This document shows, piece after piece, positions 1-64,000 of a stretch of DNA of 64,000 bases. The stretch spans positions 1 to 64,000 of the forward strand of contig NZ_JACNMO010000025.1 in assembly GCF_020622345.1 (NCBI RefSeq), in the 5' to 3' direction. This DNA comes from Roseobacter weihaiensis (GTDB taxonomy: Bacteria; Pseudomonadota; Alphaproteobacteria; Rhodobacterales; Rhodobacteraceae). Within the stretch, counting starts at the first letter, position 1. Each line of letters begins with the position of its first letter. The position numbers and the translations under genes were made by a program. The notes beneath the pieces are model-generated. The model made no database searches. It had not been told where the DNA came from and worked only from the letters and a program-made list of their open reading frames with translations.

Positions 1-36
1 GGTCTGCGATACGTCTAAACCAATGTAGTTTTTCAT
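1..36 (-). mobile_element. IS110-type transposase, N-terminal fragment at window edge
   Basis: Reading leftward from an ATG at 36-34, the twelve visible codons give MKNYIGLDVSQT before the gene leaves the window. IGLDVS is the usual N-terminus of IS110/IS1111 DEDD recombinases, and the Asp is the first catalytic acid of their RuvC-like domain. A good ribosome site (AAGGAG on the minus strand, 50-45) lies eight bases upstream of the ATG. Only the start is visible, so subgroup and intactness cannot be judged. A RuvC-fold protein of another family is a remote alternative. Confidence 0.7.
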
Positions 37-169
37 GGTCGTCTCTCCTTCAGCTCAAGGTTTCTGAGATCGACATTAGCCGTTCTCAATGCCCTTGAAG
101 CCGAGCGCTCAGCAGATACGCCATGTCTGCTTATGAGAGGAGCCCGCTGGAAACCGCGTACCCGAGGCG
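37..169. other. Non-coding flank between IS110-type gene and dehydrogenase gene
   Basis: These 133 bases lie upstream of the transposase start and downstream of the stop of the neighbouring dehydrogenase gene, so the element end should fall here. I see no terminal inverted repeat, as expected for the IS110 group. There is a small inverted repeat (GCAGA at 112-116 with TCTGC at 126-130) and a palindrome GAGCGCTC (102-109). In IS110-group elements the non-coding end upstream of the recombinase encodes the bridge RNA, so this stretch is the place to look for one. That is inference from the family. Confidence 0.4.
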
Positions 170-1309
170 TCAGGGCAGGGAAAAAGGGGGTGGCAGCTCG
201 GCCAGTGTTCTGGCGCCCAGCTGCCCCATATTGGCCTCAAGATCCTTTTTCAGAATATCGAGCAGATGCGCGATGCCGGGAGGGCCCAAAGCCGCCAGTG
301 CATAGTGAAAGGCGCGCCCCAGCATCACGAAATTCGCCCCGCAGGCAAAGGCCCGCAGGATGTCGAGCCCGCCTTCGATGCCACTGTCAAAGATCAGTGG
401 CAGGTCGGTCGCAGCCCGGATATCACACAGCGCATCGATGGTGGCGGGGGCCGCATCGAACTGGCGGCCCGCGTGGTTCGACACCCACAGGGCATCGACG
501 CCGCGGTTTTTGAGCGGCTCCGCATCTTCGGCCCGCAGCACCCCCTTGACGATGAACGGCCCCTCCCAGGCATCGCGCAGCCACGACACATAGTCCCAAT
601 CCGGCGAGGTGCGCAGCAGGTAGCCTGCGTGCTGTGTCGAGGCAAGTGCCGTAGTGGTCTTGGGGGTGTATTTCTCCAGCCCGCGCATCCGGGGCAGGCC
701 GCGCCGCGCCATGCCAAGCGCCCAGGCGGGGCGTGCTGCGACCTGCGCCAGCAGACGCGGTGTGAGGCGCGGGGGCTGCGTCAGCCCGGACCGGGTTTGC
801 CGTTCGCGGCGCGAGGCCACGGGCACATCCACCGTCAGCACCAGCGTCCTGAACCCGGCGGCTTTGGCGCGCGCCAGCATGTCGGTGCGGATGTCTTCGT
901 CGCGCGGCGGATACATCTGAAACCAAGCCTGAGGTCCCAGATGGGGGGCGAGGTCTTCGGGCGACTGGCTGGCGACGGTGGACAGCGTATAGGGGATACC
1001 GGCGCGGGCGGCGGCACGGGCCAGATGGCCTTCGGCATCGGGCCACATCAGCCCGGACATGCCCACCGGCGCAATGCCGAAGGGCAGCGGCAACGCGACC
1101 CCCAGAAGATCGGTAGCAAGGGTCGGCGTAAACGCGCCATGCAGGATCGAGGGCATCAGGCCAATGCGGTCGAGTTGCTGGCGATTACGTGCTTTCGTGG
1201 CCTCCGTTCCGGTTGCCGAATCGAGGTATTCCCAGACGAAGGCAGGCACACGTTTGCGCGCGCGGTCGCGCAGGTCAGAGATCGCCGGATAGGTGCTGTG
1301 CAGGGTCAT
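170..1309 (-). CDS. FMN-dependent alpha-hydroxy-acid dehydrogenase (LldD/glycolate oxidase family)
   Basis: This 379-residue protein has the full length of the FMN alpha-hydroxy-acid dehydrogenase family (L-lactate dehydrogenase, glycolate oxidase, mandelate dehydrogenase). It oxidises 2-hydroxy acids to 2-oxo acids on a TIM barrel. Visible landmarks are the FMN-binding PVGMSGLMWPDAE segment (81-93), the IVKGV strand with its FMN lysine (253-257), and the active-site SNHAGRQFD motif with catalytic His279 and substrate Arg282. The family more often reads SNHGGRQLD, so the substrate pocket differs slightly. Substrate cannot be assigned; L-lactate is the default guess. The ATG at 1309 fits the family start. 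It stands alone, divergent from the helicase gene. Confidence 0.88.
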   Translation of the reverse strand: MTLHSTYPAISDLRDRARKRVPAFVWEYLDSATGTEATKARNRQQLDRIGLMPSILHGAFTPTLATDLLGVALPLPFGIAPVGMSGLMWPDAEGHLARAAARAGIPYTLSTVASQSPEDLAPHLGPQAWFQMYPPRDEDIRTDMLARAKAAGFRTLVLTVDVPVASRRERQTRSGLTQPPRLTPRLLAQVAARPAWALGMARRGLPRMRGLEKYTPKTTTALASTQHAGYLLRTSPDWDYVSWLRDAWEGPFIVKGVLRAEDAEPLKNRGVDALWVSNHAGRQFDAAPATIDALCDIRAATDLPLIFDSGIEGGLDILRAFACGANFVMLGRAFHYALAALGPPGIAHLLDILKKDLEANMGQLGARTLAELPPPFSLP

Positions 1310-1416
1310 GGCGCTATTTGCCTGCCGGATCAGGAGATTGTCCAGACCGGAAAGATTGCAGAACAGAGAGCGAACGTCTCTTTATCTTGCCGGCATTGAC
1401 GGTTAGGCTCGCGGTC

Positions 1417-3834
1417 ATGAGCGATTTTAATGACATGGATGCCTTTGAGGGCGCGTCGCTGTCCGCACGGGCGATGGCGGCCCGCCCGCAACCCTATCTG
1501 GAGGGGCTGAACCCGGCGCAGCGCGCCGCGGTGGAGCAATTGGACGGGCCGGTGCTGATGCTCGCCGGGGCAGGGACCGGCAAGACCCGGGCGCTGACAG
1601 CGCGTATCGTGCATTTGTTGAACACCGGGCGAGCCCGGCCCAATGAAATCCTCGCCGTGACCTTCACCAACAAGGCCGCGCGGGAGATGAAAAACCGGGT
1701 GGGTTTGATGCTGGGCCAGCCCGTCGAAGGCATGCCGTGGCTTGGCACCTTTCATGCGATCTGCGTGAAACTGCTGCGTCGCCATGCGGAACTGGCCGGT
1801 CTGAAATCGAACTTCACCATTCTGGACACGGACGATCAGTTGCGCCTGCTCAAGCAGTTGGTCTTGGCGGCGAATATCGATGACAAGCGCTGGCCTGCGC
1901 GGCAGTTGGCCTCCATCATCGACGGGTGGAAAAACCGCGCGCTGACGCCGGAGAAAGTACCAGCAGCGGATACGGGGGCGTATAACCATCGGGGTGTGGA
2001 GCTGTATGCGCAGTACCAGCGCCGGTTGATTGAGCTGAATGCGACAGATTTCGGCGATTTGCTGTTGCACATGGTCACGATCTTTCAGACCCATGCGGAT
2101 GTGCTGGCGCAGTACCAGCGCTGGTTCCGCTATATCCTTGTGGATGAGTATCAGGACACGAACGTGGCGCAGTACATGTGGCTGCGGCTGCTGGCGGGCG
2201 GGCACAAGAACATCTGCTGTGTGGGCGATGACGACCAGTCGATCTATGGCTGGCGCGGGGCCGAGGTGGGCAATATCCTGCGGTTCGAGACGGATTTTCC
2301 CGGTGCTCACGTGGTCCGGCTGGAGCAGAACTACCGCTCCACCCCGCATATTCTGGCTGCCGCCTCCGGCGTGATCGAGGGCAATCAGGGTCGTCTGGGA
2401 AAGACACTCTTCACGGATGTGAAAGAGGGCGAAAAGGTCCGCCTGATCGGCCATTGGGACGGCGATGAAGAAGCACGCTGGATTGGCGAAGAGATCGAAG
2501 CCGCCCAACGCGGCACCCGCGGGATGGAGAAAGCCGGGCTGGACAGCATGGCCATACTGGTGCGCGCCAGCCACCAGATGCGCGCCTTTGAGGACCGCTT
2601 TCTGACCATCGGCCTGCCCTACCGGGTGATCGGCGGCCCGCGGTTTTACGAACGGATGGAGATCCGCGATGCGATGGCCTATTTCCGCGTCGTGGTCAGC
2701 CCCGACGATGATCTGGCCTTTGAGCGGATTGTGAATACACCCAAACGGGGCCTGGGCGACAAGGCCCAGCAGACCATTCAGATCACCGCGCGCGCCAACG
2801 GGGTGTCCCTGGTTGAGGGTGCGAAACTGGCTGTCGATCAGGGGCTGATAAAGGGCAAGGGCGGCGGCGAACTGCGCCGCCTCGTGGAGGGGATCGCCCG
2901 GTGGCATGCCAAGCTGCGCGGATCTCGGATTGAGACGGTGGCCGAGGGTGATTTGATCGATGACGCAGCGGGCCCCGTCCGTCTCGAAGACACGCCCCCC
3001 TCCATCAGCCATATGGAACTTGCCGAGATCATCCTGGATGAGAGCGGCTACACCGCCCATTGGCAGAACGACAAGACGCCCGAGGCGCCGGGGCGGTTGG
3101 AGAACCTCAAGGAACTGGTCAAGGCGCTGGAAGGCTTTGAGAATCTGCAAGGTTTCCTCGAACATGTCAGCCTGATCATGGACAATGAAAGTGATGACGG
3201 CGGCCAGAAAGTCTCCATCATGACGCTGCATGCGGCCAAGGGGCTGGAGTTTCCCGTGGTGTTCCTGCCCGGCTGGGAAGACGGGCTTTTCCCGTCGCAG
3301 CGCTCCATGGATGAAAGCGGTGTCAAGGGCCTCGAAGAGGAACGCCGGCTGGCCTATGTAGGCATCACGCGGGCCGAAGAGGTCTGCACTATTTCCTTTG
3401 CCGCCAACCGGCGGGTGTTCGGCCAATGGCAGAATTCGATGCCGTCGCGCTTTATCGATGAGTTGCCCGAGGACCACGTGGAGGTGTTGACCCCACCGGG
3501 GCTTTACGGCGGCGGATATGGTGCAGCGGCCCCGCGCAGCACGTTGCACGATCAGGCGGCAGAGGCGAATGTCTATAACTCCCCGGGCTGGCGACGCCTG
3601 CAGGAGCGCAGCCAGAACCGCCCCGTCAGCCAGCCGCGCGAAACCCGGAACACCGTGATCGACATGGCCGCGGCCTCCAGCTTTGTGGTGGGCGAGCGCG
3701 TGTTTCACCAGAAATTCGGCTACGGGGCGATCCAGGGCATTGAAGGTGACAAGCTTGAGATCGCTTTTGAAAAGGCCGGTGTCAAAAACATTGTCGCCAA
3801 ATTCGTGACCGCCGCTGACGACGTGCCGTTCTGA
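1417..3834 (+). CDS. uvrD: ATP-dependent DNA helicase PcrA/UvrD
   Basis: An 805-residue SF1A 3'-5' DNA helicase used in nucleotide-excision and mismatch repair and in clearing RecA filaments or replication blocks. It shows the Q-motif LNPAQRAAV (31-39), Walker A AGAGTGKT (50-57), Walker B VDEYQD (242-247), motif III GDDDQSIYGWRGA, the QNYRS motif IV and the late ITRAEE motif VI. The C-terminal 50 residues (VVGERVFHQKFGYG onward) form the Tudor-like domain of PcrA/UvrD that binds RNA polymerase. An upstream in-frame start exists, but homologous sequence begins only at the ATG at 1417, where MSDFNDMDAF leads into the conserved region. Monocistronic, facing the Hint gene. Confidence 0.93.
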   Translation: MSDFNDMDAFEGASLSARAMAARPQPYLEGLNPAQRAAVEQLDGPVLMLAGAGTGKTRALTARIVHLLNTGRARPNEILAVTFTNKAAREMKNRVGLMLGQPVEGMPWLGTFHAICVKLLRRHAELAGLKSNFTILDTDDQLRLLKQLVLAANIDDKRWPARQLASIIDGWKNRALTPEKVPAADTGAYNHRGVELYAQYQRRLIELNATDFGDLLLHMVTIFQTHADVLAQYQRWFRYILVDEYQDTNVAQYMWLRLLAGGHKNICCVGDDDQSIYGWRGAEVGNILRFETDFPGAHVVRLEQNYRSTPHILAAASGVIEGNQGRLGKTLFTDVKEGEKVRLIGHWDGDEEARWIGEEIEAAQRGTRGMEKAGLDSMAILVRASHQMRAFEDRFLTIGLPYRVIGGPRFYERMEIRDAMAYFRVVVSPDDDLAFERIVNTPKRGLGDKAQQTIQITARANGVSLVEGAKLAVDQGLIKGKGGGELRRLVEGIARWHAKLRGSRIETVAEGDLIDDAAGPVRLEDTPPSISHMELAEIILDESGYTAHWQNDKTPEAPGRLENLKELVKALEGFENLQGFLEHVSLIMDNESDDGGQKVSIMTLHAAKGLEFPVVFLPGWEDGLFPSQRSMDESGVKGLEEERRLAYVGITRAEEVCTISFAANRRVFGQWQNSMPSRFIDELPEDHVEVLTPPGLYGGGYGAAAPRSTLHDQAAEANVYNSPGWRRLQERSQNRPVSQPRETRNTVIDMAAASSFVVGERVFHQKFGYGAIQGIEGDKLEIAFEKAGVKNIVAKFVTAADDVPF

Positions 3835-3840
3835 GGGTTG

Positions 3841-4872
3841 TTATGCTGCCAGATACGCTCTGAGCGTGACCGCTTCTCTGGCGGTCAGCGTTGGTGCCGC
3901 GGTGACCCCAAAACGATCAAGGCCACCTTTGAGATCGGGAAAGAGCCTTTGCAGTTCCCGGCGCGGGCCATCCTCAAGGGTGCCGACCGATTGTTCGGCG
4001 AGAAAGAAGCTCTCTGTCAAAATGCCGTTGGACCGCACGATCTGGTGGTTGTCGAACATGAAATGCGTGTAATGCACCCTTGGCTGCGGGCGCAGCCAGA
4101 TACCGGGCAGGCCGCACAGGTGCTTGGCCGCGACGAGCACGGCGCTTTGACCAAAGTACAGCTCTGCAATCGGGCTTTCGATCCAGATGCGGTGCTGTTG
4201 CGAGACGACAAGCTCTGAGCTGTTGCCCAGAGCCCCTGGCGCAAAGACCACCGGAGCCATCGCCCCGGTTCCGCGGACCACCGCGCTCCCGGTCCATCTG
4301 ACGGGCAGCGGCCCCGACCCATTGGTCCAAACTTCCTGTCCCGGTCGGATCTCTTCAACCGGGAGAGAGCCGGTCGCCGTCTCGATCTGTGTTCCGTTGG
4401 CAAAGCAGGTGACAAGCTGGTTGTACCGCGCATCGCCCGCGTTACTGCCACTGACCTTGACGTAGCTTGTGCCGACTGTGAGCTGTTCAGAGAGGCCAAA
4501 GCCCCAGACATCGCTGAAGTTGCCGTTTTGCGAAAAGATGTAAAGATCGATTTCCGGGCCGGTTGGGTTGCCAGCGCCATCCAGCGCGCGCAGCACGATG
4601 ATCGATTCTGCTTCGACTCCATTGCCATCCGCCACCAGGCCGCCCCCATCGGTGATGATGTGGTCGCCGGGCCGGTCATCGTTGAACCTGTTCCGTCCGC
4701 CTCCCGTATCATCCAGGGTTATTTCCCTGAAGGTGCCGCCGCCAAACTGAAACGTTGTCCCGTTCGGGGTGTTGGAATTGTTGATGATGGGATTGCCGAC
4801 AATGGCACCATTTGGACTGGAAGCCACAATGAGATTTTCGTTATCGATCGCGAAAAACGTTCTGATTGACAT
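3841..4872 (-). CDS. Hint-domain (Hedgehog/intein-type) protein
   Basis: A 343-residue protein whose C-terminal half is a Hint_2-type domain of the kind common in Rhodobacterales. It starts at Cys156 in the CFANGTQIET block and runs through VEEIRPGQEVWT and a VSQQHRIWI segment that looks like the conserved Hint histidine motif. Inteins and Hedgehog proteins use such domains for peptide-bond rearrangement through the first Cys. The N-terminal 150 residues are Gly/Asn/Asp-rich beta-type sequence with no Sec signal peptide, resembling the passenger regions of secreted roseobacter proteins. No export genes adjoin it. Function is unknown; autoprocessing or surface display is inference. It converges on uvrD with six bases between the stops. 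Confidence 0.75.
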   Translation of the reverse strand: MSIRTFFAIDNENLIVASSPNGAIVGNPIINNSNTPNGTTFQFGGGTFREITLDDTGGGRNRFNDDRPGDHIITDGGGLVADGNGVEAESIIVLRALDGAGNPTGPEIDLYIFSQNGNFSDVWGFGLSEQLTVGTSYVKVSGSNAGDARYNQLVTCFANGTQIETATGSLPVEEIRPGQEVWTNGSGPLPVRWTGSAVVRGTGAMAPVVFAPGALGNSSELVVSQQHRIWIESPIAELYFGQSAVLVAAKHLCGLPGIWLRPQPRVHYTHFMFDNHQIVRSNGILTESFFLAEQSVGTLEDGPRRELQRLFPDLKGGLDRFGVTAAPTLTAREAVTLRAYLAA

Positions 4873-5048
4873 GAGGGTTCTCGAAGCTGCGCCTCAGGAC
4901 ATTAGAGCAAATGACCCGGCAAAGACAGCTTGCCCGCCCGCTTTTTAATAATTTGGTAAACATGTCGCCGAAATGCGGCACGCCTCATGCGTGTTCGATC
5001 CCGGCTCGACTTTTTAGAGGAAAGGGACGGTTTTTTAGAGGAAAGGGA
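4873..5048. other. Non-coding region between sRNA locus and Hint gene, with a 20-bp tandem repeat
   Basis: This AT-richer gap holds the likely promoter of the minus-strand Hint gene and the unresolved 3' end of the sRNA transcript. It contains a small hairpin, CACGC-CTCAT-GCGTG (4979-4993), and two head-to-tail copies of a 20-base unit. I see no clear Rho-independent terminator on the minus strand, because the A/T runs here are on the wrong strand for a U-tail. A TTAA-N7-GTAA sequence (4945-4959) is one base from a CtrA box and is not called. Confidence 0.4.
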
Positions 5049-5050
5049 CG
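5011..5050 (-). repeat. Tandem 20-bp direct repeat (2 copies)
   Basis: The unit TTTTTAGAGGAAAGGGACGG occurs at 5011-5030 and again at 5031-5050 with one extra T in the second T-run. The second copy abuts the stem of the last hairpin of the small-RNA array (5049-5081). Read as minus-strand RNA, each copy carries CCCUUUCCUC, a pyrimidine tract that could pair with purine-rich ribosome sites much like the neighbouring hairpin loops. It looks like a recent slippage or duplication event. Confidence 0.8.
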
Positions 5051-5121
5051 GTGGCATCCGGGAGGAGGATAGATGCCACCGCCTTGAAACAGGCATGCCA
5101 GGGAGGAGGGAGGCACGCCTG
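5049..5121 (-). ncRNA. CcsR/cuckoo-type sRNA module 2 (two hairpins with CCUCCUCCC loops)
   Basis: On the minus strand two stem-loops follow each other. The first pairs 5121-5112 with 5099-5090 around a loop containing CCUCCUCCC. The second pairs 5081-5072 with 5058-5049, ten perfect base pairs, around UAUCCUCCUCCCG. In the first stem the only imperfect pair is G-U as minus-strand RNA but A-C as plus-strand RNA, which supports minus-strand transcription. Two hairpins displaying an anti-Shine-Dalgarno CCUCCUCCC loop, placed behind a DUF1127 gene, is the description of the Rhodobacter CcsR RNAs, which are cut from the DUF1127 (ccaF1) transcript. The exact ends are not determinable by eye. Confidence 0.8.
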
Positions 5122-5186
5122 AATGGGTTCCTGTCGCTGTTGTCCAGCTCAGGCGCATGTGACGGATCACATGCTGCTATTGGCTA

Positions 5187-5252
5187 GTGACGGCATCCGG
5201 GAGGAGGATAGATGCCGTCACCAACAAGCGGACACCTCAGGGAGGAGAGGTG
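5187..5252 (-). ncRNA. CcsR/cuckoo-type sRNA module 1 (two hairpins with CCUCCC-type loops)
   Basis: This is the promoter-proximal of two RNA modules, lying just after the DUF1127 stop. Its first hairpin pairs 5252-5247 with 5238-5233 around UCCUCCCU. Its second pairs 5221-5211 with 5197-5187, eleven perfect pairs, around UAUCCUCCUCCCG, the same 13-base loop as in the last hairpin of module 2. The two hairpins are about eleven bases apart, while 65 bases separate module 1 from module 2. This indicates two two-hairpin RNAs rather than four single ones. In Rhodobacter sphaeroides the comparable locus carries four such RNAs, induced by stress sigma factors and acting on C1 and redox metabolism. 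Confidence 0.8.
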
Positions 5253-5269
5253 GCCGAAGTCGTCATGGC

Positions 5270-5500
5270 TCACCGCGCCATGTGTCTGTCCGCAGCCTCA
5301 AGGGCCGCTGTCTTTAGCATTGAGCGGTTCAGGCCGATGTCGGCCAGATCACGCGCGCTCAAGCTGCGCAATTCCATCAAAGACGTGCGATACACGCGGT
5401 GGTGCGCGTGGCGGACCGCCGCGTCTTCGAGCCCCTTTGCCATTCTTGCCAACAGCCATTCGGTGAGGCTGTATGTTTTGTGGTCGTGGTAGTAGGCCAT
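5270..5500 (-). CDS. DUF1127 small protein, CcaF1-like
   Basis: A 76-residue basic protein ending in the arginine-rich DUF1127 (YjiS) block, with MELRSLSARDLADIGLNRS at about 42-60. In Rhodobacter the DUF1127 protein CcaF1 is encoded immediately upstream of the CcsR small RNAs, binds RNA, and affects sRNA maturation and turnover. Here too the gene is followed within 20 bases by two CcsR-like modules on the same strand. The start is uncertain: MAYYHDH at 5500 matches the family N-terminus but has only a weak ribosome site. In-frame ATGs at 5536 and 5533 would add eleven or twelve residues. Transcription presumably continues into the RNAs. Confidence 0.78.
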   Translation of the reverse strand: MAYYHDHKTYSLTEWLLARMAKGLEDAAVRHAHHRVYRTSLMELRSLSARDLADIGLNRSMLKTAALEAADRHMAR

Positions 5501-5578
5501 GATGAGGTGCTCGTGCTCGTCCTTTGTTAACATCATACTTAAGGCAATGCTGCGCTTGCACAATAGGTAGCATGGTCA

Positions 5579-5595
5579 TTGCTGCTATGCAGCAA
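5579..5595. promoter_or_regulatory. 17-bp palindrome upstream of DUF1127 gene
   Basis: TTGCTGC-TAT-GCAGCAA is a perfect seven-base inverted repeat with a three-base centre, 79 bases upstream of the DUF1127 start at 5500 and 123 bases upstream of the mrp start. Its size and symmetry fit a dimeric regulator site. No regulator can be named from sequence, and no convincing RpoH-type promoter was resolved next to it. Confidence 0.4.
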
Positions 5596-5717
5596 GTGCA
5601 TAGGGCTGGAGACAGAAAAAACTGCGTTCTGCCTAAGTTTCAGGCATATGTCCGCCGTTAGTGGTACTCCGGTTTGCAGTTGCTATATGGAGTGGCGGAA
5701 TTGAGGAGTAATTGAGC

Positions 5718-6791
5718 ATGTCTGTGACCAAGGCCGACATCGAGGCAGCCCTCGCGCGCGTCGCGTTACCCGATGGGCGCAGCCTGATTGCGCATGATTT
5801 GATTCGGGCACTGGTCGTTGACGGGGGCTCCGTCCGCTTTGTGATTGAGGCACCCAGCCCCGAAGTTGCCCGCCAGATGGCGCCGCTGCGGGATGCCGCG
5901 GAAAGAGTTGTATCTGAATTGCCCGGTGTCACCTCGGCCTCGGTCGCCCTGACGGCTCATGGACCGGCGGAAAAGAAACCCGCTCCTCCGAATCTGAAAA
6001 TCGGCGGCCATCCCAAACCACAGGCAGGCCCGACAAAACCAAACGGTGTGCAGCGGATCGTCGCCATCGGATCCGGCAAGGGCGGGGTGGGCAAGTCCAC
6101 GGTCTCGTCAAACCTTGCGGTGGCGCTGGCAAAGGCGGGCCGCAAGGTCGGGTTGCTGGATGCGGATATATATGGCCCCAGCCAGCCGCGCATGATGGGG
6201 GTCAACAAGCGGCCCGCCAGCCCGGACGGCAAGACCATCATCCCGCTGCACGCCCATGGGGTGACGCTGATGTCCATCGGCTTCATGATGGAGGAGGGCA
6301 AGGCGGTGGTCTGGCGTGGCCCGATGCTGATGGGCGCGTTGCAGCAGATGCTGGGGCAGGTGGAGTGGGGCGCGCTTGACGTGCTGCTTGTCGATCTGCC
6401 CCCTGGCACCGGCGATGTGCAACTGACCCTCTGCACCAAATCCGAACTGACCGGGGCCATCATCGTGTCGACACCGCAGGATGTGGCGCTGATCGATGCG
6501 CGCAAGGCGCTTGATATGTTCGACACGCTGAAAACGCCGGTGCTGGGGTTGATCGAGAACATGTCGATGTTCGTCTGCCCTGATTGCGGGTCGGAGCATC
6601 AGATCTTCGGGCAGGGTGGGGTCGCGGCCGAAGCCGACAGGCTTGGTGTGCCGCTGCTGGGCGCTTTGCCGATTGATCTGGACACCCGGCTGGCGGGGGA
6701 CGGTGGCACGCCGATTGCAGCTCAGGGCGGTGCGATGGCGGAGGCCTACGCGCGTATTGCCGATAGTCTGATCAAGCGCGGGGTCGCATGA
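5718..6791 (+). CDS. apbC: Mrp/ApbC-type iron-sulfur cluster carrier ATPase
   Basis: A 357-residue MinD/NBP35-type P-loop ATPase that carries [4Fe-4S] clusters to apoproteins. Residues 1-80 form the MIP18/DUF59 domain, followed by a Pro/Lys linker and the deviant Walker [11 protein letters not shown] (119-128), the [10 protein letters not shown] switch, a VDLPPGTGD Walker B and the CPDC pair near residue 280 that binds the bridging cluster between two subunits. Length is normal for the domain-fused form. GAGGAG at 5703-5708 sits nine bases before the ATG at 5718, preferring it over the TTG at 5712. Its 5' neighbour is divergent; the downstream gene converges. Confidence 0.92.
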
Positions 6792-6797
6792 CCTGAA

Positions 6798-7559
6798 TTA
6801 CGCCGATTGGCCTGCGATGATCTGCTGCTGGTAGAGTGCGCTGATAAAGCTAACCGCAACGACCATTTGCAGACAGGTCAACGCGATTTGCACGCTCACC
6901 AGAAAAACCGGCTGAAGAGGAACAAAGCGCTCGACACCATACATCACGGCAGCGTTCAGGGCCACGCCTGCGATCAACACGATGAGAATACTAGCAGACT
7001 GGTCAGCGGTCGCGCGCCAGCTTTCCGAGGTTGTCATGCGCTTGCTCAATGCCGCTGCAGGCACGATCAGGCTATTGCGGCAAACAATCCATCCAACCAT
7101 AAGTGATGCGATAAACGACAATCCTTGTTCGACCAGCGGAAAGTAGGGAGCGTCGGTTGCGACCAGCACTGATGCTACGAGAAAGAGACCAAGCAGCACG
7201 GTAAGGACCAATACAATAGTGATCAGGGCGAGGGTTGTTGAACTGAGGATCATCAAACCCACATGGCGCGCACTGATGCGCATCACGGCTTGCCGCTGCT
7301 CGGAATCCAACAAAGCGCTGCGATGCCAGAAAAGTGCAAAAGTCAGATAGCCCAATAGGGCTAAAATCAATCCGGGCGTAATTGACCAAAGGCCGACGCT
7401 GACCTGACCAGTTCCCGCGCTAAGAAGAGGGATGAAAAGGACATAGATGCCAAAGGCAGTAAGGCCGAGCCCGGGCGCGCCGACTTTCAGCAGTTGCAGA
7501 GGTTGCAGAAAGGCAAGTTCGACGGTTTTGCGGATTACTGTACTACTGGAATTGCTCAT
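6798..7559 (-). CDS. Integral membrane protein of unknown function
   Basis: A 253-residue hydrophobic protein with about six predicted membrane segments, two early (roughly 25-45 and 60-80), a long hydrophobic pair near 100-135, and three in the C-terminal half. There are no catalytic or transporter signatures. The overall pattern resembles generic glycerophosphoryl-diester or DUF-type membrane proteins, but I do not recognise the family. The ATG at 7559 is preferred over a GTG at 7574 because AGAAGG lies at normal distance before it. Its codon use is less GC-biased than that of its neighbours, which could mean later acquisition. Confidence 0.7.
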   Translation of the reverse strand: MSNSSSTVIRKTVELAFLQPLQLLKVGAPGLGLTAFGIYVLFIPLLSAGTGQVSVGLWSITPGLILALLGYLTFALFWHRSALLDSEQRQAVMRISARHVGLMILSSTTLALITIVLVLTVLLGLFLVASVLVATDAPYFPLVEQGLSFIASLMVGWIVCRNSLIVPAAALSKRMTTSESWRATADQSASILIVLIAGVALNAAVMYGVERFVPLQPVFLVSVQIALTCLQMVVAVSFISALYQQQIIAGQSA

Positions 7560-7650
7560 GCGGTCATCTTTCACCTTCTCTTTTAATAACCCGCATCACA
7601 GCGGGGGGAGTAATACATCCGCACCTACAATTTTGGTTAAATTGTCGGAA

Positions 7651-7665
7651 TGGGAATTCGTGGGA
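7651..7665 (+). promoter_or_regulatory. Paired TGGGA boxes, candidate MraZ site (distal)
   Basis: TGGGA occurs at 7651-7655 and 7661-7665, exactly ten bases apart, and a weaker TTGG follows at 7672. Direct TGGG-type repeats with one-helical-turn spacing are what the ring-shaped MraZ repressor binds upstream of mraZ in Escherichia coli. This pair lies about 630 bases before the mraZ start, unusually far upstream. Confidence 0.4.
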
Positions 7666-7832
7666 CAGATATTGGTCGGGTGTTGGGTTTCCCGACAGAG
7701 CCAAACCGGAATACAGGTCACGAATCAAATATAAGTGGCATTTCCGCATCGTTCTTCAGCGCACCTGGCATGAAAATCGGTGCCAAAAGAGGGACAGCAG
7801 GCCATGTTGCATCTCCTTATGATAGTTTTGGC

Positions 7833-7846
7833 GGGAAATTGTGGGA
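7833..7846 (+). promoter_or_regulatory. Paired GGGA boxes, candidate MraZ site (middle)
   Basis: CGGGA and TGGGA place GGGA at 7833-7836 and 7843-7846, again ten bases apart and on the same strand as the distal pair. Same reasoning as for the other MraZ boxes; two units only. Confidence 0.35.
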
Positions 7847-7964
7847 ATTAATTTTCTGTTCTGGCAACCCGTATGTTGATCTAGATTGTCCTTGATATAC
7901 CACATGCTGTGTTTTTGGGGTAACTCCCTGTTGCTGGAAGGAATCTCAATCTCACGTTAAGCTG

Positions 7965-8011
7965 TTGCTAACAAAAAAACACTTGCTATCCCGTGTATTC
8001 CCACGTTATCC
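7965..8011 (+). promoter_or_regulatory. Candidate mraZ/dcw promoter
   Basis: Two overlapping sigma70-like arrangements are visible: TTGCTA (7983-7988), 17 bases, TTATCC (8006-8011); and TTGCTA (7965-7970), 16 bases, TATCCC (7987-7992). The downstream one would start transcription near 8018, giving a leader of about 270 bases before mraZ. The proximal MraZ boxes fall in its spacer and -10. Confidence 0.45.
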
Positions 8012-8012
8012 C
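7989..8012 (-). promoter_or_regulatory. Triple GGGA boxes, candidate MraZ operator (proximal)
   Basis: TCCC occurs at 7989-7992, 7999-8002 and 8009-8012, three units with an exact ten-base period, so the minus strand reads GGGA three times. Three TGGGN-type repeats in one helical phase is the classical MraZ-binding region. Their position over the promoter spacer would suit repression of the cluster by its first product. Confidence 0.55.
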
Positions 8013-8017
8013 TTTGT

Positions 8018-8223
8018 CACGAGATGAGATCGAGACCGGGGCATCAAACGACCCCACGCGCATAAAACTCTAGCAGGTTCATACAGGCACCTCGCTTTCA
8101 TCCCACAACGAGATCCGGCGCGCGAGCGAGCAGACATCCCCCCAGGTGGCGCGTGCAGCTGGACTTACCCGCAAGAGCGGGACGAGGGCGGCGGGTTGAT
8201 CAGTGGCAGCAGATCAACTCGCC
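8018..8223 (+). ncRNA. UpsM-like 5'-UTR RNA of mraZ with terminator-like hairpin
   Basis: The mraZ leader is long and ends in a strong stem: GGCGGGTTGATC (8190-8201) pairs with GATCAACTCGCC (8212-8223), twelve pairs with one G-U, around a ten-base loop. A smaller hairpin, CCCGC-AAGA-GCGGG (8168-8181), precedes it. In Rhodobacter sphaeroides the abundant sRNA UpsM is made from this same place, the mraZ 5' UTR, by partial termination. Position, size of about 200 bases from the predicted start, and the terminal stem agree. The following T content is weak (GTTTCCATTTC), so termination would be leaky. The 5' end is inferred from the promoter call. Confidence 0.6.
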
Positions 8224-8290
8224 GTTTCCATTTCAAGACAAGGGGGGAGGCGGCAGTGCTCACGCGGTGCAGCAGAGTTGGGACAAGACA

Positions 8291-8815
8291 GTGGGCCGCA
8301 GGTTCAGAGGCGAAAGCAATCACAAGGTCGACACCAAGGGGCGCGTATCCATACCCGCCTCTTTTCGGCGTGTGATCGAGGCTGCCGACCCCAACTGGAC
8401 CTCTGGCGACGCCCCCGAACTGGTTATTGTCTACGGCGATCACCGCCGCAGCTATCTTGAATGCTACACCATGGAGGCCATCAACGAGGTGGACGAAAAG
8501 ATCGATGCGCTGCCGCGGGGGTCCAAAGAGCGGAAACTGCTGCAACGCCTATTTCATGGTCAGTCTTTTCCCACATCGGTGGACGAAACCGGGCGGTTGG
8601 TGCTGCCGGCCAAGCTACGTCAGAAAATCGGGCTCGACAAGGAAGCCTTCTTTATCGCGGCCGGTGATACCTTTCAGATCTGGCGGCCCGAAACCTATGC
8701 CGCCGAAGAGGACGCCAAAACCGCTGCGTGGCTGGACGATCTGCCGGATGATTTCGATCCGCTGGTGTTCCTGGATCAACGGCCCGGCGCTGCGGAAAGC
8801 GGACAAGGGGAGTAG
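8291..8815 (+). CDS. mraZ: Transcriptional regulator MraZ
   Basis: A 174-residue protein with the two SpoVT-AbrB half-domains of MraZ: FRGESNHKVDTKGRVSIPASF near the start, and a second SVDETGRLVLPAKLRQKIGL block near 97-116. MraZ is a ring-forming DNA-binding protein that represses its own division and cell-wall cluster through TGGG-type repeats, which are present upstream. An open frame continues far upstream, but conserved sequence begins at MGRRFRGE, so the GTG at 8291 is chosen, with only a weak GGGA ribosome site. The last 30 residues are acidic and poorly conserved. It opens the dcw cluster, three bases before rsmH. Confidence 0.9.
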   Translation: MGRRFRGESNHKVDTKGRVSIPASFRRVIEAADPNWTSGDAPELVIVYGDHRRSYLECYTMEAINEVDEKIDALPRGSKERKLLQRLFHGQSFPTSVDETGRLVLPAKLRQKIGLDKEAFFIAAGDTFQIWRPETYAAEEDAKTAAWLDDLPDDFDPLVFLDQRPGAAESGQGE

Positions 8816-8818
8816 ATC

Positions 8819-9811
8819 ATGGCTGCTGCGGCCCCGCCTGACCCGACCGTGCCACATGTTCCCGTTCTGCTGCCTGCCATCCTGAAAGCCGTTGCGCCGG
8901 TCGAGGGGACCTGGCTTGACGGGACCTTTGGGGCCGGAGGGTACACGCGCGGTTTTCTGCAGGCCGGTGCTGCGCGGGTGATTGCCGTGGACCGCGACCC
9001 GCTGGCTTTTGAACTGGCGGCGGATTGGGCGCGGGAATACGGCGACAGGCTGGTTCAGCAACCGGGCGTGTTTTCCAAAATGGATACCTATGCCCAGGAT
9101 CTTGACGGCGTGGTGCTCGACCTCGGGGTCTCGTCGATGCAGCTTGACCGGGCGGAGCGCGGGTTTTCCTTTATGCGGGACGGCCCGCTTGACATGCGGA
9201 TGAGCCAGGAGGGGCCCTCGGCAGCGGCTATCGTCAATGAAGCCTCCGCCGAGACCATCGCGAATATCCTGTTCGCCTACGGGGAAGAGCGCGCCAGCCG
9301 TCGCATCGCCAAGGCCATTATTGCCGCGCGCGCCGAGGCGCCCATTACCTCCACCCTGCGTTTGGCGGAGATTATCGAGGGATGTCTGCCGCGGGCCAAG
9401 CCGGGGCAGTCTCATCCCGCGACCCGCAGCTTTCAGGCGCTTCGCATCGCTGTAAATGACGAATACGGGGAGCTTTTTCAAGGACTTATGGCGGCAGAGC
9501 GGGCGCTCAAGCCGGGCGGAAAACTCGCCGTTGTCACCTTTCATTCCGTCGAAGACCGTATGGTGAAGCGGTTTTTGACGGCGCGGGCCGGGGCGGGTGG
9601 GAACGCCAATCGGTATGCGCCGGAACGGGTGCGCGAGGCCCCGGCCTTCACGCTCGGATCGCGCAAGGCGATTGCGGCGGATGCGGCCGAGGTGGCGGCC
9701 AACCCACGGGCACGGTCCGCCAAACTGCGGGTCGCGGTGCGGACCGATGCCCCTGCCGGAGAGATCGATGCAAAATCCGTCGGGATGCCGATGGCGAAAG
9801 GGGGAAGCTGA
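8819..9811 (+). CDS. rsmH: 16S rRNA (cytosine(1402)-N(4))-methyltransferase RsmH
   Basis: A 330-residue SAM-dependent methyltransferase that modifies N4 of C1402 in the ribosomal P site. The N-terminus [10 protein letters not shown], the SAM-binding [14 protein letters not shown] loop (about 36-49), [12 protein letters not shown] (about 100-111) and the family signature [13 protein letters not shown] (about 201-213) are all present. Length is normal. It starts three bases after the mraZ stop, and its stop shares one base with the ftsL start, so mraZ-rsmH-ftsL-ftsI form a coupled unit. Confidence 0.96.
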
Positions 9812-10170
9812 TGCGGACATTCCTTTATATTCTGACCACTTTGGGGGTGATCGGGCTGGCTTTTTGGGCCTACCGGGAAAACTACGCGACCCAGGGCGCG
9901 CTGGCTGAAACCCGAGAGCTGCGCCGCGATATCCTTGACGCCCATGAGCGGCTATCGAAACTGCGGGCGGAATGGGCCTATCTCAACCGGCCGGATCGGC
10001 TGCGGGATCTGGCGAATATCAACTTTGACCGCCTCGGCCTCTTGCCCCTGCGGCCAGAGCAGTTCGGCCATGTGGATCAGGTAGCTTATCCGCCCGATCC
10101 GGTGGTCGACATCACCGACATCATCGATGTCGCCAAGCTCAACGATGATCTGAGCGAGGCAGAGCAATGA
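9811..10170 (+). CDS. ftsL: Cell division protein FtsL
   Basis: A 119-residue bitopic protein: a short cytoplasmic start, one membrane helix (about 3-20) and a periplasmic coiled-coil-like stretch rich in Glu, Arg and Leu (about 28-60) ending in the YLNRPDRLRDLA block. FtsL joins FtsB and FtsQ to activate FtsW-FtsI at the division site. Sequence conservation is low in this family, so the call rests on topology, size and its position between rsmH and ftsI. Its TGA overlaps the ftsI ATG. Confidence 0.88.
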   Translation: MRTFLYILTTLGVIGLAFWAYRENYATQGALAETRELRRDILDAHERLSKLRAEWAYLNRPDRLRDLANINFDRLGLLPLRPEQFGHVDQVAYPPDPVVDITDIIDVAKLNDDLSEAEQ

Positions 10171-11948
10171 TCCGCACGCCGCTGCGCCCGCTGGCCCGCA
10201 TTCTCGACGCCCGCGACAAGGGCGAGAACCCCGACGCGATCGAACGCGAAAACATCCGCATCCGCCATGAGCAGATGCGCGATCAGGCCCGACAGCGGGC
10301 CGAAGGGCGCCTGCTGGTGCTGGGAATGTTCTTTGTGGTGGCGTTCAGCGTTGTGGGGCTGCGGATGGGGCTTTTGGCCACCTCGGAGCCGCAAGAGCCG
10401 CGCGTGGATGGGCCGGGGGCCCAAATCCATGCCGCGCGCGCCGATATCGTGGATCGGCACGGCAGCCTGCTGGCCACGAACTTCGACACCCACGCGCTTT
10501 ACGCGCAGCCGCCCCAGATGATTGACCCGGTGCATGCCGCGCAGGAGCTGGCCAAGATATTCCCCGATCTGGACGCCGCGGAACTGCTGGAGGATTTTAC
10601 CGGCACGCGTAAATTCCTCTGGATCAAGCGCAAGCTCAGCCCCGAACAGATGCAGGCGGTGCATGAAATCGGTGATCCGGGTCTGCTTTTTGCAACCCGC
10701 GACATGCGGCTTTATCCCAATGGTCAACTGGCCGCCCATGTGCTGGGTGGGGCCAGCTTTGGCAAGGAGGGGGTGACCGCCGCCGAGGTCATCGGCGTTG
10801 CAGGTGTCGAGAAATACTTTGACGACTATCTGCGCGACCCGGCCAATGGCAGCAAACCGCTGCAACTCTCGCTCGATCTGACGGTGCAGGCGGCGGCTGA
10901 ACAGGTGCTTTATGGCGGCATGAAGCTGATGAACGCCAAGGGCGCGACCTCGATCCTGATGGATGTGCACACCGGCGAGGTGGTCAGCGTGGTGTCCCTG
11001 CCGACCTTTGACCCGAACAAGCGCCCACAGCCTGCGGTCTCGGGGGCTGCTTCTGACAGCCCGCTCTTTAACCGGTCCGTGCAGGGGGTCTACGAGCTCG
11101 GCTCCACCTTCAAGATATTCACCGTGGCGCAGGCCATGGACCTTGGTCTGGTGACCCCGGAGACGATTATCGACACCAAGGGACCGTTGCGTTGGGGCAG
11201 GCACCGCATCCGTGATTTCCGCCACTACGGCAATGAGATGTCGGTCACCAAGGTGATCGTGAAAAGCTCCAACATCGGCACGGCACGTCTGGCGCAGGAA
11301 ATCGGTGTTGAGCGTCAGCGGGCCTTTCTGGGCAAGCTGGGCATGTTGGAGACGACCGGCTTTGAGATTGTCGAGGCCGCCACCGGCAGGCCGCTCTTGC
11401 CGCCCAACTGGTCGGAGCTGAGCACGATGACGATCTCTTACGGTCACGGGCTGTCGACGTCACCGATGCATCTGGCGGCCGGCTATGCCGCGATTGCCAA
11501 CGGCGGCTACAAGGTGCAGCCGACGATCCTGAAAACCGAAAATCCCCCCAAGGGAGAGCGTGTTTTTAGCGAAGCCTCTTCAAAGGCGTCGATGCGGATG
11601 TTGCGGCAGGTCGTGACCGAGGGCACCGCGAGCTTTGGCGAGGTTGCGGGCTACGCGGTTGCGGGCAAGACCGGGACGGCGGATAAACCCGGCAGCCGGG
11701 GGGGGTATTACGAGGACAAGGTGATCGCCACCTTCGCGTCGGTTTTTCCCGCCCATGATCCCAAATATGTGCTGATCGTCACGCTGGATGAGCCGGTGGA
11801 GACCACCGGGGACGAGCCGCGCCGCACCGCCGGTTGGACCGCTGTGCCCGTCGCCGCCGAGATGATCCGCCGCGTCGCACCTTTGCTGGGGCTCAGACCA
11901 ACCGTTGAACCCCTCGCCGTGAGCGATATAAAGCTGACAAGTAACTGA
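10167..11948 (+). CDS. ftsI: Peptidoglycan transpeptidase FtsI (PBP3)
   Basis: A 593-residue class B penicillin-binding protein that cross-links septal peptidoglycan. It has a basic cytoplasmic tail, one membrane helix (about 49-71), a pedestal domain with the RADIVDRHG motif (91-99), and a transpeptidase domain with the nucleophile motif STFK (313-316), SSN (367-369) and KTGT (501-504). All catalytic motifs are intact. It overlaps ftsL by four bases and precedes murE by 18 bases, as usual in the division cluster. Confidence 0.97.
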   Translation: MIRTPLRPLARILDARDKGENPDAIERENIRIRHEQMRDQARQRAEGRLLVLGMFFVVAFSVVGLRMGLLATSEPQEPRVDGPGAQIHAARADIVDRHGSLLATNFDTHALYAQPPQMIDPVHAAQELAKIFPDLDAAELLEDFTGTRKFLWIKRKLSPEQMQAVHEIGDPGLLFATRDMRLYPNGQLAAHVLGGASFGKEGVTAAEVIGVAGVEKYFDDYLRDPANGSKPLQLSLDLTVQAAAEQVLYGGMKLMNAKGATSILMDVHTGEVVSVVSLPTFDPNKRPQPAVSGAASDSPLFNRSVQGVYELGSTFKIFTVAQAMDLGLVTPETIIDTKGPLRWGRHRIRDFRHYGNEMSVTKVIVKSSNIGTARLAQEIGVERQRAFLGKLGMLETTGFEIVEAATGRPLLPPNWSELSTMTISYGHGLSTSPMHLAAGYAAIANGGYKVQPTILKTENPPKGERVFSEASSKASMRMLRQVVTEGTASFGEVAGYAVAGKTGTADKPGSRGGYYEDKVIATFASVFPAHDPKYVLIVTLDEPVETTGDEPRRTAGWTAVPVAAEMIRRVAPLLGLRPTVEPLAVSDIKLTSN

Positions 11949-11966
11949 GCCGCAAAGGCGGGGGCA

Positions 11967-13448
11967 ATGCGCGGGCAAACAAAGACACTTTCACAACTGG
12001 GTCTCACGGCGCGTGCCGGGCGCACCGCTGCCGTGGCGGGCCTGGCCGTTGACAGCCGCGAGGTGCGGGAGGGTTTTTTGTTCTTTGCGCTCCCGGGGAC
12101 AAAGGTGCATGGCGGCGAGTTCATCCAATATGCCCTGCGTATGGGGGCGGTGGCCATTCTGACCGATGCCGAAGGCGCGCAGATCGCAGCGGATGCGCTG
12201 CACAAAAGCACCGCCGCCCTTGTCATTTCGGAGGATCCGCGCGAGGCTTTGGCCCGCACCGCGGCCTTGTGGTTCGGGGCGCAGCCCGAGACCATGATCG
12301 CCGTGACCGGCACCAATGGGAAGACCTCTGTCGCAACCTTTGTGCGGCAGATCTGGGCGCTGCTGGGCCACAAGGCAATCAACCTCGGGACAACGGGCGT
12401 GGAGGGGGACTGGCAGGCGCCACTGGCCCATACCACGCCAGAGCCGATCACCCTGCACCGTGTGCTGGCGGAGGCGGTCTCGCACGGGATCACCCACGCC
12501 GCGATGGAGGCGTCAAGCCACGGGCTCGATCAGCGCCGTCTGGACGGGGTGACGCTGACCGCCGCCGGTTTCACCAATTTCACCCAGGATCATCTGGATT
12601 ACCACGCCAGCTTTGAGGACTACTTTGACGCCAAGGCGGGGCTATTTGCGCGGGTGCTGCCCGAAGACGCCAAGGCGGTGATCAACATCGACGTGGATCG
12701 CGGTGTCGACATGGCCGCGATTGCCAATGCGCGCGGATGTCCGGTGGTCAGCGTCGGGCGCGACATCGGGGACATGCATCTGGGCAACATTCAGGTCGAC
12801 GCCACCGGGCAGACCGTCTGTTTCAAATACCTCGGCAAGCAACATGTGCGCAGGCTGCGCCTGATTGGCGGTTTTCAGGCCGAAAATGTGATGCTGGCCG
12901 CCGCCATTGTCATTGCCTGCGGGGCCGATCCGTTTGACGTGTTCAACACGCTTGAGGAGCTGACGACCGTTCGCGGGCGCATGCAGCTGGCCGCCACGCG
13001 CGAGAATGGCGCGGCGGTCTTTGTCGATTATGCCCATACGCCCGATGCCGTGGCGACCGCGCTGCAAGCTTTGCGTCCGCATGTGCTGGGGCGTCTCATT
13101 GCCATCGTCGGCGCGGGCGGAGACCGGGATGCCACCAAGCGCCCCCTCATGGGGCAGGCAGCTGCGGAGAACGCGGATCTGGTGATCGTTACGGATGACA
13201 ACCCCCGTTCCGAAGACCCTGCTGCGATCCGCGCCGCGGTCCTGCTGGGCGTGCCGGACGCGCTGGAGGTTGGGGACCGGGCCGAGGCGATCCTGCGCGG
13301 GATCGACGCGCTGGGGCCCGGTGATGCGCTGCTGATCGCGGGCAAGGGGCATGAGACCGGGCAGATCATCGGCGATGATATCCTGCCCTTTGACGACGCG
13401 GAACAAGCCAGCGTCGCGGTCGCAGCGCTTGACGGGAGGTTGGCATGA
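11967..13448 (+). CDS. murE: UDP-MurNAc-tripeptide synthetase MurE (meso-DAP adding)
   Basis: A 493-residue Mur ligase that adds meso-diaminopimelate to UDP-MurNAc-L-Ala-D-Glu in the cytoplasm. It has the N-terminal uridine-binding domain, the ATP loop GTNGKTS (115-121) and the DDNPR motif (about 410-414), whose DNPR sequence marks meso-DAP rather than lysine specificity. The C-terminal AGKGHE block is present. It overlaps murF by four bases, suggesting translational coupling. Confidence 0.97.
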   Translation: MRGQTKTLSQLGLTARAGRTAAVAGLAVDSREVREGFLFFALPGTKVHGGEFIQYALRMGAVAILTDAEGAQIAADALHKSTAALVISEDPREALARTAALWFGAQPETMIAVTGTNGKTSVATFVRQIWALLGHKAINLGTTGVEGDWQAPLAHTTPEPITLHRVLAEAVSHGITHAAMEASSHGLDQRRLDGVTLTAAGFTNFTQDHLDYHASFEDYFDAKAGLFARVLPEDAKAVINIDVDRGVDMAAIANARGCPVVSVGRDIGDMHLGNIQVDATGQTVCFKYLGKQHVRRLRLIGGFQAENVMLAAAIVIACGADPFDVFNTLEELTTVRGRMQLAATRENGAAVFVDYAHTPDAVATALQALRPHVLGRLIAIVGAGGDRDATKRPLMGQAAAENADLVIVTDDNPRSEDPAAIRAAVLLGVPDALEVGDRAEAILRGIDALGPGDALLIAGKGHETGQIIGDDILPFDDAEQASVAVAALDGRLA

Positions 13449-14875
13449 GCCTTTGGACGGCAGCGCAAGCAGCGGCGGCAACGGGCGGGCAAAACACCGC
13501 GGACTGGACCGCCACGGGGGTCTCCATCGACACCCGCACGCTGGAGCCGGGTGACATTTTCGTCGCGCTCAAGGATGTACGCGACGGGCATGCGTTTGTC
13601 GCGCAAGCGCTTGAGAAGGGGGCCGCTGCCGCCTTGGTCAGCCATGTGCCGGAAGGGGTTGCAAAGGATGCCCCCTTGCTGATCGTGAGTGACGTGCTGG
13701 CAGGCCTTGAAGACCTCGGACGGGCCGCGAGGGCGCGGATGACGGGCAAGGTGGCCGCCGTCACCGGCAGCGTTGGCAAGACCTCCACCAAGGAAATGCT
13801 GCTGGCGATGCTGTCCGATCAGGGCCGCACCCATGCCTCGGTGGCAAGCTACAACAACCACTGGGGGGTGCCTCTGACGCTGGCGCGCATGCCGCAGGAC
13901 ACCGAATATGCGGTGATCGAGATCGGCATGAACCAACCTGGCGAGATCGCGCCGCTGGCCCGCATGGCCGCGCCGCATGTGGCGCTGGTCACCACCGTGG
14001 CCGCCGCCCATCTGGAGGCTTTCGACGACATCACCGGCATCGCGGTTGAAAAGGCTTCGATCTATGAAGGGGTCGTGCCGGGCGGGATCGCGGTGCTTAA
14101 TGCCGACGTTGACACCTCGGCCATTCTGATGGCCAAGGCGCAGGACTGCAAGCTGCGCGACGTCACCTTTGGCGAGCATGGCTATGACTTCAAGCTGATC
14201 CGCGCCGACCTGCAGGGTGACACCACCGTGGTGCGCGCCGAGATGGGCGAGGTGCCGCTGCTTTACAAGATACGGTCGCCGGGGCGGCATTTTGCCATGA
14301 ACGCGCTGGGGGCGCTGGCGGTCATGGCGGCGCTGCGCACCGATCTGGCGCTGGCGCTCGGCTCGCTGGGGCGGTGGAGGCCCTACAAAGGGCGTGGGCA
14401 ACGCGAACGCATCCACCTCGATACAGTGGATGCGCATCTGGCCCTCGATCTGATCGATGACAGCTACAACGCCAATCCCACCTCGATGGCCGCCGCGCTG
14501 GACGTGCTGGCCGCCGCCCAGGGCACAAATGACATCGGCCGCGTCTCAAAGGGGCGTCGGATCGCCTATCTGGGGGATATGAAAGAGCTCGGACCAGATG
14601 AAATCGCGCTGCACGCGGGATTGGCGCATCTGCCCGCGACCAAATCGGTGGATGTGATCCATTGCATCGGTCCACTGATGCGGTCGCTCTATGATCTTTT
14701 GCCCGATGCGCAGCGCGGCGAATGGTTTGAAACCGCCGAAGAGGCTGTGACCCGCGTCAAAACCCACCTCGACAGCGGTGACGTGGTTCTGGCCAAGGGG
14801 TCGCTCAGCATGAAACTCGCGCTCATCGTTGACGCCATCCGGAAAATGGGACATGCCCCGCTGGATGTGGAATAG
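13445..14875 (+). CDS. murF: UDP-MurNAc-pentapeptide synthetase MurF
   Basis: A 476-residue Mur ligase adding D-Ala-D-Ala to the UDP-MurNAc-tripeptide. It shows the DTRTLEPGDIFVAL start block (29-42), the ATP loop TGSVGKTST (107-115), NNHWGVPLTLARMP and the DDSYNANPTSM signature that distinguishes MurF. Length is slightly above the Escherichia coli enzyme. It lies between murE (overlapping four bases) and mraY (nine bases later). Confidence 0.96.
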   Translation: MSLWTAAQAAAATGGQNTADWTATGVSIDTRTLEPGDIFVALKDVRDGHAFVAQALEKGAAAALVSHVPEGVAKDAPLLIVSDVLAGLEDLGRAARARMTGKVAAVTGSVGKTSTKEMLLAMLSDQGRTHASVASYNNHWGVPLTLARMPQDTEYAVIEIGMNQPGEIAPLARMAAPHVALVTTVAAAHLEAFDDITGIAVEKASIYEGVVPGGIAVLNADVDTSAILMAKAQDCKLRDVTFGEHGYDFKLIRADLQGDTTVVRAEMGEVPLLYKIRSPGRHFAMNALGALAVMAALRTDLALALGSLGRWRPYKGRGQRERIHLDTVDAHLALDLIDDSYNANPTSMAAALDVLAAAQGTNDIGRVSKGRRIAYLGDMKELGPDEIALHAGLAHLPATKSVDVIHCIGPLMRSLYDLLPDAQRGEWFETAEEAVTRVKTHLDSGDVVLAKGSLSMKLALIVDAIRKMGHAPLDVE

Positions 14876-14884
14876 GAAGATATC

Positions 14885-15967
14885 ATGTTATACTGGTTGA
14901 CGCTGCTCTCGGACGGAGGGGATTTCTTTAACCTCTTCCGATATATTACATTCCGGGCGGGCGGCGCTTTCCTGACAGCGCTGGTTTTCGGGTTTCTGTT
15001 CGGACGGCCCCTGATCGCGGTTCTGCGGCGAAGTCAGGGCAAAGGGCAACCCATTCGCGATGACGGCCCCGAAGGCCACTTTGTCAAGGCCGGTACGCCG
15101 ACGATGGGCGGGTTGTTGATTGTCGGCGCTTTGCTGACGTCGACATTGCTCTGGGCGCGGCTGGACAATCCCTTCATCTGGATCGTGCTTTTTGTCACCA
15201 TGTCTTTTGCCCTGATCGGGTTTCTGGACGACTATGCCAAGGTCAAGAAACAAAGCTCTGCCGGGGTGCCCGGAAAGGTGCGCCTGCTGATCGGCTTTGC
15301 CATTGCCGCCACGGCGGCGATCTGGGCGGCACAGCATCACCCGGAAGCGCTGCAGAACCAACTGGCGCTGCCGGTGTTCAAGGATACGCTGATCAATATG
15401 GGCATGTTCTTCGTACCCTTCTCCATGATCGTGATCGTGGGCGCCGCAAACGCCGTGAACCTCACCGATGGGCTGGACGGTCTGGCCATCATGCCGGTGA
15501 TGATTGCCGCGGGCACGCTTGGGGTGATTGCCTATGCGGTTGGACGTGTCGATTTCACCGAATACCTCGACGTGCATTACGTACCGGGCACGGGCGAGAT
15601 CCTGATCTTTACCGCCGGGCTCTTTGGCGGAGGTCTGGGGTTCTTGTGGTACAACGCCCCGCCTGCAGCGGTCTTCATGGGCGATACCGGCAGCCTTGCT
15701 CTGGGCGGTGCGCTGGGGGCCATTGCGGTCGTGACCAAGCACGAGATCGTGCTGGCCATCGTTGGCGGTCTTTTCGTGGTCGAAGCGCTGAGCGTCATCA
15801 TCCAGGTGCTTTACTTCAAACGCACCGGCAAACGGGTCTTTCTGATGGCCCCGATCCACCACCACTATGAAAAGAAAGGCTGGGCCGAAAGCACGATCGT
15901 GATCCGGTTCTGGATCATTTCGCTGATCCTTGCGATCATCGGGCTTGCAACGCTCAAGGTGCGGTAG
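14885..15967 (+). CDS. mraY: Phospho-MurNAc-pentapeptide transferase MraY
   Basis: A 360-residue polytopic enzyme with about ten membrane helices that transfers phospho-MurNAc-pentapeptide to undecaprenyl phosphate, making lipid I. Signatures are GTPTMGG in the first cytoplasmic loop, [10 protein letters not shown] (the Mg-binding Asp pair), [13 protein letters not shown] and the late [13 protein letters not shown] histidine block. The unit is complete and the ATG at 14885 fits the family start. Confidence 0.97.
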
Positions 15968-16030
15968 GAGGCTGCCTGTGACCGTTTGCTTTGCCTCGAT
16001 CCATCTGATCAAACCGCTGAGCGCGGGGGC

Positions 16031-17425
16031 ATGATCCCGGTTCAGGGTCTTGCTGGCGCGAAGGTCGCCGTGCTGGGGCTAGGCCGCAGCGGGTTGAGTG
16101 CGGCCCGCGCCTTGCAGGCCGGGGGGGCTGTGCCGCTGTGCTGGGACGATGACGCCCAGGTCCGTGCCAAGGCCGAAGCCGAAGGGTTCACCTGCAAGCC
16201 TTTCACGGCGGTCGCCGATTTCGAGGCGGTCGCGCGGCTGGTCATCAGCCCCGGCATTCCGCACCTCTACCCCAAACCGAACCCCGTGGTCAGCCTCGCG
16301 CTCGAGGCAGGTGTGCCGGTGGACAATGACATCGGGCTCTTCTTTCAGTCCTTTGCAACAACTGGCTGGGCCAGTTTCGACGTCGCTCCGCGCGTGGTTG
16401 CCGTCACAGGCTCAAACGGGAAATCCACCACCTCCGCACTGATCCATCACATCCTCGAGCATGCCAAACGCCCTGCCACGCTGGCCGGTAACATCGGACG
16501 CGGCGTGCTGGACATCGACCCGCCTCACGATGGGGAGGTCGTCGTGCTGGAACTCTCCAGCTACCAGACCGATCTGGCGCGCAGCCTGACCCCGGATGTC
16601 GCGGTCTTCACCAATCTGTCGGAGGATCATCTGGCGCGTCACGGGGGCATGGGCGGGTATTTTGCCGCCAAGCGCCGCCTCTTTGCCGAAGGCGGGCCTG
16701 ACCGCGCCATCATCGGTGTGGACGAGGACGAAGGCCTGTTTCTTGCCGGTCAAATGGCCGAAGGGCGCGGCGATGACAGGGTCATCCGTCTCTCGGTCGA
16801 GCGGAAACTGACGGGGCCGGGCTGGCAGGTGTTCGCCCGCAAGGGGTTTCTGTCAGAGTACCGCAAGGGCAAGCAGGTGGCCTCCGTCGATCTGCGGCAG
16901 GTGCCGGGATTGCAGGGCAGCCACAACCATCAGAACGCCTGCGCGGCCTATGCCGCCTGTCGCACGCTCGGGCTGGCCCCAAAGGTCATCGAGGCCGCGT
17001 TTCACAGCTTCAAGGGGTTGCCGCACCGCAGCCAGTTGATCGGTGAAAAAGGGGGCGTGCGGTTCGTGAACGACAGCAAGGCCACGAATGTGGATGCGGC
17101 GGCCAAGGCCCTGGGGGCCTTTGCGTCCGTTCGCTGGATCTGTGGCGGGCTGGAAAACGAAGGTGGGCTGGAGGGTCTTGCAGAGGCCTGTGCCAGCGTC
17201 GCGAGAGCCTATGTGATCGGGCGGGAAGCGGCGCGTTTTGCTTTGAAACTGCCGGTCGACGCCGAGGTCTGCACCACAATGGCACTTGCCGTGCAGCGCG
17301 CCGTCGAGGATGCGCAGCCCGGCGATGTCGTGCTGCTGGCCCCGGCGGCAAAGAGCTTTGACCAATATGACAACTTCGAACTCCGGGGCGAGGATTTCAT
17401 GGCGGAAGTGGCCAAGCACCTCTGA
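16031..17425 (+). CDS. murD: UDP-MurNAc-L-alanine:D-glutamate ligase MurD
   Basis: A 464-residue Mur ligase adding D-glutamate to UDP-MurNAc-L-Ala. It has an N-terminal Rossmann-like [10 protein letters not shown] segment (12-21), the ATP loop TGSNGKST (126-133), ELSSYQTD and [10 protein letters not shown] for Mg and carbamylated-lysine chemistry, and the C-terminal [15 protein letters not shown] block. An upstream in-frame ATG exists, but the family start is the ATG at 16031. The next gene on this strand is ftsW, 1.3 kb later, because an opposite-strand flavoprotein gene intervenes. Confidence 0.95.
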
Positions 17426-17438
17426 AACTGCCGTGATC

Positions 17439-18611
17439 TCAGGCCAGTGCCCGCGCCGCCGCCATGCCGGAAGACCAGGCCCACTGGAAATTATATCCGC
17501 CGAGCCAGCCCGTGACATCCACCGCTTCCCCGATGAAGAACAGGCCGGGTACGGATGCCACCTCCATTGTCTTTGCCGACAGCGCGCCCGTATCGATCCC
17601 ACCGAGGGTCACCTCCGCCGTTCGGTACCCTTCGGTGCCCGCAGGGGTCAGGGTCCAGTTCTGCAAACTCTGAACCATGCTTGTGAGGGCTGCATCTGAT
17701 TGATCCGCGAGGTTGCCCGACAGGGCCATGACCCCCGACAGATGCTCCACAAGGCGCGCGGGCAAAAACTGTGCCAGTTCGTTTGTCAGCTTGCGCCCCC
17801 CCGCAATGCCGCGTTTTTTCTGCAAGGCGGGCAGCAGGCCGCCCTCGGGGCAGAGGTTCAGCGTGATCGGATCCCCTTCGCGCCAATAGGACGAGGCCTG
17901 AAGCACCGCCGGACCTGAGAGCCCTCGGTGGGTAAAAAGCACGGCTTCGTCAAAGCTTTGCGCGCCGGCGGTTACACAAGCAGGGGCGGCAACACCGGCC
18001 AGCGGGGCAAAACGACCTTCGGGAAAGGTGAAGGGCACGAGGGCCGGGCGTGTCTCGGTCACCGTCAGTCCAAATTGTGCGGCGATGTCATAGGCGAGCC
18101 CGGTTGCGCCCATCTTGGGGATGGATTTACCGCCCGTTGCGAGCACCAGCGTTTTGGTCTGCACCTTTTGGGTGTGCCCGCCCTGATCCAGTGTGAAATC
18201 AAAGCCCTCCGGGGTCTTCGCAAAGTCGCGCGCCGTGGTTTGCAAATTCACGTTGACGCCGTTTTCCTGCATCAGCCGGCGCAGCATGGCGATGATCTCT
18301 TTGGCGGACCCATCGCAAAAAAGCTGACCGAGGGTCTTTTCATGCCAGGCAATCCCATGCCGATCCACCAGGTCGATGAAATCCCACTGCGTGTACCGCG
18401 CCAGGGCGGATTTCGCGAAATGCGGGTTTTGCGACAGAAAGGCATGGGGGCCGCTGTGCAGGTTGGTGAAATTGCACCGCCCTCCGCCCGAGATGCGGAT
18501 TTTTTCGCCCGGCGCCCGCGCATGATCCACGATCAGAACCCGGCCTTTGGCGTAGGCGGCGCACATCATGCCCGCGGCTCCAGCTCCTATGATTGCCACA
18601 TCAACCTGCAT
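17439..18611 (-). CDS. NAD(P)/FAD-dependent oxidoreductase, HI0933/BaiN-like
   Basis: A 390-residue flavoprotein of the HI0933 (YhiN/BaiN) family. The N-terminal DVAIIGAGAAGMMCA dinucleotide-binding motif, the GEKIRISGGGRCNFTNLH block (about 35-52), the LATGGKSIPKMGATG segment and the C-terminal FFIGEAVDVTGWLGGYNFQ FAD contact are all present. The physiological substrate is unknown; a gut relative reduces bile-acid intermediates, but that cannot be transferred here. The ATG at 18611 is the family start. The gene sits on the opposite strand inside the dcw cluster, 13 bases from the murD stop, so it splits the plus-strand unit. Confidence 0.88.
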   Translation of the reverse strand: MQVDVAIIGAGAAGMMCAAYAKGRVLIVDHARAPGEKIRISGGGRCNFTNLHSGPHAFLSQNPHFAKSALARYTQWDFIDLVDRHGIAWHEKTLGQLFCDGSAKEIIAMLRRLMQENGVNVNLQTTARDFAKTPEGFDFTLDQGGHTQKVQTKTLVLATGGKSIPKMGATGLAYDIAAQFGLTVTETRPALVPFTFPEGRFAPLAGVAAPACVTAGAQSFDEAVLFTHRGLSGPAVLQASSYWREGDPITLNLCPEGGLLPALQKKRGIAGGRKLTNELAQFLPARLVEHLSGVMALSGNLADQSDAALTSMVQSLQNWTLTPAGTEGYRTAEVTLGGIDTGALSAKTMEVASVPGLFFIGEAVDVTGWLGGYNFQWAWSSGMAAARALA

Positions 18612-18696
18612 GCGCGTCCCCTGACGTGAAACCCGATGTTTTGCAAGGCATGAGGCTAGCTTTACGGGGCAAATCACGTTACAGTTTGCAGATAGA

Positions 18697-18711
18697 CCCC
18701 CAAAAAGGGGG
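18697..18711 (+). promoter_or_regulatory. Small hairpin in the ftsW 5' region
   Basis: CCCCC-AAAAA-GGGGG is a perfect five-pair stem 35 bases before the ftsW start. The 134-base gap between the divergent flavoprotein gene and ftsW must hold the start signals for both, but I could not resolve a convincing -35/-10 pair. The hairpin may be part of the ftsW leader. Confidence 0.3.
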
Positions 18712-18745
18712 CGTATCGGCAGTGCAATAGTTAAGGCAGACACCC

Positions 18746-19915
18746 ATGACGGAAATGGTCTATGGCGCAGTCCCGGTTCGCGATGGCGAGCCGATCCTCC
18801 CGAAATGGTGGCGCACCATCGACAAGTGGTCCATGTCCTGCGTGCTCATCCTGTTTTGCGTGGGGCTGTTGCTGGGGCTTGCGGCCTCTCCGCCCCTGGC
18901 GGCCAAGAATGGCTTTGAAGCGTTTCACTACGTGCAGCGGCAGGCGCTTTTCGGCACATTTGCGCTAATTGCCATGCTGATAACCTCGATGATGTCGCCG
19001 ACGCTGGTGCGGCGGCTGGCGGTGTTGGGTTTTGTCGCGGCCTTTGTTGCCCTGGCCCTTCTGCCATTTTTCGGTACGGATTTCGGCAAGGGGGCGGTGC
19101 GCTGGTACGGGCTTGGTTTTGCCTCCGTGCAGCCGTCGGAGTTTCTCAAGCCCGGTTTTGTCGTCGTGGCGGCCTGGATGATGGCAGCCTCGGCTGACCT
19201 GAACGGCCCGCCCGGCAAAACATGGTCCTTTGTGCTCTGTATCAGTATTGTGCTGATGCTCGCGCTGCAGCCGGATTTCGGCCAGGCCTGTCTGGTGCTC
19301 TTTGGCTGGGGGGTGATGTATTTCATCGCCGGCGCGCCGATGGTCCTGCTGGTGGGGATGGCTGCATTGGCCGTGCTGGGGGGCACCATCGCCTATGCCA
19401 ACTCGGAGCATTTTGCCCGGCGTATCGACGGGTTTCTCAGCGCCGATGTCGATCCGACAACGCAGTTGGGTTATGCCACCAACGCGATCCAGGAGGGTGG
19501 CTTTTTCGGCGTCGGCGTGGGCGAGGGCCAGGTGAAATGGTCGCTGCCCGACGCCCACACGGATTTCATCATTGCCGTGGCGGCAGAGGAATACGGGCTG
19601 ATCCTGGTTCTGGTAATCATCGCGCTTTATGCCAGTGTCGTGGTCCGGTCGCTGATGCGCCTGGTGCGGGAACGCGACCCCTTCATCCGGCTGGCAGGCA
19701 CCGGGCTTGCCTGCATGTTGGGGGTTCAGGCGATGATCAATATGGGGGTGGCGGTCCGGCTGCTGCCTGCCAAGGGCATGACGCTGCCCTTTGTAAGCTA
19801 TGGGGGCTCCTCCGTCATCGCATCTGGGATTGCCGTGGGGATGCTGCTGGCCTTCACCCGCACCCGACCGCAGGGCGAGATCAGTGATCTGCTGTCGCGC
19901 GGGCGATCGAGATGA
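18746..19915 (+). CDS. ftsW: Septal peptidoglycan glycosyltransferase FtsW
   Basis: A 389-residue SEDS-family protein with about ten membrane helices that polymerises lipid II at the septum in complex with FtsI. It shows the [19 protein letters not shown] region (Pro-Ser-Glu motif typical of SEDS), the large periplasmic loop, and [15 protein letters not shown] near residue 350. It overlaps murG by four bases. Because the preceding gene is on the other strand, ftsW should start a separate transcript. Confidence 0.96.
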
Positions 19916-21012
19916 GCGCGCCCTTGTTGCTGATCGCCGCGGGCGGCACGGGCGGGCATATGTTCCCCGCCCAGGCGCTGGCCGAAGCGATGCTGGCGCG
20001 CGGCTGGCGGGTCAAGCTGTCCACCGATGCGCGCGGCGCGCGCTATACGGGCGGCTTTCCCCACACGGTCGAGATCGAAGAAATCCGCAGCGCGACCTTT
20101 GCGCGGGGTGGCATCGCGGCCAAAGCTGTCGCGCCGTTCAAGATCGCCGCGGGGGTGATGGGCGCGCTTTGGGGTTTCCTGCGGGACAAGCCTGCGGTGG
20201 TGGTGGGCTTTGGCGGCTACCCGACGATCCCGGCCATGTCGGCGGCCTACGTGATGAAACTCCCGCGTATGATCCACGAGCAAAACGGCATTCTGGGCCG
20301 GGTCAACAAGGCCTTTGCCACGCGTGTCGATGCGATTGCCTGCGGGACCTGGCCCACCGATTTGCCCGATGGGGTCGAGGGGCATCACACCGGCAACCCC
20401 GTGCGCGGTGCGATCCTCGACCGGGTGGAGGCGGGCTATATCTGCCCCGGTGACTACCCGATGGAGGTTTTGGTGATCGGGGGCAGCCAGGGCGCGCGCA
20501 TCCTCAGCGATGTCATCCCGCCGGCGATTGCGGCTTTGCCGATGGCGATGCTAAAGAACCTGCGGGTCAGCCATCAGGCCCGCGAGGAAGACGAAGATCG
20601 TGTTGCCAAATACTACCTCGATCATGGCGTCAAAGCGGATGTGCAACCGTTTTTCCATGACATCCCGCGCCGCATGACAGAAGCACAACTGGTGATCAGC
20701 CGGGCTGGTGCGTCGTCGGTTGCGGATCTGTCGGTGATCGGGCGGCCCTCCATTCTCATCCCCTTTGCCGCCGCGACGGGGGACCATCAGACCGCCAACG
20801 CACGCGGCTTGGTCGAGGCGGGCGGTGCGATTATGATCCCTGAATCCAAAGCCACACCGGCTGCAGTTGCGGAACATATGCTCGCTGTGCTGGACAATCC
20901 CCCTGCCGCGATGCAAATGGCCACCGCCGCAGCCCGATTTGGTCGGCCCGAAGCCACGGAAGCTTTGGTCGGGATGGTGGAAACATTGGCGCAGAAGGGG
21001 CCTGAAAAATGA
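19912..21012 (+). CDS. murG: UDP-GlcNAc:lipid I GlcNAc transferase MurG
   Basis: A 366-residue GT-B glycosyltransferase at the inner face of the membrane that turns lipid I into lipid II. The N-terminal [14 protein letters not shown] loop (about 10-23), [16 protein letters not shown], the [16 protein letters not shown] block, the [11 protein letters not shown] nucleotide site and the [11 protein letters not shown] segment are intact. Length is normal. It overlaps ftsW and murC by four bases each. Confidence 0.97.
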
Positions 21013-22415
21013 ACGCAGCGACAAAACTGCCCGGAGACGTCGGACCGATCCATTTTGTGGGCATCGGCGGCATTGGCATGTCCGGCATTGCCGAGGTGCT
21101 TTTGAACCATGGCTATACCGTGCAGGGCTCCGACCTCAAATCGACGCCCATCACCCGCCGCCTGCAAGAACTGGGCGCGCATATCTTTGAAGGACAGCGC
21201 GCGGAGAACGTCGACAACGCCGAGGTGGTCGTGATCTCCAGCGCGATCAAACCGGGCAATGCGGAACTGGATGCCGCTCGGGGACAGGGGTTGCCGGTGG
21301 TGCGCCGTGCCGAGATGCTGGGCGAGCTGATGCGGCTCAAATCCAATATCGCGGTGGCCGGCACCCATGGCAAGACGACCACCACGACGATGGTGGCGAC
21401 GCTGCTAGATGCGGGGGAGTTCGACCCCACCGTGGTGAACGGCGGCATCATTCACGCTTATGGCTCCAACGCGCGCAAGGGTGAAGGCGAATGGATGGTG
21501 GTCGAGGCGGATGAAAGCGACGGCACCTTCAACCGGCTGCCCGCCACCATCGCCATTGTGACCAATATCGACCCCGAGCATATGGAGCATTGGGGCGATT
21601 TCGACACGCTGCGGCAGGGGTTTCTGGAGTTTGTCTCGAACATCCCCTTCTACGGGGTTGCGGTGTGCTGCACCGATCACCCCGAGGTCCAGAGCCTGGT
21701 GGGCAAGATCACCGACCGGCGCGTCGTCACCTATGGCTTTAACGCGCAGGCGGATGTGCGCGCCGTCAACCTGCGGTATGAGGCCGGGGTGGCGCATTTC
21801 GATGTGGCGCTTCAGGCCGAAGGCATGGTGATCGAAGACTGCAGCCTGCCGATGCCGGGGGATCACAACGTCTCCAACGCGCTTTCCGCGATTGCGGTCG
21901 CGCGCCACCTGGGCATGAAAACCCAGGTCATTAAGGAAGCGTTAGCCGCGTTCGGAGGTGTTAACCGGCGCTTTACCCGCGTGGGCGAAGTTGAAGGCGT
22001 GACGATCATTGATGACTACGGCCATCACCCGGTTGAAATTGCCGCGGTGTTGAAAGCGGCGCGGCAGGCCACCGAAGGTCGCGTGATTGCGGTCCATCAA
22101 CCGCACCGGTATTCGCGTCTTTCCAGCCTTTTTGACGATTTCTGCGCCTGTTTCAACGACGCGGATGTCGTGGGCATCGCTGAGGTCTATGGCGCTGGCG
22201 AAGAGCCTGTGCCCGGGGCCAGCCGGGATGATCTGGTGGCCGGGCTGATCCGCCACGGGCACCGGCACGCGCGCGCCGTGGTGGGCGAGGATGATCTGGA
22301 ACGTCTCGTGCGCGAACAGGCCCGACCCGGCGACATGGTGGTCTGCCTTGGCGCGGGGACCATCAGCACCTGGGCCAACGGGCTGCCCGCGCGCTTGCGC
22401 AAGGGGGCGGCATGA
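21009..22415 (+). CDS. murC: UDP-MurNAc:L-alanine ligase MurC
   Basis: A 468-residue Mur ligase that adds the first amino acid, L-alanine, to UDP-MurNAc. The [16 protein letters not shown] nucleotide-binding start (16-31), the ATP loop [10 protein letters not shown] (117-126), [11 protein letters not shown] and the [11 protein letters not shown] motif that is diagnostic for MurC are all present. Its stop overlaps the following small membrane gene by four bases. Confidence 0.97.
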
Positions 22416-22663
22416 TGCTGTTGTGGCTCTGTATCCTTTGGGTCCTGGCCGCCTCGGTGGTCGCGCTCATGCCGATGCGCTACCAATATGCGCCTGGGAT
22501 CGGCCTGCTGCTGGCCGCCCCGCTTCTGATCTTCTGGATCGGATACACGGTGGCGCTGTGGGCGGCTCTGCTGGCGCTTTGTGCGTTTGTGTCGATGTTT
22601 CGCAACCCGCTGCGCTATTTCTGGGCGCGTGCCCGCGGCCTACAACCCGAGGCGCCGGAATGA
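22412..22663 (+). CDS. DUF2484-type small membrane protein (first copy)
   Basis: An 83-residue protein with two or three hydrophobic helices (about 3-20, 27-42 and 45-62) and a short basic, then acidic C-terminus ([19 protein letters not shown]). It resembles the DUF2484 proteins found between murC and murB in Rhodobacterales. It overlaps murC by four bases and the next gene by four bases, so it is translationally tied to murein synthesis genes. Function is unknown; a role at the membrane with the murein machinery is inferred only from position. Confidence 0.72.
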
Positions 22664-22908
22664 GTATTTCTCTGACACTCGCGGCGCTTTGGGCGCTGGT
22701 GGCCAACATTCTGGCGATGACGCCGAGCCGGGATCACCACTGGCGCAACGCCTATATGCTGATTGCGGTCGGTATCCCCATCGTGGGCTACGTGACCTGG
22801 CAGCACGGGCCCTGGATGGGGATGCTGATGCTGGCCGCCGGCATGTCGGTGCTGCGCTGGCCGGTGATCTATCTGGGACGCTGGATCAAACGCAGAACCC
22901 TGCGCTAA
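22660..22908 (+). CDS. DUF2484-type small membrane protein (second copy)
   Basis: An 82-residue membrane protein starting at the ATG that overlaps the previous stop. It aligns end to end with the preceding gene product: an N-terminal LxxLWxLxA helix, a central Pro-containing helix, and a C-terminal [14 protein letters not shown] block matching [15 protein letters not shown]. This points to an old tandem duplication. It contains two or three membrane helices and a basic tail (KRRTLR). Function unknown. murB follows after ten bases with its own ribosome site. Confidence 0.75.
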
Positions 22909-22918
22909 AAGGGGGATC

Positions 22919-23848
22919 ATGAGCGACATGCCCAAAGTACGGGGCCGCCTGACGCCCGGTCGCCGTCTGAGCGAGCTGACCTGGCTGCGGGTGGGCGGAC
23001 CAGCCGACTGGCTGTTTCAGCCGGCCGATCTGGAGGATCTCAGCGCCTTTTTGCGCAGCCTGCCCGGTACGGTACCGGTCTTTCCAATGGGGGTCGGCTC
23101 GAACCTCATCGTGCGGGACGGCGGCCTGCGGGCCGCGGTGATCCGGCTCGGGCGCGGCTTCAACGGTGTCGAGATTGATGGCAACCGGGTGACGGCCGGG
23201 GCGGCGGCGCTGGATGCGCATGTGGCGCGCCGCGCGGCGGAGGCGGGGCTCGATCTGACCTTTTTACGCACCATCCCCGGCAGCATCGGCGGGGCGGTGC
23301 GCATGAATGCGGGCTGTTATGGCAGCTACACGGCCGATGTTTTGGTCGAAGTCGACGCCGTCACACGCAGAGGTGAGCTCAAGACTCTGCGCGCGGCTGA
23401 TTTGCAGATGGCGTACCGGCAAAGCCAGTTGCCAGAGGGCTGGATTATTACCAAAGCGGTGTTGGAGGCCCCAAAGGGCGACCCCGAAAAGCTCCAGACC
23501 CGGATGACGGAGCAACTGGCCAAGCGGGATGCCACGCAGCCCACCAAAGACCGCAGTGCGGGCTCCACCTTTCGCAACCCGGCGGGATTTTCCTCCACCG
23601 GCAGGGCCGATGACGTGCATGACCTCAAGGCGTGGAAGGTGATCGACGCGGCAGGCATGCGCGGTGCCCGGCGGGGTGGCGCCCGAATGAGCGAGATGCA
23701 TTCCAACTTTCTCATCAACTCAGGTGACGCCACGGCAGCCGATCTCGAAGGCCTGGGCGAAGAGGTGCGAAAAAAGGTTTACGATTCCAGTGGTATCACG
23801 CTAGAATGGGAAATCATGCGGATCGGCGAAAAGTTAATCTCCGATTAA
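22919..23848 (+). CDS. murB: UDP-N-acetylenolpyruvoylglucosamine reductase MurB
   Basis: A 309-residue FAD enzyme that reduces UDP-GlcNAc-enolpyruvate with NADPH to UDP-MurNAc. The N-terminal [13 protein letters not shown], the FAD-contacting [12 protein letters not shown] (about 60-71), [15 protein letters not shown] (about 121-135) and the AGSTFRNP block containing the catalytic serine are present. The short Type II-like layout is typical of alphaproteobacteria. A TTAA-N7-TTAA box covers its last five codons and stop. AAGGGGG supplies the ribosome site. Confidence 0.95.
23834..23848 (+). promoter_or_regulatory. CtrA-type box TTAA-N7-TTAA at the end of murB
   Basis: TTAA (23834-23837), seven bases, TTAA (23845-23848), then CC: an exact match to the alphaproteobacterial CtrA consensus. 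It lies over the Leu-Ile-Ser-Asp-stop codons of murB and 110 bases before ddl. The leucine uses TTA, a very rare codon in this GC-rich sequence, which hints at selection for the DNA motif. CtrA is a cell-cycle response regulator that controls ftsQA and ftsZ in Caulobacter; the same role here is inference. Confidence 0.55.
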
Positions 23849-23923
23849 CCACAAACGGCTCTGATCTGCTGCAATAGAATAACGGTGTACCGGCGCAAAA
23901 GTCGGACAAAACCAAAACATAAC

Positions 23924-23941
23924 GGGCCCGCAAAAGGGCCC
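23924..23941 (+). promoter_or_regulatory. Hairpin in the ddl leader
   Basis: GGGCCC-GCAAAA-GGGCCC forms a six-pair GC stem with a six-base loop, 17 bases before the ddl GTG. No T-run follows, so it is not a normal terminator. It may influence ddl translation or mark a processing point between murB and the ddl-ftsQAZ segment. Confidence 0.35.
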
Positions 23942-23958
23942 ACACCAGAGGCACCAAG

Positions 23959-24879
23959 GTGGGTCAGTCGAGCAGGACACCCCCGAAAGTGGCAGTATTG
24001 ATGGGCGGGCCTTCGTCGGAGCGTGACGTATCCCTGTCCACGGGCAAAGCCTGCGCTGCCGCTTTGCGGGACGAAGGATACAAGGTGATCGAGGTCGATG
24101 CGGGCCGCGATCTCTGTACCCGTTTGCAAGAGATCTCCCCGGATGCGGTGCTCAACTGCCTGCATGGGCGCTGGGGCGAGGACGGGTGCGTGCAGGGCTT
24201 GCTGGAGTGGATGAGGGTGCCCTATTCGCATTCGGGTGTGCTGGCGTCTTCCCTGGCAATGGACAAGCAGCGCAGCAAGGATGTCTTTGTCTCGGCCGGG
24301 CTGCCGGTCGTGCCCTCCGTACTTGCCAAATCGGCGGATGTCCGCATGGGGCATGTCATGCAGCCGCCCTACGTGGTCAAGCCCAATAACGAAGGCTCCT
24401 CTGTCGGGGTCTATCTGGTGCATGAGATGGCCAACGGGCCGCCGCAGCTCTCGGCCGATATGCCGGATGAAGTCATGGTAGAAGCCTTCGCACCAGGGCG
24501 TGAGCTGACCACCACCGTGATCGGAAATCGCGCCCTGACGGTGACCGATATCCTCACCGATGGCTGGTATGACTATGATGCCAAATACAAACCGGGCGGA
24601 TCACAACATGTGGTGCCGGCGGATGTGCCGCCCGAAATATTCGACCTCTGCATGGATTACGCCCTGCGCGCGCACAACGCGCTGGGGTGCAGAGGGGTCA
24701 GCCGCACCGATTTTCGCTGGGATGAAACCAGGGGGGTCGCGGGGCTGATCCTGCTGGAGACAAACACCCAGCCCGGCATGACCGCAACCTCGCTCTCGCC
24801 CGAGCAGGCCGCGGCAATGGGCATGCCCTTTGGCAAGCTTTGCGCCTGGATGGTGGAGGATGCGTCATGCGATCGCTGA
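23959..24879 (+). CDS. ddl: D-alanine:D-alanine ligase
   Basis: A 306-residue ATP-grasp enzyme joining two D-alanines for MurF. It has the [17 protein letters not shown] start (about 10-26), the [15 protein letters not shown] loop, [15 protein letters not shown] (ATP-binding lysine), SRTDFRW and the [14 protein letters not shown] metal site. It starts with GTG after AGAGG. The 3' end overlaps ftsQ by 13 bases. A separate 110-base gap with a CtrA box and a hairpin precedes it. Confidence 0.95.
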
Positions 24880-25748
24880 TCCGATCCCGTACACCCAGAC
24901 GCATCGGTGACCCGGCTCCGTCCCGCTGGTCCTGGCGGATGCAGCGGCTGATGCTGACGCCCGCCTTCCGGCTGTTCCTGCGTGCCGGTGTGCCGGTGGT
25001 GCTGACATTTGGCGCCGCCACCTGGTGGCTGTCGGATGCAGACCGCCGTGCAGCGATCTGGGAGAGTGTCGCGGAGGCGCGCGCCAGCTTCGAGACCCGG
25101 CCTGAGTTCATGGTGCAGCTGATGGCGGTGGATGGCGCCGACGATGCGCTTGCTGCAGAGATTAGAACCGTCGTGCCGCTGGATTTTCCGCTGAGCTCCT
25201 TCGATCTGGACCTCGGCAGTATCCGCGACAGCATCATCGCGCTCGACCCGGTCCAGACCGCCACCGTGCGCATTCGGCCGGGCGGTGTCATGCAGGTTGA
25301 TGTGACGCCGCGCAGGCCGGTGGCCATCTGGCGCAGCCGCGACGGTCTGGCCCTGATCGATGTCATGGGGGTCCATATCCGAGCCCTTGACAGCCGCATG
25401 GATCGGCCTGACCTGCCGTTGATCGCGGGACAGGGGGCATCTGAACATGTGAAGGAGGCGTTGAGTCTCTACCGCGCGGCAGCCCCCTTGGGGAACCGGT
25501 TGCGTGGCATCGTGCGCATGGGCGAGCGGCGCTGGGACGTCGTACTGGACCGCAACCAGCGCATCTTGCTGCCCGAAGCCGCAGCCGTGCAGGCGCTGGA
25601 GCGGGTGCTAACGCTCGATAAGGCACAGGACATTCTGTCACGGGATATTACCCGGGTCGATTTGCGTCTGAGCGCACGGCCGACAGTACAGATGAGCGAT
25701 TATGCCACCAAGACCTGGTGGGAAATACGACAGGTTTCAGGACAATAG
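24867..25748 (+). CDS. ftsQ: Cell division protein FtsQ
   Basis: A 293-residue bitopic protein: about 45 cytoplasmic residues rich in Arg, one membrane helix (about 42-58), then a periplasmic POTRA domain (about 72-140) and a beta domain. FtsQ recruits and regulates FtsB-FtsL-FtsW-FtsI. The ATG at 24867 has GGAGG eleven bases upstream inside ddl; an earlier in-frame TTG is less likely. Conservation is low, so position between ddl and ftsA supports the call strongly. Confidence 0.93.
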
Positions 25749-25751
25749 AAG

Positions 25752-27086
25752 ATGAGTGATTTATACGACAGCCAGAGGCAGATGCGAAACATGCGCAAGG
25801 CTGCGATGCAGCGCGGCGTGGTGGCCATCCTCGATGTCGGGACGTCGAAAATCTCCTGTCTTGTGCTGCGCTTTGATGGGGCCCCGCCGTTGGAGGAAGA
25901 GGGCGAGATCGGCTCGCTTGCGGGCCAGTCGGGGTTTCGCGTGATTGGCGCCGCCACGACCCGGTCGCGGGGCGTGAAATTCGGCGAGATCTGCGCCATG
26001 GCCGAGACCGAACGCGCAATTCGTACCGCGCTTCAGGGCGCGCAGAAGATGGCCAGCATCCGGGTGGATCACGTCATTGCCTGTTTCGCCGGCGCCGCGC
26101 CGCGGTCCTACGGGCTCGACGCGCAACTGCCCCTGGAAGGGGAGGCGGTCACCGAAGAGGACGTGGCCCGCGTGCTGGCCGCCTGCGATGTGCCGGACTA
26201 CGGTCCGGGCCGCGAAGTCCTGCACGCCCAGCCGGTCAATTTTGCCCTCGATCACCGCTCCGGACTGAGCGATCCGCGCGGACAGCTGGGCAATGCGCTC
26301 TCGGTCGATCTGCACATGCTGACGGTGGACGGGGCGGCGGTGCAGCATCTGGCGCATTGCATCCGGCGCTGCGATCTGGAGCTGGCGGGCATTGCCTCCT
26401 CCGCCTATGTCAGCGGTATTTCGTCGCTGGTGGAGGACGAGCAGGAGCTTGGCGCAGCTTGTATCGATCTCGGCGGCGGCACCACGGGTGTGTCGGTCTT
26501 CATCAAGAAACACATGATTTTTTCCGATGCGGTGCGGATGGGTGGCGACCATGTGACCTCAGACATTTCCATGGGGCTGCAGATCCCGATGGCGAATGCC
26601 GAGCGGATCAAGACCTTTTACGGCGGCGTTCATGCCACCGGCGTGGATGATCGCGAGATGATCGAGATCGGGGGCGACACAGGGGATTTTGAACACGACC
26701 GGCGCACCGCCAGCCGGGCCGAAGTCATCGGCATCATGCGCCCGCGGGTCGAGGAGATCCTCGAGGACGTGCGCGCCCGGCTTGACGCGGCGGGGTTTGA
26801 CCATCTGCCCAGCCAGCAGATCGTGCTGACGGGCGGGGGCAGCCAGATCCCCGGCCTTGACGGTTTGGCCAGCAAAATCCTTGGCCAGCAGGTGCGGTTG
26901 GGCCGACCGCTTCGGGTGCATGGGCTGCCGCAGGCCGCGACGGGGCCGGGATTTGCCTCTGTGGTGGGGCTGTCGCTCTTTGCGGCGCATCCGCAGGATG
27001 AATGGTGGGATTTCGATATTCCCGCCGATGGCTACCCGCAGCGCTCCTTGAAACGGGCGGTGAAATGGTTCCGGGACAATTGGTGA
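25752..27086 (+). CDS. ftsA: Cell division protein FtsA
   Basis: A 444-residue actin-like ATPase that tethers FtsZ to the membrane. Present are the VVAILDVGTSKISCLVL phosphate-1 strand (about 18-34), the SHS2/1C region with GVKFGEICAMAETERAIRTAL, the phosphate-2 loop IDLGGGTTGVSVF (about 238-250) and the adenosine motif VLTGGGSQIPGL. The C-terminus ends in a basic amphipathic stretch (RSLKRAVKWFRDNW) that fits the membrane-targeting helix. It starts three bases after ftsQ. Confidence 0.96.
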   Translation: MSDLYDSQRQMRNMRKAAMQRGVVAILDVGTSKISCLVLRFDGAPPLEEEGEIGSLAGQSGFRVIGAATTRSRGVKFGEICAMAETERAIRTALQGAQKMASIRVDHVIACFAGAAPRSYGLDAQLPLEGEAVTEEDVARVLAACDVPDYGPGREVLHAQPVNFALDHRSGLSDPRGQLGNALSVDLHMLTVDGAAVQHLAHCIRRCDLELAGIASSAYVSGISSLVEDEQELGAACIDLGGGTTGVSVFIKKHMIFSDAVRMGGDHVTSDISMGLQIPMANAERIKTFYGGVHATGVDDREMIEIGGDTGDFEHDRRTASRAEVIGIMRPRVEEILEDVRARLDAAGFDHLPSQQIVLTGGGSQIPGLDGLASKILGQQVRLGRPLRVHGLPQAATGPGFASVVGLSLFAAHPQDEWWDFDIPADGYPQRSLKRAVKWFRDNW

Positions 27087-27420
27087 AAAGCTGGCGTTAA
27101 GACCTCGAATCGCGTAAACTGAAAGTAAGAAAAAAAAATCAAAGGCAGACCGAGCAGTCAGCCACAACCAGCCGCATTCCTCCTGTGCCATCGGGCGCCG
27201 GGCCGGTGATTTTGTGCGTTGCTCTATGGGTCAGCTTGGATTTTCCGCAATATCTTGCCGATTACCCCAGAAAGCGGTTGGTTTCAGCCTTTTATCACCC
27301 ATATTTTGTGGCGTATTTGCGTTTTTTGCGTGACGCTACGATGTGTACCCGGTAGTGTCCTTGTAGGATTGGCAGAAAAAACACCCGCGAATGCGGGAAG
27401 CAGAACAGGCGGATTTAAGC
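27087..27420 (+). promoter_or_regulatory. ftsA-ftsZ intergenic control region
   Basis: This 334-base gap has no gene. It is the longest inside the dcw cluster and should hold the ftsZ promoters. Visible elements are a GAATC (27107-27111, a CcrM GANTC site), T-rich tracts, and a hairpin CCCGC-GAAT-GCGGG (27384-27397) shortly before the ftsZ ribosome site GGCGGA. I could not resolve a convincing -35/-10 pair, and there is no CtrA box. Confidence 0.5.
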
Positions 27421-29061
27421 ATGACCCTTACTCTCTCGATGCCCGGACAGGCAGATCTGAAACCACGCATCACGGTATTTGGCGTGGGTGGCGCTGGTGG
27501 CAATGCGGTGAACAACATGATCGAGAAGGCGCTCGATGGCGTTGAATTTGTTGTGGCCAACACCGACGCACAGGCGCTGCAGCAGGCCCAGTCGGACAAT
27601 CGCGTGCAGCTCGGGGTCAAGGTCACCGAAGGGCTGGGGGCGGGCGCGCGTCCGACCGTCGGTGCTGCGGCGGCCGAAGAGAGCATCGAAGAGATCGTGG
27701 ATCATCTGGCGGGCGCGCATATGTGCTTCATCACCGCCGGGATGGGTGGCGGCACCGGGACCGGTGCGGCGCCGATCATCGCGCAGGCCGCGCGCGAGTT
27801 GGGCGTGCTGACCGTCGGCGTGGTCACCAAGCCCTTCCAGTTCGAAGGCGGCAAGCGCATGCGGCAGGCCGAGGACGGCGTCGAGGCGCTGCAGAAGGTC
27901 GTCGACACGCTGATCATCATCCCAAACCAGAACCTCTTCCGTCTGGCCAATGAAAAGACCACCTTTACCGAAGCATTCTCCATGGCGGATGATGTGCTTT
28001 ATCAGGGGGTTAAGGGCGTCACGGATCTGATGGTCCGCCCCGGTCTCATCAACCTTGATTTTGCCGATGTCCGCGCCGTGATGGACGAGATGGGCAAGGC
28101 GATGATGGGCACGGGTGAGGCGGATGGCGAAGATCGTGCGATCCAAGCCGCGGAAAAGGCGATTGCCAACCCGCTGCTGGACGAGATTTCGCTGCGCGGA
28201 GCCAAAGGTGTGCTGATCAACATCACCGGCGGGCATGATCTTACCCTCTTTGAACTGGACGAGGCGGCCAACCGCATCCGCGAAGAGGTCGATCCGGACG
28301 CCAACATCATCGTCGGCTCCACGCTGGACACTGAAATGGGCGGCCTGATGCGGGTCAGCGTTGTCGCCACGGGCATTGACGCAACGGATGTGAACACGGA
28401 AATGCCCGTGCCGCGCCGGTCGCTGTCTCAGCCTTTGCAGCCTGTTGCCCAGGTCGACGACGCGCCAGCCGCAGAGGGCGCAACAGAGCAGGCGCCGGAC
28501 CCCGTGGCCGCTCAGGTCAGCGAAACCGCCGAGGAGGAACCATCGCTCTTTGGCACGCTGGATGCAGAGCCCGCCGCGCCGGAAACGCCCCGTGACAGCT
28601 TTTTCGATGCGCCAGCACCAGAGCAGGTTGCCACGGACGATCTGCCTGCTCCCGCCTACCAGCCACAGGTTGCGGCTTTCGATCCCAACCGCTCCAGCAT
28701 TGATACGGAAACGGAGGCAGAAAGCTTCGTCGCCCCGCGCGCCCCGGCACCGGGGACACCATCGCCCGAGGCGATGGCCCGTTTACGCGCGGCAGCGCAA
28801 AAGGCAGCCCCTGCCGCCCAACCGCGGGCGCCGGAACCTCGGGTTGCGGCAAGCGCCCAAGAGGAGCGGCCACGGTTTGGGATCAACTCTCTCATCAACC
28901 GGATGACCGGGCATGCAGAGGGGGGGCAACCCACGCCGTCCCGCCAGCAGCCGCCAATGCCCGAACGGGCGCAGGCGCCGGCCCAGGTTCCGCAAGACCA
29001 GGAAGACCCCGATCAGGAACGGATCGAAATCCCTGCATTTTTGCGGCGTCAGGCGAATTAA
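27421..29061 (+). CDS. ftsZ: Cell division tubulin FtsZ
   Basis: A 546-residue tubulin-like GTPase that builds the Z-ring. The GTPase core occupies about 1-318 with [14 protein letters not shown] (21-34), the tubulin signature GGGTGTG (109-115) and the T7 region [11 protein letters not shown] with its catalytic Asp. A long, Pro/Ala/Glu-rich disordered linker of about 210 residues follows, then the conserved C-terminal peptide IPAFLRRQ that binds FtsA. The length, well above the 383 residues of Escherichia coli, is normal for alphaproteobacteria. The ATG at 27421 is the family start. Confidence 0.97.
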
Positions 29062-29085
29062 CCTCTTCACGAAAGTGACGGAAAG

Positions 29086-29115
29086 GGCTGCCATCGCGCA
29101 GCCTTTTTTCTTTTT
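29086..29115 (+). terminator. Rho-independent terminator after ftsZ
   Basis: GGCTGC (29086-29091) pairs with GCAGCC (29098-29103) around CATCGC and is followed at once by TTTTTTCTTTTT. This is the first strong intrinsic terminator after mraZ, so it should close the ftsZ transcript and separate lpxC. Confidence 0.88.
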
Positions 29116-29171
29116 AAAACAGCGGTTTATATAGCCGCAAGCGCCTTTGCGCTCAAATGTAACAGTTGTGT

Positions 29172-29253
29172 TTCAGTCGGTTGCAAAGATTGAGTTGAGC
29201 CCAAACGCCCTGAAACCTAGATACGATGCCAACAGGGCGGAAGTCCGACTGAA
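29172..29253 (+). promoter_or_regulatory. Nested stem structure in the lpxC leader
   Basis: TTCAGTCGG (29172-29180) pairs with CCGACTGAA (29245-29253), nine perfect pairs. Inside it CGCCCTG (29206-29212) pairs with CAGGGCG (29233-29239), seven perfect pairs. The outer stem ends 17 bases before the lpxC GTG, next to its GGGGG ribosome site. LpxC level is a key control point of lipid A synthesis, so a structured leader here is plausible as a regulatory element, but it matches no RNA family I know. Confidence 0.45.
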
Positions 29254-29270
29254 TTATTCGTGGGGGCCAC

Positions 29271-30194
29271 GTGCAGACAACGATCAAATCACCAATCAGC
29301 TTTTCCGGCTATGGCTTGCATTCGGGTCATAAGGCCACTGTGACGATCAGACCCGCGTCCGCAGAGCATGGTATCTGGTTCTCCCGCTCGGACGTGGCCG
29401 TGGGGGACCGCCTGATCCCCGCCCGCTGGGATTGCGTGGTGCGCTCGCCACTTTGCACGAAGCTGCAGAATGCCTCGGGTCTTCAGGTCTCAACCGTTGA
29501 GCACCTGATGGCGGCGCTGGCGGGATGCGGTCTGCACAATGCGCTGATCGAAATTGACGGGCCTGAGGTGCCAATTCTGGACGGCTCTGCCGCGCCTTTC
29601 GTGCGCGGCATCATGCAGCGCGGGCTGCGCACTTTGAATGCGCCCATCCGGGCGTTTGAAGTGCTCAAGGAAATCACCGTGACCGATGGCGAAGCCACAG
29701 CGACGCTTGGTCCCGCAGACACCCTGAGGATCGACTTTCAGATCGATTTTGAGGATGCGGCGATCGGCCATCAGGAAAAGTCACTTGTCATGAATAACGG
29801 CAGCTTTGCGCGGGAACTGTGCGACAGCCGCACCTTCTGCCGCCAGGCGGACGTTGACGCGATGCGCGCCAACGGGCTCGCACTCGGGGGCACATCCGGT
29901 GAAAACGCGGTTGTCTTTGAAGGCGACCGGGTACTTAGCCCGGGTGGATTGCGTCACCGGGATGAACCCGTGCGCCACAAGATGCTGGACGCCCTGGGGG
30001 ATCTTGCTTTGGCGGGGGCACCGATGATCGGGCATTACACGGGCGTACGCGCGGGTCATTCCTTGACCAACACGCTGTTGCGGACCCTCTTTGCAACACC
30101 TGGCGCTGTGCGCATGATCGTGTGCGACAAGCACACGGCGTCCAGCCTGCCGGGATATGGTCTTGCGTGGGATGAAATTCCAGCCGTCGCCTGA
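29271..30194 (+). CDS. lpxC: UDP-3-O-acyl-N-acetylglucosamine deacetylase LpxC
   Basis: A 307-residue zinc deacetylase carrying out the first committed step of lipid A synthesis. The SGYGLHSGHKA start (12-22), TVEHLMAAL with zinc ligand His78, the HKMLDALGDLAL zinc site and GHSLTNTLLRTL with the catalytic-region histidine are present. It starts with GTG after a GGGGG ribosome site. Position after ftsZ is conserved in many proteobacteria. Confidence 0.96.
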   Translation: MQTTIKSPISFSGYGLHSGHKATVTIRPASAEHGIWFSRSDVAVGDRLIPARWDCVVRSPLCTKLQNASGLQVSTVEHLMAALAGCGLHNALIEIDGPEVPILDGSAAPFVRGIMQRGLRTLNAPIRAFEVLKEITVTDGEATATLGPADTLRIDFQIDFEDAAIGHQEKSLVMNNGSFARELCDSRTFCRQADVDAMRANGLALGGTSGENAVVFEGDRVLSPGGLRHRDEPVRHKMLDALGDLALAGAPMIGHYTGVRAGHSLTNTLLRTLFATPGAVRMIVCDKHTASSLPGYGLAWDEIPAVA

Positions 30195-30260
30195 TTGGTT
30201 TATCCGACATTTTCGGTCATTTCTGCGTGTGTCGGGTTTCTTTTTCTCCACGTCAAAGCT

Positions 30261-30285
30261 TATAATCTCTTTGGGGCGCAAAGAG
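30261..30285 (+). promoter_or_regulatory. TATAAT -10 and adjoining hairpin upstream of bamD
   Basis: A perfect TATAAT (30261-30266) is followed directly by CTCTTTG-GGGCG-CAAAGAG (30267-30285), a seven-pair stem. No good -35 lies 17 bases upstream. If the -10 is used, the hairpin would lie at the very 5' end of the bamD mRNA, where such stems can protect transcripts. Confidence 0.4.
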
Positions 30286-30372
30286 CATTTTGCCCGCGAA
30301 AATTCTATGTTAGGACCGATTAAAGCGTGGTTCTATCAGGCTGCGCAGATGACGGAGCGAAGGTACCAAGGG

Positions 30373-31242
30373 ATGAGTGGGCGACGAGGATCTGGACGGC
30401 GATGGGTTGTAATCGCGCTGGCGATTTCTGCTGTGTCGGCCTGCGCCACCGACACGGGTCGTACCACGGGCAGTTTCTTGAATCCGCAGGAAATTCCGCT
30501 GGAAACATACGACGCCGAGCAGATTTTCGAGCGTGGCGAATTCGAGTTGAACCGCAACCAGCCGGAAGAGGCCGCGTTTTACTTTGCCGAGATCGAGCGT
30601 CTTTATCCCTATTCCGACTGGGCCCGTCGCGCGCTTATCATGCAGGCGTTTTCCTACCATCAGGATCAGGATTACCCCAACAGCCGGTCCGCAGCACAGC
30701 GGTTTATTGATTTCTACCCCGAAGACGATGACGCGGCCTACGCACAATACCTTCTGGCGCTCAGCTACTACGATCAGATCGACGAAGTCGGACGCGATCA
30801 GGGGCTGACCTTTCAGGCGTTGCAAGCGCTGCGTCAGACCATCGAACGCTATCCGGACAGCGACTATGCACGCTCCGCCATTCTGAAATTTGATCTGGCC
30901 TTTGACCATCTTGCCGGCAAGGAGATGGAGATCGGGCGCTACTATCTGCGCCGCGATCACTTCACGGCGGCGATCAACCGGTTCCGTGTTGTGGTCGAGG
31001 ATTTCCAGACCACGTCACACACGCCCGAAGCGCTGCACCGTCTGGTGGAGGCGTATCTGTCACTTGGCCTGACCGATCAGGCACAGACCGCCGCCGCCAT
31101 TCTGGGGTTCAACTATCAGTCGACGGTCTGGTACGAGGACAGCTTTGCCTTGCTGACCGGCCAGGGACTGCGCCCGGAAGCCAGCGGCGACAACTGGCTG
31201 CGCCAGATTTACCGTCAGACGGTCAGGGGCGACTGGCTCTGA
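30373..31242 (+). CDS. bamD: Outer membrane assembly lipoprotein BamD
   Basis: A 289-residue lipoprotein of the beta-barrel assembly complex. A basic start and hydrophobic stretch lead to the lipobox VSAC with Cys24, followed by five TPR-like repeats (AEQIFERGEFELNRNQ, SDWARRALIMQAFSYHQ and similar). BamD works with BamA at the outer membrane to insert beta-barrel proteins. The open frame extends upstream, but the ATG at 30373 gives a proper signal peptide and has GCGAAGG nine bases before it. It follows lpxC and precedes recN, a common alphaproteobacterial order. Confidence 0.93.
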   Translation: MSGRRGSGRRWVVIALAISAVSACATDTGRTTGSFLNPQEIPLETYDAEQIFERGEFELNRNQPEEAAFYFAEIERLYPYSDWARRALIMQAFSYHQDQDYPNSRSAAQRFIDFYPEDDDAAYAQYLLALSYYDQIDEVGRDQGLTFQALQALRQTIERYPDSDYARSAILKFDLAFDHLAGKEMEIGRYYLRRDHFTAAINRFRVVVEDFQTTSHTPEALHRLVEAYLSLGLTDQAQTAAAILGFNYQSTVWYEDSFALLTGQGLRPEASGDNWLRQIYRQTVRGDWL

Positions 31243-31276
31243 GGCGGCGCGCCCACCCAAGGAACGGATAAAGCCG

Positions 31277-32926
31277 ATGCTGCGCGGGCTTGATATCTCC
31301 AACATGCTCATCATCGAAAGGCTGGAGCTTGCCTTTCAACCCGGCCTGAATGTGTTGACCGGTGAGACCGGGGCGGGCAAATCGATCCTGCTGGATTCCT
31401 TGGGGTTTGTATTGGGCTGGCGGGGCCGGGCGGATCTGGTCCGGCAGGGGGCCGCGCAGGGAGAGGTCACCGCATGGTTTGACCTGCCCGTCGGTCATCC
31501 GGCGCATGCCATCCTGCAAGAGGCCGGACTGCCCGGGGGGGACGAGCTGCTTTTACGACGCGTCAACACGCAGGACGGGCGCAAGACGGCGTGGGTGAAT
31601 GACCGGCGGTGTTCGGGGGACGTGTTGCGGCAGCTTTCCGAGACGCTGGTGGAGCTGCACGGCCAGCACGACGATCGCGGTTTGCTCAATCCGCGCGGCC
31701 ATCGGGCGATCCTTGATGAATTTGCCGCCTTGGACCCGCTCAAGGCTGAGGTGCGCGGGGCCTGGCGGCAAAAGGGGGAGGCCGCCAAAGCATTGGCAGC
31801 TGCCGAAGCGGCGATGGCCGCCATCCAGGATGAAGAAGAGTTCCTGCGGCACGCTGTGGCTGAGCTGGACGCGCTGGCCCCGCAGCCCGGCGAGGACGCC
31901 GAGCTGGATCAGCGCCGCCGCACCATGCAGGGCGCTGAGAAAATTCGCAGTGACGTGCTGCGCGCCCATGAGGTGCTGGGCCATCAGGGGGCGGAGGCTG
32001 CGCTGAGTGATGCACTGCGCTGGCTGGAGGGCGCGGCGGAACCTGCGGATGGGGCGCTGGAAGCCCCGATGGCGGCTCTCGGGCGCGCAATGGTGGAACT
32101 GGATGAGGCGATGGACGGGGTTGCCCGCGCCATCGAGGGGCTGACCTTCAATCCGGCAGAACTGGAAGACACCGAGGAACGTCTGTTCGCGATCCGGGCG
32201 CTGGCCCGCAAGCATGATGTCCCGGCTGATGCGCTGGCAGGTTTTGCGGACCAGCTGCGCGCCAAGCTGTCGGCCCTTGATGCGGGGGATGCGGATCTGG
32301 CCCAGTTGCGCAAGGCAGCCGACCTGGCGGAGGCCACGTACCGGCAGGCTGCCGGTCAGCTGACCGAGGCGCGCATTCGGGCCGCAGCCCAGCTCGATAC
32401 AGAGGTCACCGCCGAACTCGCCCCCCTCAAGATGGAGCGCGCGGTCTTTACCACTCGCATCACGCCAGACACAGCCGGGCCGGACGGGGCGGATGCGGTT
32501 GCCTTCACGGTCGCCACCAACCCCGGCGCGCCGTCCGGGGCCTTGAACAAGATCGCATCGGGCGGTGAGCTGAGCCGCTTTCTGCTGGCGCTTAAGGTGT
32601 GCCTGACCAAAAGCCAAACCGGCCTGACGATGATTTTCGACGAGATCGACCGGGGCGTGGGCGGGGCGACAGCAGATGCGGTGGGGCGCCGTCTGGCGGC
32701 CCTTGCAGAGGGCGGACAGGTGCTGGTGGTGACCCATTCGCCGCAGGTCGCGGCCTTGGGCGCGCATCACTGGCGGGTGGAAAAACGGGTCGCGAACGGG
32801 ATGACCACATCGACCGTGACAGTCCTGCCCGGTGGCGCGCGGATCGACGAAATCGCGCGCATGCTGTCGGGCGATACGATCACGGATGAGGCACGCGGTG
32901 CCGCAAGGGCATTATTGGCAGGTTAG
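31277..32926 (+). CDS. recN: DNA repair protein RecN
   Basis: A 549-residue SMC-like ATPase acting early in double-strand break repair. It has Walker A GETGAGKS (29-36), two long coiled-coil arms rich in Ala, Glu and Arg (about 150-390), the ABC signature ASGGELSRFLLALK (about 428-441), and Walker B MIFDEIDRGVGG. Length is normal. It sits 34 bases after bamD and is probably co-transcribed; I see no LexA-type GTTC-N7-GTTC box directly upstream. Confidence 0.95.
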   Translation: MLRGLDISNMLIIERLELAFQPGLNVLTGETGAGKSILLDSLGFVLGWRGRADLVRQGAAQGEVTAWFDLPVGHPAHAILQEAGLPGGDELLLRRVNTQDGRKTAWVNDRRCSGDVLRQLSETLVELHGQHDDRGLLNPRGHRAILDEFAALDPLKAEVRGAWRQKGEAAKALAAAEAAMAAIQDEEEFLRHAVAELDALAPQPGEDAELDQRRRTMQGAEKIRSDVLRAHEVLGHQGAEAALSDALRWLEGAAEPADGALEAPMAALGRAMVELDEAMDGVARAIEGLTFNPAELEDTEERLFAIRALARKHDVPADALAGFADQLRAKLSALDAGDADLAQLRKAADLAEATYRQAAGQLTEARIRAAAQLDTEVTAELAPLKMERAVFTTRITPDTAGPDGADAVAFTVATNPGAPSGALNKIASGGELSRFLLALKVCLTKSQTGLTMIFDEIDRGVGGATADAVGRRLAALAEGGQVLVVTHSPQVAALGAHHWRVEKRVANGMTTSTVTVLPGGARIDEIARMLSGDTITDEARGAARALLAG

Positions 32927-32993
32927 GGCGGCACAAGGGGTTTCCCGACGCCACCGCTTGTCCTAGACAGAAAAGATACAGTGGCCAGGGTAG

Positions 32994-34679
32994 ATGTCCG
33001 GGAAAACGCGATCCTTTCCAAGCCAGCAATTCGACAAGCTGAAGACCTCCTGCCGGGAGGGCTACGACCTGCTGCGCCACCGCGGCCCGAGCCAGATCCA
33101 GTTCTGGTTCATCGCCCTTGCGGTGGGCATTGCGGCGGGATTTGCGGCCCTGTTTTTTCGCAAGGGTGTCAATGCCTTGCAGACCTACCTCTACGGCACG
33201 GAAGATGTGCGTCTGCTGCATAGCTTTGCGGAATCGCTGCCGTGGTACCTGATCCTGATCATTCCGATCTGCGGGGGGCTGGTGGTGGGCGTCATCCTGC
33301 ATCTTTTTACCAAGGACGGGCGAGCCCGGTCGGTGGCCGATGTGATCCACGGTGCGGCCATGCACAATGGCCGGGTCGAGACAAGAGCGGGCCTTGCCTC
33401 GGCACTGGCCTCGATGATCACGCTGGGCACGGGCGGATCGACGGGTCGGGAAGGACCGGTGGTGCATCTTGCGGCGGTGATCTCGACCTTTGTCAGTCGC
33501 CGGATTCTGGCGGATGGGATCACGGGCCGTGACCTTCTTGGCTGTGCCGTGGCCGCCGCCGTGTCAGCGAGCTTCAACGCACCGATTGCGGGCGCGCTTT
33601 TTGCGCTTGAGGTCGTGCTGCGCCACTTCGCGGTACACGCCTTTGCACCGATCGTGATTGCGAGTGCGGCGGGCACGGTCATCAACCGGCTCGAATTCGG
33701 CGGCGTGACGGAGTTCACGCTGACCACTGTCAACGAAGTGCAGTTCTATCAGGAACTGCCCGCCTATCTGATCCTGGGCCTGGTCAGCGGTCTCGTGGCG
33801 GTGGCCCTGATGAAGGCGATTTTCTGGGCGGATGATGTCGGCACGCTGGTACAGAAAACCATCCGCCTGCCACGCTGGCTGCGTCCTGCCGTTGCCGGGG
33901 CGATGCTGGGCGGGATCGCGATCTTTTATCCGCATATCATTGGCGTGGGTTACGAGACGACCTTCCTCGCGCTCGACGGGCAGCTCTTGCTCTGGGACGC
34001 CATCGTCTTTGCGATCCTCAAGACCATTGCGGTAGCGATTACCATGGCCGGGCGCATGGGCGGGGGGGTCTTTTCGCCCTCGCTGATGATCGGCGCGCTG
34101 ACAGGCCTGAGCTTTGGGCTGATCGCGACGGGTATCTTTCCCGATGTGTCGGGCTCCATCTCGCTCTATGCGCTGGCTGGGATGGGGGCGGTGGCCGCCG
34201 CGGTGCTGGGCGCGCCGATTTCGACCACGCTCATAGTCTTTGAGCTGACAGGCGACTGGCAGACCGGGCTTGCGGTGATGGTCGCGGTGTCCTTGTCCAC
34301 CGCCTTGGCGTCCCGGCTTGTGGATCGCAGCTTTTTTCTCAGCCAGCTCGAACGGCGTAACATCCATTTGGCCAAAGGCCCGCAAGCCTATCTTCTGGCC
34401 ATGTTCCGGGTCGCCGCCCTCACCCGGGGCAGGGATGATCCGCATGCCGCGAATGAGATTCGTTGTCAGGAAATGGTGAGGGAAGGGATATACCTGCGGC
34501 CCGACGCCACGCTGGAGGCCGCGATGCCGCTTTTTGAGGCCGGGGCCAGTTTCATCCCGGTGGTGCGGTTTGCGTCGGGCATAGGTCCACCGGAACTGAT
34601 CGGGGCGCTGTTTCACGTCGATGCGCTCAAGGTCTACAACCGCGCGCTGGCCGCCACCGCGGCGGAGGAGCATTCCTGA
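32994..34679 (+). CDS. ClC-family chloride channel or transporter with CBS region
   Basis: A 561-residue ClC protein with about ten or more membrane helices. The anion-path motifs GGSTGREGP (148-156, including the gating glutamate at 153) and GGGVFSPSLMIG are present. The first selectivity segment reads GRARSVADVI instead of GSGIP, a variant seen in many bacterial ClC proteins. Retention of the gating glutamate leaves channel or H+/Cl- exchange open. The C-terminal 100 residues carry one recognisable CBS-like half (IRCQEMVREGIYLRPDATLE). It stands alone, converging on the DUF427 gene. Confidence 0.88.
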   Translation: MSGKTRSFPSQQFDKLKTSCREGYDLLRHRGPSQIQFWFIALAVGIAAGFAALFFRKGVNALQTYLYGTEDVRLLHSFAESLPWYLILIIPICGGLVVGVILHLFTKDGRARSVADVIHGAAMHNGRVETRAGLASALASMITLGTGGSTGREGPVVHLAAVISTFVSRRILADGITGRDLLGCAVAAAVSASFNAPIAGALFALEVVLRHFAVHAFAPIVIASAAGTVINRLEFGGVTEFTLTTVNEVQFYQELPAYLILGLVSGLVAVALMKAIFWADDVGTLVQKTIRLPRWLRPAVAGAMLGGIAIFYPHIIGVGYETTFLALDGQLLLWDAIVFAILKTIAVAITMAGRMGGGVFSPSLMIGALTGLSFGLIATGIFPDVSGSISLYALAGMGAVAAAVLGAPISTTLIVFELTGDWQTGLAVMVAVSLSTALASRLVDRSFFLSQLERRNIHLAKGPQAYLLAMFRVAALTRGRDDPHAANEIRCQEMVREGIYLRPDATLEAAMPLFEAGASFIPVVRFASGIGPPELIGALFHVDALKVYNRALAATAAEEHS

Positions 34680-34686
34680 CGGCGGC

Positions 34687-35031
34687 TCAGATCTGTTCTA
34701 CCGTGACCTCGCCATTGGCATAAAAGGCCAGATGATCCTTGATCCGCGCGACGGCCTCTTTCGGCGCCTCATAGGACCAGACCACATCCCGGAGCGTCGT
34801 GCTCTTGGTCACAACCGAGAAATAGGTGGCGTCCCCCTTATGCGGGCAATGGGTCGATTTGTCCGAGGAATCCAGAAACGCCATCGCAATGTCCTTGCGT
34901 GGGAAATAGATGACCGCCGGATAGTCGCCCTCTTGCAGCTCCAAAGCATCATTGCTTTCGCCCAGAATTGCGCCACCGGCGCGCACGGACCAGGTGCCTT
35001 GGGCTTTTCGGATCGTGATGTGGTTGGCCAT
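34687..35031 (-). CDS. DUF427 domain protein
   Basis: A 114-residue single-domain DUF427 protein. The YFPRKDIAMAFL block and the THCPHKGDATYFSV motif (about 61-74) are typical of the family, which has a small beta-fold with conserved Cys, His and Lys and no established reaction. The ATG at 35031 (MANHITIRKAQG) is preferred over an upstream start. It lies 73 bases after the aminopeptidase on the same strand and could be the last gene of the cobS-cobT run. Confidence 0.83.
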   Translation of the reverse strand: MANHITIRKAQGTWSVRAGGAILGESNDALELQEGDYPAVIYFPRKDIAMAFLDSSDKSTHCPHKGDATYFSVVTKSTTLRDVVWSYEAPKEAVARIKDHLAFYANGEVTVEQI

Positions 35032-35104
35032 CTTGCTGTCTCTCTGTTGCTCGCGCACTCTATTTTCGGCCCGCAGGATTGTAAACGCGGCAGAGGCCGG
35101 CGGA

Positions 35105-36895
35105 TCAGAGCGGGGTTGTCACGCTCTCCAGCCATGCTTTGGCCTCCGGTGACACTCGGGGGGCGATCTTTTCCAGAACCTCGGCGTGATAGGCATTCAG
35201 CCAGTCTCGTTCCGCCCGGGTCAGCATGTCACGCACCACCAGCCGCCGATCAATCGGGACAAAGGTAAGCGTACGCCAGTGGAGCATTTTTCGGTCGTCA
35301 TCCCCACCGGGCAGAAGCGGCGCTTCCTGCACGACGATCAGGTTCTCGATGCGGATGCCGAACGCCCCTTCACGATAATAACCCGGTTCATTGGATAGGA
35401 TCATGCCCGGCTCCAGCGGTACGGCGCTGGCACGGCTGAGGCGCTGGGGGCCTTCATGCACACTTAGATAGGCTCCGACACCGTGACCGAGGCCGTGGTT
35501 GAAATCTTGCCCGGCCATCCACAGCGGCAGCCGCCCGATGGCCTCGATCTCGCGGCCTGCAAGCCCGACGGGCCAGCGCAGCCGGCTCATCGCGATCATC
35601 CCCTGTAACACGCGGGTAAAGGCCTCTCTGCCCTCCTGCGGGGGGGAGCCGATGGCAATGGTGCGGGTGATATCTGTTGTCCCGTCCAGATACTGTCCGC
35701 CACTGTCGATCACGATCAGATGCCCGTCTTCGAGGCGGCTGTCGGTCTCTTCGGTGACGCGGTAGTGCATGATTGCGCCGTTGGGCCCGGTACCGGCAAT
35801 GGTCTCGAAACTGATGTCGCGCAGCGCGTTGTCCACGCGCCGGAACGCTTCGAGCTTGCTGACCACCTGGGTTTCGGTGAGGCTGCCGGGGGGCTGTGCA
35901 TCGAGCCAGGCCAGCAATTCGACAACCGCCGCGCCGTCCCGCAGATGGGCGGCCGCAGAGCCTTCGATTTCGGCCGCGTTCTTGCGCGCTTTGGGCAGGG
36001 CGCAGGGGTCATCGCCCCAGACGCCCCGGTCGCCCACCGCGCGGGCCAGCCGCAGGGGAACGGTGCTTTTCTCCAGCCGCACCGGGCCGTCGAGACGTTC
36101 CAGAAAGGCAACGAGTGTTTCCGGCGGGTGCAGCGTGACCTCGTGGCCCAGATGATCGCGCACCTCTGTCAGTTTTTCCGCCGCCATGAAGAGATGCACC
36201 TGCCCGTTGGCCATCAGCACGCAAAACCCTTGCGCGATGGGGTTGCGCGGGATGTCCGCGCCGCGGATGTTCAAGAGCCAGCACAGCGAGTCCGGCAGGG
36301 TGATCAGGGCCGCGGCTTGCCCGGCCTCCTTGAGTGCTGCGCCGAGCCTCTGACGTTTGTCGGCATGGCTTTCCCCGGCAAACTCCAGCGGATGCACCTT
36401 GGCCGGTGCCATGGGCGGCGTCGGCTGATCTGGCCAGATACGGTCGATCAGGTTGTCACAGGGGCGCATTTCGATGCGCTTATCGGCGAGCTTTTTCTCC
36501 AGCGTGTCGATCTCGCGCGGGGTGTGCAGCCATGGATCAAAGCCCACAACGGCGCCCTTCGGGGCGTTGTCGGCCAGCCAGCTTGCGAGGGAGGTCTCGG
36601 GCCAGGGCACGGGGGTGAACTCCGCCGCGACCTGCGCCTTGACCTGCGTGCGGTAGCGCCCATCAATGAACACACCGGCTATATCCCGCAGGGCGGCACA
36701 AAACCCGGCGGACCCGGTAAAGCCGGTGAGCCAGGCCAGCCGCTCATCGCGCGGTGCCACATATTCGCCCTGATGGGCATCCGCGCGCGGGATCAGGAAG
36801 CCGTCCAACCCCTCCGCCACCAGAACCTCCCGGAGGGCTGCCAGCCGGGGTGGCCCCTGGTCGGGACGTGCGGTGACCTCGAAAGACTGGTACAT
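35105..36895 (-). CDS. pepP: M24 family Xaa-Pro aminopeptidase
   Basis: A 596-residue three-domain aminopeptidase P of the long, eukaryotic-like type: two creatinase-like N-terminal domains and a pita-bread catalytic domain (about 310-540). The dinuclear metal ligands are visible in order: VIDSGGQYLDGTTDITRT (two Asp), GHGVGAYLSVHEGP (His), and the two Glu in the LSNEPGYY and FGIRIENL segments. It removes N-terminal residues preceding proline, probably in the cytoplasm. It follows cobT by 41 bases on the same strand. Confidence 0.92.
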   Translation of the reverse strand: MYQSFEVTARPDQGPPRLAALREVLVAEGLDGFLIPRADAHQGEYVAPRDERLAWLTGFTGSAGFCAALRDIAGVFIDGRYRTQVKAQVAAEFTPVPWPETSLASWLADNAPKGAVVGFDPWLHTPREIDTLEKKLADKRIEMRPCDNLIDRIWPDQPTPPMAPAKVHPLEFAGESHADKRQRLGAALKEAGQAAALITLPDSLCWLLNIRGADIPRNPIAQGFCVLMANGQVHLFMAAEKLTEVRDHLGHEVTLHPPETLVAFLERLDGPVRLEKSTVPLRLARAVGDRGVWGDDPCALPKARKNAAEIEGSAAAHLRDGAAVVELLAWLDAQPPGSLTETQVVSKLEAFRRVDNALRDISFETIAGTGPNGAIMHYRVTEETDSRLEDGHLIVIDSGGQYLDGTTDITRTIAIGSPPQEGREAFTRVLQGMIAMSRLRWPVGLAGREIEAIGRLPLWMAGQDFNHGLGHGVGAYLSVHEGPQRLSRASAVPLEPGMILSNEPGYYREGAFGIRIENLIVVQEAPLLPGGDDDRKMLHWRTLTFVPIDRRLVVRDMLTRAERDWLNAYHAEVLEKIAPRVSPEAKAWLESVTTPL

Positions 36896-36936
36896 GGGAG
36901 CCCCCTTTTTCCCGATTGCGAAAACGTCAGGCCGCC

Positions 36937-38814
36937 TTAGCTGACCCGCTTTATGCCCATCACGCGCGCCCGCGCCCTGGGATCATTGTCAAAGAGGGCG
37001 GCAAGCTGTTCTGTCATTGCGCCCGCCAGCTGGTCCACATCGGTGATCGTGACCGCGCGATCATAATAGCGCGTCACGTCGTGCCCGATGCCAATGGCCA
37101 GCAATTCGACGGCCTTGCGCTTTTCCACCATGGCGATGACATCCCGCAGGTGTTTTTCCAGATAATTGGCCGGGTTCACCGATAGGGTGCTGTCATCCAC
37201 CGGGGCCCCATCCGAAATCACCATCAGGATTTTGCGCGCCTCGCCCCGCATCAGCATCCGGCGGTGCGCCCATTCCAGCGCCTCGCCGTCGATGTTTTCC
37301 TTCAGCAGCCCCTCTTTCATCATCAGCCCCAGATTGGGCCGCGTTCGCCGCCATGGGGCATCGGCGGATTTATAGATGATGTGGCGCAGGTCGTTCAGCC
37401 GTCCCGGCTGTTGCGGCCGCCCGTCATTCAGCCAGGCCTCGCGGGCCTGACCGCCCTTCCACGCGCGTGTGGTAAAGCCGAGGATTTCGACCTTGACGTT
37501 GCACCGCTCCAGCGTGCGCGCCAGCACGTCCGCACAGATCGCGGCAATCGAAATCGGCCGCCCGCGCATGGAGCCGGAGTTGTCCAGCAGCAGCGTCACC
37601 ACGGTGTCGCGGAATTCGGTATCCTTTTCGACCTTGAAGCTCAGCGGCGTGGTCGGATTGGCCACTACCCGCGCCAGACGGCCCGCGTCCAGCATGCCTT
37701 CTTCCAGATCAAACTCCCACGACCGGTTCTGCTGGGCCTGCAAACGGCGCTGCAGCTTGTTGGCCAGACGGCTCACGGCCCCTTTCAGGGGCTCCAACTG
37801 CTGGTCGAGGTAGGCCCGCAGGCGTTCCAGCTCAACCGGGTCGGCCAGCTCTTCGGCGCCGATCTCTTCGTCATGCTCTGCAAGATAGACCGCGTAATTG
37901 GGATCTGCGTCCGAGATGGGCTGCGGGGCAGGCGGCTCCATCGGCGCTTCGCCCTCGGGCATCTCGGCTTCCTCGCCCATCTCCTGATCGGCCATATCGT
38001 CCATGGAGACCTGAGCCTGCGCGGCATCCTGCTGCTCTTCTTGGGACTGCTCGGGTGAGGCGTCAGCCTCTTCTTCGTCCTGATCGTCCTGCCCGGTGCT
38101 GTCGGGATCGGAATCGTCGTCGGTGCCCTCCTCGGCCTCGTCCTCCTGATCCTCGTCCAGCTGATCAGGATCATCGCCCAGCTGATCCCCATACCCCAGA
38201 TCAGAGATCAACTGCCGCGCCAGCTTTGCAAACGCCGACTGGTCCGACAGGGTCTCATCCAGATCGTCTAGCGTGCCGCCGCACTGGTCCTCGATAAAGC
38301 CGCGCCACAGGTCCATGACGTTCTGCGCCCCGGAGGGCAGATCGCGGCCCGTGGCCAGGTGGCGGATCAGGTAGCCTGCCGCCGCGGCAAGCGGCACATC
38401 GGCGGCCTGCGTGACCTGATCGTAGCCTTTGCGCATCGCTTCATGGGCGATCTTTGCGTCAATATTGCCCGCGGTGCCGGGCATGTCCCGCGCGCCCATC
38501 GCCTCGCAGCGGGCGGTTTCCATCGCCTCGTAAAGCTCGCGCGCCATCTCGCCTTGCGGCTGGTACTTCGCATGGGTCTGGCCACTATGGTAGCGGCGAT
38601 TGAGCGCGAGCGCGTCGGCCGTGCCCCGCGCGAGCATCACCTCGTCGCGGGTCATGCGGCGCGACACCTGCGGCAGCCGCATCGAATCCCCCGAAACGCC
38701 CGCCGGATCAACAGAATAGGAAACCGTCAGCTCCGGATCATGCGCCATGACCTTCGTCGCCTCCGACAGCGCCTTCTTGAATGCATCAGCCGGATTGTCA
38801 GACTGCTTGCTCAT
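36937..38814 (-). CDS. cobT: Aerobic cobaltochelatase subunit CobT
   Basis: A 625-residue VWA-domain subunit of the CobNST cobaltochelatase that inserts cobalt into hydrogenobyrinic acid diamide in aerobic vitamin B12 synthesis. The middle (about 212-300) is an extremely acidic, Asp/Glu-rich region typical of CobT. The C-terminal VWA domain carries the MIDAS motif DNSGS (411-415). CobS, its AAA+ partner, is encoded 700 bases upstream on the same strand. The catalytic CobN gene is not in the window. The start at 38814 follows the racemase-like stop by three bases. Confidence 0.93.
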
Positions 38815-38817
38815 CGC

Positions 38818-39513
38818 TCACCCTTTCGCCATCTGCGGCAACTCAGCTATGCCCGAGGCCAGATCGGCCAGCAGGGCAACATGCACGTCCAGTGCATCAA
38901 TCACTTTATAGCCCGGATCATGCCCGTCAAACGCCAGACCCAGATCTGTACCTGCAAGCACGACGGCCTCGGCCCCCTGATCCGCGATCAATCTTTCTCC
39001 GGCGGCAAAAAAGAAGGCCCGATCCGCTTCTGTCGCGGTGCCCCTTACGGCCATCTCCAGATAGGTTTTGCCCACGTCTGCCATTTCCTCGGGCGCCACT
39101 GCCCGTGTTTTCACCAGTTGGCCGTAGAGGCGGGTGCGCATCACGACCTCTGTGCCCAAAAGACCGACCGTTCCAAGGTCCCGCGCTTCGAAATGAGCAT
39201 CAAGCGGCGTCACACCGCTGACCAGCGGCAACGGGCTGATTGCCTCCGTCTCCGAATAGCAAAAATGCCCGCCGAGCGACGTGATCGCAGCGCAGTCGGC
39301 GCCTGCGGCTTTCAGACGCGCGATGAGATCCGCGTAGATTTCGGTCTGCGCTGCGCGGTTATCCGCAAGGTTGTTGGCAATCAGCTCATCCGCACTTGCC
39401 TGCACGATTGTCAGGTCCAGCTTCTTGCCGCGCTCCCGCATCAGGGCCGTCAGCCGCTGATAGTAAACCACCGTGGCTGCCGGGCCGATACCGCCGATCA
39501 ACCCGATGTGCAT
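38818..39513 (-). CDS. Aspartate/glutamate racemase-like protein lacking the catalytic cysteines
   Basis: A 231-residue protein of the Asp/Glu racemase superfamily, starting with the typical IGLIGGIGPAATVVYYQRL. Active racemases use two cysteines, in CNTAH-like and GCTEL-like contexts. Here those places read ITSLGGHF and LAGTDLG, so neither cysteine is where expected; one Cys occurs a few residues later in HFCYSET. It may not be a racemase. It sits three bases after cobS and three before cobT, so it is co-translated with the cobaltochelatase genes, though it has no known role in that pathway. Confidence 0.8.
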   Translation of the reverse strand: MHIGLIGGIGPAATVVYYQRLTALMRERGKKLDLTIVQASADELIANNLADNRAAQTEIYADLIARLKAAGADCAAITSLGGHFCYSETEAISPLPLVSGVTPLDAHFEARDLGTVGLLGTEVVMRTRLYGQLVKTRAVAPEEMADVGKTYLEMAVRGTATEADRAFFFAAGERLIADQGAEAVVLAGTDLGLAFDGHDPGYKVIDALDVHVALLADLASGIAELPQMAKG

Positions 39514-39516
39514 GGC

Positions 39517-40503
39517 TTATCCCAAACTCACGCTGGCGGCGCTTTCGGGGAGTTCCTCGTCAAAGAGGCGCTGGTAGAATTCCGCGACGGTTTGCCGCTC
39601 CAACTCATCGCATTTGTTCAGGAAACTCAGCCGGAACGCATAACCGACGTTGCGGAAAATCTCGGCATTCTGAGCCCAGGCGATGACCGTGCGCGGCGAC
39701 ATCACGGTGGAGAGGTCCCCGTTCATGAAGGCCGTGCGCGTCAGATCCGCGACGGTGACCATCTGCTTGACGGTCTTGCGGCCCTTCTCGGTGTTGTAAT
39801 GCGGGCTCTTGCTCAGCACGATGGCGGTTTCGGCGTCGACGCTGAGGTAGTTGAGCGTGGCGACCAGCGACCAGCGGTCCATCTGGCCCTGGTTGATCTG
39901 TTGGGTGCCGTGATAGAGCCCCGTCGTATCGCCAAGACCGACGGTGTTCGCCGTGGCAAAGATGCGGAAATAGGGGTGCGGCGTGATGACCTGGTTCTGA
40001 TCCAGCAGGGTCAGTTTGCCATCCACCTCCAGCACGCGCTGGATCACGAACATCACATCGGCCCGGCCCGCGTCATATTCGTCGAAGACAATCGCGGTCG
40101 GGTTGCGCAAGGCCCAGGGCAGGATACCTTCTTGAAAGTCAGTGACTTGCTTGCCGTCTTTCAACTTGATCGCATCCTTGCCGATCAGGTCGATCCGGCT
40201 GATGTGGCTGTCGAGGTTCACCCGTACCGCCGGCCAGTTCAGACGCGCGGCCACCTGTTCGATATGCGTCGATTTGCCCGTCCCGTGATAGCCCTGGATC
40301 ATCACCCGGCGGTTGTGGGTAAACCCGGCGAGAATGGCCAGCGTCGTGTCAGGGTCAAACTTGTAGGTCATATCAAGGTCCGGCACCCGGTCACTGCCTT
40401 CGGCAAAGCCTTTGACGACCATGTCGGTGTCAATGCCGAAGACGTCACGGACATTGATGTCTTCGGTGGGCTTTGAATTGATGTCCAGCGCGCCATCGGC
40501 CAT
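39517..40503 (-). CDS. cobS: Aerobic cobaltochelatase subunit CobS
   Basis: A 328-residue AAA+ ATPase subunit of CobNST. It shows Walker A GYHGTGKS (71-78), [14 protein letters not shown] Walker B (about 137-150) and the sensor region [19 protein letters not shown] typical of CobS. The ATG at 40503 ([10 protein letters not shown]) is the family start; the open frame continues upstream without conserved sequence. It leads a run that includes the racemase-like gene and cobT. Confidence 0.94.
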
Positions 40504-40628
40504 ATGCTTTGGTCCTTCAAGTAAGTCGTGAGTGAGGGGCAGGCTTTTTACCCGCGCCATCTGGTGCAACATATTGCGCAGAGGTGCAAGGGAAAGGGCC
40601 GGGCCAGTTGGGGCCAATCGTTAGACCA

Positions 40629-41255
40629 TCAGTCCTTGAAATTGCGGCTTCCCTTGATCTGGTCCCAGGCCCAGACGACCTCCTGGAGCTGCTCCTCCTG
40701 GCTGCGATCGCCGCCGTTCATATCCGGGTGCAGTACCTTGATGAGCGCCTTGTAGGCCTTGCGCACCTCGGGTTTGGTCCAGGTGTCTTTCGCCTCAAGA
40801 ATTTCCAGCGCGCGGCGTTCTGTCGGGGGCAGCCTGCGACCGGCCTGCGGGCCACGCCCAGGGTTCTGCGTGGCATTGGCGCCCAGCACCTGATGCGGGT
40901 CCTCGATCCCCAGCCGGGCCCAGGCCCGTGCCTCGGGATCGCCCATCGGCTTGGTGTTGCGCTCCCACACTTTGTCCTTTGACATCTGGGCGTTAAGCTC
41001 GGCCTCGGTGGTGCCGTCAAAGAAGTTCCACTTCAGATTATACTCGCGCACATGAGCCTGGCAGAACCAGAAATAATCGTCCAGCACATCGGGCGCTTTC
41101 GGCGCGCGGTACTTGCCCGGCTCATGACATCCGTCATGGTCGCAGATGCGCGTCGAGGTTTCTGACGCGCCTGACATGCCGCGCCGTCCACGCGGATTTT
41201 TCTTCTTTGAAGAAGACACGGACATGTCGAATCCGAAAGGATCAGGTTTTGGCAT
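40629..41255 (-). CDS. J-domain (DnaJ-type) protein
   Basis: A 208-residue protein with a C-terminal J domain (about 137-205) containing the HPD signature in VLHPDMNGGD, so it should stimulate a DnaK-type Hsp70. The N-terminal half has cysteines and histidines spaced as a possible zinc site (C38, C43, C65, H68). The ATG at 41255 is chosen over a GTG at 41264 because AGGTG stands eight bases before it. In Rhodobacterales this gene sits upstream of cobS and divergent from bolA, as here. Client is unknown. Confidence 0.88.
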   Translation of the reverse strand: MPKPDPFGFDMSVSSSKKKNPRGRRGMSGASETSTRICDHDGCHEPGKYRAPKAPDVLDDYFWFCQAHVREYNLKWNFFDGTTEAELNAQMSKDKVWERNTKPMGDPEARAWARLGIEDPHQVLGANATQNPGRGPQAGRRLPPTERRALEILEAKDTWTKPEVRKAYKALIKVLHPDMNGGDRSQEEQLQEVVWAWDQIKGSRNFKD

Positions 41256-41330
41256 ATTTGGCACCTATACGAGTCGAGGCCGCTTAGTTTAGACTGCACG
41301 CAGAAAGAGGGAAGGGGGCAACGGAAAAAA

Positions 41331-41588
41331 ATGTCTAAACGGCAACAGATTGAAGATCGCCTGCGCGATGCCTTTGCGCCGCGCGCGCTGGAGGTTGTGG
41401 ATGATACGGAAAGCCATCGCGGGCATGCGGGTTTTACCGAAGGGGTGGAGAGCCATTTCAACGTGCTTATCCGCGCGGATCAGTTTGCCGATATGAACAG
41501 GCTGGCCCGGCACCGCGCGATCCACAGCGCCCTGGGGCCCAAGCTGATCTCCGAGATACATGCGCTGGCGCTTGATGTAGACGTCTAG
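41331..41588 (+). CDS. bolA: BolA family protein
   Basis: An 85-residue BolA-like protein: class II KH-like fold with the ESHFNVLIRADQFADMNRLARHRAIHSAL stretch split across helix and strand, here seen as ESHFNVLI (about 39-46) and RLARHRAIHSAL (about 57-68). BolA proteins bind monothiol glutaredoxins through a [2Fe-2S] cluster and act in iron signalling, envelope shape or DNA binding. Conserved histidines His34-region and His64 are plausible ligands. It is divergent from the J-domain gene with 75 bases between them. Confidence 0.9.
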   Translation: MSKRQQIEDRLRDAFAPRALEVVDDTESHRGHAGFTEGVESHFNVLIRADQFADMNRLARHRAIHSALGPKLISEIHALALDVDV

Positions 41589-41672
41589 CACAGCCGTTTA
41601 ATCATCTGTTTTCGAGATGCCCTTGGTAGCCGAGAGCTTTTCAAGAGACCCCGTCAGACGGGCAACATCACT
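41589..41672. other. Gap between bolA and DUF4177 gene with small hairpins
   Basis: Between the convergent stops lie CCCGT-CAG-ACGGG (41650-41662) and ATCAC-TTTA-GTGAT (41667-41680, reaching into the DUF4177 stop). Either could help end minus-strand transcription, but neither has a clear U-tract. Confidence 0.3.
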
Positions 41673-42071
41673 TTAGTGATCCAGGTCGGCATCGCGCCGC
41701 AACCGATATTCACCTGCGCCGCCTGACGCATCGTCATGGCGGTTTTGTGGGATTGTGAGCTCTGGCTCTGGGGGCAGCTGCCTCGTACCCGCTGGTTGCT
41801 TGAGCGGCGGCAGGGTCGGTTCAGTTTCTGCCCTCGCCGCTTTGACGCGCCGGAACACCAACACATTGCGCAAGGTCGACGTGGTTGAAAGCAGCCCCGA
41901 CCGTTCCTCCGAAGGAAGGGTTTCTGCACGCTGATATTCCCACCCCTCCGAGGCCATGGTGTTCATCACCTCTTCGAGCGCGTGCAAGAACCGCGCCTCC
42001 GCGGTTTTGATGCCCTTTGCTTTGACGCCGCGGGTCGGGGCGGCGATGACGCGATATTCGAAGTGTGACAT
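41673..42071 (-). CDS. DUF4177 domain protein
   Basis: A 132-residue protein with an N-terminal DUF4177 fold (about 3-75): FEYRVIAAP, then ALEEVMNTMASEGWEYQRAE and a beta strand RNVLVFRR. These small domains occur widely with no assigned reaction. The C-terminal 55 residues are Pro/Arg-rich and probably disordered. It stands alone between bolA and tenA, converging on bolA. Confidence 0.78.
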   Translation of the reverse strand: MSHFEYRVIAAPTRGVKAKGIKTAEARFLHALEEVMNTMASEGWEYQRAETLPSEERSGLLSTTSTLRNVLVFRRVKAARAETEPTLPPLKQPAGTRQLPPEPELTIPQNRHDDASGGAGEYRLRRDADLDH

Positions 42072-42185
42072 GACATGATCCTAATCGTACCACAGCGTTA
42101 TATCAAAGCAGCAGACAGACGCAAAGGCACTGGCACAGAACCCCTTAATGCGGCCACTAAACGCGCATCTCCCGGTTTCAGAGCC

Positions 42186-42884
42186 TTATTCTGCAGCCAG
42201 GCCGCCCCGCAATCCCATGTCCCAGAAACCGATCTCAAGCCGGGTGGCGGTGGCAAATCGCTCTTGAAGCTGCGCCCAGCGGGCTGCCTGCGTCGGATCG
42301 GGGCCGAGACGCCGAGCGATTGCCTTGTCGATCATTGCACCGACCGATGCCATGACCTTTTGGTAGTCTTCACCGGCATAGGTCTCAATCCAGTTTTGGT
42401 AGGGTGTGTCGGGTGCATGGGACCGGGCCAGCCGCGTTCCTATTTCACCGTACCCAAAGCAGCAGGGGGCAAGCGCTGCCATCAGGTCGAGGAAATCCCC
42501 CTGCAGACCGCTGTCCATGACATAACGGGTATAGGCGAGGTTCTCGACCTCTTCGGTTGCGGCGAATAACGTCGCTTCATCAATGCCTTCCGCCGCACAG
42601 GTCGCCACATGTAGCGCCATCTCGTGGTTGACCAACGCATCGACTGTCCCGGCGCAGACCTTCATTTCCTCAAGCGTTTCGGCTTTGACCACGCCCAAAG
42701 ACCAGGCTCGGGAGAAATGCACGAGAAAGACGTAATCCTGCACGAGGTAGTGCAGGAAAGACGCCCGTGGCAATGACCCGGTGCGCAGCCCTTCTACGAA
42801 TGCGTGCCCTGTGTAGGCCTGCCAGTCGGATGCGCATGCGGCGCGCCAGCGGCGAAAGGTTTGACCGTATTTGTCTGTCATCAT
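42186..42884 (-). CDS. tenA: Thiaminase II / aminopyrimidine aminohydrolase TenA
   Basis: A 232-residue TenA that hydrolyses aminopyrimidine breakdown products of thiamine so that the pyrimidine can be reused. The catalytic region APCCFGYGEIG (140-150) carries adjacent cysteines, and Asp50 and the HFSRAWSLG segment line the pocket. It starts at 42884, where ATGA overlaps the thiD stop. It is the last gene of the thiM-thiE-thiD-tenA operon and belongs to the riboswitch-controlled unit. Confidence 0.92.
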   Translation of the reverse strand: MMTDKYGQTFRRWRAACASDWQAYTGHAFVEGLRTGSLPRASFLHYLVQDYVFLVHFSRAWSLGVVKAETLEEMKVCAGTVDALVNHEMALHVATCAAEGIDEATLFAATEEVENLAYTRYVMDSGLQGDFLDLMAALAPCCFGYGEIGTRLARSHAPDTPYQNWIETYAGEDYQKVMASVGAMIDKAIARRLGPDPTQAARWAQLQERFATATRLEIGFWDMGLRGGLAAE

Positions 42885-43702
42885 TCTGCGGATCTCTTTG
42901 AGGTTGGGTAAAGGGTTGCAAAGTGGTGCGTCGGGCCATGACCGGACCCCACCGAAAGCTCGTCTGCATGGGCAATCGCCGCCGCGACATAAGTCTTTGC
43001 TGCCGCCACGGCCTGCGCCAGTGGCACGCCCTTTGCCAGATGCGCCGCCAAGGCAGAGGATAAGGTGCAGCCGGTGCCATGGGTGTTGGGCGTCGCTTTG
43101 CGTTTGGCCTCGAACCATTGCGCATCTTGCGCGGTGACCAGGCAATCCGGGCTGTCGTCGCCCTGCAGGTGGCCGCCTTTCATCACCACCGCCTGCGGGC
43201 CGAGCGCGCAGAGAGCCCGGCCTTGCGCTGCCATCTCGTCGCGTGTGCGCGCGACGGGCGTGTCCAGCAGATGAGCGGCTTCGGGCAGGTTCGGGGTGAG
43301 CACGGTCGCCAGTGGCAGCAGCCGGTTGCACAGCGCGGCCACAGCGTCGTCATGCAGCAAGGTCGCACCGCCCTTGGCGATCATCACAGGATCAAGAACG
43401 ATGGGTCCGGCCTCCCGCGTCTCAAGCGCCCCGGCGATGGCATCGGCGATATCGGCCGTGGCGATCATGCCGATCTTGACGGCATCGACGCGGATGTCCT
43501 CGAAAACGGCGGCGATCTGGTCTTGCACAAACCTCGGCGGCACCAGGTGGATGCCAGCAACCCCTTGGGTATTTTGCGCCGTCAGCGCGGTGAGTGCGGC
43601 CATGGCGTAAGCCCCGTTTGCCGAAATCGTCTTGAGGTCTGCCTGAATTCCGGCGCCTCCGGACGGGTCTGACCCCGCGATACTCAGAACATTGGCGATC
43701 AT
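42881..43702 (-). CDS. thiD: Hydroxymethylpyrimidine/phosphomethylpyrimidine kinase ThiD
   Basis: A 273-residue ribokinase-fold kinase that phosphorylates HMP and HMP-P for thiamine synthesis and salvage. It shows SIAGSDPSGGAGIQAD (7-22), the KIGMIATADI segment, VLDPVMIAKGG (about 107-117), and the ATP/anion-hole motif NTHGTGCTLSSALAA with the catalytic base in GTGC context. It overlaps thiE and tenA by four bases each. Confidence 0.95.
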   Translation of the reverse strand: MIANVLSIAGSDPSGGAGIQADLKTISANGAYAMAALTALTAQNTQGVAGIHLVPPRFVQDQIAAVFEDIRVDAVKIGMIATADIADAIAGALETREAGPIVLDPVMIAKGGATLLHDDAVAALCNRLLPLATVLTPNLPEAAHLLDTPVARTRDEMAAQGRALCALGPQAVVMKGGHLQGDDSPDCLVTAQDAQWFEAKRKATPNTHGTGCTLSSALAAHLAKGVPLAQAVAAAKTYVAAAIAHADELSVGSGHGPTHHFATLYPTSKRSAE

Positions 43703-44343
43703 TCGGATTCCTCTCTTGTGTCAAAATGAAACCTGCGGGCGGCGGCTTGTGGATCGGGCTGGCCGCAGATGGCCGAGACCACCGCCAACCCGTCGGCACC
43801 GCTGTTGCGCACAGGCTTCACATGCGCTGGTTTCAGCCCTCCGATGGCCACGGTGGGCAAGGGAGATAGCGTCACCATCCGTGCTAGCCCGTCCAGGCCG
43901 ATCACTTGAGCATGGTCGTTTTTCGTCGCGGTGCCAAAGACCGGGCCAAGACCCAGATAGTCCACCAGCGCAGGGTCGGCGGCGCGAACCGCGTCCGGCG
44001 TCTCACACGACAGGCCAAGTATCTTGTCCGGACCCAGCAGGGCACGGGCCTGCGCGGGCGCGATATCACCCTGACCGATATGTGCGCCATCGGCCCCGGC
44101 CGCAACGGCCGCTTCGGGGTCGTCGTTTATGATCAGCGGGACCTCCAGACCTCTCAAAAGGTGTTTGAGCGCGCGCGCTCTTTCGACCCGCTCAGCGGTG
44201 CTGGCCGTCTTGTCGCGGAGCTGGATCATCGTCACACCCCCGGCGACAGCCTCCCGGACCGTGGCCACCAGCCCTTGCCGGGCACAGAGCTCCGGGTCGG
44301 TCACCAGATAAAGGCGCAAGCGATCACGCAGAGCGCGTGTCAT
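43699..44343 (-). CDS. thiE: Thiamine phosphate synthase ThiE
   Basis: A 214-residue TIM-barrel enzyme that joins HMP-PP and HET-P into thiamine phosphate. The LYLVTDPELC start (11-20), the TMIQLRDKTAS pyrophosphate site (38-48), the GAHIGQGDIAPAQAR block, GLGPVFGTATK (about 131-141) and VAIGGL are present. Length is normal for the bacterial form. It overlaps thiM and thiD by four bases. Confidence 0.94.
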   Translation of the reverse strand: MTRALRDRLRLYLVTDPELCARQGLVATVREAVAGGVTMIQLRDKTASTAERVERARALKHLLRGLEVPLIINDDPEAAVAAGADGAHIGQGDIAPAQARALLGPDKILGLSCETPDAVRAADPALVDYLGLGPVFGTATKNDHAQVIGLDGLARMVTLSPLPTVAIGGLKPAHVKPVRNSGADGLAVVSAICGQPDPQAAARRFHFDTREESE

Positions 44344-45113
44344 GCAATCACCTTTGGCAGCTCATTCGGGTCCGCTGCGGCAAGAGCATCCAGGAAATGC
44401 ATCTGAAAACTGCCGGGGCCCCGGGCCTCTGTCGCGGCCCGGGACCCGGCCACCTTGAAATGCGCAAGGCAGGCGATGGCGGCCTCAAAGGCAGGACCGG
44501 TTGCCGCATAAGCCCCCATTAAGGCGGTGAGCGAACAGCCCAGGGCGGTCACCTGCGGCATCAACGCCGACCCGCCGGAGACATGCGCCTCTTGGGCACC
44601 GTCGGTGACAAAATCCACGGGTCCGGTGACGGCGACCACGGTATTGAAATCTTTTGCAAGGTTTCTCGCGGCCCCCTTGGCCGCCTCAACGCTGTCCCCG
44701 CTGTCTGCGCCTTTGCCAGCACCGGCTTCGCCGGTCAATGCCAGAATTTCAGAGGCATTCCCGCGCACGATGCTGGGCCGCAGCGCCAACAGCGCCTGCG
44801 CGGCGCGTCTGCGATAGCCTGAAATGAAATGGGCCACCGGATCGAGCACCCAGGGCAGGTCGCGATCCTGTGCGATCTGGGCTGCCGCGCGCATGCTTTT
44901 GAGCCAGGGCGCTGACAACGTGCCGATGTTGATCGTCAGCGCGCCGCAGAGGGGGGTGAAATCGGCAATCTCTTCTTCGGCATGCAACATGGCAGGGGAT
45001 GCCCCGGCGGCCAATACGACATTCGCAGCGATATTCATCGCGACATAATTGGTGATGCAGTGCACCAGAGGGTTTTGCGCACGCAGGGCTGTCATCAGAC
45101 TGTTCGGGGGCAT
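44340..45113 (-). CDS. thiM: Hydroxyethylthiazole kinase ThiM
   Basis: A 257-residue kinase that salvages the thiazole moiety of thiamine. The PLVHCITNYVAMNIAANVVLAAGASPAM region is complete (visible blocks VHCITNYVAMNIAAN and LAAGASPAM), followed by INIGTLSAPW, the VLDPVAHF segment and the VTALGCSLTALMGAYAA anion hole. The ATG at 45113 is preceded by AAGGAGACGTC, an optimal ribosome site that lies within a hairpin. The family start excludes an upstream in-frame start. First gene of the operon and direct target of the TPP riboswitch. Confidence 0.94.
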   Translation of the reverse strand: MPPNSLMTALRAQNPLVHCITNYVAMNIAANVVLAAGASPAMLHAEEEIADFTPLCGALTINIGTLSAPWLKSMRAAAQIAQDRDLPWVLDPVAHFISGYRRRAAQALLALRPSIVRGNASEILALTGEAGAGKGADSGDSVEAAKGAARNLAKDFNTVVAVTGPVDFVTDGAQEAHVSGGSALMPQVTALGCSLTALMGAYAATGPAFEAAIACLAHFKVAGSRAATEARGPGSFQMHFLDALAAADPNELPKVIA

Positions 45114-45115
45114 GA

Positions 45116-45142
45116 CGTCTCCTTTTTGGGCAAAAAGAGACG
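45116..45142 (-). promoter_or_regulatory. Ribosome-site-sequestering hairpin of the thiM riboswitch
   Basis: On the minus strand CGTCTC-TTTTT (45142-45132) pairs with AAAAA-G-GAGACG (45127-45116): eleven pairs with one bulged base and loop GCCC. The 3' arm contains the AAGGAG ribosome site of thiM, so the hairpin would block initiation when formed. This supports a translational rather than a terminator-type expression platform. Confidence 0.7.
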
Positions 45143-45165
45143 ACGCAGGGCTCACCCAAGCACAC

Positions 45166-45239
45166 GACCTCCCTCCGCCAGCATTATCCGGTTCAGGTTC
45201 AAAGGGTACATCTCAGCTTTGCAGCGCCCCTGGTAGGTC
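45166..45239 (-). promoter_or_regulatory. TPP riboswitch (THI element) upstream of thiM
   Basis: On the minus strand the segment contains the pyrimidine-sensing core GGGGCGC...CTGAGA and the 3' core ACCCTTTGAACCTG...GGATAATGCTGGCGGAGGGA, with P1 formed by GACCT (45239-45235) and AGGTC (45170-45166). The stem normally extending the CUGAGA arm is minimal here. All invariant thi-box bases that I can check are present. It should shut off thiM-thiE-thiD-tenA when thiamine pyrophosphate is abundant. Confidence 0.95.
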
Positions 45240-45241
45240 TA

Positions 45242-45270
45242 GAGGTAATGGCACTCTGACGGATCGTCAA
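45242..45270 (-). promoter_or_regulatory. Candidate thi operon promoter
   Basis: Minus strand: TTGACG (45270-45265), 17 bases, TACCTC (45247-45242). The -35 is a 5/6 match and spacing is ideal; the -10 is weak. Transcription would begin at the first bases of the riboswitch P1, as is common for such leaders. Confidence 0.45.
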
Positions 45271-45423
45271 TCACCGCGTTTCACGGATCAGGGATGGGCC
45301 GGCGCTCCGCTGCAGGGTTGCAGCAGGTGTTTCGCCACATCACGGGTCGTATCAGGCGGTTGATCTGTGGCCGCCCCAACCCCCTAGGGGTGTGTTGCGG
45401 CGCGCCGATGGCCCTGCCGGATT

Positions 45424-46935
45424 CTATTCAGAGAGTTTCCGAGAGACCAGTTGGTTGACCGTTTTCGGATTGGCTTTGCCCCCGGTGGCCTTCATCACCT
45501 GCCCCACGAACCATCCTGCAAGCTTGGGGTTTTCCCTGGCTTTTGCAACCTGATCGGGGTTGGCGGCGATGATCTCGTCCACGGCGGCCTCGATGGCGCC
45601 GGTGTCGGTCACCTGCTTCATGCCGCGCGCCTCGACGATTTCTGCCGGATCACCGCCCTCGGTATAGACGATCTCAAAGAGCTCCTTGGCAATCTTGCCG
45701 GAAATCGCATCAGAGGCGATGAGGTCGATCACCCCGCCAAGCTGGGCCGGGGACACGGGGCTGTCGGTGATCCCCTTGTCGTCTTTCTTCAGGCGGCCAA
45801 AGAGTTCGTTGATGACCCAGTTTGCCGCCATCTTGCCATCGCGACCGGCGGCGACGGCTTCAAAGTACCCGGCGCTGTCCAGATCGGCGGTCAGAACCGA
45901 GGCGTCATAATCGGAAAGGCCGAAGTCGCTGATGAAACGCGCCTTCTTGGCGTCGGGCAGTTCGGGCAGGCGGGCGGCAATGTCATCGACCCAGGCTTGC
46001 TCGATCTGCAGCGGCAAAAGGTCGGGATCGGGAAAATAGCGATAGTCATGCGCCTCTTCCTTGGACCGCATGGAGCGGGTTTCATTCTTGTCGGGATCAT
46101 AAAGACGTGTCTCCTGATCGACCGTGCCACCGCCTTCCACAATCGCGATCTGGCGGCGCGCCTCGACCTCGATGGCCGCCTGAATAAAGCGCATGGAGTT
46201 CATGTTCTTGATCTCGCAGCGGGTGCCGAGATGCGAAAAATCCTGCGTGGCCTGATATTTCTCGTACTGACCCGGCCGGCAGATGGAGACATTCACATCC
46301 GCGCGCATCGCCCCCGATTGCATGTCACCGTTGCAGGTGCCCAGGTAACGCAGGATTTGCCGCAATTTGCCAAGATAGGCGGCGGCCTCTTCGGGGCCCC
46401 GGATGTCGGGGCGCGAGACGATTTCCATCAGCGCCACACCGGTGCGGTTGAGGTCCACGAAAGACATGTTCGGGTCCATGTCGTGGATGCTCTTGCCGGC
46501 GTCCTGTTCCAGATGGATGCGTTCGACGCGCACCAGCCGCGCGGTGCCATCGCCAAGCTCGACCAGCACCTCGCCTTCCCCCACGATGGGGTGGTAGAGC
46601 TGCGAAATCTGGTAGCCCTGCGGCAAGTCGGGGTAGAAATAATTCTTGCGGTCAAAGGCGGAACTCAGATTGATGTCTGCCTTGAGGCCCAGCCCCGTCC
46701 GCACGGCCTGTTCGACGCAGTATTCGTTGATCGTGGGCAGCATGCCGGGCATCGCCGCATCCACGAAAGAGACATTGCTGTTGGGTTCCGCGCCGAATTT
46801 GGTGGAGGCGGCAGAGAAGAGCTTGGCGTTCGAGGAGACCTGCGCGTGGACTTCCATGCCGATGACCAGTTCCCAGTCTTCCCTGGCACCGGCGATTACC
46901 TTTGGTTTGGGTGTGTCATAGGTCAGATCGAGCAT
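45424..46935 (-). CDS. gatB: Asp-tRNA(Asn)/Glu-tRNA(Gln) amidotransferase subunit B
   Basis: A 503-residue GatB, the kinase-like, tRNA-binding subunit of GatCAB, which converts Glu-tRNA(Gln) and Asp-tRNA(Asn) to the amidated forms. It shows [12 protein letters not shown] (about 21-32), [16 protein letters not shown], the [12 protein letters not shown] block as [25 protein letters not shown] and the C-terminal YqeY-like tail. The ATG at 46935 fits family length. gatA and gatC are not adjacent. The thi operon lies downstream on the same strand but has its own leader. Confidence 0.96.
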
Positions 46936-47038
46936 GGGTATTTCCCCTGAGGCCAAGCGCATGTGGCAGGGGTTTAGGCCAGCGGGCGCAGTGCTGCAAG
47001 CCCCAAGCGGGGCAGACCCGCAGGACAGGGCGTGCAGA

Positions 47039-47521
47039 TCAGATCTTGTGCGGCAGTGCCCGCCAGCCCAGGGAATAAAGGCCCTCGGAAGTGTCAGGCA
47101 GGGAGGAGCGCGGGATCATCTTGGCTTCGGTCGTGAAATTTTCCTTGATGCGCACCACGATCAGCGTCTTGAACGGGCGTTCAAGGTCAACCTTGACCGT
47201 TTTTGAGCGGCCAAAGGGAGGCAGGTGCAGCAGCTCGACGCCGGTCTCCTCGCAGTCGCGATCCGGGCCTTCGAGCGGAATGTCACAGTGGATGGCCGCA
47301 TGAACCTGGGCGATCACGTCATAGACGGGCAGGTGATGCCCGGTTATTTCGTAATATCCCTTGGCCGCGCGCAGCAGGCTGACATGCATCGCGGTCAGGC
47401 GTGCCAGCGGCTCCTGAGCCGCAGAGGAGCAACTCTCAGTGGCCGTTTCAGGGGTCACGCGGTGCCATTCTATCCAATCCCCACTGTCCCAGTGAGCGGC
47501 GTCTTCGGGTATCTTTCCCAT
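47039..47521 (-). CDS. Conserved hypothetical protein, 160 residues
   Basis: A soluble 160-residue protein I do not recognise. It has a Trp/Asp-rich start ([12 protein letters not shown]), a Cys/Asp-containing middle ([16 protein letters not shown], about 77-92) and beta-type sequence with basic patches ([13 protein letters not shown]) toward the end. AAAGGA stands ten bases before the ATG at 47521. Codon use matches confirmed neighbours, so it is very likely expressed. It follows a small reading frame by 26 bases on the same strand. Confidence 0.62.
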
Positions 47522-47547
47522 GATGCATCCTTTCTCGGTGTCTTGGT

Positions 47548-47745
47548 TCAGCAGATCACGGCCAGACGGCCGCTGGGGGTCAAAGAGCGGCGCGACCAAT
47601 GTGTGATCCTGCGCCGGTCATCGAACGTCACGTGCCGTGGGGGCATTTGCGGCTGATCTTTGACCGACAAAGGCGACCCGATGCCCGCCCGGGCAGCCTT
47701 GGGGGTCTGGTCACTTGCCCAGCACTCGTACGACATAAACACCAT
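47548..47745 (-). CDS. Possible small protein, 65 residues
   Basis: A 65-codon reading frame with high GC in third codon positions, a ribosome-site-like AAAGG nine bases before the ATG at 47745, and a basic C-terminus (DRRRITHWSRRSLTPSGR). It ends 26 bases before the ATG of the 160-residue hypothetical gene, so the two may form a unit. No domain is recognised. Coding status rests on codon bias and position only. Confidence 0.4.
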   Translation of the reverse strand: MVFMSYECWASDQTPKAARAGIGSPLSVKDQPQMPPRHVTFDDRRRITHWSRRSLTPSGRLAVIC

Positions 47746-47989
47746 TCAACACGGCCTTTCAGTTACAACAGGCCTTAACCTGACGTTTCTTTTAGGCTTA
47801 AAAATGGCACCAGAGCGGAGATATCGCGTTGATTGAGCTCTCTTCGTGAACAATCGCCGGTGGTTGTTCCCAAATGGGTAACGATCACGCCCGATGGTCA
47901 CAGAATGGTCTTTGAAAGGTCTGCGGAATGCCGCCGATCTTCTCCATGGCGGGCTTGTCATTGATCCTTTCGCTGGGCCATATGCCGCC

Positions 47990-48595
47990 ATGAAATGTCT
48001 TTTCGCTCTGTCCTTGTCTGTCTTCGTGCTCACCTCCTGCGCACAAGCGGACCGCGCAACTGATTCAGGGACGTCGGGGTCGTTGCCGCAGATGCGCTGG
48101 AGCCACGTGCCTGACCATGCTGAGTGGAACGTCGATGCGGTCGAAGCACTGGCCACCCACGGGCAGCCGCTGGTGGAGACAGTGCCCGAAGACATCGATG
48201 CGTGGTGCCCGGCCTATGAAGAGGCCGATCCGGCTGGACGCAAGGCGTTCTGGGTGGGGTTCATGTCGGCGCTGGCCAAACATGAAAGCACCTACAAGCC
48301 CCGCGCGGTCAGCAGCAACGGAAAGTGGTTTGGTCTGTTGCAGATCTCACCCGCGACGGCACGGGGGTATGAATGCCGCGCGGGCTCGGGCGAGGCGCTG
48401 AAGGATGGCGGTGCGAACCTCAGCTGTGCCGTCCGCATCATGGCTGTGACCGTGCCACGCGACGGCGTGATCGAAGACTATGACGGGCGCTGGCGCGGTG
48501 TCGCTGCCGATTGGGGACCGCTGCGTGTGGCGTCAAAGCAGCGTGACATCTCGGGCTGGCTCAAGGCGCAACCCTTCTGTCAGGACCCGGCCTGA
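47990..48595 (+). CDS. SLT-domain lytic transglycosylase-like lipoprotein
   Basis: A 201-residue exported lipoprotein: a hydrophobic N-terminus and lipobox LTSC (Cys17), then a short lysozyme-like SLT domain. HESTYKP contains the presumed catalytic glutamate (Glu99), followed by the GLLQIS and ARGYECR blocks of the fold. It probably cleaves peptidoglycan glycan strands from the inner face of the outer membrane. The frame extends upstream to 47894, but only the ATG at 47990 gives a signal peptide. Monocistronic, facing the next minus-strand gene. Confidence 0.82.
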   Translation: MKCLFALSLSVFVLTSCAQADRATDSGTSGSLPQMRWSHVPDHAEWNVDAVEALATHGQPLVETVPEDIDAWCPAYEEADPAGRKAFWVGFMSALAKHESTYKPRAVSSNGKWFGLLQISPATARGYECRAGSGEALKDGGANLSCAVRIMAVTVPRDGVIEDYDGRWRGVAADWGPLRVASKQRDISGWLKAQPFCQDPA

Positions 48596-48602
48596 CCTGG
48601 CG

Positions 48603-49040
48603 CTAGCCGATCAGTGAGAAATGGTGCCGCTCGGTGCGGATGCCGCGGGCGTTCAGGGCGGCTTCGAACATCTTGTGGGGCGGGGTGCATTCATAGGGCA
48701 GTCTGATCTTACGCCCGCTGCCAAGCACCGCCGTGGCCCGGACGGACATATCGAGCCGCGTGTCCAGACGGAAGCGGTCGATGTCGCGCCAGTCCAGTTG
48801 TGCCGTGCGGCGGCCCGTGAACCAGCTGAGGTGCGTGTCGGTAAAATCGAGCCCGGCGGCGGGGTTTTTGTAAAGCTCCCACACCGCGGGCAGGGTGAAC
48901 GCGCCGATCACGGCCATCAGCCAGGGCGCCGCCTCGACCAGGATCAGGGCCGCCAGCAGGGCCCCCCAGATCCCCGCAACCGCCAGCACTGTGGCACGGT
49001 TGCGTGCTTCGCGGCGATACCGAAAAGCCTCAGCGCCCAC
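48603..49040 (-). CDS. Membrane protein of unknown function, 145 residues
   Basis: A 145-residue protein with two adjacent membrane helices (about 17-37 and 39-55), then a soluble C-terminal region of alternating strands (LDWRDIDRFRLDT, VLGSGRKIRLPYE) that resembles a bacterial PH-like domain. It starts with GTG inside the end of the upstream SDR gene (11-base overlap), with a weak ribosome site, suggesting coupled translation. Third gene of the pepN-SDR run. Function unknown. Confidence 0.68.
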   Translation of the reverse strand: MGAEAFRYRREARNRATVLAVAGIWGALLAALILVEAAPWLMAVIGAFTLPAVWELYKNPAAGLDFTDTHLSWFTGRRTAQLDWRDIDRFRLDTRLDMSVRATAVLGSGRKIRLPYECTPPHKMFEAALNARGIRTERHHFSLIG

Positions 49041-49770
49041 CCGTCACATCCAGCGTCGAGCCGGTGACATAGCTTGCCTCATCCGAACAGAGCCACAAGA
49101 TCGCCTGTGCCACTTCCTCGGCAGAGCCCTTGCGCTTCATCGGCACCGTATGGGCGAGCTTGTCCGCACGACCCGGCTCACCGCCCTTGGCGTGAAGCTC
49201 GGTTTCTATCAGGCCGGGGCGGATCGACATGACCCGAATGTTATCCGCCGCAACTTCGTCCGACAAGCCTTTGGTAAAACAGTCAATTGCCGCTTTGGAG
49301 GCCGCGTAGTCAACATATTGGTTGCCGGATCCCAGACGGGCGGCAGCCGAGGAGATATTGACGATCACCCCGCCTTTCCCGCCCGCCTGAAGGCGCAGCA
49401 CGGCCTCCTTCGCCACGAGCATCGCGCCGATGACGTTGATGTCGAACATCCGTCGCAAGCGCGCATGGGTCAGATCCGTGACCTTGGCGGTCTGATCGAC
49501 CACACCGGCGTTGTTGATAAGCACGTCAAGGCGGCCGTAGGTCGTGTCGATGCTTTCGTACATCGCCTCGATTGCCACCGGGTCGGCCACATCCGCCTTG
49601 CAAAGCAGCACCTCTGCGCCCGCTTCCCGGCAGGTCTTGGCCACCGCGTCGGCCCCTGCGTCGTCTGAGCGGTAGTTCAGCGCCAGATCGTAGCCGCGCG
49701 CCGCGGCAATCCGGGCGGCGGCGGCCCCGATACCGGCAGAGGCGCCGGTGATAAGCATAACGGGTTTCAT
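49030..49770 (-). CDS. SDR family oxidoreductase
   Basis: A 246-residue classical short-chain dehydrogenase. It has the cofactor loop TGASAGIG (8-15), NNAG (about 89-92), the catalytic Ser in NISSAAARLGSG and the Tyr-Lys pair in YVDYAASK (about 152-159). LNYRSDDAGA after beta-2 suggests NADP preference. It resembles 3-oxoacyl-ACP or glucose dehydrogenase-type SDRs; substrate is unassigned. It starts three bases after pepN on the same strand. Confidence 0.9.
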   Translation of the reverse strand: MKPVMLITGASAGIGAAAARIAAARGYDLALNYRSDDAGADAVAKTCREAGAEVLLCKADVADPVAIEAMYESIDTTYGRLDVLINNAGVVDQTAKVTDLTHARLRRMFDINVIGAMLVAKEAVLRLQAGGKGGVIVNISSAAARLGSGNQYVDYAASKAAIDCFTKGLSDEVAADNIRVMSIRPGLIETELHAKGGEPGRADKLAHTVPMKRKGSAEEVAQAILWLCSDEASYVTGSTLDVTGGR

Positions 49771-49773
49771 GGG

Positions 49774-52323
49774 TCAGTTTCCTCGAATTCTGGTCAGCAT
49801 TTCGGTGGTATCCCGCGAGAGGTTCGGTGTGGCGAGGATGCGATCAAGCGCTTGGGCGATCTTGGCCTGCCGCCCCGCATCATAGCGCCGCCAGGTCTGG
49901 AAGGGCGTGCACATCCGCGCCGTGGTCTGCGGGTTGACCGGGTCGAGCCGGATCAGCCAATCGGCAAGCATGTCATAGCCTGCCCCGTCCGCTGCGTGAA
50001 ACCCTGCGTGGTGCATGGCCAGCGCGCCCAGGACCGCCCGGAATCGGTTCGGGTTCTTCCAGTTGAAATCCGGATGCTGCGTCAGGGTGCGTGCCGTCGC
50101 CGCAACCGCGCCGGGATCGGCTTGGGTCACCTGCAAGCCAAACCATTTGTCCATCACAAGACGGTCGTTTTTCCACTGTTCTTCAAAAGCTTCCAGGGCG
50201 TTCTTGCCCGCGTTCAGCCGGAGCAGCACCGCGAGAGCAGCGATCTGCTGTGTCATGTTGTCGGCGGCACCGAACTGACTTTGGGCCAGCGTCGGGCCGT
50301 TATTGCGGGCCAGCAGACCAAGCGCTGCATTGGCCAGGGACCGGTGTCCGGTTTGCGCTGCATTGGGCTGGTAGTCGTCGCGGACCTGGTGGGTTCGATA
50401 GAGCTCCGGCAGCAGTTCGGCAAGGTGGTCGGCCTGGGCCTGGCGCATCGTCTCAACCGCCTCCCAGATCGCTTGTGGGTCGGGTACTTGGCCCGCATCG
50501 TGCAAAGCGGTCGCCAAATCCGACTGGCTGGGCAGGTTGAGCATGAGCGCGCGGTAGGCCGGATCAAGCGTATCATCGCGTAAAACCGTCCGTATCCCAT
50601 CGAGATAAGCGGGGTCTGGGGCCGCACCTTCGGTCAAAATGGTCAACAGGCTGCTGCGGGCCAGCGTCCGGCTTGCTTCCCAGCGGTTGAAGGGATCGGT
50701 GTCATGTGCCAGCAGAAACCCTGTGTGGTCCGAGGCGAGTTCGCTTTCCAGCACGACGGGGGCGGAGAACCCCCGCAAAACGGATGGGATCGGGCGGTCT
50801 TTCAACCCTTCAAAGGTAAAGGATTGCGCAGGCTCGGTCAGTTCCAGCACTTGGCTTGCGACGATCTCTTCGCCTGCGGGGCTGAGCAGACCGGTCACAA
50901 TCGGGATCACCTGGGGCTGCGGGTCGGGGGTTGTGGCCGAAGGGGCCAGATTCTGCGTGAAGGACAGGATGTAAGTACCATTGTACCAAGCATCTTTTAC
51001 GGTCAGCCGTGGTGTGCCGGCCTGGCTGTACCAGCGTTTGAACTGGGTCAGGTCGCGCCCGGTGGTGTCTTCGAACACCCTCAACCAGTCTTCGATGTTG
51101 CAGGCCTGTCCGTCGTGCCGCTCAAAATAAAGGTCTAGCGCTTTCGAATAAGCCTCGGCCCCCACCAGACAGCGCAGCATGCCGATCACCTCGGCGCCCT
51201 TCTCATAGACAGTAGCGGTGTAGAAATTGTTGATTTCCTGAAAACTTTCCGGCCGAACCGGATGCGCCAGCGGGCCCTGATCCTCGGGGAACTGGCGGGC
51301 GCGCAGATCGATGACGTCCGAGATGCGCTTGACCGGCGCAGAGCGCATGTCAGAGGTGAACTGGCTGTCACGGTAGACCGTCAGCCCTTCTTTGAGGCAA
51401 AGCTGAAACCAGTCGCGACAGGTAATGCGGTTGCCGGTCCAGTTGTGGAAATACTCATGCGCGATGATCGCCTCGATCCGTTCGAAATTGACATCCGTGG
51501 AGGTCTCGGGGCTTGCCAGCACCGCGGAAGAGTTGAAAATATTCAGCCCCTTGTTCTCCATCGCGCCCATGTTGAAGTCATCGACAGCCACGATGTTGAA
51601 GATATCCAGATCGTATTCGCGGCCGTAGACCTCCTCATCCCATCTCATCGAGGCTTTGAGGGCCCTCATGCCGAAATCGCATTTACCCTCGTCCCCGCGC
51701 CGCACATAGAGATTGAGATCCACCGCCCGCCCGGACCGCGTTGTGAAACTGTCCGTGTGGGCCACAAGATCGCCCGCGACGAGGGCGAAGAGATAGGCGG
51801 GTTTGGGCCAGGGGTCATGCCATTCGGCGTGGTTGTCGGAGGCGCTGACAGGGTTGCCGTTCGACAGCAGCACCGGGTGCGGGCCCTTGATGCGCACGGT
51901 GAAAACGCTCATCACGTCCGGCCGGTCCGGATAGTAGGTGATCTTGCGAAAACCTTCGGCCTCACATTGCGTGCAATACATGCCATTGGACATATAGAGA
52001 CCTTCGAGCGCTGTGTTGTTCTGCGGATCAATCTCGACCTCGGCCTGCCAGACAAAGGGCTGATCGGGGACCGCGCACGTCAGCCCTTCGGACGTGATCT
52101 CGGGCGATACGGGTACATCATCTATGGTTGAAGAAATGAGTTTAAGGTTCTCTCCGTGAAGGAAAAAATCTCCCTTACGATCAGGTTTTGGTCTGAAGGC
52201 GATCCGGCTTTTGACGCGCGTTTTGGTTGGATGCAGATCAAATGTCAGCTCGACCTTTTCGACATCATACGGAAAAGGCTCATACTCGTTGAGGTATATC
52301 GTCTTGGGGCTTGCGTCGCGCAT
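49774..52323 (-). CDS. pepN: Aminopeptidase N
   Basis: An 849-residue M1 zinc metallopeptidase removing N-terminal residues from peptides. It shows the exopeptidase motif GAMEN (253-257), the zinc site HEYFH (289-293) with the third ligand Glu312 in KEGLTV, and a C-terminal helical domain. The whole sequence matches the Escherichia coli PepN type. The ATG at 52323 (MRDASPKTIYL) is the family start; the frame continues upstream with no similarity. It leads a run with the SDR gene and the small membrane protein gene. Confidence 0.95.
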   Translation of the reverse strand: MRDASPKTIYLNEYEPFPYDVEKVELTFDLHPTKTRVKSRIAFRPKPDRKGDFFLHGENLKLISSTIDDVPVSPEITSEGLTCAVPDQPFVWQAEVEIDPQNNTALEGLYMSNGMYCTQCEAEGFRKITYYPDRPDVMSVFTVRIKGPHPVLLSNGNPVSASDNHAEWHDPWPKPAYLFALVAGDLVAHTDSFTTRSGRAVDLNLYVRRGDEGKCDFGMRALKASMRWDEEVYGREYDLDIFNIVAVDDFNMGAMENKGLNIFNSSAVLASPETSTDVNFERIEAIIAHEYFHNWTGNRITCRDWFQLCLKEGLTVYRDSQFTSDMRSAPVKRISDVIDLRARQFPEDQGPLAHPVRPESFQEINNFYTATVYEKGAEVIGMLRCLVGAEAYSKALDLYFERHDGQACNIEDWLRVFEDTTGRDLTQFKRWYSQAGTPRLTVKDAWYNGTYILSFTQNLAPSATTPDPQPQVIPIVTGLLSPAGEEIVASQVLELTEPAQSFTFEGLKDRPIPSVLRGFSAPVVLESELASDHTGFLLAHDTDPFNRWEASRTLARSSLLTILTEGAAPDPAYLDGIRTVLRDDTLDPAYRALMLNLPSQSDLATALHDAGQVPDPQAIWEAVETMRQAQADHLAELLPELYRTHQVRDDYQPNAAQTGHRSLANAALGLLARNNGPTLAQSQFGAADNMTQQIAALAVLLRLNAGKNALEAFEEQWKNDRLVMDKWFGLQVTQADPGAVAATARTLTQHPDFNWKNPNRFRAVLGALAMHHAGFHAADGAGYDMLADWLIRLDPVNPQTTARMCTPFQTWRRYDAGRQAKIAQALDRILATPNLSRDTTEMLTRIRGN

Positions 52324-52424
52324 GAGACCTGCATCTTTTTGGGAACAATCGGCTGGGGGGTACGTTAGGTCGAGACACGGTAACCTGCAAGGCGGCTTTG
52401 GCGGCCTGCACGAAAGGAGATAAA

Positions 52425-52604
52425 ATGTCAGCACCCGACACGAACGTGGAGACGCAAAAACACAAACATCGCACCATGGGCCGGGGCATCTGGCTGGGTC
52501 TGGCCATCGCAGTGGCCGTCGCAATCGGAATGGTGATCGCGATCACTGTATTTGACGTTGATCTGACCACGGCAGTTCCCGCAACCGGTGGCATGGCCGA
52601 TTGA
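52425..52604 (+). CDS. Small single-helix membrane protein, 59 residues
   Basis: A 59-residue protein with a polar, Lys/His-rich start (about 1-19), one hydrophobic helix (about 23-43) and a short acidic, Thr-rich tail. AAAGGAGATAAA supplies a near-ideal ribosome site directly before the ATG at 52425. Its TGA overlaps the start of the DUF2256 gene by one base. It is divergent from pepN. No family recognised. Confidence 0.68.
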
Positions 52605-52759
52605 TGGCGATGCGCCGGAAAGGGGATCTGCCACAAAAGCTGTGTGCCACTTGCGGTCGCCCCTTCACCTGGCGCAAGAAATGGGAAAAAGTTTGGGATG
52701 ACGTGCGCTATTGCTCCAAGAGGTGCAGCGGTCAGCGGCCCAAAAAACCGCATTCCTAG
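52604..52759 (+). CDS. DUF2256 zinc-ribbon-like protein, 51 residues
   Basis: A 51-residue protein translated from the ATG that overlaps the previous stop. It has the DUF2256 pattern: [21 protein letters not shown] with CxxC at 14-17, then [11 protein letters not shown] with CxxxC at 37-41, which should bind one zinc. DUF2256 proteins are often neighbours of cryptochrome/photolyase-related genes; none is seen here. Function unknown. The one-base overlap implies it is co-translated with the small membrane protein. Confidence 0.85.
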
Positions 52760-52857
52760 AAATCCTTAGGGAAGGTTTCGCAGTCCTGTTGCCACTTCAG
52801 ATCAAACTGCCTACAAGCCGAATGCGTCCAGAACATTGCAGGCAGGGAGCAACGCAG

Positions 52858-54999
52858 ATGGCTGATTTTCAGACAAAACACGGGCTGGCAGTCGCTGACG
52901 CACTGGCAGAGTTCCTCGAAGAAAGTGCCCTGCCGGGAACCGGTGTGGACAGCGACACCTTCTGGAGCGGCTTTGCTGCGCTGATACATAATCTGGGCCC
53001 TGAAAACAAAGCGCTGTTGCAAAAGCGGGCAGACCTGCAGGACAGGATAGACGCATGGCATGTGGCGCGGCGCGGGCAGCCACACAATCACGAAGAGTAC
53101 ACCGCATTCCTGCGTGAGATCGGCTATCTGCTCGAAGAGGGTGGTGATCTTGAAGTGGATACCGACAATGTTGACCCGGAAATTGCAACCGTGCCGGGGC
53201 CGCAGCTCGTTGTTCCGATTACCAATGCGCGCTACGCCCTGAATGCCGCCAATGCGCGGTGGGGCAGCCTCTATGACGGTTTCTACGGCACTGATGCGAT
53301 GGGAACGCCCGCACCCAAGGGCCCTTACGATCAGGGCCGGGGCGCGCGGGTCGTGGCACGTGCACGCGTGTTTCTGGACGAGGCCTTCCCTATTGAAGGG
53401 ACGAGCCATGCGGATGCACGGCGCTACTACATCCACAAGGGCGCGCTGCTGATCGACGACCAACCTCTTGCCCAGCCTGAGAAATTCGTGGGTTTCACCG
53501 GACATCCCAAGGCACCGGACCGCATTGTGCTGCGCAACAACGGCCTGCACGTCGCGCTGGTGTTCGACCGAACGCATCCGATTGGCGGGCGCGATCAGGC
53601 GGGCCTTGCGGATGTCCAGATGGAGAGCGCGGTTTCGGCCATCATGGATTGCGAGGACTCGGTGGCCTGCGTCGATGCCGAGGACAAGGTCGTGGCCTAC
53701 AGCAACTGGCTCGGCCTGATGAAGGGCGATCTGGAGGAAACCTTCGAAAAGGCCGGCGAGACGCTGACACGGCGATTGGCCCCCGATCACGTGCTGACAG
53801 GGCCGGAGGGCGACGAGGTTGTGCTCAAGGGCCGCGCGCTGATGCTGGTGCGCAATGTGGGTCATCTGATGACCAACCCTGCCATCCGCGACCGGGACGG
53901 CAACGAGGTCTTTGAGGGCTTGATGGATGCCATGATCACCACTTTGATCGCGATGCATGACCTGCAGCGCGCCGGGGGCAATTCGCTCACCGGGTCGGTT
54001 TATGTGGTCAAACCCAAGATGCACGGCCCCGAAGAGGTGGCCTTCACCGACCGCATCTTTACCCATGTGGAGCAGGTGCTGGGGCTGCCGCACAACACGG
54101 TCAAGCTGGGGATCATGGATGAAGAGCGCCGGACCTCCGTGAATCTCAAGGAATGCATCCGCGCGGCCAAATCGCGCGTGGCCTTTATCAACACGGGGTT
54201 TCTGGACCGCACCGGCGACGAGATACATACCTCGATGGAAGCAGGGCCTTTCAGCCGCAAGGATTTCATCAAACGCAAGACCTGGATCACCGCCTATGAA
54301 AACCAGAACGTCGATATCGGCCTGGAGTGCGGGCTGTCCGGCCGCGCGCAGATCGGCAAGGGCATGTGGGCAATGCCGGACATGATGGCCGCGATGCTGG
54401 AACAAAAGATCGAGCATCCGAAAGCGGGGGCAAATTGCGCCTGGGTGCCCAGCCCGACAGCCGCAACGCTGCATGCGCTGCATTATCACAAGATCGATGT
54501 CTTTGCCGTGCAGCAGAAGCTGAAAGCGGGCGGGCGGCGGGCCTATGTGGACACGGTGCTCAACATCCCGCTGGCAGAGTATCAGAAATGGACCGACAGT
54601 CAGAAGACGCGCGAGGTGGAAAACAACGCACAGGGAATTCTGGGTTATGTGGTCCGTTGGGTTGATCACGGCGTGGGCTGTTCGAAGGTCCCCGACCTCA
54701 ACGATGTGGGCCTGATGGAAGACCGCGCGACGTGCCGGATTTCCGCTCAGCATATCGCGAACTGGCTGCATCACGGGGTGGTCGACGCACAGGAGGTGAT
54801 GGCGGTGATGCGCAAGATGGCGGAGGTTGTGGATGGGCAGAACGCCGATGATCCGGCCTACCGGCCCATGGCGCCCGGTTTTGACGGGATTGCCTTTCAG
54901 GCGGCCTGCGATCTGGTCTTCAAAGGCCGCGCCCAGCCTTCCGGCTACACGGAGCCCGTGTTGCATGCGCGCAGGCTCGAGTTGAAGGCGTCCCGCTAA
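52858..54999 (+). CDS. glcB: Malate synthase G
   Basis: A 713-residue malate synthase G condensing glyoxylate with acetyl-CoA in the glyoxylate or glycolate pathway. The N-terminal [13 protein letters not shown], the [16 protein letters not shown] block, the catalytic-region segments [15 protein letters not shown] and [15 protein letters not shown], and the [11 protein letters not shown] and [11 protein letters not shown] motifs are all intact, and the length is that of the G isoform. GGGAG lies nine bases before the ATG at 52858; the frame upstream overlaps the DUF2256 gene and is not homologous. A GlcG-like gene follows. Confidence 0.96.
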
Positions 55000-55051
55000 G
55001 CGCCGCGGCCATCCGCGGCAGGACAAGACCGATTTGAAAGGGAGTTAGACA

Positions 55052-55477
55052 ATGGACATCACCTTGAGAAAAGCGCGCGCGATCATTCGCAAGACGCTGG
55101 AAAAAGGCCGCGAGATGGAGCTCAAACCGCTCTCGGTCATTGTGCTGGACGCAGGCGGCCATGTGCAGGCCTTTGAGCGTGAGGACGGTGCGTCGGTCGG
55201 TCGTTTTGCCATCGCGCATGGCAAGGCCTATGGCGCGGTGATGCTGGGAATGACCGGCACGGCGCAGGCGGAACGCGCCGCAACCGGGCCGCAGTTCATG
55301 GCCGCGATGAACGGCCTTTACGGCGGTCAGGTGGTCCCGGTACCCGGTGGCGTGCTGCTGCGTGGCAAGAAGGGCAATGTGATCGGTGCCGTCGGCGTCA
55401 CCGGCGATCTGTCTGAAAACGACATGGCGGCGGCCCTGGCGGGGGTCGAAGCGGTTGGGTTGACGGGCGAGGGGTAA
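55052..55477 (+). CDS. glcG: GlcG/HbpS family heme-binding-like protein
   Basis: A 141-residue GlcG/HbpS-type protein. The family core is present as LSVIVLDAGGHVQAFERED (about 28-46), KAYGAVMLGMT and the PVPGGVLL turn with IGAVGVTGD. Members bind heme or act in extracellular sensing, and a copy lies next to glcB in glycolate operons, as here, 52 bases after malate synthase. No signal peptide is seen, so a cytoplasmic role is likely. The reaction, if any, is unknown. Confidence 0.85.
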   Translation: MDITLRKARAIIRKTLEKGREMELKPLSVIVLDAGGHVQAFEREDGASVGRFAIAHGKAYGAVMLGMTGTAQAERAATGPQFMAAMNGLYGGQVVPVPGGVLLRGKKGNVIGAVGVTGDLSENDMAAALAGVEAVGLTGEG

Positions 55478-55610
55478 GCGTCGTCTGCGCTGAAAAATCA
55501 GGCAGCCGGAGGTGTTTTTGGCATTTGCGCACAGGCCTCTGCGCGCTCAGGGGCTGTTAACCACCCGTGTGCAAGGCTATATAACAGCGAAGCTTGCGAG
55601 AGGGAGCATG

Positions 55611-56387
55611 ATGAACCGTCCGGTTGTCGGCATTATCGGCAATTTTTATCTGCTGAACGACGAGTACCCGGCCCATGCGGGCGGTACGATGAATTCCGCG
55701 GCCATTGCGGAGGTGTCGGGATGCATGCCGATGCTGATCCCGTCTGACCCGTCGTTTGTCTCCGTACCGGAGCTGATGGACCTGTGTGACGGGTTCCTGT
55801 TCACAGGGGGGCGGCCGAACGTGCACCCCGAAGAATACGGCGAGCCAGAAACCGAGGCGCATGGCGCATTCGACCGCGCGCGCGACACGGTGGCGCTGTC
55901 GCTGATCCGGGCCGCGACCGAGCGGGGGCAGCCCTTCCTTGGGATCTGTCGCGGTTTTCAGGAGGTCAATGTGGCGATGGGGGGCGCGCTTTACCCCGAG
56001 ATCCGCGAATTGCCCGGACGCATGAACCACCGCATGCCGCCGGATGGGACGCTGGATGAGAAATTTGAGCTGCGACATACCGTGCGGTTTGCCCCGGGCG
56101 GCGTGTTTCACCGCTTGATGGGGGCCGAGGAGGTGATGACCAACACGCTGCACGGCCAGGGCATCAAAACGGCGGGGGACCGGGTGGTGATCGATGGCCA
56201 TGCCGAGGACGGCACGCCAGAGGCGATTTATCTCGAGGACGCGCCCGGCTTCACGCTCGCGGTGCAGTGGCATCCTGAATACAAGGCCGCCGAAGATCCG
56301 GTGTCGCGCAACCTGTTCGGGGCCTTCGGCGAGGCGTGCCGCGCGTGGTCGCAAAGCCGCACACCCCGTCCCGCTCAGGTCGCATGA
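55611..56387 (+). CDS. Gamma-glutamyl-gamma-aminobutyrate hydrolase-like class I amidotransferase
   Basis: A 258-residue class I glutamine amidotransferase of the PuuD/peptidase C26 type. The nucleophile elbow LGICRGFQEVNV contains Cys113, and QWHPEY near the C-terminus supplies the His-Glu pair. PuuD cleaves gamma-glutamyl-GABA in putrescine catabolism, but no other puu gene is adjacent, so the substrate is a guess. Two ATGs, at 55608 and 55611, are possible; GAGG at 55600 gives better spacing to the second. A weak hydrophobic frame upstream is not used. Confidence 0.87.
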   Translation: MNRPVVGIIGNFYLLNDEYPAHAGGTMNSAAIAEVSGCMPMLIPSDPSFVSVPELMDLCDGFLFTGGRPNVHPEEYGEPETEAHGAFDRARDTVALSLIRAATERGQPFLGICRGFQEVNVAMGGALYPEIRELPGRMNHRMPPDGTLDEKFELRHTVRFAPGGVFHRLMGAEEVMTNTLHGQGIKTAGDRVVIDGHAEDGTPEAIYLEDAPGFTLAVQWHPEYKAAEDPVSRNLFGAFGEACRAWSQSRTPRPAQVA

Positions 56388-56406
56388 GCGGCCCCATAGC
56401 CCGACC

Positions 56407-57165
56407 TCACATCATCCCGCCCGCGATTTCAATGGCTTGACCGTTGACACTTTCGGCACCGGGCGACACCAGCCACATCGCGGCGGCGGCCACCTCAGCC
56501 GGGGCAATCAGACGTTTGTGCCGATTGGCAGAGGTCATCATCTCGCGTGCGTCCGCCGCGCTGACCCCGGCCCGCTCGGAGATGGACGCGGTATTGCGTG
56601 TGACAATCTCGGTGTCCACATAGGCAGGGCAAAGCGCGTTGAAGGTGTAGGGTCGGCCCAGATAATCCTCGCTCAACGCGCGGATCAGACCCACCACCCC
56701 ATGTTTTGACGCTGTGTAGCAGGAGGCCCCCTGCAGGCCGCGCAGCCCGGCGACGGAGGAGACGGCGATCACGCGCCCCCAGTCCGTGCGCCGCATGGAG
56801 CGGAGCGCCTCGCGGAGGGTCAGGAAGGTGCCGTCGAGGTTGGTGGCCATTATGTCACGCCAGAAGGCCAGATCGGTCTTGTGCAGCGCGCGCCCCTCCG
56901 CAATCCCGGCATTTGCAATGCAGATCTGGATTGGCCCGCGGGCGGCCACCGCGCGTTGAAACGTGGCGATCACGTCGGCCTCATCACGCACGTCCATCGC
57001 CAGACCAAAGAGCCCTTCAACCTCCGCCGCGACCGCGTCCAGCACCGCTTGGCGCCGTCCGGTTATGGTGACCAGAACACCCGCCTCGGCCAGCGCGCGG
57101 GCGATGGCCAGACCAATGCCCGTCCCGCCTCCTGTGACAAGGGCGTGTTTTCCAGCCAGTTCCAT
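56407..57165 (-). CDS. SDR family oxidoreductase
   Basis: A 252-residue classical SDR: TGGGTGIG (10-17), NAG in CIANAGIAEG, the catalytic Ser in AVSSVAGLRG and the YTASK pair (about 148-152). LFGLAMDVRDEADV after the third strand is typical. It resembles 3-hydroxybutyrate or 3-oxoacyl-ACP-type dehydrogenases; the closing VNGQAIEIAGGM matches that group. It converges on the amidotransferase gene. Substrate unknown. Confidence 0.88.
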   Translation of the reverse strand: MELAGKHALVTGGGTGIGLAIARALAEAGVLVTITGRRQAVLDAVAAEVEGLFGLAMDVRDEADVIATFQRAVAARGPIQICIANAGIAEGRALHKTDLAFWRDIMATNLDGTFLTLREALRSMRRTDWGRVIAVSSVAGLRGLQGASCYTASKHGVVGLIRALSEDYLGRPYTFNALCPAYVDTEIVTRNTASISERAGVSAADAREMMTSANRHKRLIAPAEVAAAAMWLVSPGAESVNGQAIEIAGGMM

Positions 57166-57342
57166 CCGATTCCCTCCTGTGTTTGGGACAGCTTAAGGGG
57201 GCAGGGCGGCCCTGCAACCCTGTGCGGCAGGGATTGAACTCCACGGGCCGCCCGGCGTATATCGAAACAGCATCTTCACCCGGCTGCAGGACCGCAAGGC
57301 GCGCCGTGCGATCTGGGGGAGCCGTCCTGAAGGAGATCACCG

Positions 57343-57792
57343 ATGAAATGGTTCGACATGCCCCCCCTCTGGCTGCTGGCCTTTGCTGTCATGGCCTATC
57401 TTCAGGCCCGGTTCTTTGATCTGGGGCTGAGCCTTGCCAATCCGGTCACGCTGCTGCTGTCGGGCCTTCTGGTGGGGGGTGGCATTGTTCTGACCGGCTT
57501 GGCGGTGCTGGAATTCAGACGCCACAGCACGACGATTGTGCCTCACCAGGTCCCCACGGAGCTGATCCAGACCGGTGTCTTCAAGCGCAGCCGCAATCCC
57601 ATCTACCTGGCGGATGTCCTGCTGTTGCTGGGGTTGATCCTGTGGTGGGATGCGGTTTTGTCACTTGTGCTGGTGCCCATTTTCTTTTGGGTGCTGGAGA
57701 CACGTTTTGTCATCCCCGAAGAGAACCGCATGCGCCGGACGTTCCGGGCCGATTTTGCACGATATGCCGAAAAAACACGGCGTTGGGTGTGA
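57343..57792 (+). CDS. Isoprenylcysteine carboxyl methyltransferase family membrane protein
   Basis: A 149-residue membrane methyltransferase of the ICMT/PEMT fold with four or five helices. The SAM-binding and active-site region is visible as SRNPIYLADVLLLLG (about 83-97) and the C-terminal RFVIPEENRMRRTFRADFARYAEKTRRW block. Bacterial members methylate unknown small substrates or isoprenoid thiols; prenylated proteins are not expected here. AAGGAGATCACCG precedes the ATG at 57343. It stands alone. Confidence 0.86.
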   Translation: MKWFDMPPLWLLAFAVMAYLQARFFDLGLSLANPVTLLLSGLLVGGGIVLTGLAVLEFRRHSTTIVPHQVPTELIQTGVFKRSRNPIYLADVLLLLGLILWWDAVLSLVLVPIFFWVLETRFVIPEENRMRRTFRADFARYAEKTRRWV

Positions 57793-57917
57793 AATCTGCC
57801 CCGCTGTTAGCGCTCACAACAAAGCCGCACCTTGTGCCTCGGCCCCGATCCGGCTAGTGGACATCGCACTTCTGTGCACCAGATTGCTCAAAAACGTACG
57901 AAACGGGGGACCTCCAA

Positions 57918-59492
57918 TTGAAGATCGGGACACCAAAAGAGATTTTTGAGGGTGAAGCGCGCGTCGCAATGACACCCGACAGCGCGCTGCAATTGCAAAA
58001 GCTCGGACATGACTGCGTTATTGAAACCGGCGCGGGTGAGAAGGCGGGATTTGCCGACAAGGCCTACAAAGACGCCGGTGTGTCGGTGGTCAAAACAGCC
58101 GCGGCCCTCTTTAAGGCCGCCGATGTGGTGGCCAAGGTGCGCGCGCCCTCGGATGCGGAAGTCAAACGCCTGCGCGAGGGTCAGACGCTGATCTCGTTCT
58201 TCAACCCGGCGGGCAATACCGAGCTGATGGAAGCGGCGGCCAAGAAAGGTGCCACCGTCATCGCGATGGATATGGTGCCGCGGATCAGTCGCGCGCAGAA
58301 GATGGATGCGCTGAGTTCCATGGCCAACATCGCAGGCTACCGGGCTGTGATCGAGGCGGGCAACAACTTTGGCCGTTTCTTTACCGGCCAGGTGACCGCT
58401 GCCGGCAAGGTTCCTCCGGCCAAGGTGCTGGTGGTCGGCGCTGGTGTGGCCGGTCTGGCCGCCATCGGCACAGCAACGAGCCTTGGCGCGATTACCTACG
58501 CCTTTGACGTGCGGCCCGAAGTGGCCGAGCAGATCGAGAGCATGGGAGCGGAGTTTGTCTTCCTCGAATTCGAAGAGGCGTCTCAGGACAGCTCGGCCAC
58601 GGGCGGCTATGCGGCCCCTTCGAGCCCTGAATTTCGTGAAAAGCAGCTGGAAAAGTTCCGCGAGATGGCGCCCGATATCGATATCGTCATCTGTACGGCC
58701 CTGATCCCCAACCGCGAAGCGCCCGAGCTCTGGACCGAGGATATGGTCAAGATGATGAAGCCGGGATCGGTGATCGTCGACCTTGCCGCAGAGAAGGGCG
58801 GCAACTGCAAGCTGACGGTGATGGACGAGAAAATCGTCACCGACAACGGTGTGACCATCGTGGGCTACACGGATTTCCCAAGCCGGATGGCGGCGCAGGC
58901 CTCGACGCTTTACGCGACGAACATCCGCCACATGATGACGGATCTGACACCGGAAAAAGATGGCGTGATCCATCATAACATGGAAGATGACGTGATCCGC
59001 GGGGCGACGATCACCCACGCCTCGGAGGTGACCTATCCGCCGCCCCCGCCCAAGGTGGCGGCCATCGCGGCGGCCCCCAAAAAGGACAAGCCAAAGGAGT
59101 TGACCGCCGAGGAGAAGCGCGCCGAGGAAGTTGCCGCGTTCAAGAAGCAGACCCAGACACAGGTCGGGCTGCTGGCCCTGGGCGGTGCCTTGGTGCTGGC
59201 GGTGGGTCTGGTGGCCCCGGCAAGCTTCATGCAGCATTTCATCGTTTTCATCCTGTCGGTCTTTATCGGTTTCCAGGTGATCTGGGGCGTGGCGCACAGC
59301 CTGCACACGCCGCTGATGGCGGTCACCAATGCGATCTCCTCGATCATCATTCTGGGCGCGCTCATTCAGATCGGATCGAGTTCGCTGCTGATCACGCTGC
59401 TGGCGGCACTCGCGGTTTTCATGGCTTCGATCAACATATTTGGCGGTTTTCTCGTGACACGGCGCATGCTCGCCATGTTCCAGAAATCTTAA
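57918..59492 (+). CDS. pntA: NAD(P) transhydrogenase subunit alpha
   Basis: A 524-residue PntA that couples hydride transfer from NADH to NADP+ to proton inflow. The NAD-binding dI part (about 1-385) starts MKIGTPKEIFEGEARVAMTP and contains the VVGAGVAGLAAIGTA nucleotide motif. It is followed by a Pro/Lys linker and four membrane helices (about 416-515). This long single-chain form matches enterobacterial PntA rather than the split PntAA/PntAB of Rhodobacter capsulatus relatives. It starts with TTG, preceded by a GGGGGACC ribosome-site-like sequence. Confidence 0.93.
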   Translation: MKIGTPKEIFEGEARVAMTPDSALQLQKLGHDCVIETGAGEKAGFADKAYKDAGVSVVKTAAALFKAADVVAKVRAPSDAEVKRLREGQTLISFFNPAGNTELMEAAAKKGATVIAMDMVPRISRAQKMDALSSMANIAGYRAVIEAGNNFGRFFTGQVTAAGKVPPAKVLVVGAGVAGLAAIGTATSLGAITYAFDVRPEVAEQIESMGAEFVFLEFEEASQDSSATGGYAAPSSPEFREKQLEKFREMAPDIDIVICTALIPNREAPELWTEDMVKMMKPGSVIVDLAAEKGGNCKLTVMDEKIVTDNGVTIVGYTDFPSRMAAQASTLYATNIRHMMTDLTPEKDGVIHHNMEDDVIRGATITHASEVTYPPPPPKVAAIAAAPKKDKPKELTAEEKRAEEVAAFKKQTQTQVGLLALGGALVLAVGLVAPASFMQHFIVFILSVFIGFQVIWGVAHSLHTPLMAVTNAISSIIILGALIQIGSSSLLITLLAALAVFMASINIFGGFLVTRRMLAMFQKS

Positions 59493-59505
59493 GGGGTAGG
59501 GGACA

Positions 59506-61002
59506 ATGGACTTCGGATTTACGATAGCGGCCTATGCGGTCGCGGCAGTTCTCTTTATCCTCAGCCTGGGCGGTCTGAGCGGACAGGAAAGTGCCAAACG
59601 CGCGGTTTGGTACGGCATCGTCGGGATGGGCATCGCGGTTGTGGCGACGTTGATCGGCCCCGGACAGGGGCTTGGCATCGTCTCGATCGTGCTGATCGCT
59701 TTGGGGGCGGCTGTGGGCTATCAGTTGGCCACCAAGGTGCAGATGACCCAGATGCCCGAGCTGGTGGCGATCATGCATTCCCTTGTAGGGCTTGCAGCGG
59801 TCTTCGTGGGCTTTAATGCCGATATCATGATCAACACCGTGGCGGACCTCTATGCGGCCAATGGCGGCACGCTGGGCGCCACCCTGGACGATGGCATCAC
59901 CGCCGTGGGCCTGCCCAAGGAGGTCCATGACGGGCTGTCGTCCTTTGGCCAGCTTATCGCCAAGAAATCCGGGGTGGAGATCGGCATCCTGCGGGTCGAG
60001 CTGGTGCTGGGCATCTGGATCGGGGCCGTGACCTTCACCGGGTCGGTCATCGCCTATGGCAAACTGGCCGGCAAGGTGGATACCTCGGCCAAGAAGCTGC
60101 CGGGGGGTCATCTGCTGAACGCTGGTGCCGCGGCGCTTTCACTGCTCTTTACGGTCATGTATCTGGGCGGTTCGGGCAGTTGGACGCTGGTGCTGCTCAC
60201 GCTGCTGGCGCTGTTTATCGGCTATCATCTGATCATGGGCATCGGTGGCGCGGATATGCCGGTCGTGGTCTCCATGCTGAACAGCTATTCCGGCTGGGCG
60301 GCGGCGGCGATTGGTTTCTCGCTTGGCAACGACCTGCTGATCGTGGTGGGCGCGCTCGTTGGCTCTTCGGGCGCGATTCTCAGCTACATCATGTGCAAGG
60401 CGATGAACCGGTCGTTCATCAGCGTGATCCTGGGCGGTTTCGGCGGTCCGGCGGGCGAGCAGATGGCGGTCGAAGGCGAACAGGTGGCCATCGAAGCCGA
60501 CGGTGTTGCGACGGCCCTGAACGAGGCCGATTCCGTGGTCATCATCCCCGGCTACGGCATGGCGGTGGCGCAGGCCCAGCAGGCGGTGTCCGAGCTGGTG
60601 CGCAAGCTGCGCGCCAAGGGCAAGACCGTCCGCTTTGCGATCCATCCGGTCGCGGGCCGGTTGCCCGGACACATGAACGTGCTGCTGGCGGAGGCCAAGG
60701 TGCCCTACGACATCGTGCTGGAGATGGACGAGATCAACGACGACTTCCCGGAAACGGATGTGGCCATCGTGATCGGCTCGAACGACATCGTGAACCCGGC
60801 CGCGCAGGAGGATCCCAACAGCCCCATCGCCGGCATGCCGGTGCTGGAATGTTGGAAGGCCAAGCAGGTGTTTGTATCCAAACGGGGGCAAGGCACAGGC
60901 TACTCCGGGATCGAGAACCCGCTGTTCTTTAAAGAGAACACGCGGATGTTCTACGGGGACGCCAAGGCGAGCCTGGATAAGCTGCTGCCGATGATCGACT
61001 AG
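59506..61002 (+). CDS. pntB: NAD(P) transhydrogenase subunit beta
   Basis: A 498-residue PntB: about eight or nine membrane helices (to about 290) forming the proton channel with PntA, then the NADP-binding dIII domain with [16 protein letters not shown] (about 344-359), [18 protein letters not shown] and the [13 protein letters not shown] loop. All conserved dIII motifs are intact. It follows pntA by 13 bases and ends just before a strong terminator, so pntAB is a two-gene unit that supplies NADPH. Confidence 0.96.
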
Positions 61003-61051
61003 AAACGGACGGGAAGGCCTTTGTGGCTTTCGGTTACCGCCAAAGTTACCA

Positions 61052-61087
61052 AACGCCCGGTACTTCCCGTACCGGGCGTTGCTTTTT
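61052..61087 (+). terminator. Rho-independent terminator after pntB
   Basis: AACGCCCGGTAC (61052-61063) pairs perfectly with GTACCGGGCGTT (61069-61080) around TTCCC, and GCTTTTT follows. Twelve uninterrupted pairs plus a T-tract make this one of the clearest terminators in the window. Confidence 0.92.
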
Positions 61088-61093
61088 CAGGGC

Positions 61094-61152
61094 TTGCCAA
61101 AAACGAGAGACCGGCATATATCTTACTATATTAGTCAGGATACGGGTCTCTC
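61094..61152 (+). promoter_or_regulatory. Promoter with inverted repeat upstream of the 61153 gene
   Basis: TTGCCA (61094-61099), 17 bases, TATATC (61117-61122) is a good sigma70-like promoter. GAGAGACC (61105-61112) and GGTCTCTC (61145-61152) are perfect inverted arms flanking the -10 and the start codon. The left arm lies in the promoter spacer, so the pair is more likely a DNA operator than an RNA hairpin. Confidence 0.5.
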
Positions 61153-61524
61153 ATGAACCTTCACTCGCTTGCCTTCACCGACACTGCACCGCAGCCAACC
61201 CCGGATCGGCCCGCATCCTGCGGGATCACTGCCCTACGTAAAAGCGGGCATGTTGCGCGGCTGCACGGTTCTTCGAATGATCCGCTTGTATCGGTGTTGC
61301 TGAGTTTGTCGTCTGTGCTGCACAAACGGCTGGTCTTTTTCGAAGACACTGCGCCTGAGGTTTCCTTTGACGAGGCATGGCTGCTTAACCTCTTTGACGC
61401 GGTGCGGGCAGGGGACAAAGACAGATACTGCTTTGCGCTGCTCAGCCGTATGAGCAAGGCAGATGCGGCAGAGATACATTTCGCGGTGTGCAAAGCGGCG
61501 TGGACACTGGACGCCGCAGCCTGA
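61153..61524 (+). CDS. Hypothetical protein, 123 residues
   Basis: A soluble 123-residue protein I do not recognise. The first 25 residues are Thr/Pro-rich, the middle is hydrophobic (SVLLSLSSVLHKRLVFFED), and the end is helical and Ala-rich. The AGGA ribosome site is 12 bases away from the ATG, so translation may be modest; the start codon directly abuts one arm of the inverted repeat. Codon use looks native. It precedes dps by 62 bases on the same strand and may share its transcript. Confidence 0.6.
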   Translation: MNLHSLAFTDTAPQPTPDRPASCGITALRKSGHVARLHGSSNDPLVSVLLSLSSVLHKRLVFFEDTAPEVSFDEAWLLNLFDAVRAGDKDRYCFALLSRMSKADAAEIHFAVCKAAWTLDAAA

Positions 61525-61586
61525 GGCTCTATGGTTAGGCCAGCCAGCCGCCGCCAGCCTCAACCATTCGAAAAGGAAATTGACAG

Positions 61587-62057
61587 ATGACACAACCAGC
61601 GGCAGATCTCAGTCCGACGGCACGCGAAGCAATCACCGACGCTTTGAACCAATGCGTTGCAGAAACGACAGTGGTCACGATGATGGCGCAAAACTTTCAT
61701 TGGAACGTGACAGGCATGGCGTTTGGCCCGCTGCACGATCTGTTCCAGACCATATACGAAGACCACTTTATCGCGCAGGATGACCTAGCGGAGCGGATCA
61801 AGGCGCTGGAGGCGCATGCCGAAGGAACCCTTGAGGGGATGCTGAAGCGGTCGAAGATTGCCGAACATGACGGACATGCGGATGACAAGACCATGATCGC
61901 GGCGATGCGTGATGCGCAGGTCGGGGTCGCAGCAACGCTGGCCGAAGCGGGCGCGTTGGCTGCCGAACACGGCGATACGCTGACCGAAGATCTCTGTATC
62001 GCGCGCGGTCAAACCCATGAGAAATTCGCCTGGATGCTGCGCGCTCTGCTCGGCTGA
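61587..62057 (+). CDS. dps: DNA-protection ferritin Dps
   Basis: A 156-residue Dps that forms a 12-subunit shell, oxidises Fe(II) with peroxide and protects DNA. The intersubunit ferroxidase ligands are present: His38 in QNFHWNVTG, His50 and Asp in GPLHDLFQ, and Asp66/Glu69-type acids in AQDDLAERI. The N-terminus is short and weakly basic, so DNA binding may be limited. AAAGGAAA supplies a ribosome site. No OxyR-like site was found by eye. It converges directly on the DUF1289 gene. Confidence 0.94.
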   Translation: MTQPAADLSPTAREAITDALNQCVAETTVVTMMAQNFHWNVTGMAFGPLHDLFQTIYEDHFIAQDDLAERIKALEAHAEGTLEGMLKRSKIAEHDGHADDKTMIAAMRDAQVGVAATLAEAGALAAEHGDTLTEDLCIARGQTHEKFAWMLRALLG

Positions 62058-62312
62058 TCATCCGCCTGACGAAATCGGGTTTGGCACACCTTTCTTGGCG
62101 CAGCGCCGCGCATAGGCACCCCGCCATGCCTTGTATTTGCCCAAGGCTTCCTGTTGGCGCATCAGCATCTGGACAAACGCCTGACGGTGTTTGTCCTTTT
62201 TCAAGGATTTGAACAACGACTTTTGCGTTTTGGTCATCGCACAGCCAATGCAGTGTCCCTGACGTTTGTACTTGCACACGTCAATACAGGGGCTTGGCAC
62301 TTTACCCTTCAT
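62058..62312 (-). CDS. DUF1289 family protein
   Basis: An 84-residue DUF1289 protein with the cysteine motif PSPCIDVCKYKRQGHCIGC (about 6-24), four Cys that probably bind a metal or Fe-S cluster, and a basic Lys/Arg-rich remainder. The ATG at 62312 is the family start. Its stop immediately follows the dps stop on the other strand. Function is unknown; some members accompany iron or fumarate-metabolism genes. Confidence 0.85.
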   Translation of the reverse strand: MKGKVPSPCIDVCKYKRQGHCIGCAMTKTQKSLFKSLKKDKHRQAFVQMLMRQQEALGKYKAWRGAYARRCAKKGVPNPISSGG

Positions 62313-62594
62313 CACAGATCTCCCGGCAGTCTGGCAAAGATCGGGGCAGACCTTCGGACGCAATCGTGGGCCAGAAAAAAGCGGGGCAGACAAAGGGTAT
62401 CATCATAGATAAAGTATCTGATAAAAATAATCGGGATTACAAGTCGAAACTTGATCGTGTGACGATCTATCCGGGACGCCTTCCGGTGTAGCGGGACAAC
62501 GATGTAGCGGTTGTAGCGGGACAACGATTTCTGCAGTGAATGACAAAGATTTCTGCAGCAAACGATTTTTTTAGAACAAGGCTTAAAGTCTCGT
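62313..62594. other. Non-coding AT-rich region with direct repeats
   Basis: No gene is supported here. Near 62395-62450 the sequence is markedly AT-rich. Downstream are repeated words listed separately, and a run ACGATTTTTTT at 62562-62570. The stretch separates native-looking genes from a lower-GC segment with a gene fragment and LysR regulator, so it may be a junction of acquired DNA. Confidence 0.4.
62488..62558. repeat. Two overlapping short direct-repeat pairs
   Basis: GTAGCGGGACAACGAT occurs at 62488-62503 and 62513-62528, a 25-base period, and GATTTCTGCAG occurs at 62526-62536 and 62548-62558, a 22-base period. The second pair starts inside the last copy of the first. With only two copies of each they are not a CRISPR. 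They could be protein-binding iterons or the scar of a mobile element. Confidence 0.75.
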
Positions 62595-62804
62595 TCAAGC
62601 GACAGCCAAACCCACAATACCCCCCGCATAGAAGCAAACGTCCCCGTCAGGCCGTCTGCAAGGATCACCCCATAGGTGCCCGAGGTCAACCGGACCTTCG
62701 TCGAGAGTTATGCCAAGGTCGGCAGAGCGGGACTTTGCTGCCGTTCGTGCCAGCTCATCGAATGTCCGCTTGTCTATCAAGTCATGCTCAAGCGTGTCCC
62801 GCAA
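62595..62804 (-). pseudogene. Possible gene fragment, about 69 codons
   Basis: A minus-strand frame of 69 codons, LIDKRTFDELARTAAKSR...GHLWGDPCRRPDGDVCFYAGG, reads like part of a real protein but is too short to be one and has no ribosome site or credible start. It lies ten bases after the LysR stop on the same strand. I cannot name a parent family. It may be a decayed remnant or chance frame. Confidence 0.3.
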
Positions 62805-62813
62805 AAAGGACGG

Positions 62814-63707
62814 CTAGCCCTTCTTTTGTGGCGACTTCGATTTGACGAACCGAACGAAGCCATCGAGCACTGGCGATGTCTTCGCTGGGTGGCAAGCAAG
62901 GGCGAGCGGTAGCTTAGGTGATTTGCCTTCGATCGGGATGAAAGCAACATCGTCGCGCCCCAGCTGCTTCATCGAACCGATTACGAATCCAACACCGTGA
63001 CCTGCCCCAATGAGACCTAGAACGGCAATCGAGTTGCCGACCTCTTGCCGAATGCGGGGCGAGAAGCCTGCCTTGGTACACATTGCGATAATGCGATCAT
63101 AAATAAATGGACCAGTGCGCCTTTCGACCAACACGAACTCCTCGCGCGCCAGATCGGCGACCCGAATTGACTTCCGGTCGGCGTACGGATGATCGCTTGG
63201 CAAAACGTTTACATAGGGTGCTACGCTGATTGGATGAAACTGAAGGTTTGGGGCGGCGGTCAAGGGATGAACGAAGCCCGCATCGAGGCGCCCAGTAGCA
63301 ACTCCCTCTTCGATATCACCTGAAAGACCCTCTTTCAATTCGAGGCGAACATCTGGTCGCAGGCTGGCAAAATCCCGAAGCAACTTCGGAACGTCCCCAA
63401 TGAATGAGACAGGCGTGTAGCCGATGCGAAGCTGGCCGGATAGACCGCTCGCGATGGAAACAGCTGTTTCGAATACGACGGCCGAACGTTCGAGCAGATC
63501 ACGCGCATGGGGAAGGAATTGTCGCCCGGTCTCCAGAAGCGACACACCCGCACGCGAGCGGTCGAACAAACGCATCCCAAGTTCGTCCTCTAGGCGCGCG
63601 ATTCGGATACTGAACGCGGGCTGGCTCACACCGAGTTCCGCAGCAGCTGATCGGAAGTTGAGCGTTCGCGCCAACGTGCAAAAGGCTTCGAGACCGCGAA
63701 GGTCCAC
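62814..63707 (-). CDS. LysR family transcriptional regulator
   Basis: A 297-residue LysR regulator: winged helix-turn-helix (about 1-60) with FRSAAAELGVSQPAFSIRIARLE split across the recognition helix as LGVSQPAFSIRI, then a two-lobe effector domain starting at LRIGYTPVSF. GGAGG lies eight bases before the GTG at 63707 (MDLRGLEAF), preferred over a GTG at 63716. It is divergent from a truncated exported protein gene across a 115-base gap, the usual arrangement for a LysR target. Codon use is less GC-biased than in the main cluster. Confidence 0.92.
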   Translation of the reverse strand: MDLRGLEAFCTLARTLNFRSAAAELGVSQPAFSIRIARLEDELGMRLFDRSRAGVSLLETGRQFLPHARDLLERSAVVFETAVSIASGLSGQLRIGYTPVSFIGDVPKLLRDFASLRPDVRLELKEGLSGDIEEGVATGRLDAGFVHPLTAAPNLQFHPISVAPYVNVLPSDHPYADRKSIRVADLAREEFVLVERRTGPFIYDRIIAMCTKAGFSPRIRQEVGNSIAVLGLIGAGHGVGFVIGSMKQLGRDDVAFIPIEGKSPKLPLALACHPAKTSPVLDGFVRFVKSKSPQKKG

Positions 63708-63822
63708 GCCAGACACCTCCAGCTAATAAACAAAGACTATCAACTATAATCGCATCTTTATTGGAACAGATCAACCAAGCACCCCACTTCAGCGTAAATG
63801 CAACACGTTGAGGAGTTCGTTT
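63708..63822. promoter_or_regulatory. Divergent LysR-target intergenic region
   Basis: This AT-rich gap should hold the LysR-binding site and promoters for both genes. A TATAAT (63745-63750) faces the plus-strand gene, but no matching -35 is evident. I see T-N11-A candidates but none distinctive enough to call an operator. Confidence 0.45.
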
Positions 63823-64000
63823 ATGTCCCCTGTCCACCGTTTTAACCACTCGACGGTGCTTCTCGCTTTCGGCCTTCTAGTATCACCATCGGTACTCGCC
63901 GCGCAGAACGCCCCGTTCGCAAATACTGATTTAGTCGCGCTCTCGGACGGTGCCATGGTAGCAACGGGTTACATTGACGGTCTTCTCGGCTCCCGAGCGC
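63823..64000 (+). CDS. Exported protein, N-terminal part (truncated by window end)
   Basis: From ATG at 63823 the 59 visible codons give a Sec-type signal peptide (basic start, hydrophobic core LLAFGLLVSPSVLA, cleavage expected after VLA) followed by a mature start AQNAPFANTDLVALSDG. GAGGAG lies nine bases upstream. The rest runs off the window. The visible part is too short to assign a family. It is divergent from, and probably controlled by, the LysR gene. Confidence 0.75.
   Translation, partial: MSPVHRFNHSTVLLAFGLLVSPSVLAAQNAPFANTDLVALSDGAMVATGYIDGLLGSRA

Follow-up and report, generated by a model that had tools for sequence, protein, structure and literature searches.

Organization of the locus

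On the minus strand of the window, the whole stretch of 64,000 nucleotides that was analysed, a promoter element (5600–5547), a DUF1127 gene (5500–5270) and two pairs of stem-loops (5256–5183 and 5121–5047) follow one another in 5' to 3' order (Table 1). The DUF1127 gene, whose ATG was picked by eye, ends 13 nt before the hairpin array. The original prediction had placed four minus-strand stem-loops displaying an anti-Shine-Dalgarno (anti-SD) motif, or a one-base variant of it, directly behind a DUF1127 gene. Both parts of it were borne out, the former by three exact CCUCCUCCC loops and one variant and the latter by the PF06568 match of 37.3 bits at 5500–5270. The coordinates given at that time, 5049–5500, covered the gene and the hairpins, but the conserved promoter lies outside them.

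Table 1. Features of the DUF1127-hairpin locus and its divergent neighbour in the window
Feature	Position	Strand	Remarks
First TGCA-N6-GCAT box, LsrB/VtlR-type	5587..5600	-	exact; about -72 if TTGTGC is the -35
Conserved element GCATAGCAGCAATG-N12-ATTGTGCAAGCGCAGCA	5548..5590	-	sole match in own genome
Putative -35 TTGTGC (5563-5558) and overlapping second TGCA-N6-GCAT box (5560-5547)	5547..5563	-	-35 inferred
DUF1127 small protein, CcaF1-like	5270..5500	-	PF06568 37.3 bits, cut-off 23.3; 76 aa from ATG at 5500
Hairpin 1	5229..5256	-	variant loop UCUCCUCCC
Hairpin 2	5183..5225	-	loop AUCCUCCUCCC, 16 pairs
Spacer hairpin GCATGTGA-TCCG-TCACATGC between modules	5155..5174	-	sequence and fold; no anti-SD loop
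Hairpin 3	5090..5121	-	CCUCCUCCC within loop
Hairpin 4	5047..5083	-	loop AUCCUCCUCCC, 13 pairs; possible weak terminator
mrp/apbC (NUBPL-type P-loop NTPase)	5712..6791	+	PF10609; divergent, flanks promoter

A Hint-domain gene (4872–3841, minus strand) lies about 175 nt beyond the hairpin array. In all 91 loci with a Mrp match, out of 117 named loci covered, Mrp was divergent and within 1.5 kb of the element. The nearest loci by Mrp among the matches listed were those of Roseobacter sp. MH60115 and Roseobacter insulae (L220 and L223), at about 90%. The DUF1127 operon is also about 3 kb from apparent MraZ and MraW frames (window 5500 versus 8153 onward), which we take to belong to the dcw cluster. 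In Rhodobacter sphaeroides, the sRNA UpsM derives from the dcw 5' UTR (PMC8625941). Elsewhere in the window, a TPP riboswitch was found at 45153–45241 on the minus strand, with a score of 66.2 bits that is over its cut-off.

Hairpins of the window and their assignment

The exact 9-mer CCTCCTCCC occurs at 5199–5207, 5101–5109 and 5060–5068, and its variant TCTCCTCCC at 5240–5248. Within 64 kb the exact 9-mer is mildly unusual (3 versus 0.72 expected, a count reached in 5 of 100 shuffles), and with one mismatch it is ordinary (22 versus 21.4 expected). On these figures, significance from the 9-mer count alone was rejected. The significance of the locus is in clustering and structure instead. The minus strand of the array (236 nt) folds with −110.1 kcal/mol (z −7.4, equalled by none of 200 shuffles), the plus strand with −99.6 (z −2.8, equalled by one of 200). 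Because the minus strand folds better against its shuffles than the plus strand, the minus orientation first proposed for these hairpins is supported. Hairpins 2 and 4 had been said to share an identical 13-base loop. The sharing is real and larger in extent than that: 25 identical bases are common to both, and two pairs have changed in a compensatory manner (A-T to G-C and C-G to T-A). A search of the locus revealed no clear terminator and one weak terminator-like site at 5059–5046, versus a shuffle mean of 0.9. Directly 3' of the last hairpin (window 5051–5011, minus strand), CCGTCCCTTTCCTCTAAAAA is present twice with one extra A between the copies, and several relatives have a T-run at the corresponding place.

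Cuckoo RNAs are defined by adjacent hairpins with CCUCCUCCC loops, and a family with varying hairpin number has been proposed for them (PMC3927594). The window has four adjacent hairpins, of whose loops strictly three are exact CCUCCUCCC, together with the short DUF1127 gene (PF06568 at 5500–5270) with which cuckoo RNAs of the CIN1 kind are associated. The best Rfam matches of the hairpin modules were CcsR1 and ar14, which are cuckoo RNAs. The CcsR1 model (RF02791) scored 48.8 bits over 5125–5043 and 33.0 bits over 5261–5182, below its gathering score of 65.3, and the ar14 model (RF02344) scored 39.6 and 33.9 bits, below its gathering score of 58.8. The covariance-model check suggested by the original prediction thus returned the expected families as top matches but at scores under both cut-offs, and for that reason the locus was not filed under either model. 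Of 12 related loci submitted to Rfam, three passed the ar14 cut-off and none that of CcsR1; the two models are therefore narrow for these arrays. When the whole genome was scanned with CcsR1, the two modules came first among 15 matches, with E-values of 1.3e-10 and 6.1e-6, and the third had 0.118; thus there were no scattered strong copies elsewhere in the genome at E below 0.1. The locus agrees with CcaF1-CcsR (PMC10253847) in protein family, pairing of the hairpins, loop motif, strand and order, as had been anticipated. It belongs, as a short member, to the CcaF1-CcsR/cuckoo RNA (CIN1) kind and is, taken by itself, an ordinary representative of a known RNA family.

Hairpin arrays across the Rhodobacteraceae

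The family was sampled with 149 genomes, one per genus and own genome included. In 107 of them, exact loops formed one or more pairs at hairpin spacing, and DUF1127 relatives were found at E 1e-5 in 80, own genome included. Among the 29 loci that the DUF1127 search yielded in other genomes (L010–L038, about 3 kb considered), 27 had at least two exact loop motifs, one had a single motif and one had none. The array set comprised 104 rows, of which 85 were distinct, with a few genomes contributing two. These 85 arrays ranged from 2 to 17 hairpins with a median of 8, counts that are underestimates, some arrays having shortened loops. A 2015 abstract on cuckoo RNAs reportedly gives 2 to 4 hairpins. 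The two modules of the window, as opposed to four in R. sphaeroides, had been regarded as a notable departure; with 4 hairpins in a family range of 2–17, this is no longer tenable. For 77 of the 85 distinct arrays, a DUF1127 gene of the same strand lay no more than 320 nt upstream; many of the 85 had been selected via DUF1127. When 30 loci were chosen by loop pattern only, 27 qualified as arrays, and 22 of these 27 had DUF1127 just upstream on the same strand. Some family arrays were without DUF1127.

A strong stem of its own accompanied 536 of the 568 exact motifs in arrays (mean score 25.8). When arms were swapped within the same arrays, 40% of 4410 combinations gave a strong stem (mean 14.7), and exact motifs outside arrays had one in 6 of 33 cases (mean 12.1). 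Own arms pair far better than swapped arms; the stems are therefore maintained while the loops stay constant, and the conservation of the stems in relatives, on which the original prediction had staked its reading, was upheld.

Several loci showed additional features. In L032 (G007:C6), four DUF1127 frame matches surround one eight-hairpin array, one of them upstream and three downstream. In L074, a cobalamin riboswitch (1511–1706, minus strand) is positioned just past the hairpin array on the opposite strand. Moreover, three-hairpin clusters with strong stems were identified in viral contigs of IMG/VR (L277–L338), in 46 of the 62 stretches having three exact loops. Of six such clusters searched against Rfam, four reached the ar14 cut-off with 80–109 bits; NfeR1-like RNAs therefore occur in (pro)phage contigs.

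A conserved promoter element

An element of about 55 bp, both boxes included, precedes most family arrays. It was first noticed in DUF1127-free loci, whose upstream sequence is shared with the element of the window. Its gapped pattern was found in 101 of the 149 family genomes, as a single copy in 98, and the reversed control in none of the 149. Allowing up to 3 mismatches and up to 900 nt upstream, the 15-base core was present before 75 of the 85 distinct arrays, and TTGTGC followed within 35 nt in 71 of the 75; after simple shuffling of the upstream regions, the mean number of mismatches to this core was 5.0 to 6.1. Two one-mismatch copies of the core exist in the own genome, both within reading frames. 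Element and loop pairs occurred together in 90 of the 149 genomes, with array only in 17, element only in 11 and neither in 31 (Fisher p 3e-11, a value that ignores relatedness). Thus 17 of the 107 genomes with loop pairs had no element, and the strict element was absent from 16 of the 85 distinct arrays, 11 of these with DUF1127. Of the 11 element-only genomes, six had arrays as defined here (L389, L390, L391, L394, L070 and L096), four had hairpins with shortened loops as judged by eye (L392, L393, L395 and L397), and in G147 a contig end cuts the locus.

Beyond the family sample, the pattern was searched for in 385 genomes of the class and gave 3 matches, from three of the five family members drawn, and none among the 380 others. 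In named genomes, at least 117 stretches carried the element, and 80 titles among the matches listed were Rhodobacterales names or unclassified bins. Of 118 elements among the named-genome matches listed, 29 had less than 1.5 kb downstream, and an array was present in 84 of the 89 others. In two genomes, G048 (L398/L399) and G094 (L400/L401), the locus is split into a DUF1127 gene that has no array and an array of two exact loops that has no DUF1127 gene, each behind an element of its own, a pattern that co-regulation by one factor would give.

Of 88 distinct elements, 84 had TGCR-N6-GCAT, and in these the motif always started 36 or 37 nt ahead of TTGTGC. Since the pattern selecting the 88 elements fixed GCAT and TTGTGC, independent evidence comes only from the TGCR half and from the tight spacing. 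The second TGCA-N6-GCAT box was exact, over the −35, in 55 of the 88. A consensus scan of window 4800–5720 found no sigma-70 consensus promoter, and the presumed −10 of the window copy reads CTTAAG.

A candidate LysR-type regulator

In Sinorhizobium meliloti, LsrB activates NfeR1, an ar14 RNA, from TGCA-N6-GCAT at −72 to −60 (PMC10746234). The first box of the window has the same sequence as this site and stands at about −72 only if TTGTGC is the −35. The VtlR box of Agrobacterium and Brucella has been given as GCAT-N3-TG-N3-T (PMC7486931, PMC8844928). The window deviates from it, reading GCATAGCAGCAAT with AG for TG, and among the 88 distinct elements the box was exact in 6 while AG replaced TG in 68. 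Compared with the Brucella 15-mer, which is on the other strand (PMC12595884), 21 of the 88 were one base off, 52 two, 11 three and 4 four, the window copy being three bases off. In Brucella, VtlR activates three DUF1127 genes (PMC12595884), and in Agrobacterium it binds upstream of atu1667, at the promoter of this gene for a small protein (PMC7486931). The LsrB/VtlR gene adjoins trxB (PMC11975290, PMC7486931). LsrB has been called unique to Rhizobiales (PMC11975290), and the trxB-vtlR order has been described as conserved across the class (PMC7486931). Control of AbcR1 by LsrB in S. meliloti is disputed, with one report against it (PMC7486931) and another for it (PMC8844928).

With an 8-row alignment of trxB-linked LysR genes from class-wide genomes as query, one strong LysR match (E 1e-75 or better) was obtained in 144 of the 149 family genomes, including the own genome (G000:C79:52367–53233). 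The LysR domains of the latter copy were confirmed; it shares 42–51% identity with the eight trxB-linked seeds and is on a separate contig from trxB. In the 20 family loci fetched, trxB was never beside the LysR relative (within about 1.5 kb), and no LysR was found near trxB of the own genome, whose fetched neighbour frames look by eye like an Lrp regulator and a P450. NCBIfam gave no model over its cut-off for the three proteins submitted. Orthology of the family's LysR relative to LsrB is plausible but putative. No published link between LsrB and CcsR was found in the literature covered, which did not include the main papers on CcsR, CcaF1 and cuckoo RNAs.

Because of the missing trxB linkage and the identity of 42–51%, we lowered our confidence in the class-wide circuit proposed below and, slightly, in the main reading, and raised it in sigma-factor control. 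In the latter case, RpoHI and RpoHII would exert control of heat-shock type without LsrB, and the element would be the site of another LysR-type or of an unrelated regulator. This is a real possibility, though we hold it to be somewhat less probable than not. A RpoHI/RpoHII promoter precedes ccaF1-CcsR in R. sphaeroides (PMC10253847), and in many relatives of the window locus CCTATCTT is found 3' of TTGTGC, near the RpoH1 −10 CCTATAT (PMC8844928). Moreover, TGCA-N6-GCAT is an instance of the generic T-N11-A LysR motif, and the first box alone is unspecific, occurring 7 times on the minus strand of the window. However, the element begins some 37 bp before the presumed −35, which would be past the reach of a sigma factor, and it stands before both halves of the split loci. 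The agreement of the first box with the nfeR1 site in sequence and, on the presumed −35, in position and the near-universal presence of a close LysR relative in the family also argue for an LsrB/VtlR-type regulator.

Candidate mRNA targets

In the own genome, GGGAGGAG followed by ATG at 3–12 nt was found 32 times, versus 8 for the reversed control. Two of the 32 sites are the complement of the array. Of the other 30, 20 were examined as proteins, and of the 10 left out, eight were frames of fewer than 45 residues, the others having 73 and 108. Family matches identified 17 of the 20 candidate target proteins in this search, which went by sequence match to one 8-mer alone. Five belong to solute-binding families (L134, L140, which is NMT1-like, L142, L149 and L416) and three fit C1 oxidation, including a PQQ dehydrogenase of the methanol/ethanol family (L150) and the start of a glutathione-dependent formaldehyde dehydrogenase (L147, 42 residues only, at a contig end). 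Two are response regulators (L148, LuxR-type, and L133). In the own genome, L148 is at C30:8155, L147 at C30:125 and L150 at C31:32735, and a DctP among the candidates is at C24:135976. Further candidates are DctQ, a FadL-type outer-membrane protein, the start of an acetate-CoA ligase and an acyl-CoA ligase nearest to methylthiopropionyl-CoA ligase; the remaining ones are a transposase, DUF2189, DUF2147 and a ribbon-helix-helix protein. In R. sphaeroides, flhR mRNA is a target of the CcsR RNAs (PMC8307010). L148 may be the local FlhR, because it shares contig C30 with L147, quinoprotein accessory genes, a hybrid kinase and a FIST protein.

The control Shine-Dalgarno sequence AAGGAGGT gave 15 sites. 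Nine of the proteins were searched and seven had a family match; there was no solute-binding protein among these seven, and there were three other ABC-transporter parts. A search with the 9-mer GGGAGGAGG gave 5 matches, two of which were the array's own complement. The agreement of the candidate targets with published targets of CcsR and NfeR1 is suggestive, the sets being small and a pointer only.

Proposed mechanism

Transcription would start from a single promoter just upstream of about 5530 and give a transcript with the DUF1127 open reading frame followed by two two-hairpin RNAs. These RNAs would be excised from the 3' untranslated region, as is done by RNase E and CcaF1 in R. sphaeroides. 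The loop CCUCCUCCC is predicted to act as an anti-SD seed that pairs with ribosome-binding sites of GGGAGGAG type, and this pairing would silence mRNAs of solute-binding proteins and C1-oxidation enzymes. The repeated hairpins would be redundant copies of a single seed, and hairpin number perhaps sets the dose. The switch is probably a redox regulator of LysR type, akin to LsrB/VtlR, that would bind the promoter at about −72 and act alone or with RpoH. The whole reading, an operon of CcaF1-CcsR type with trans-acting seeds and with LysR redox control as its probable switch, is in our judgement likely to be right. A point against it is that DUF1127 proteins elsewhere reportedly act by binding to the kinase PhoR and not to RNA (PMC12501420).

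Instead of providing trans-acting antisense RNAs, the hairpins might mainly serve to process or stabilize the DUF1127 mRNA, or titrate the DUF1127 protein. Their position directly 3' of the DUF1127 gene and their highly variable copy number, as for a titrator, would fit such a role, and CcaF1 reportedly binds RNA and participates in CcsR maturation (PMC10253847). We consider this role improbable, since the loops are near constant while the stems vary with compensation, some arrays have no DUF1127, and NfeR1, which is of cuckoo type, silences ntrB via its loops (PMC10746234). That the hairpins arose by chance or are a mobile GC-rich inverted repeat, i.e., a REP-like DNA element, is very hard to credit and was rejected: GC-rich intergenic DNA commonly has inverted repeats and hairpins 2 and 4 are near-identical, but the own genome has a single strong locus, the mrp neighbourhood is conserved, the fold is strand-biased, and the strand and the short gap 3' of DUF1127 are constant in most relatives.

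Extended from the CcaF1-CcsR-type operon of the window to the class, the proposal would be a circuit in which a redox regulator of LsrB/VtlR type stands over DUF1127 proteins and anti-SD RNAs, in Rhodobacteraceae too. There, its outputs would be fused into one operon, and the dose set by the tandem array (2 to 17 hairpins) would tune C1 oxidation and solute uptake under oxidative stress. We advance this circuit tentatively and rate its chances at just short of even. The promoter element may connect two literatures, that on ccaF1-CcsR in Rhodobacter and that on LsrB/VtlR-AbcR-NfeR1 in rhizobia. In addition, arrays with 2 to 17 near-equal seeds form a natural series on RNA dose versus copy number.

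Comparison with known systems

Similar to ccaF1-CcsR1-4 of R. sphaeroides (CIN1), the window locus has a DUF1127 gene and, behind it in the same orientation, two-hairpin RNAs whose loops display CCUCCUCCC. Different from ccaF1-CcsR1-4, it has two modules instead of four, a variant loop, an extra spacer hairpin and no clear terminator. With NfeR1/ar14 of S. meliloti it shares adjacent hairpins with anti-SD loops, the ar14 match and a TGCA-N6-GCAT box, here at a presumed position of about −72; NfeR1 itself has three hairpins and a sigma-70 promoter with an NtrC site, and no DUF1127 gene figures in the description consulted (PMC10746234). The locus also resembles the LsrB/VtlR regulon of Rhizobiales, in which one LysR regulator, acting through a similar box, controls the sRNAs AbcR and NfeR1 and, in Brucella, DUF1127 genes (PMC12595884). 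Different from that regulon, most elements identified here are one base off GCAT-N3-TG-N3-T, and the candidate regulator is a relative whose orthology is putative. Moreover, the genes of the LsrB/VtlR regulon (AbcR RNAs, VrsA and small proteins) are separate, whereas most family loci identified in this study join small-protein gene and RNAs in one unit.
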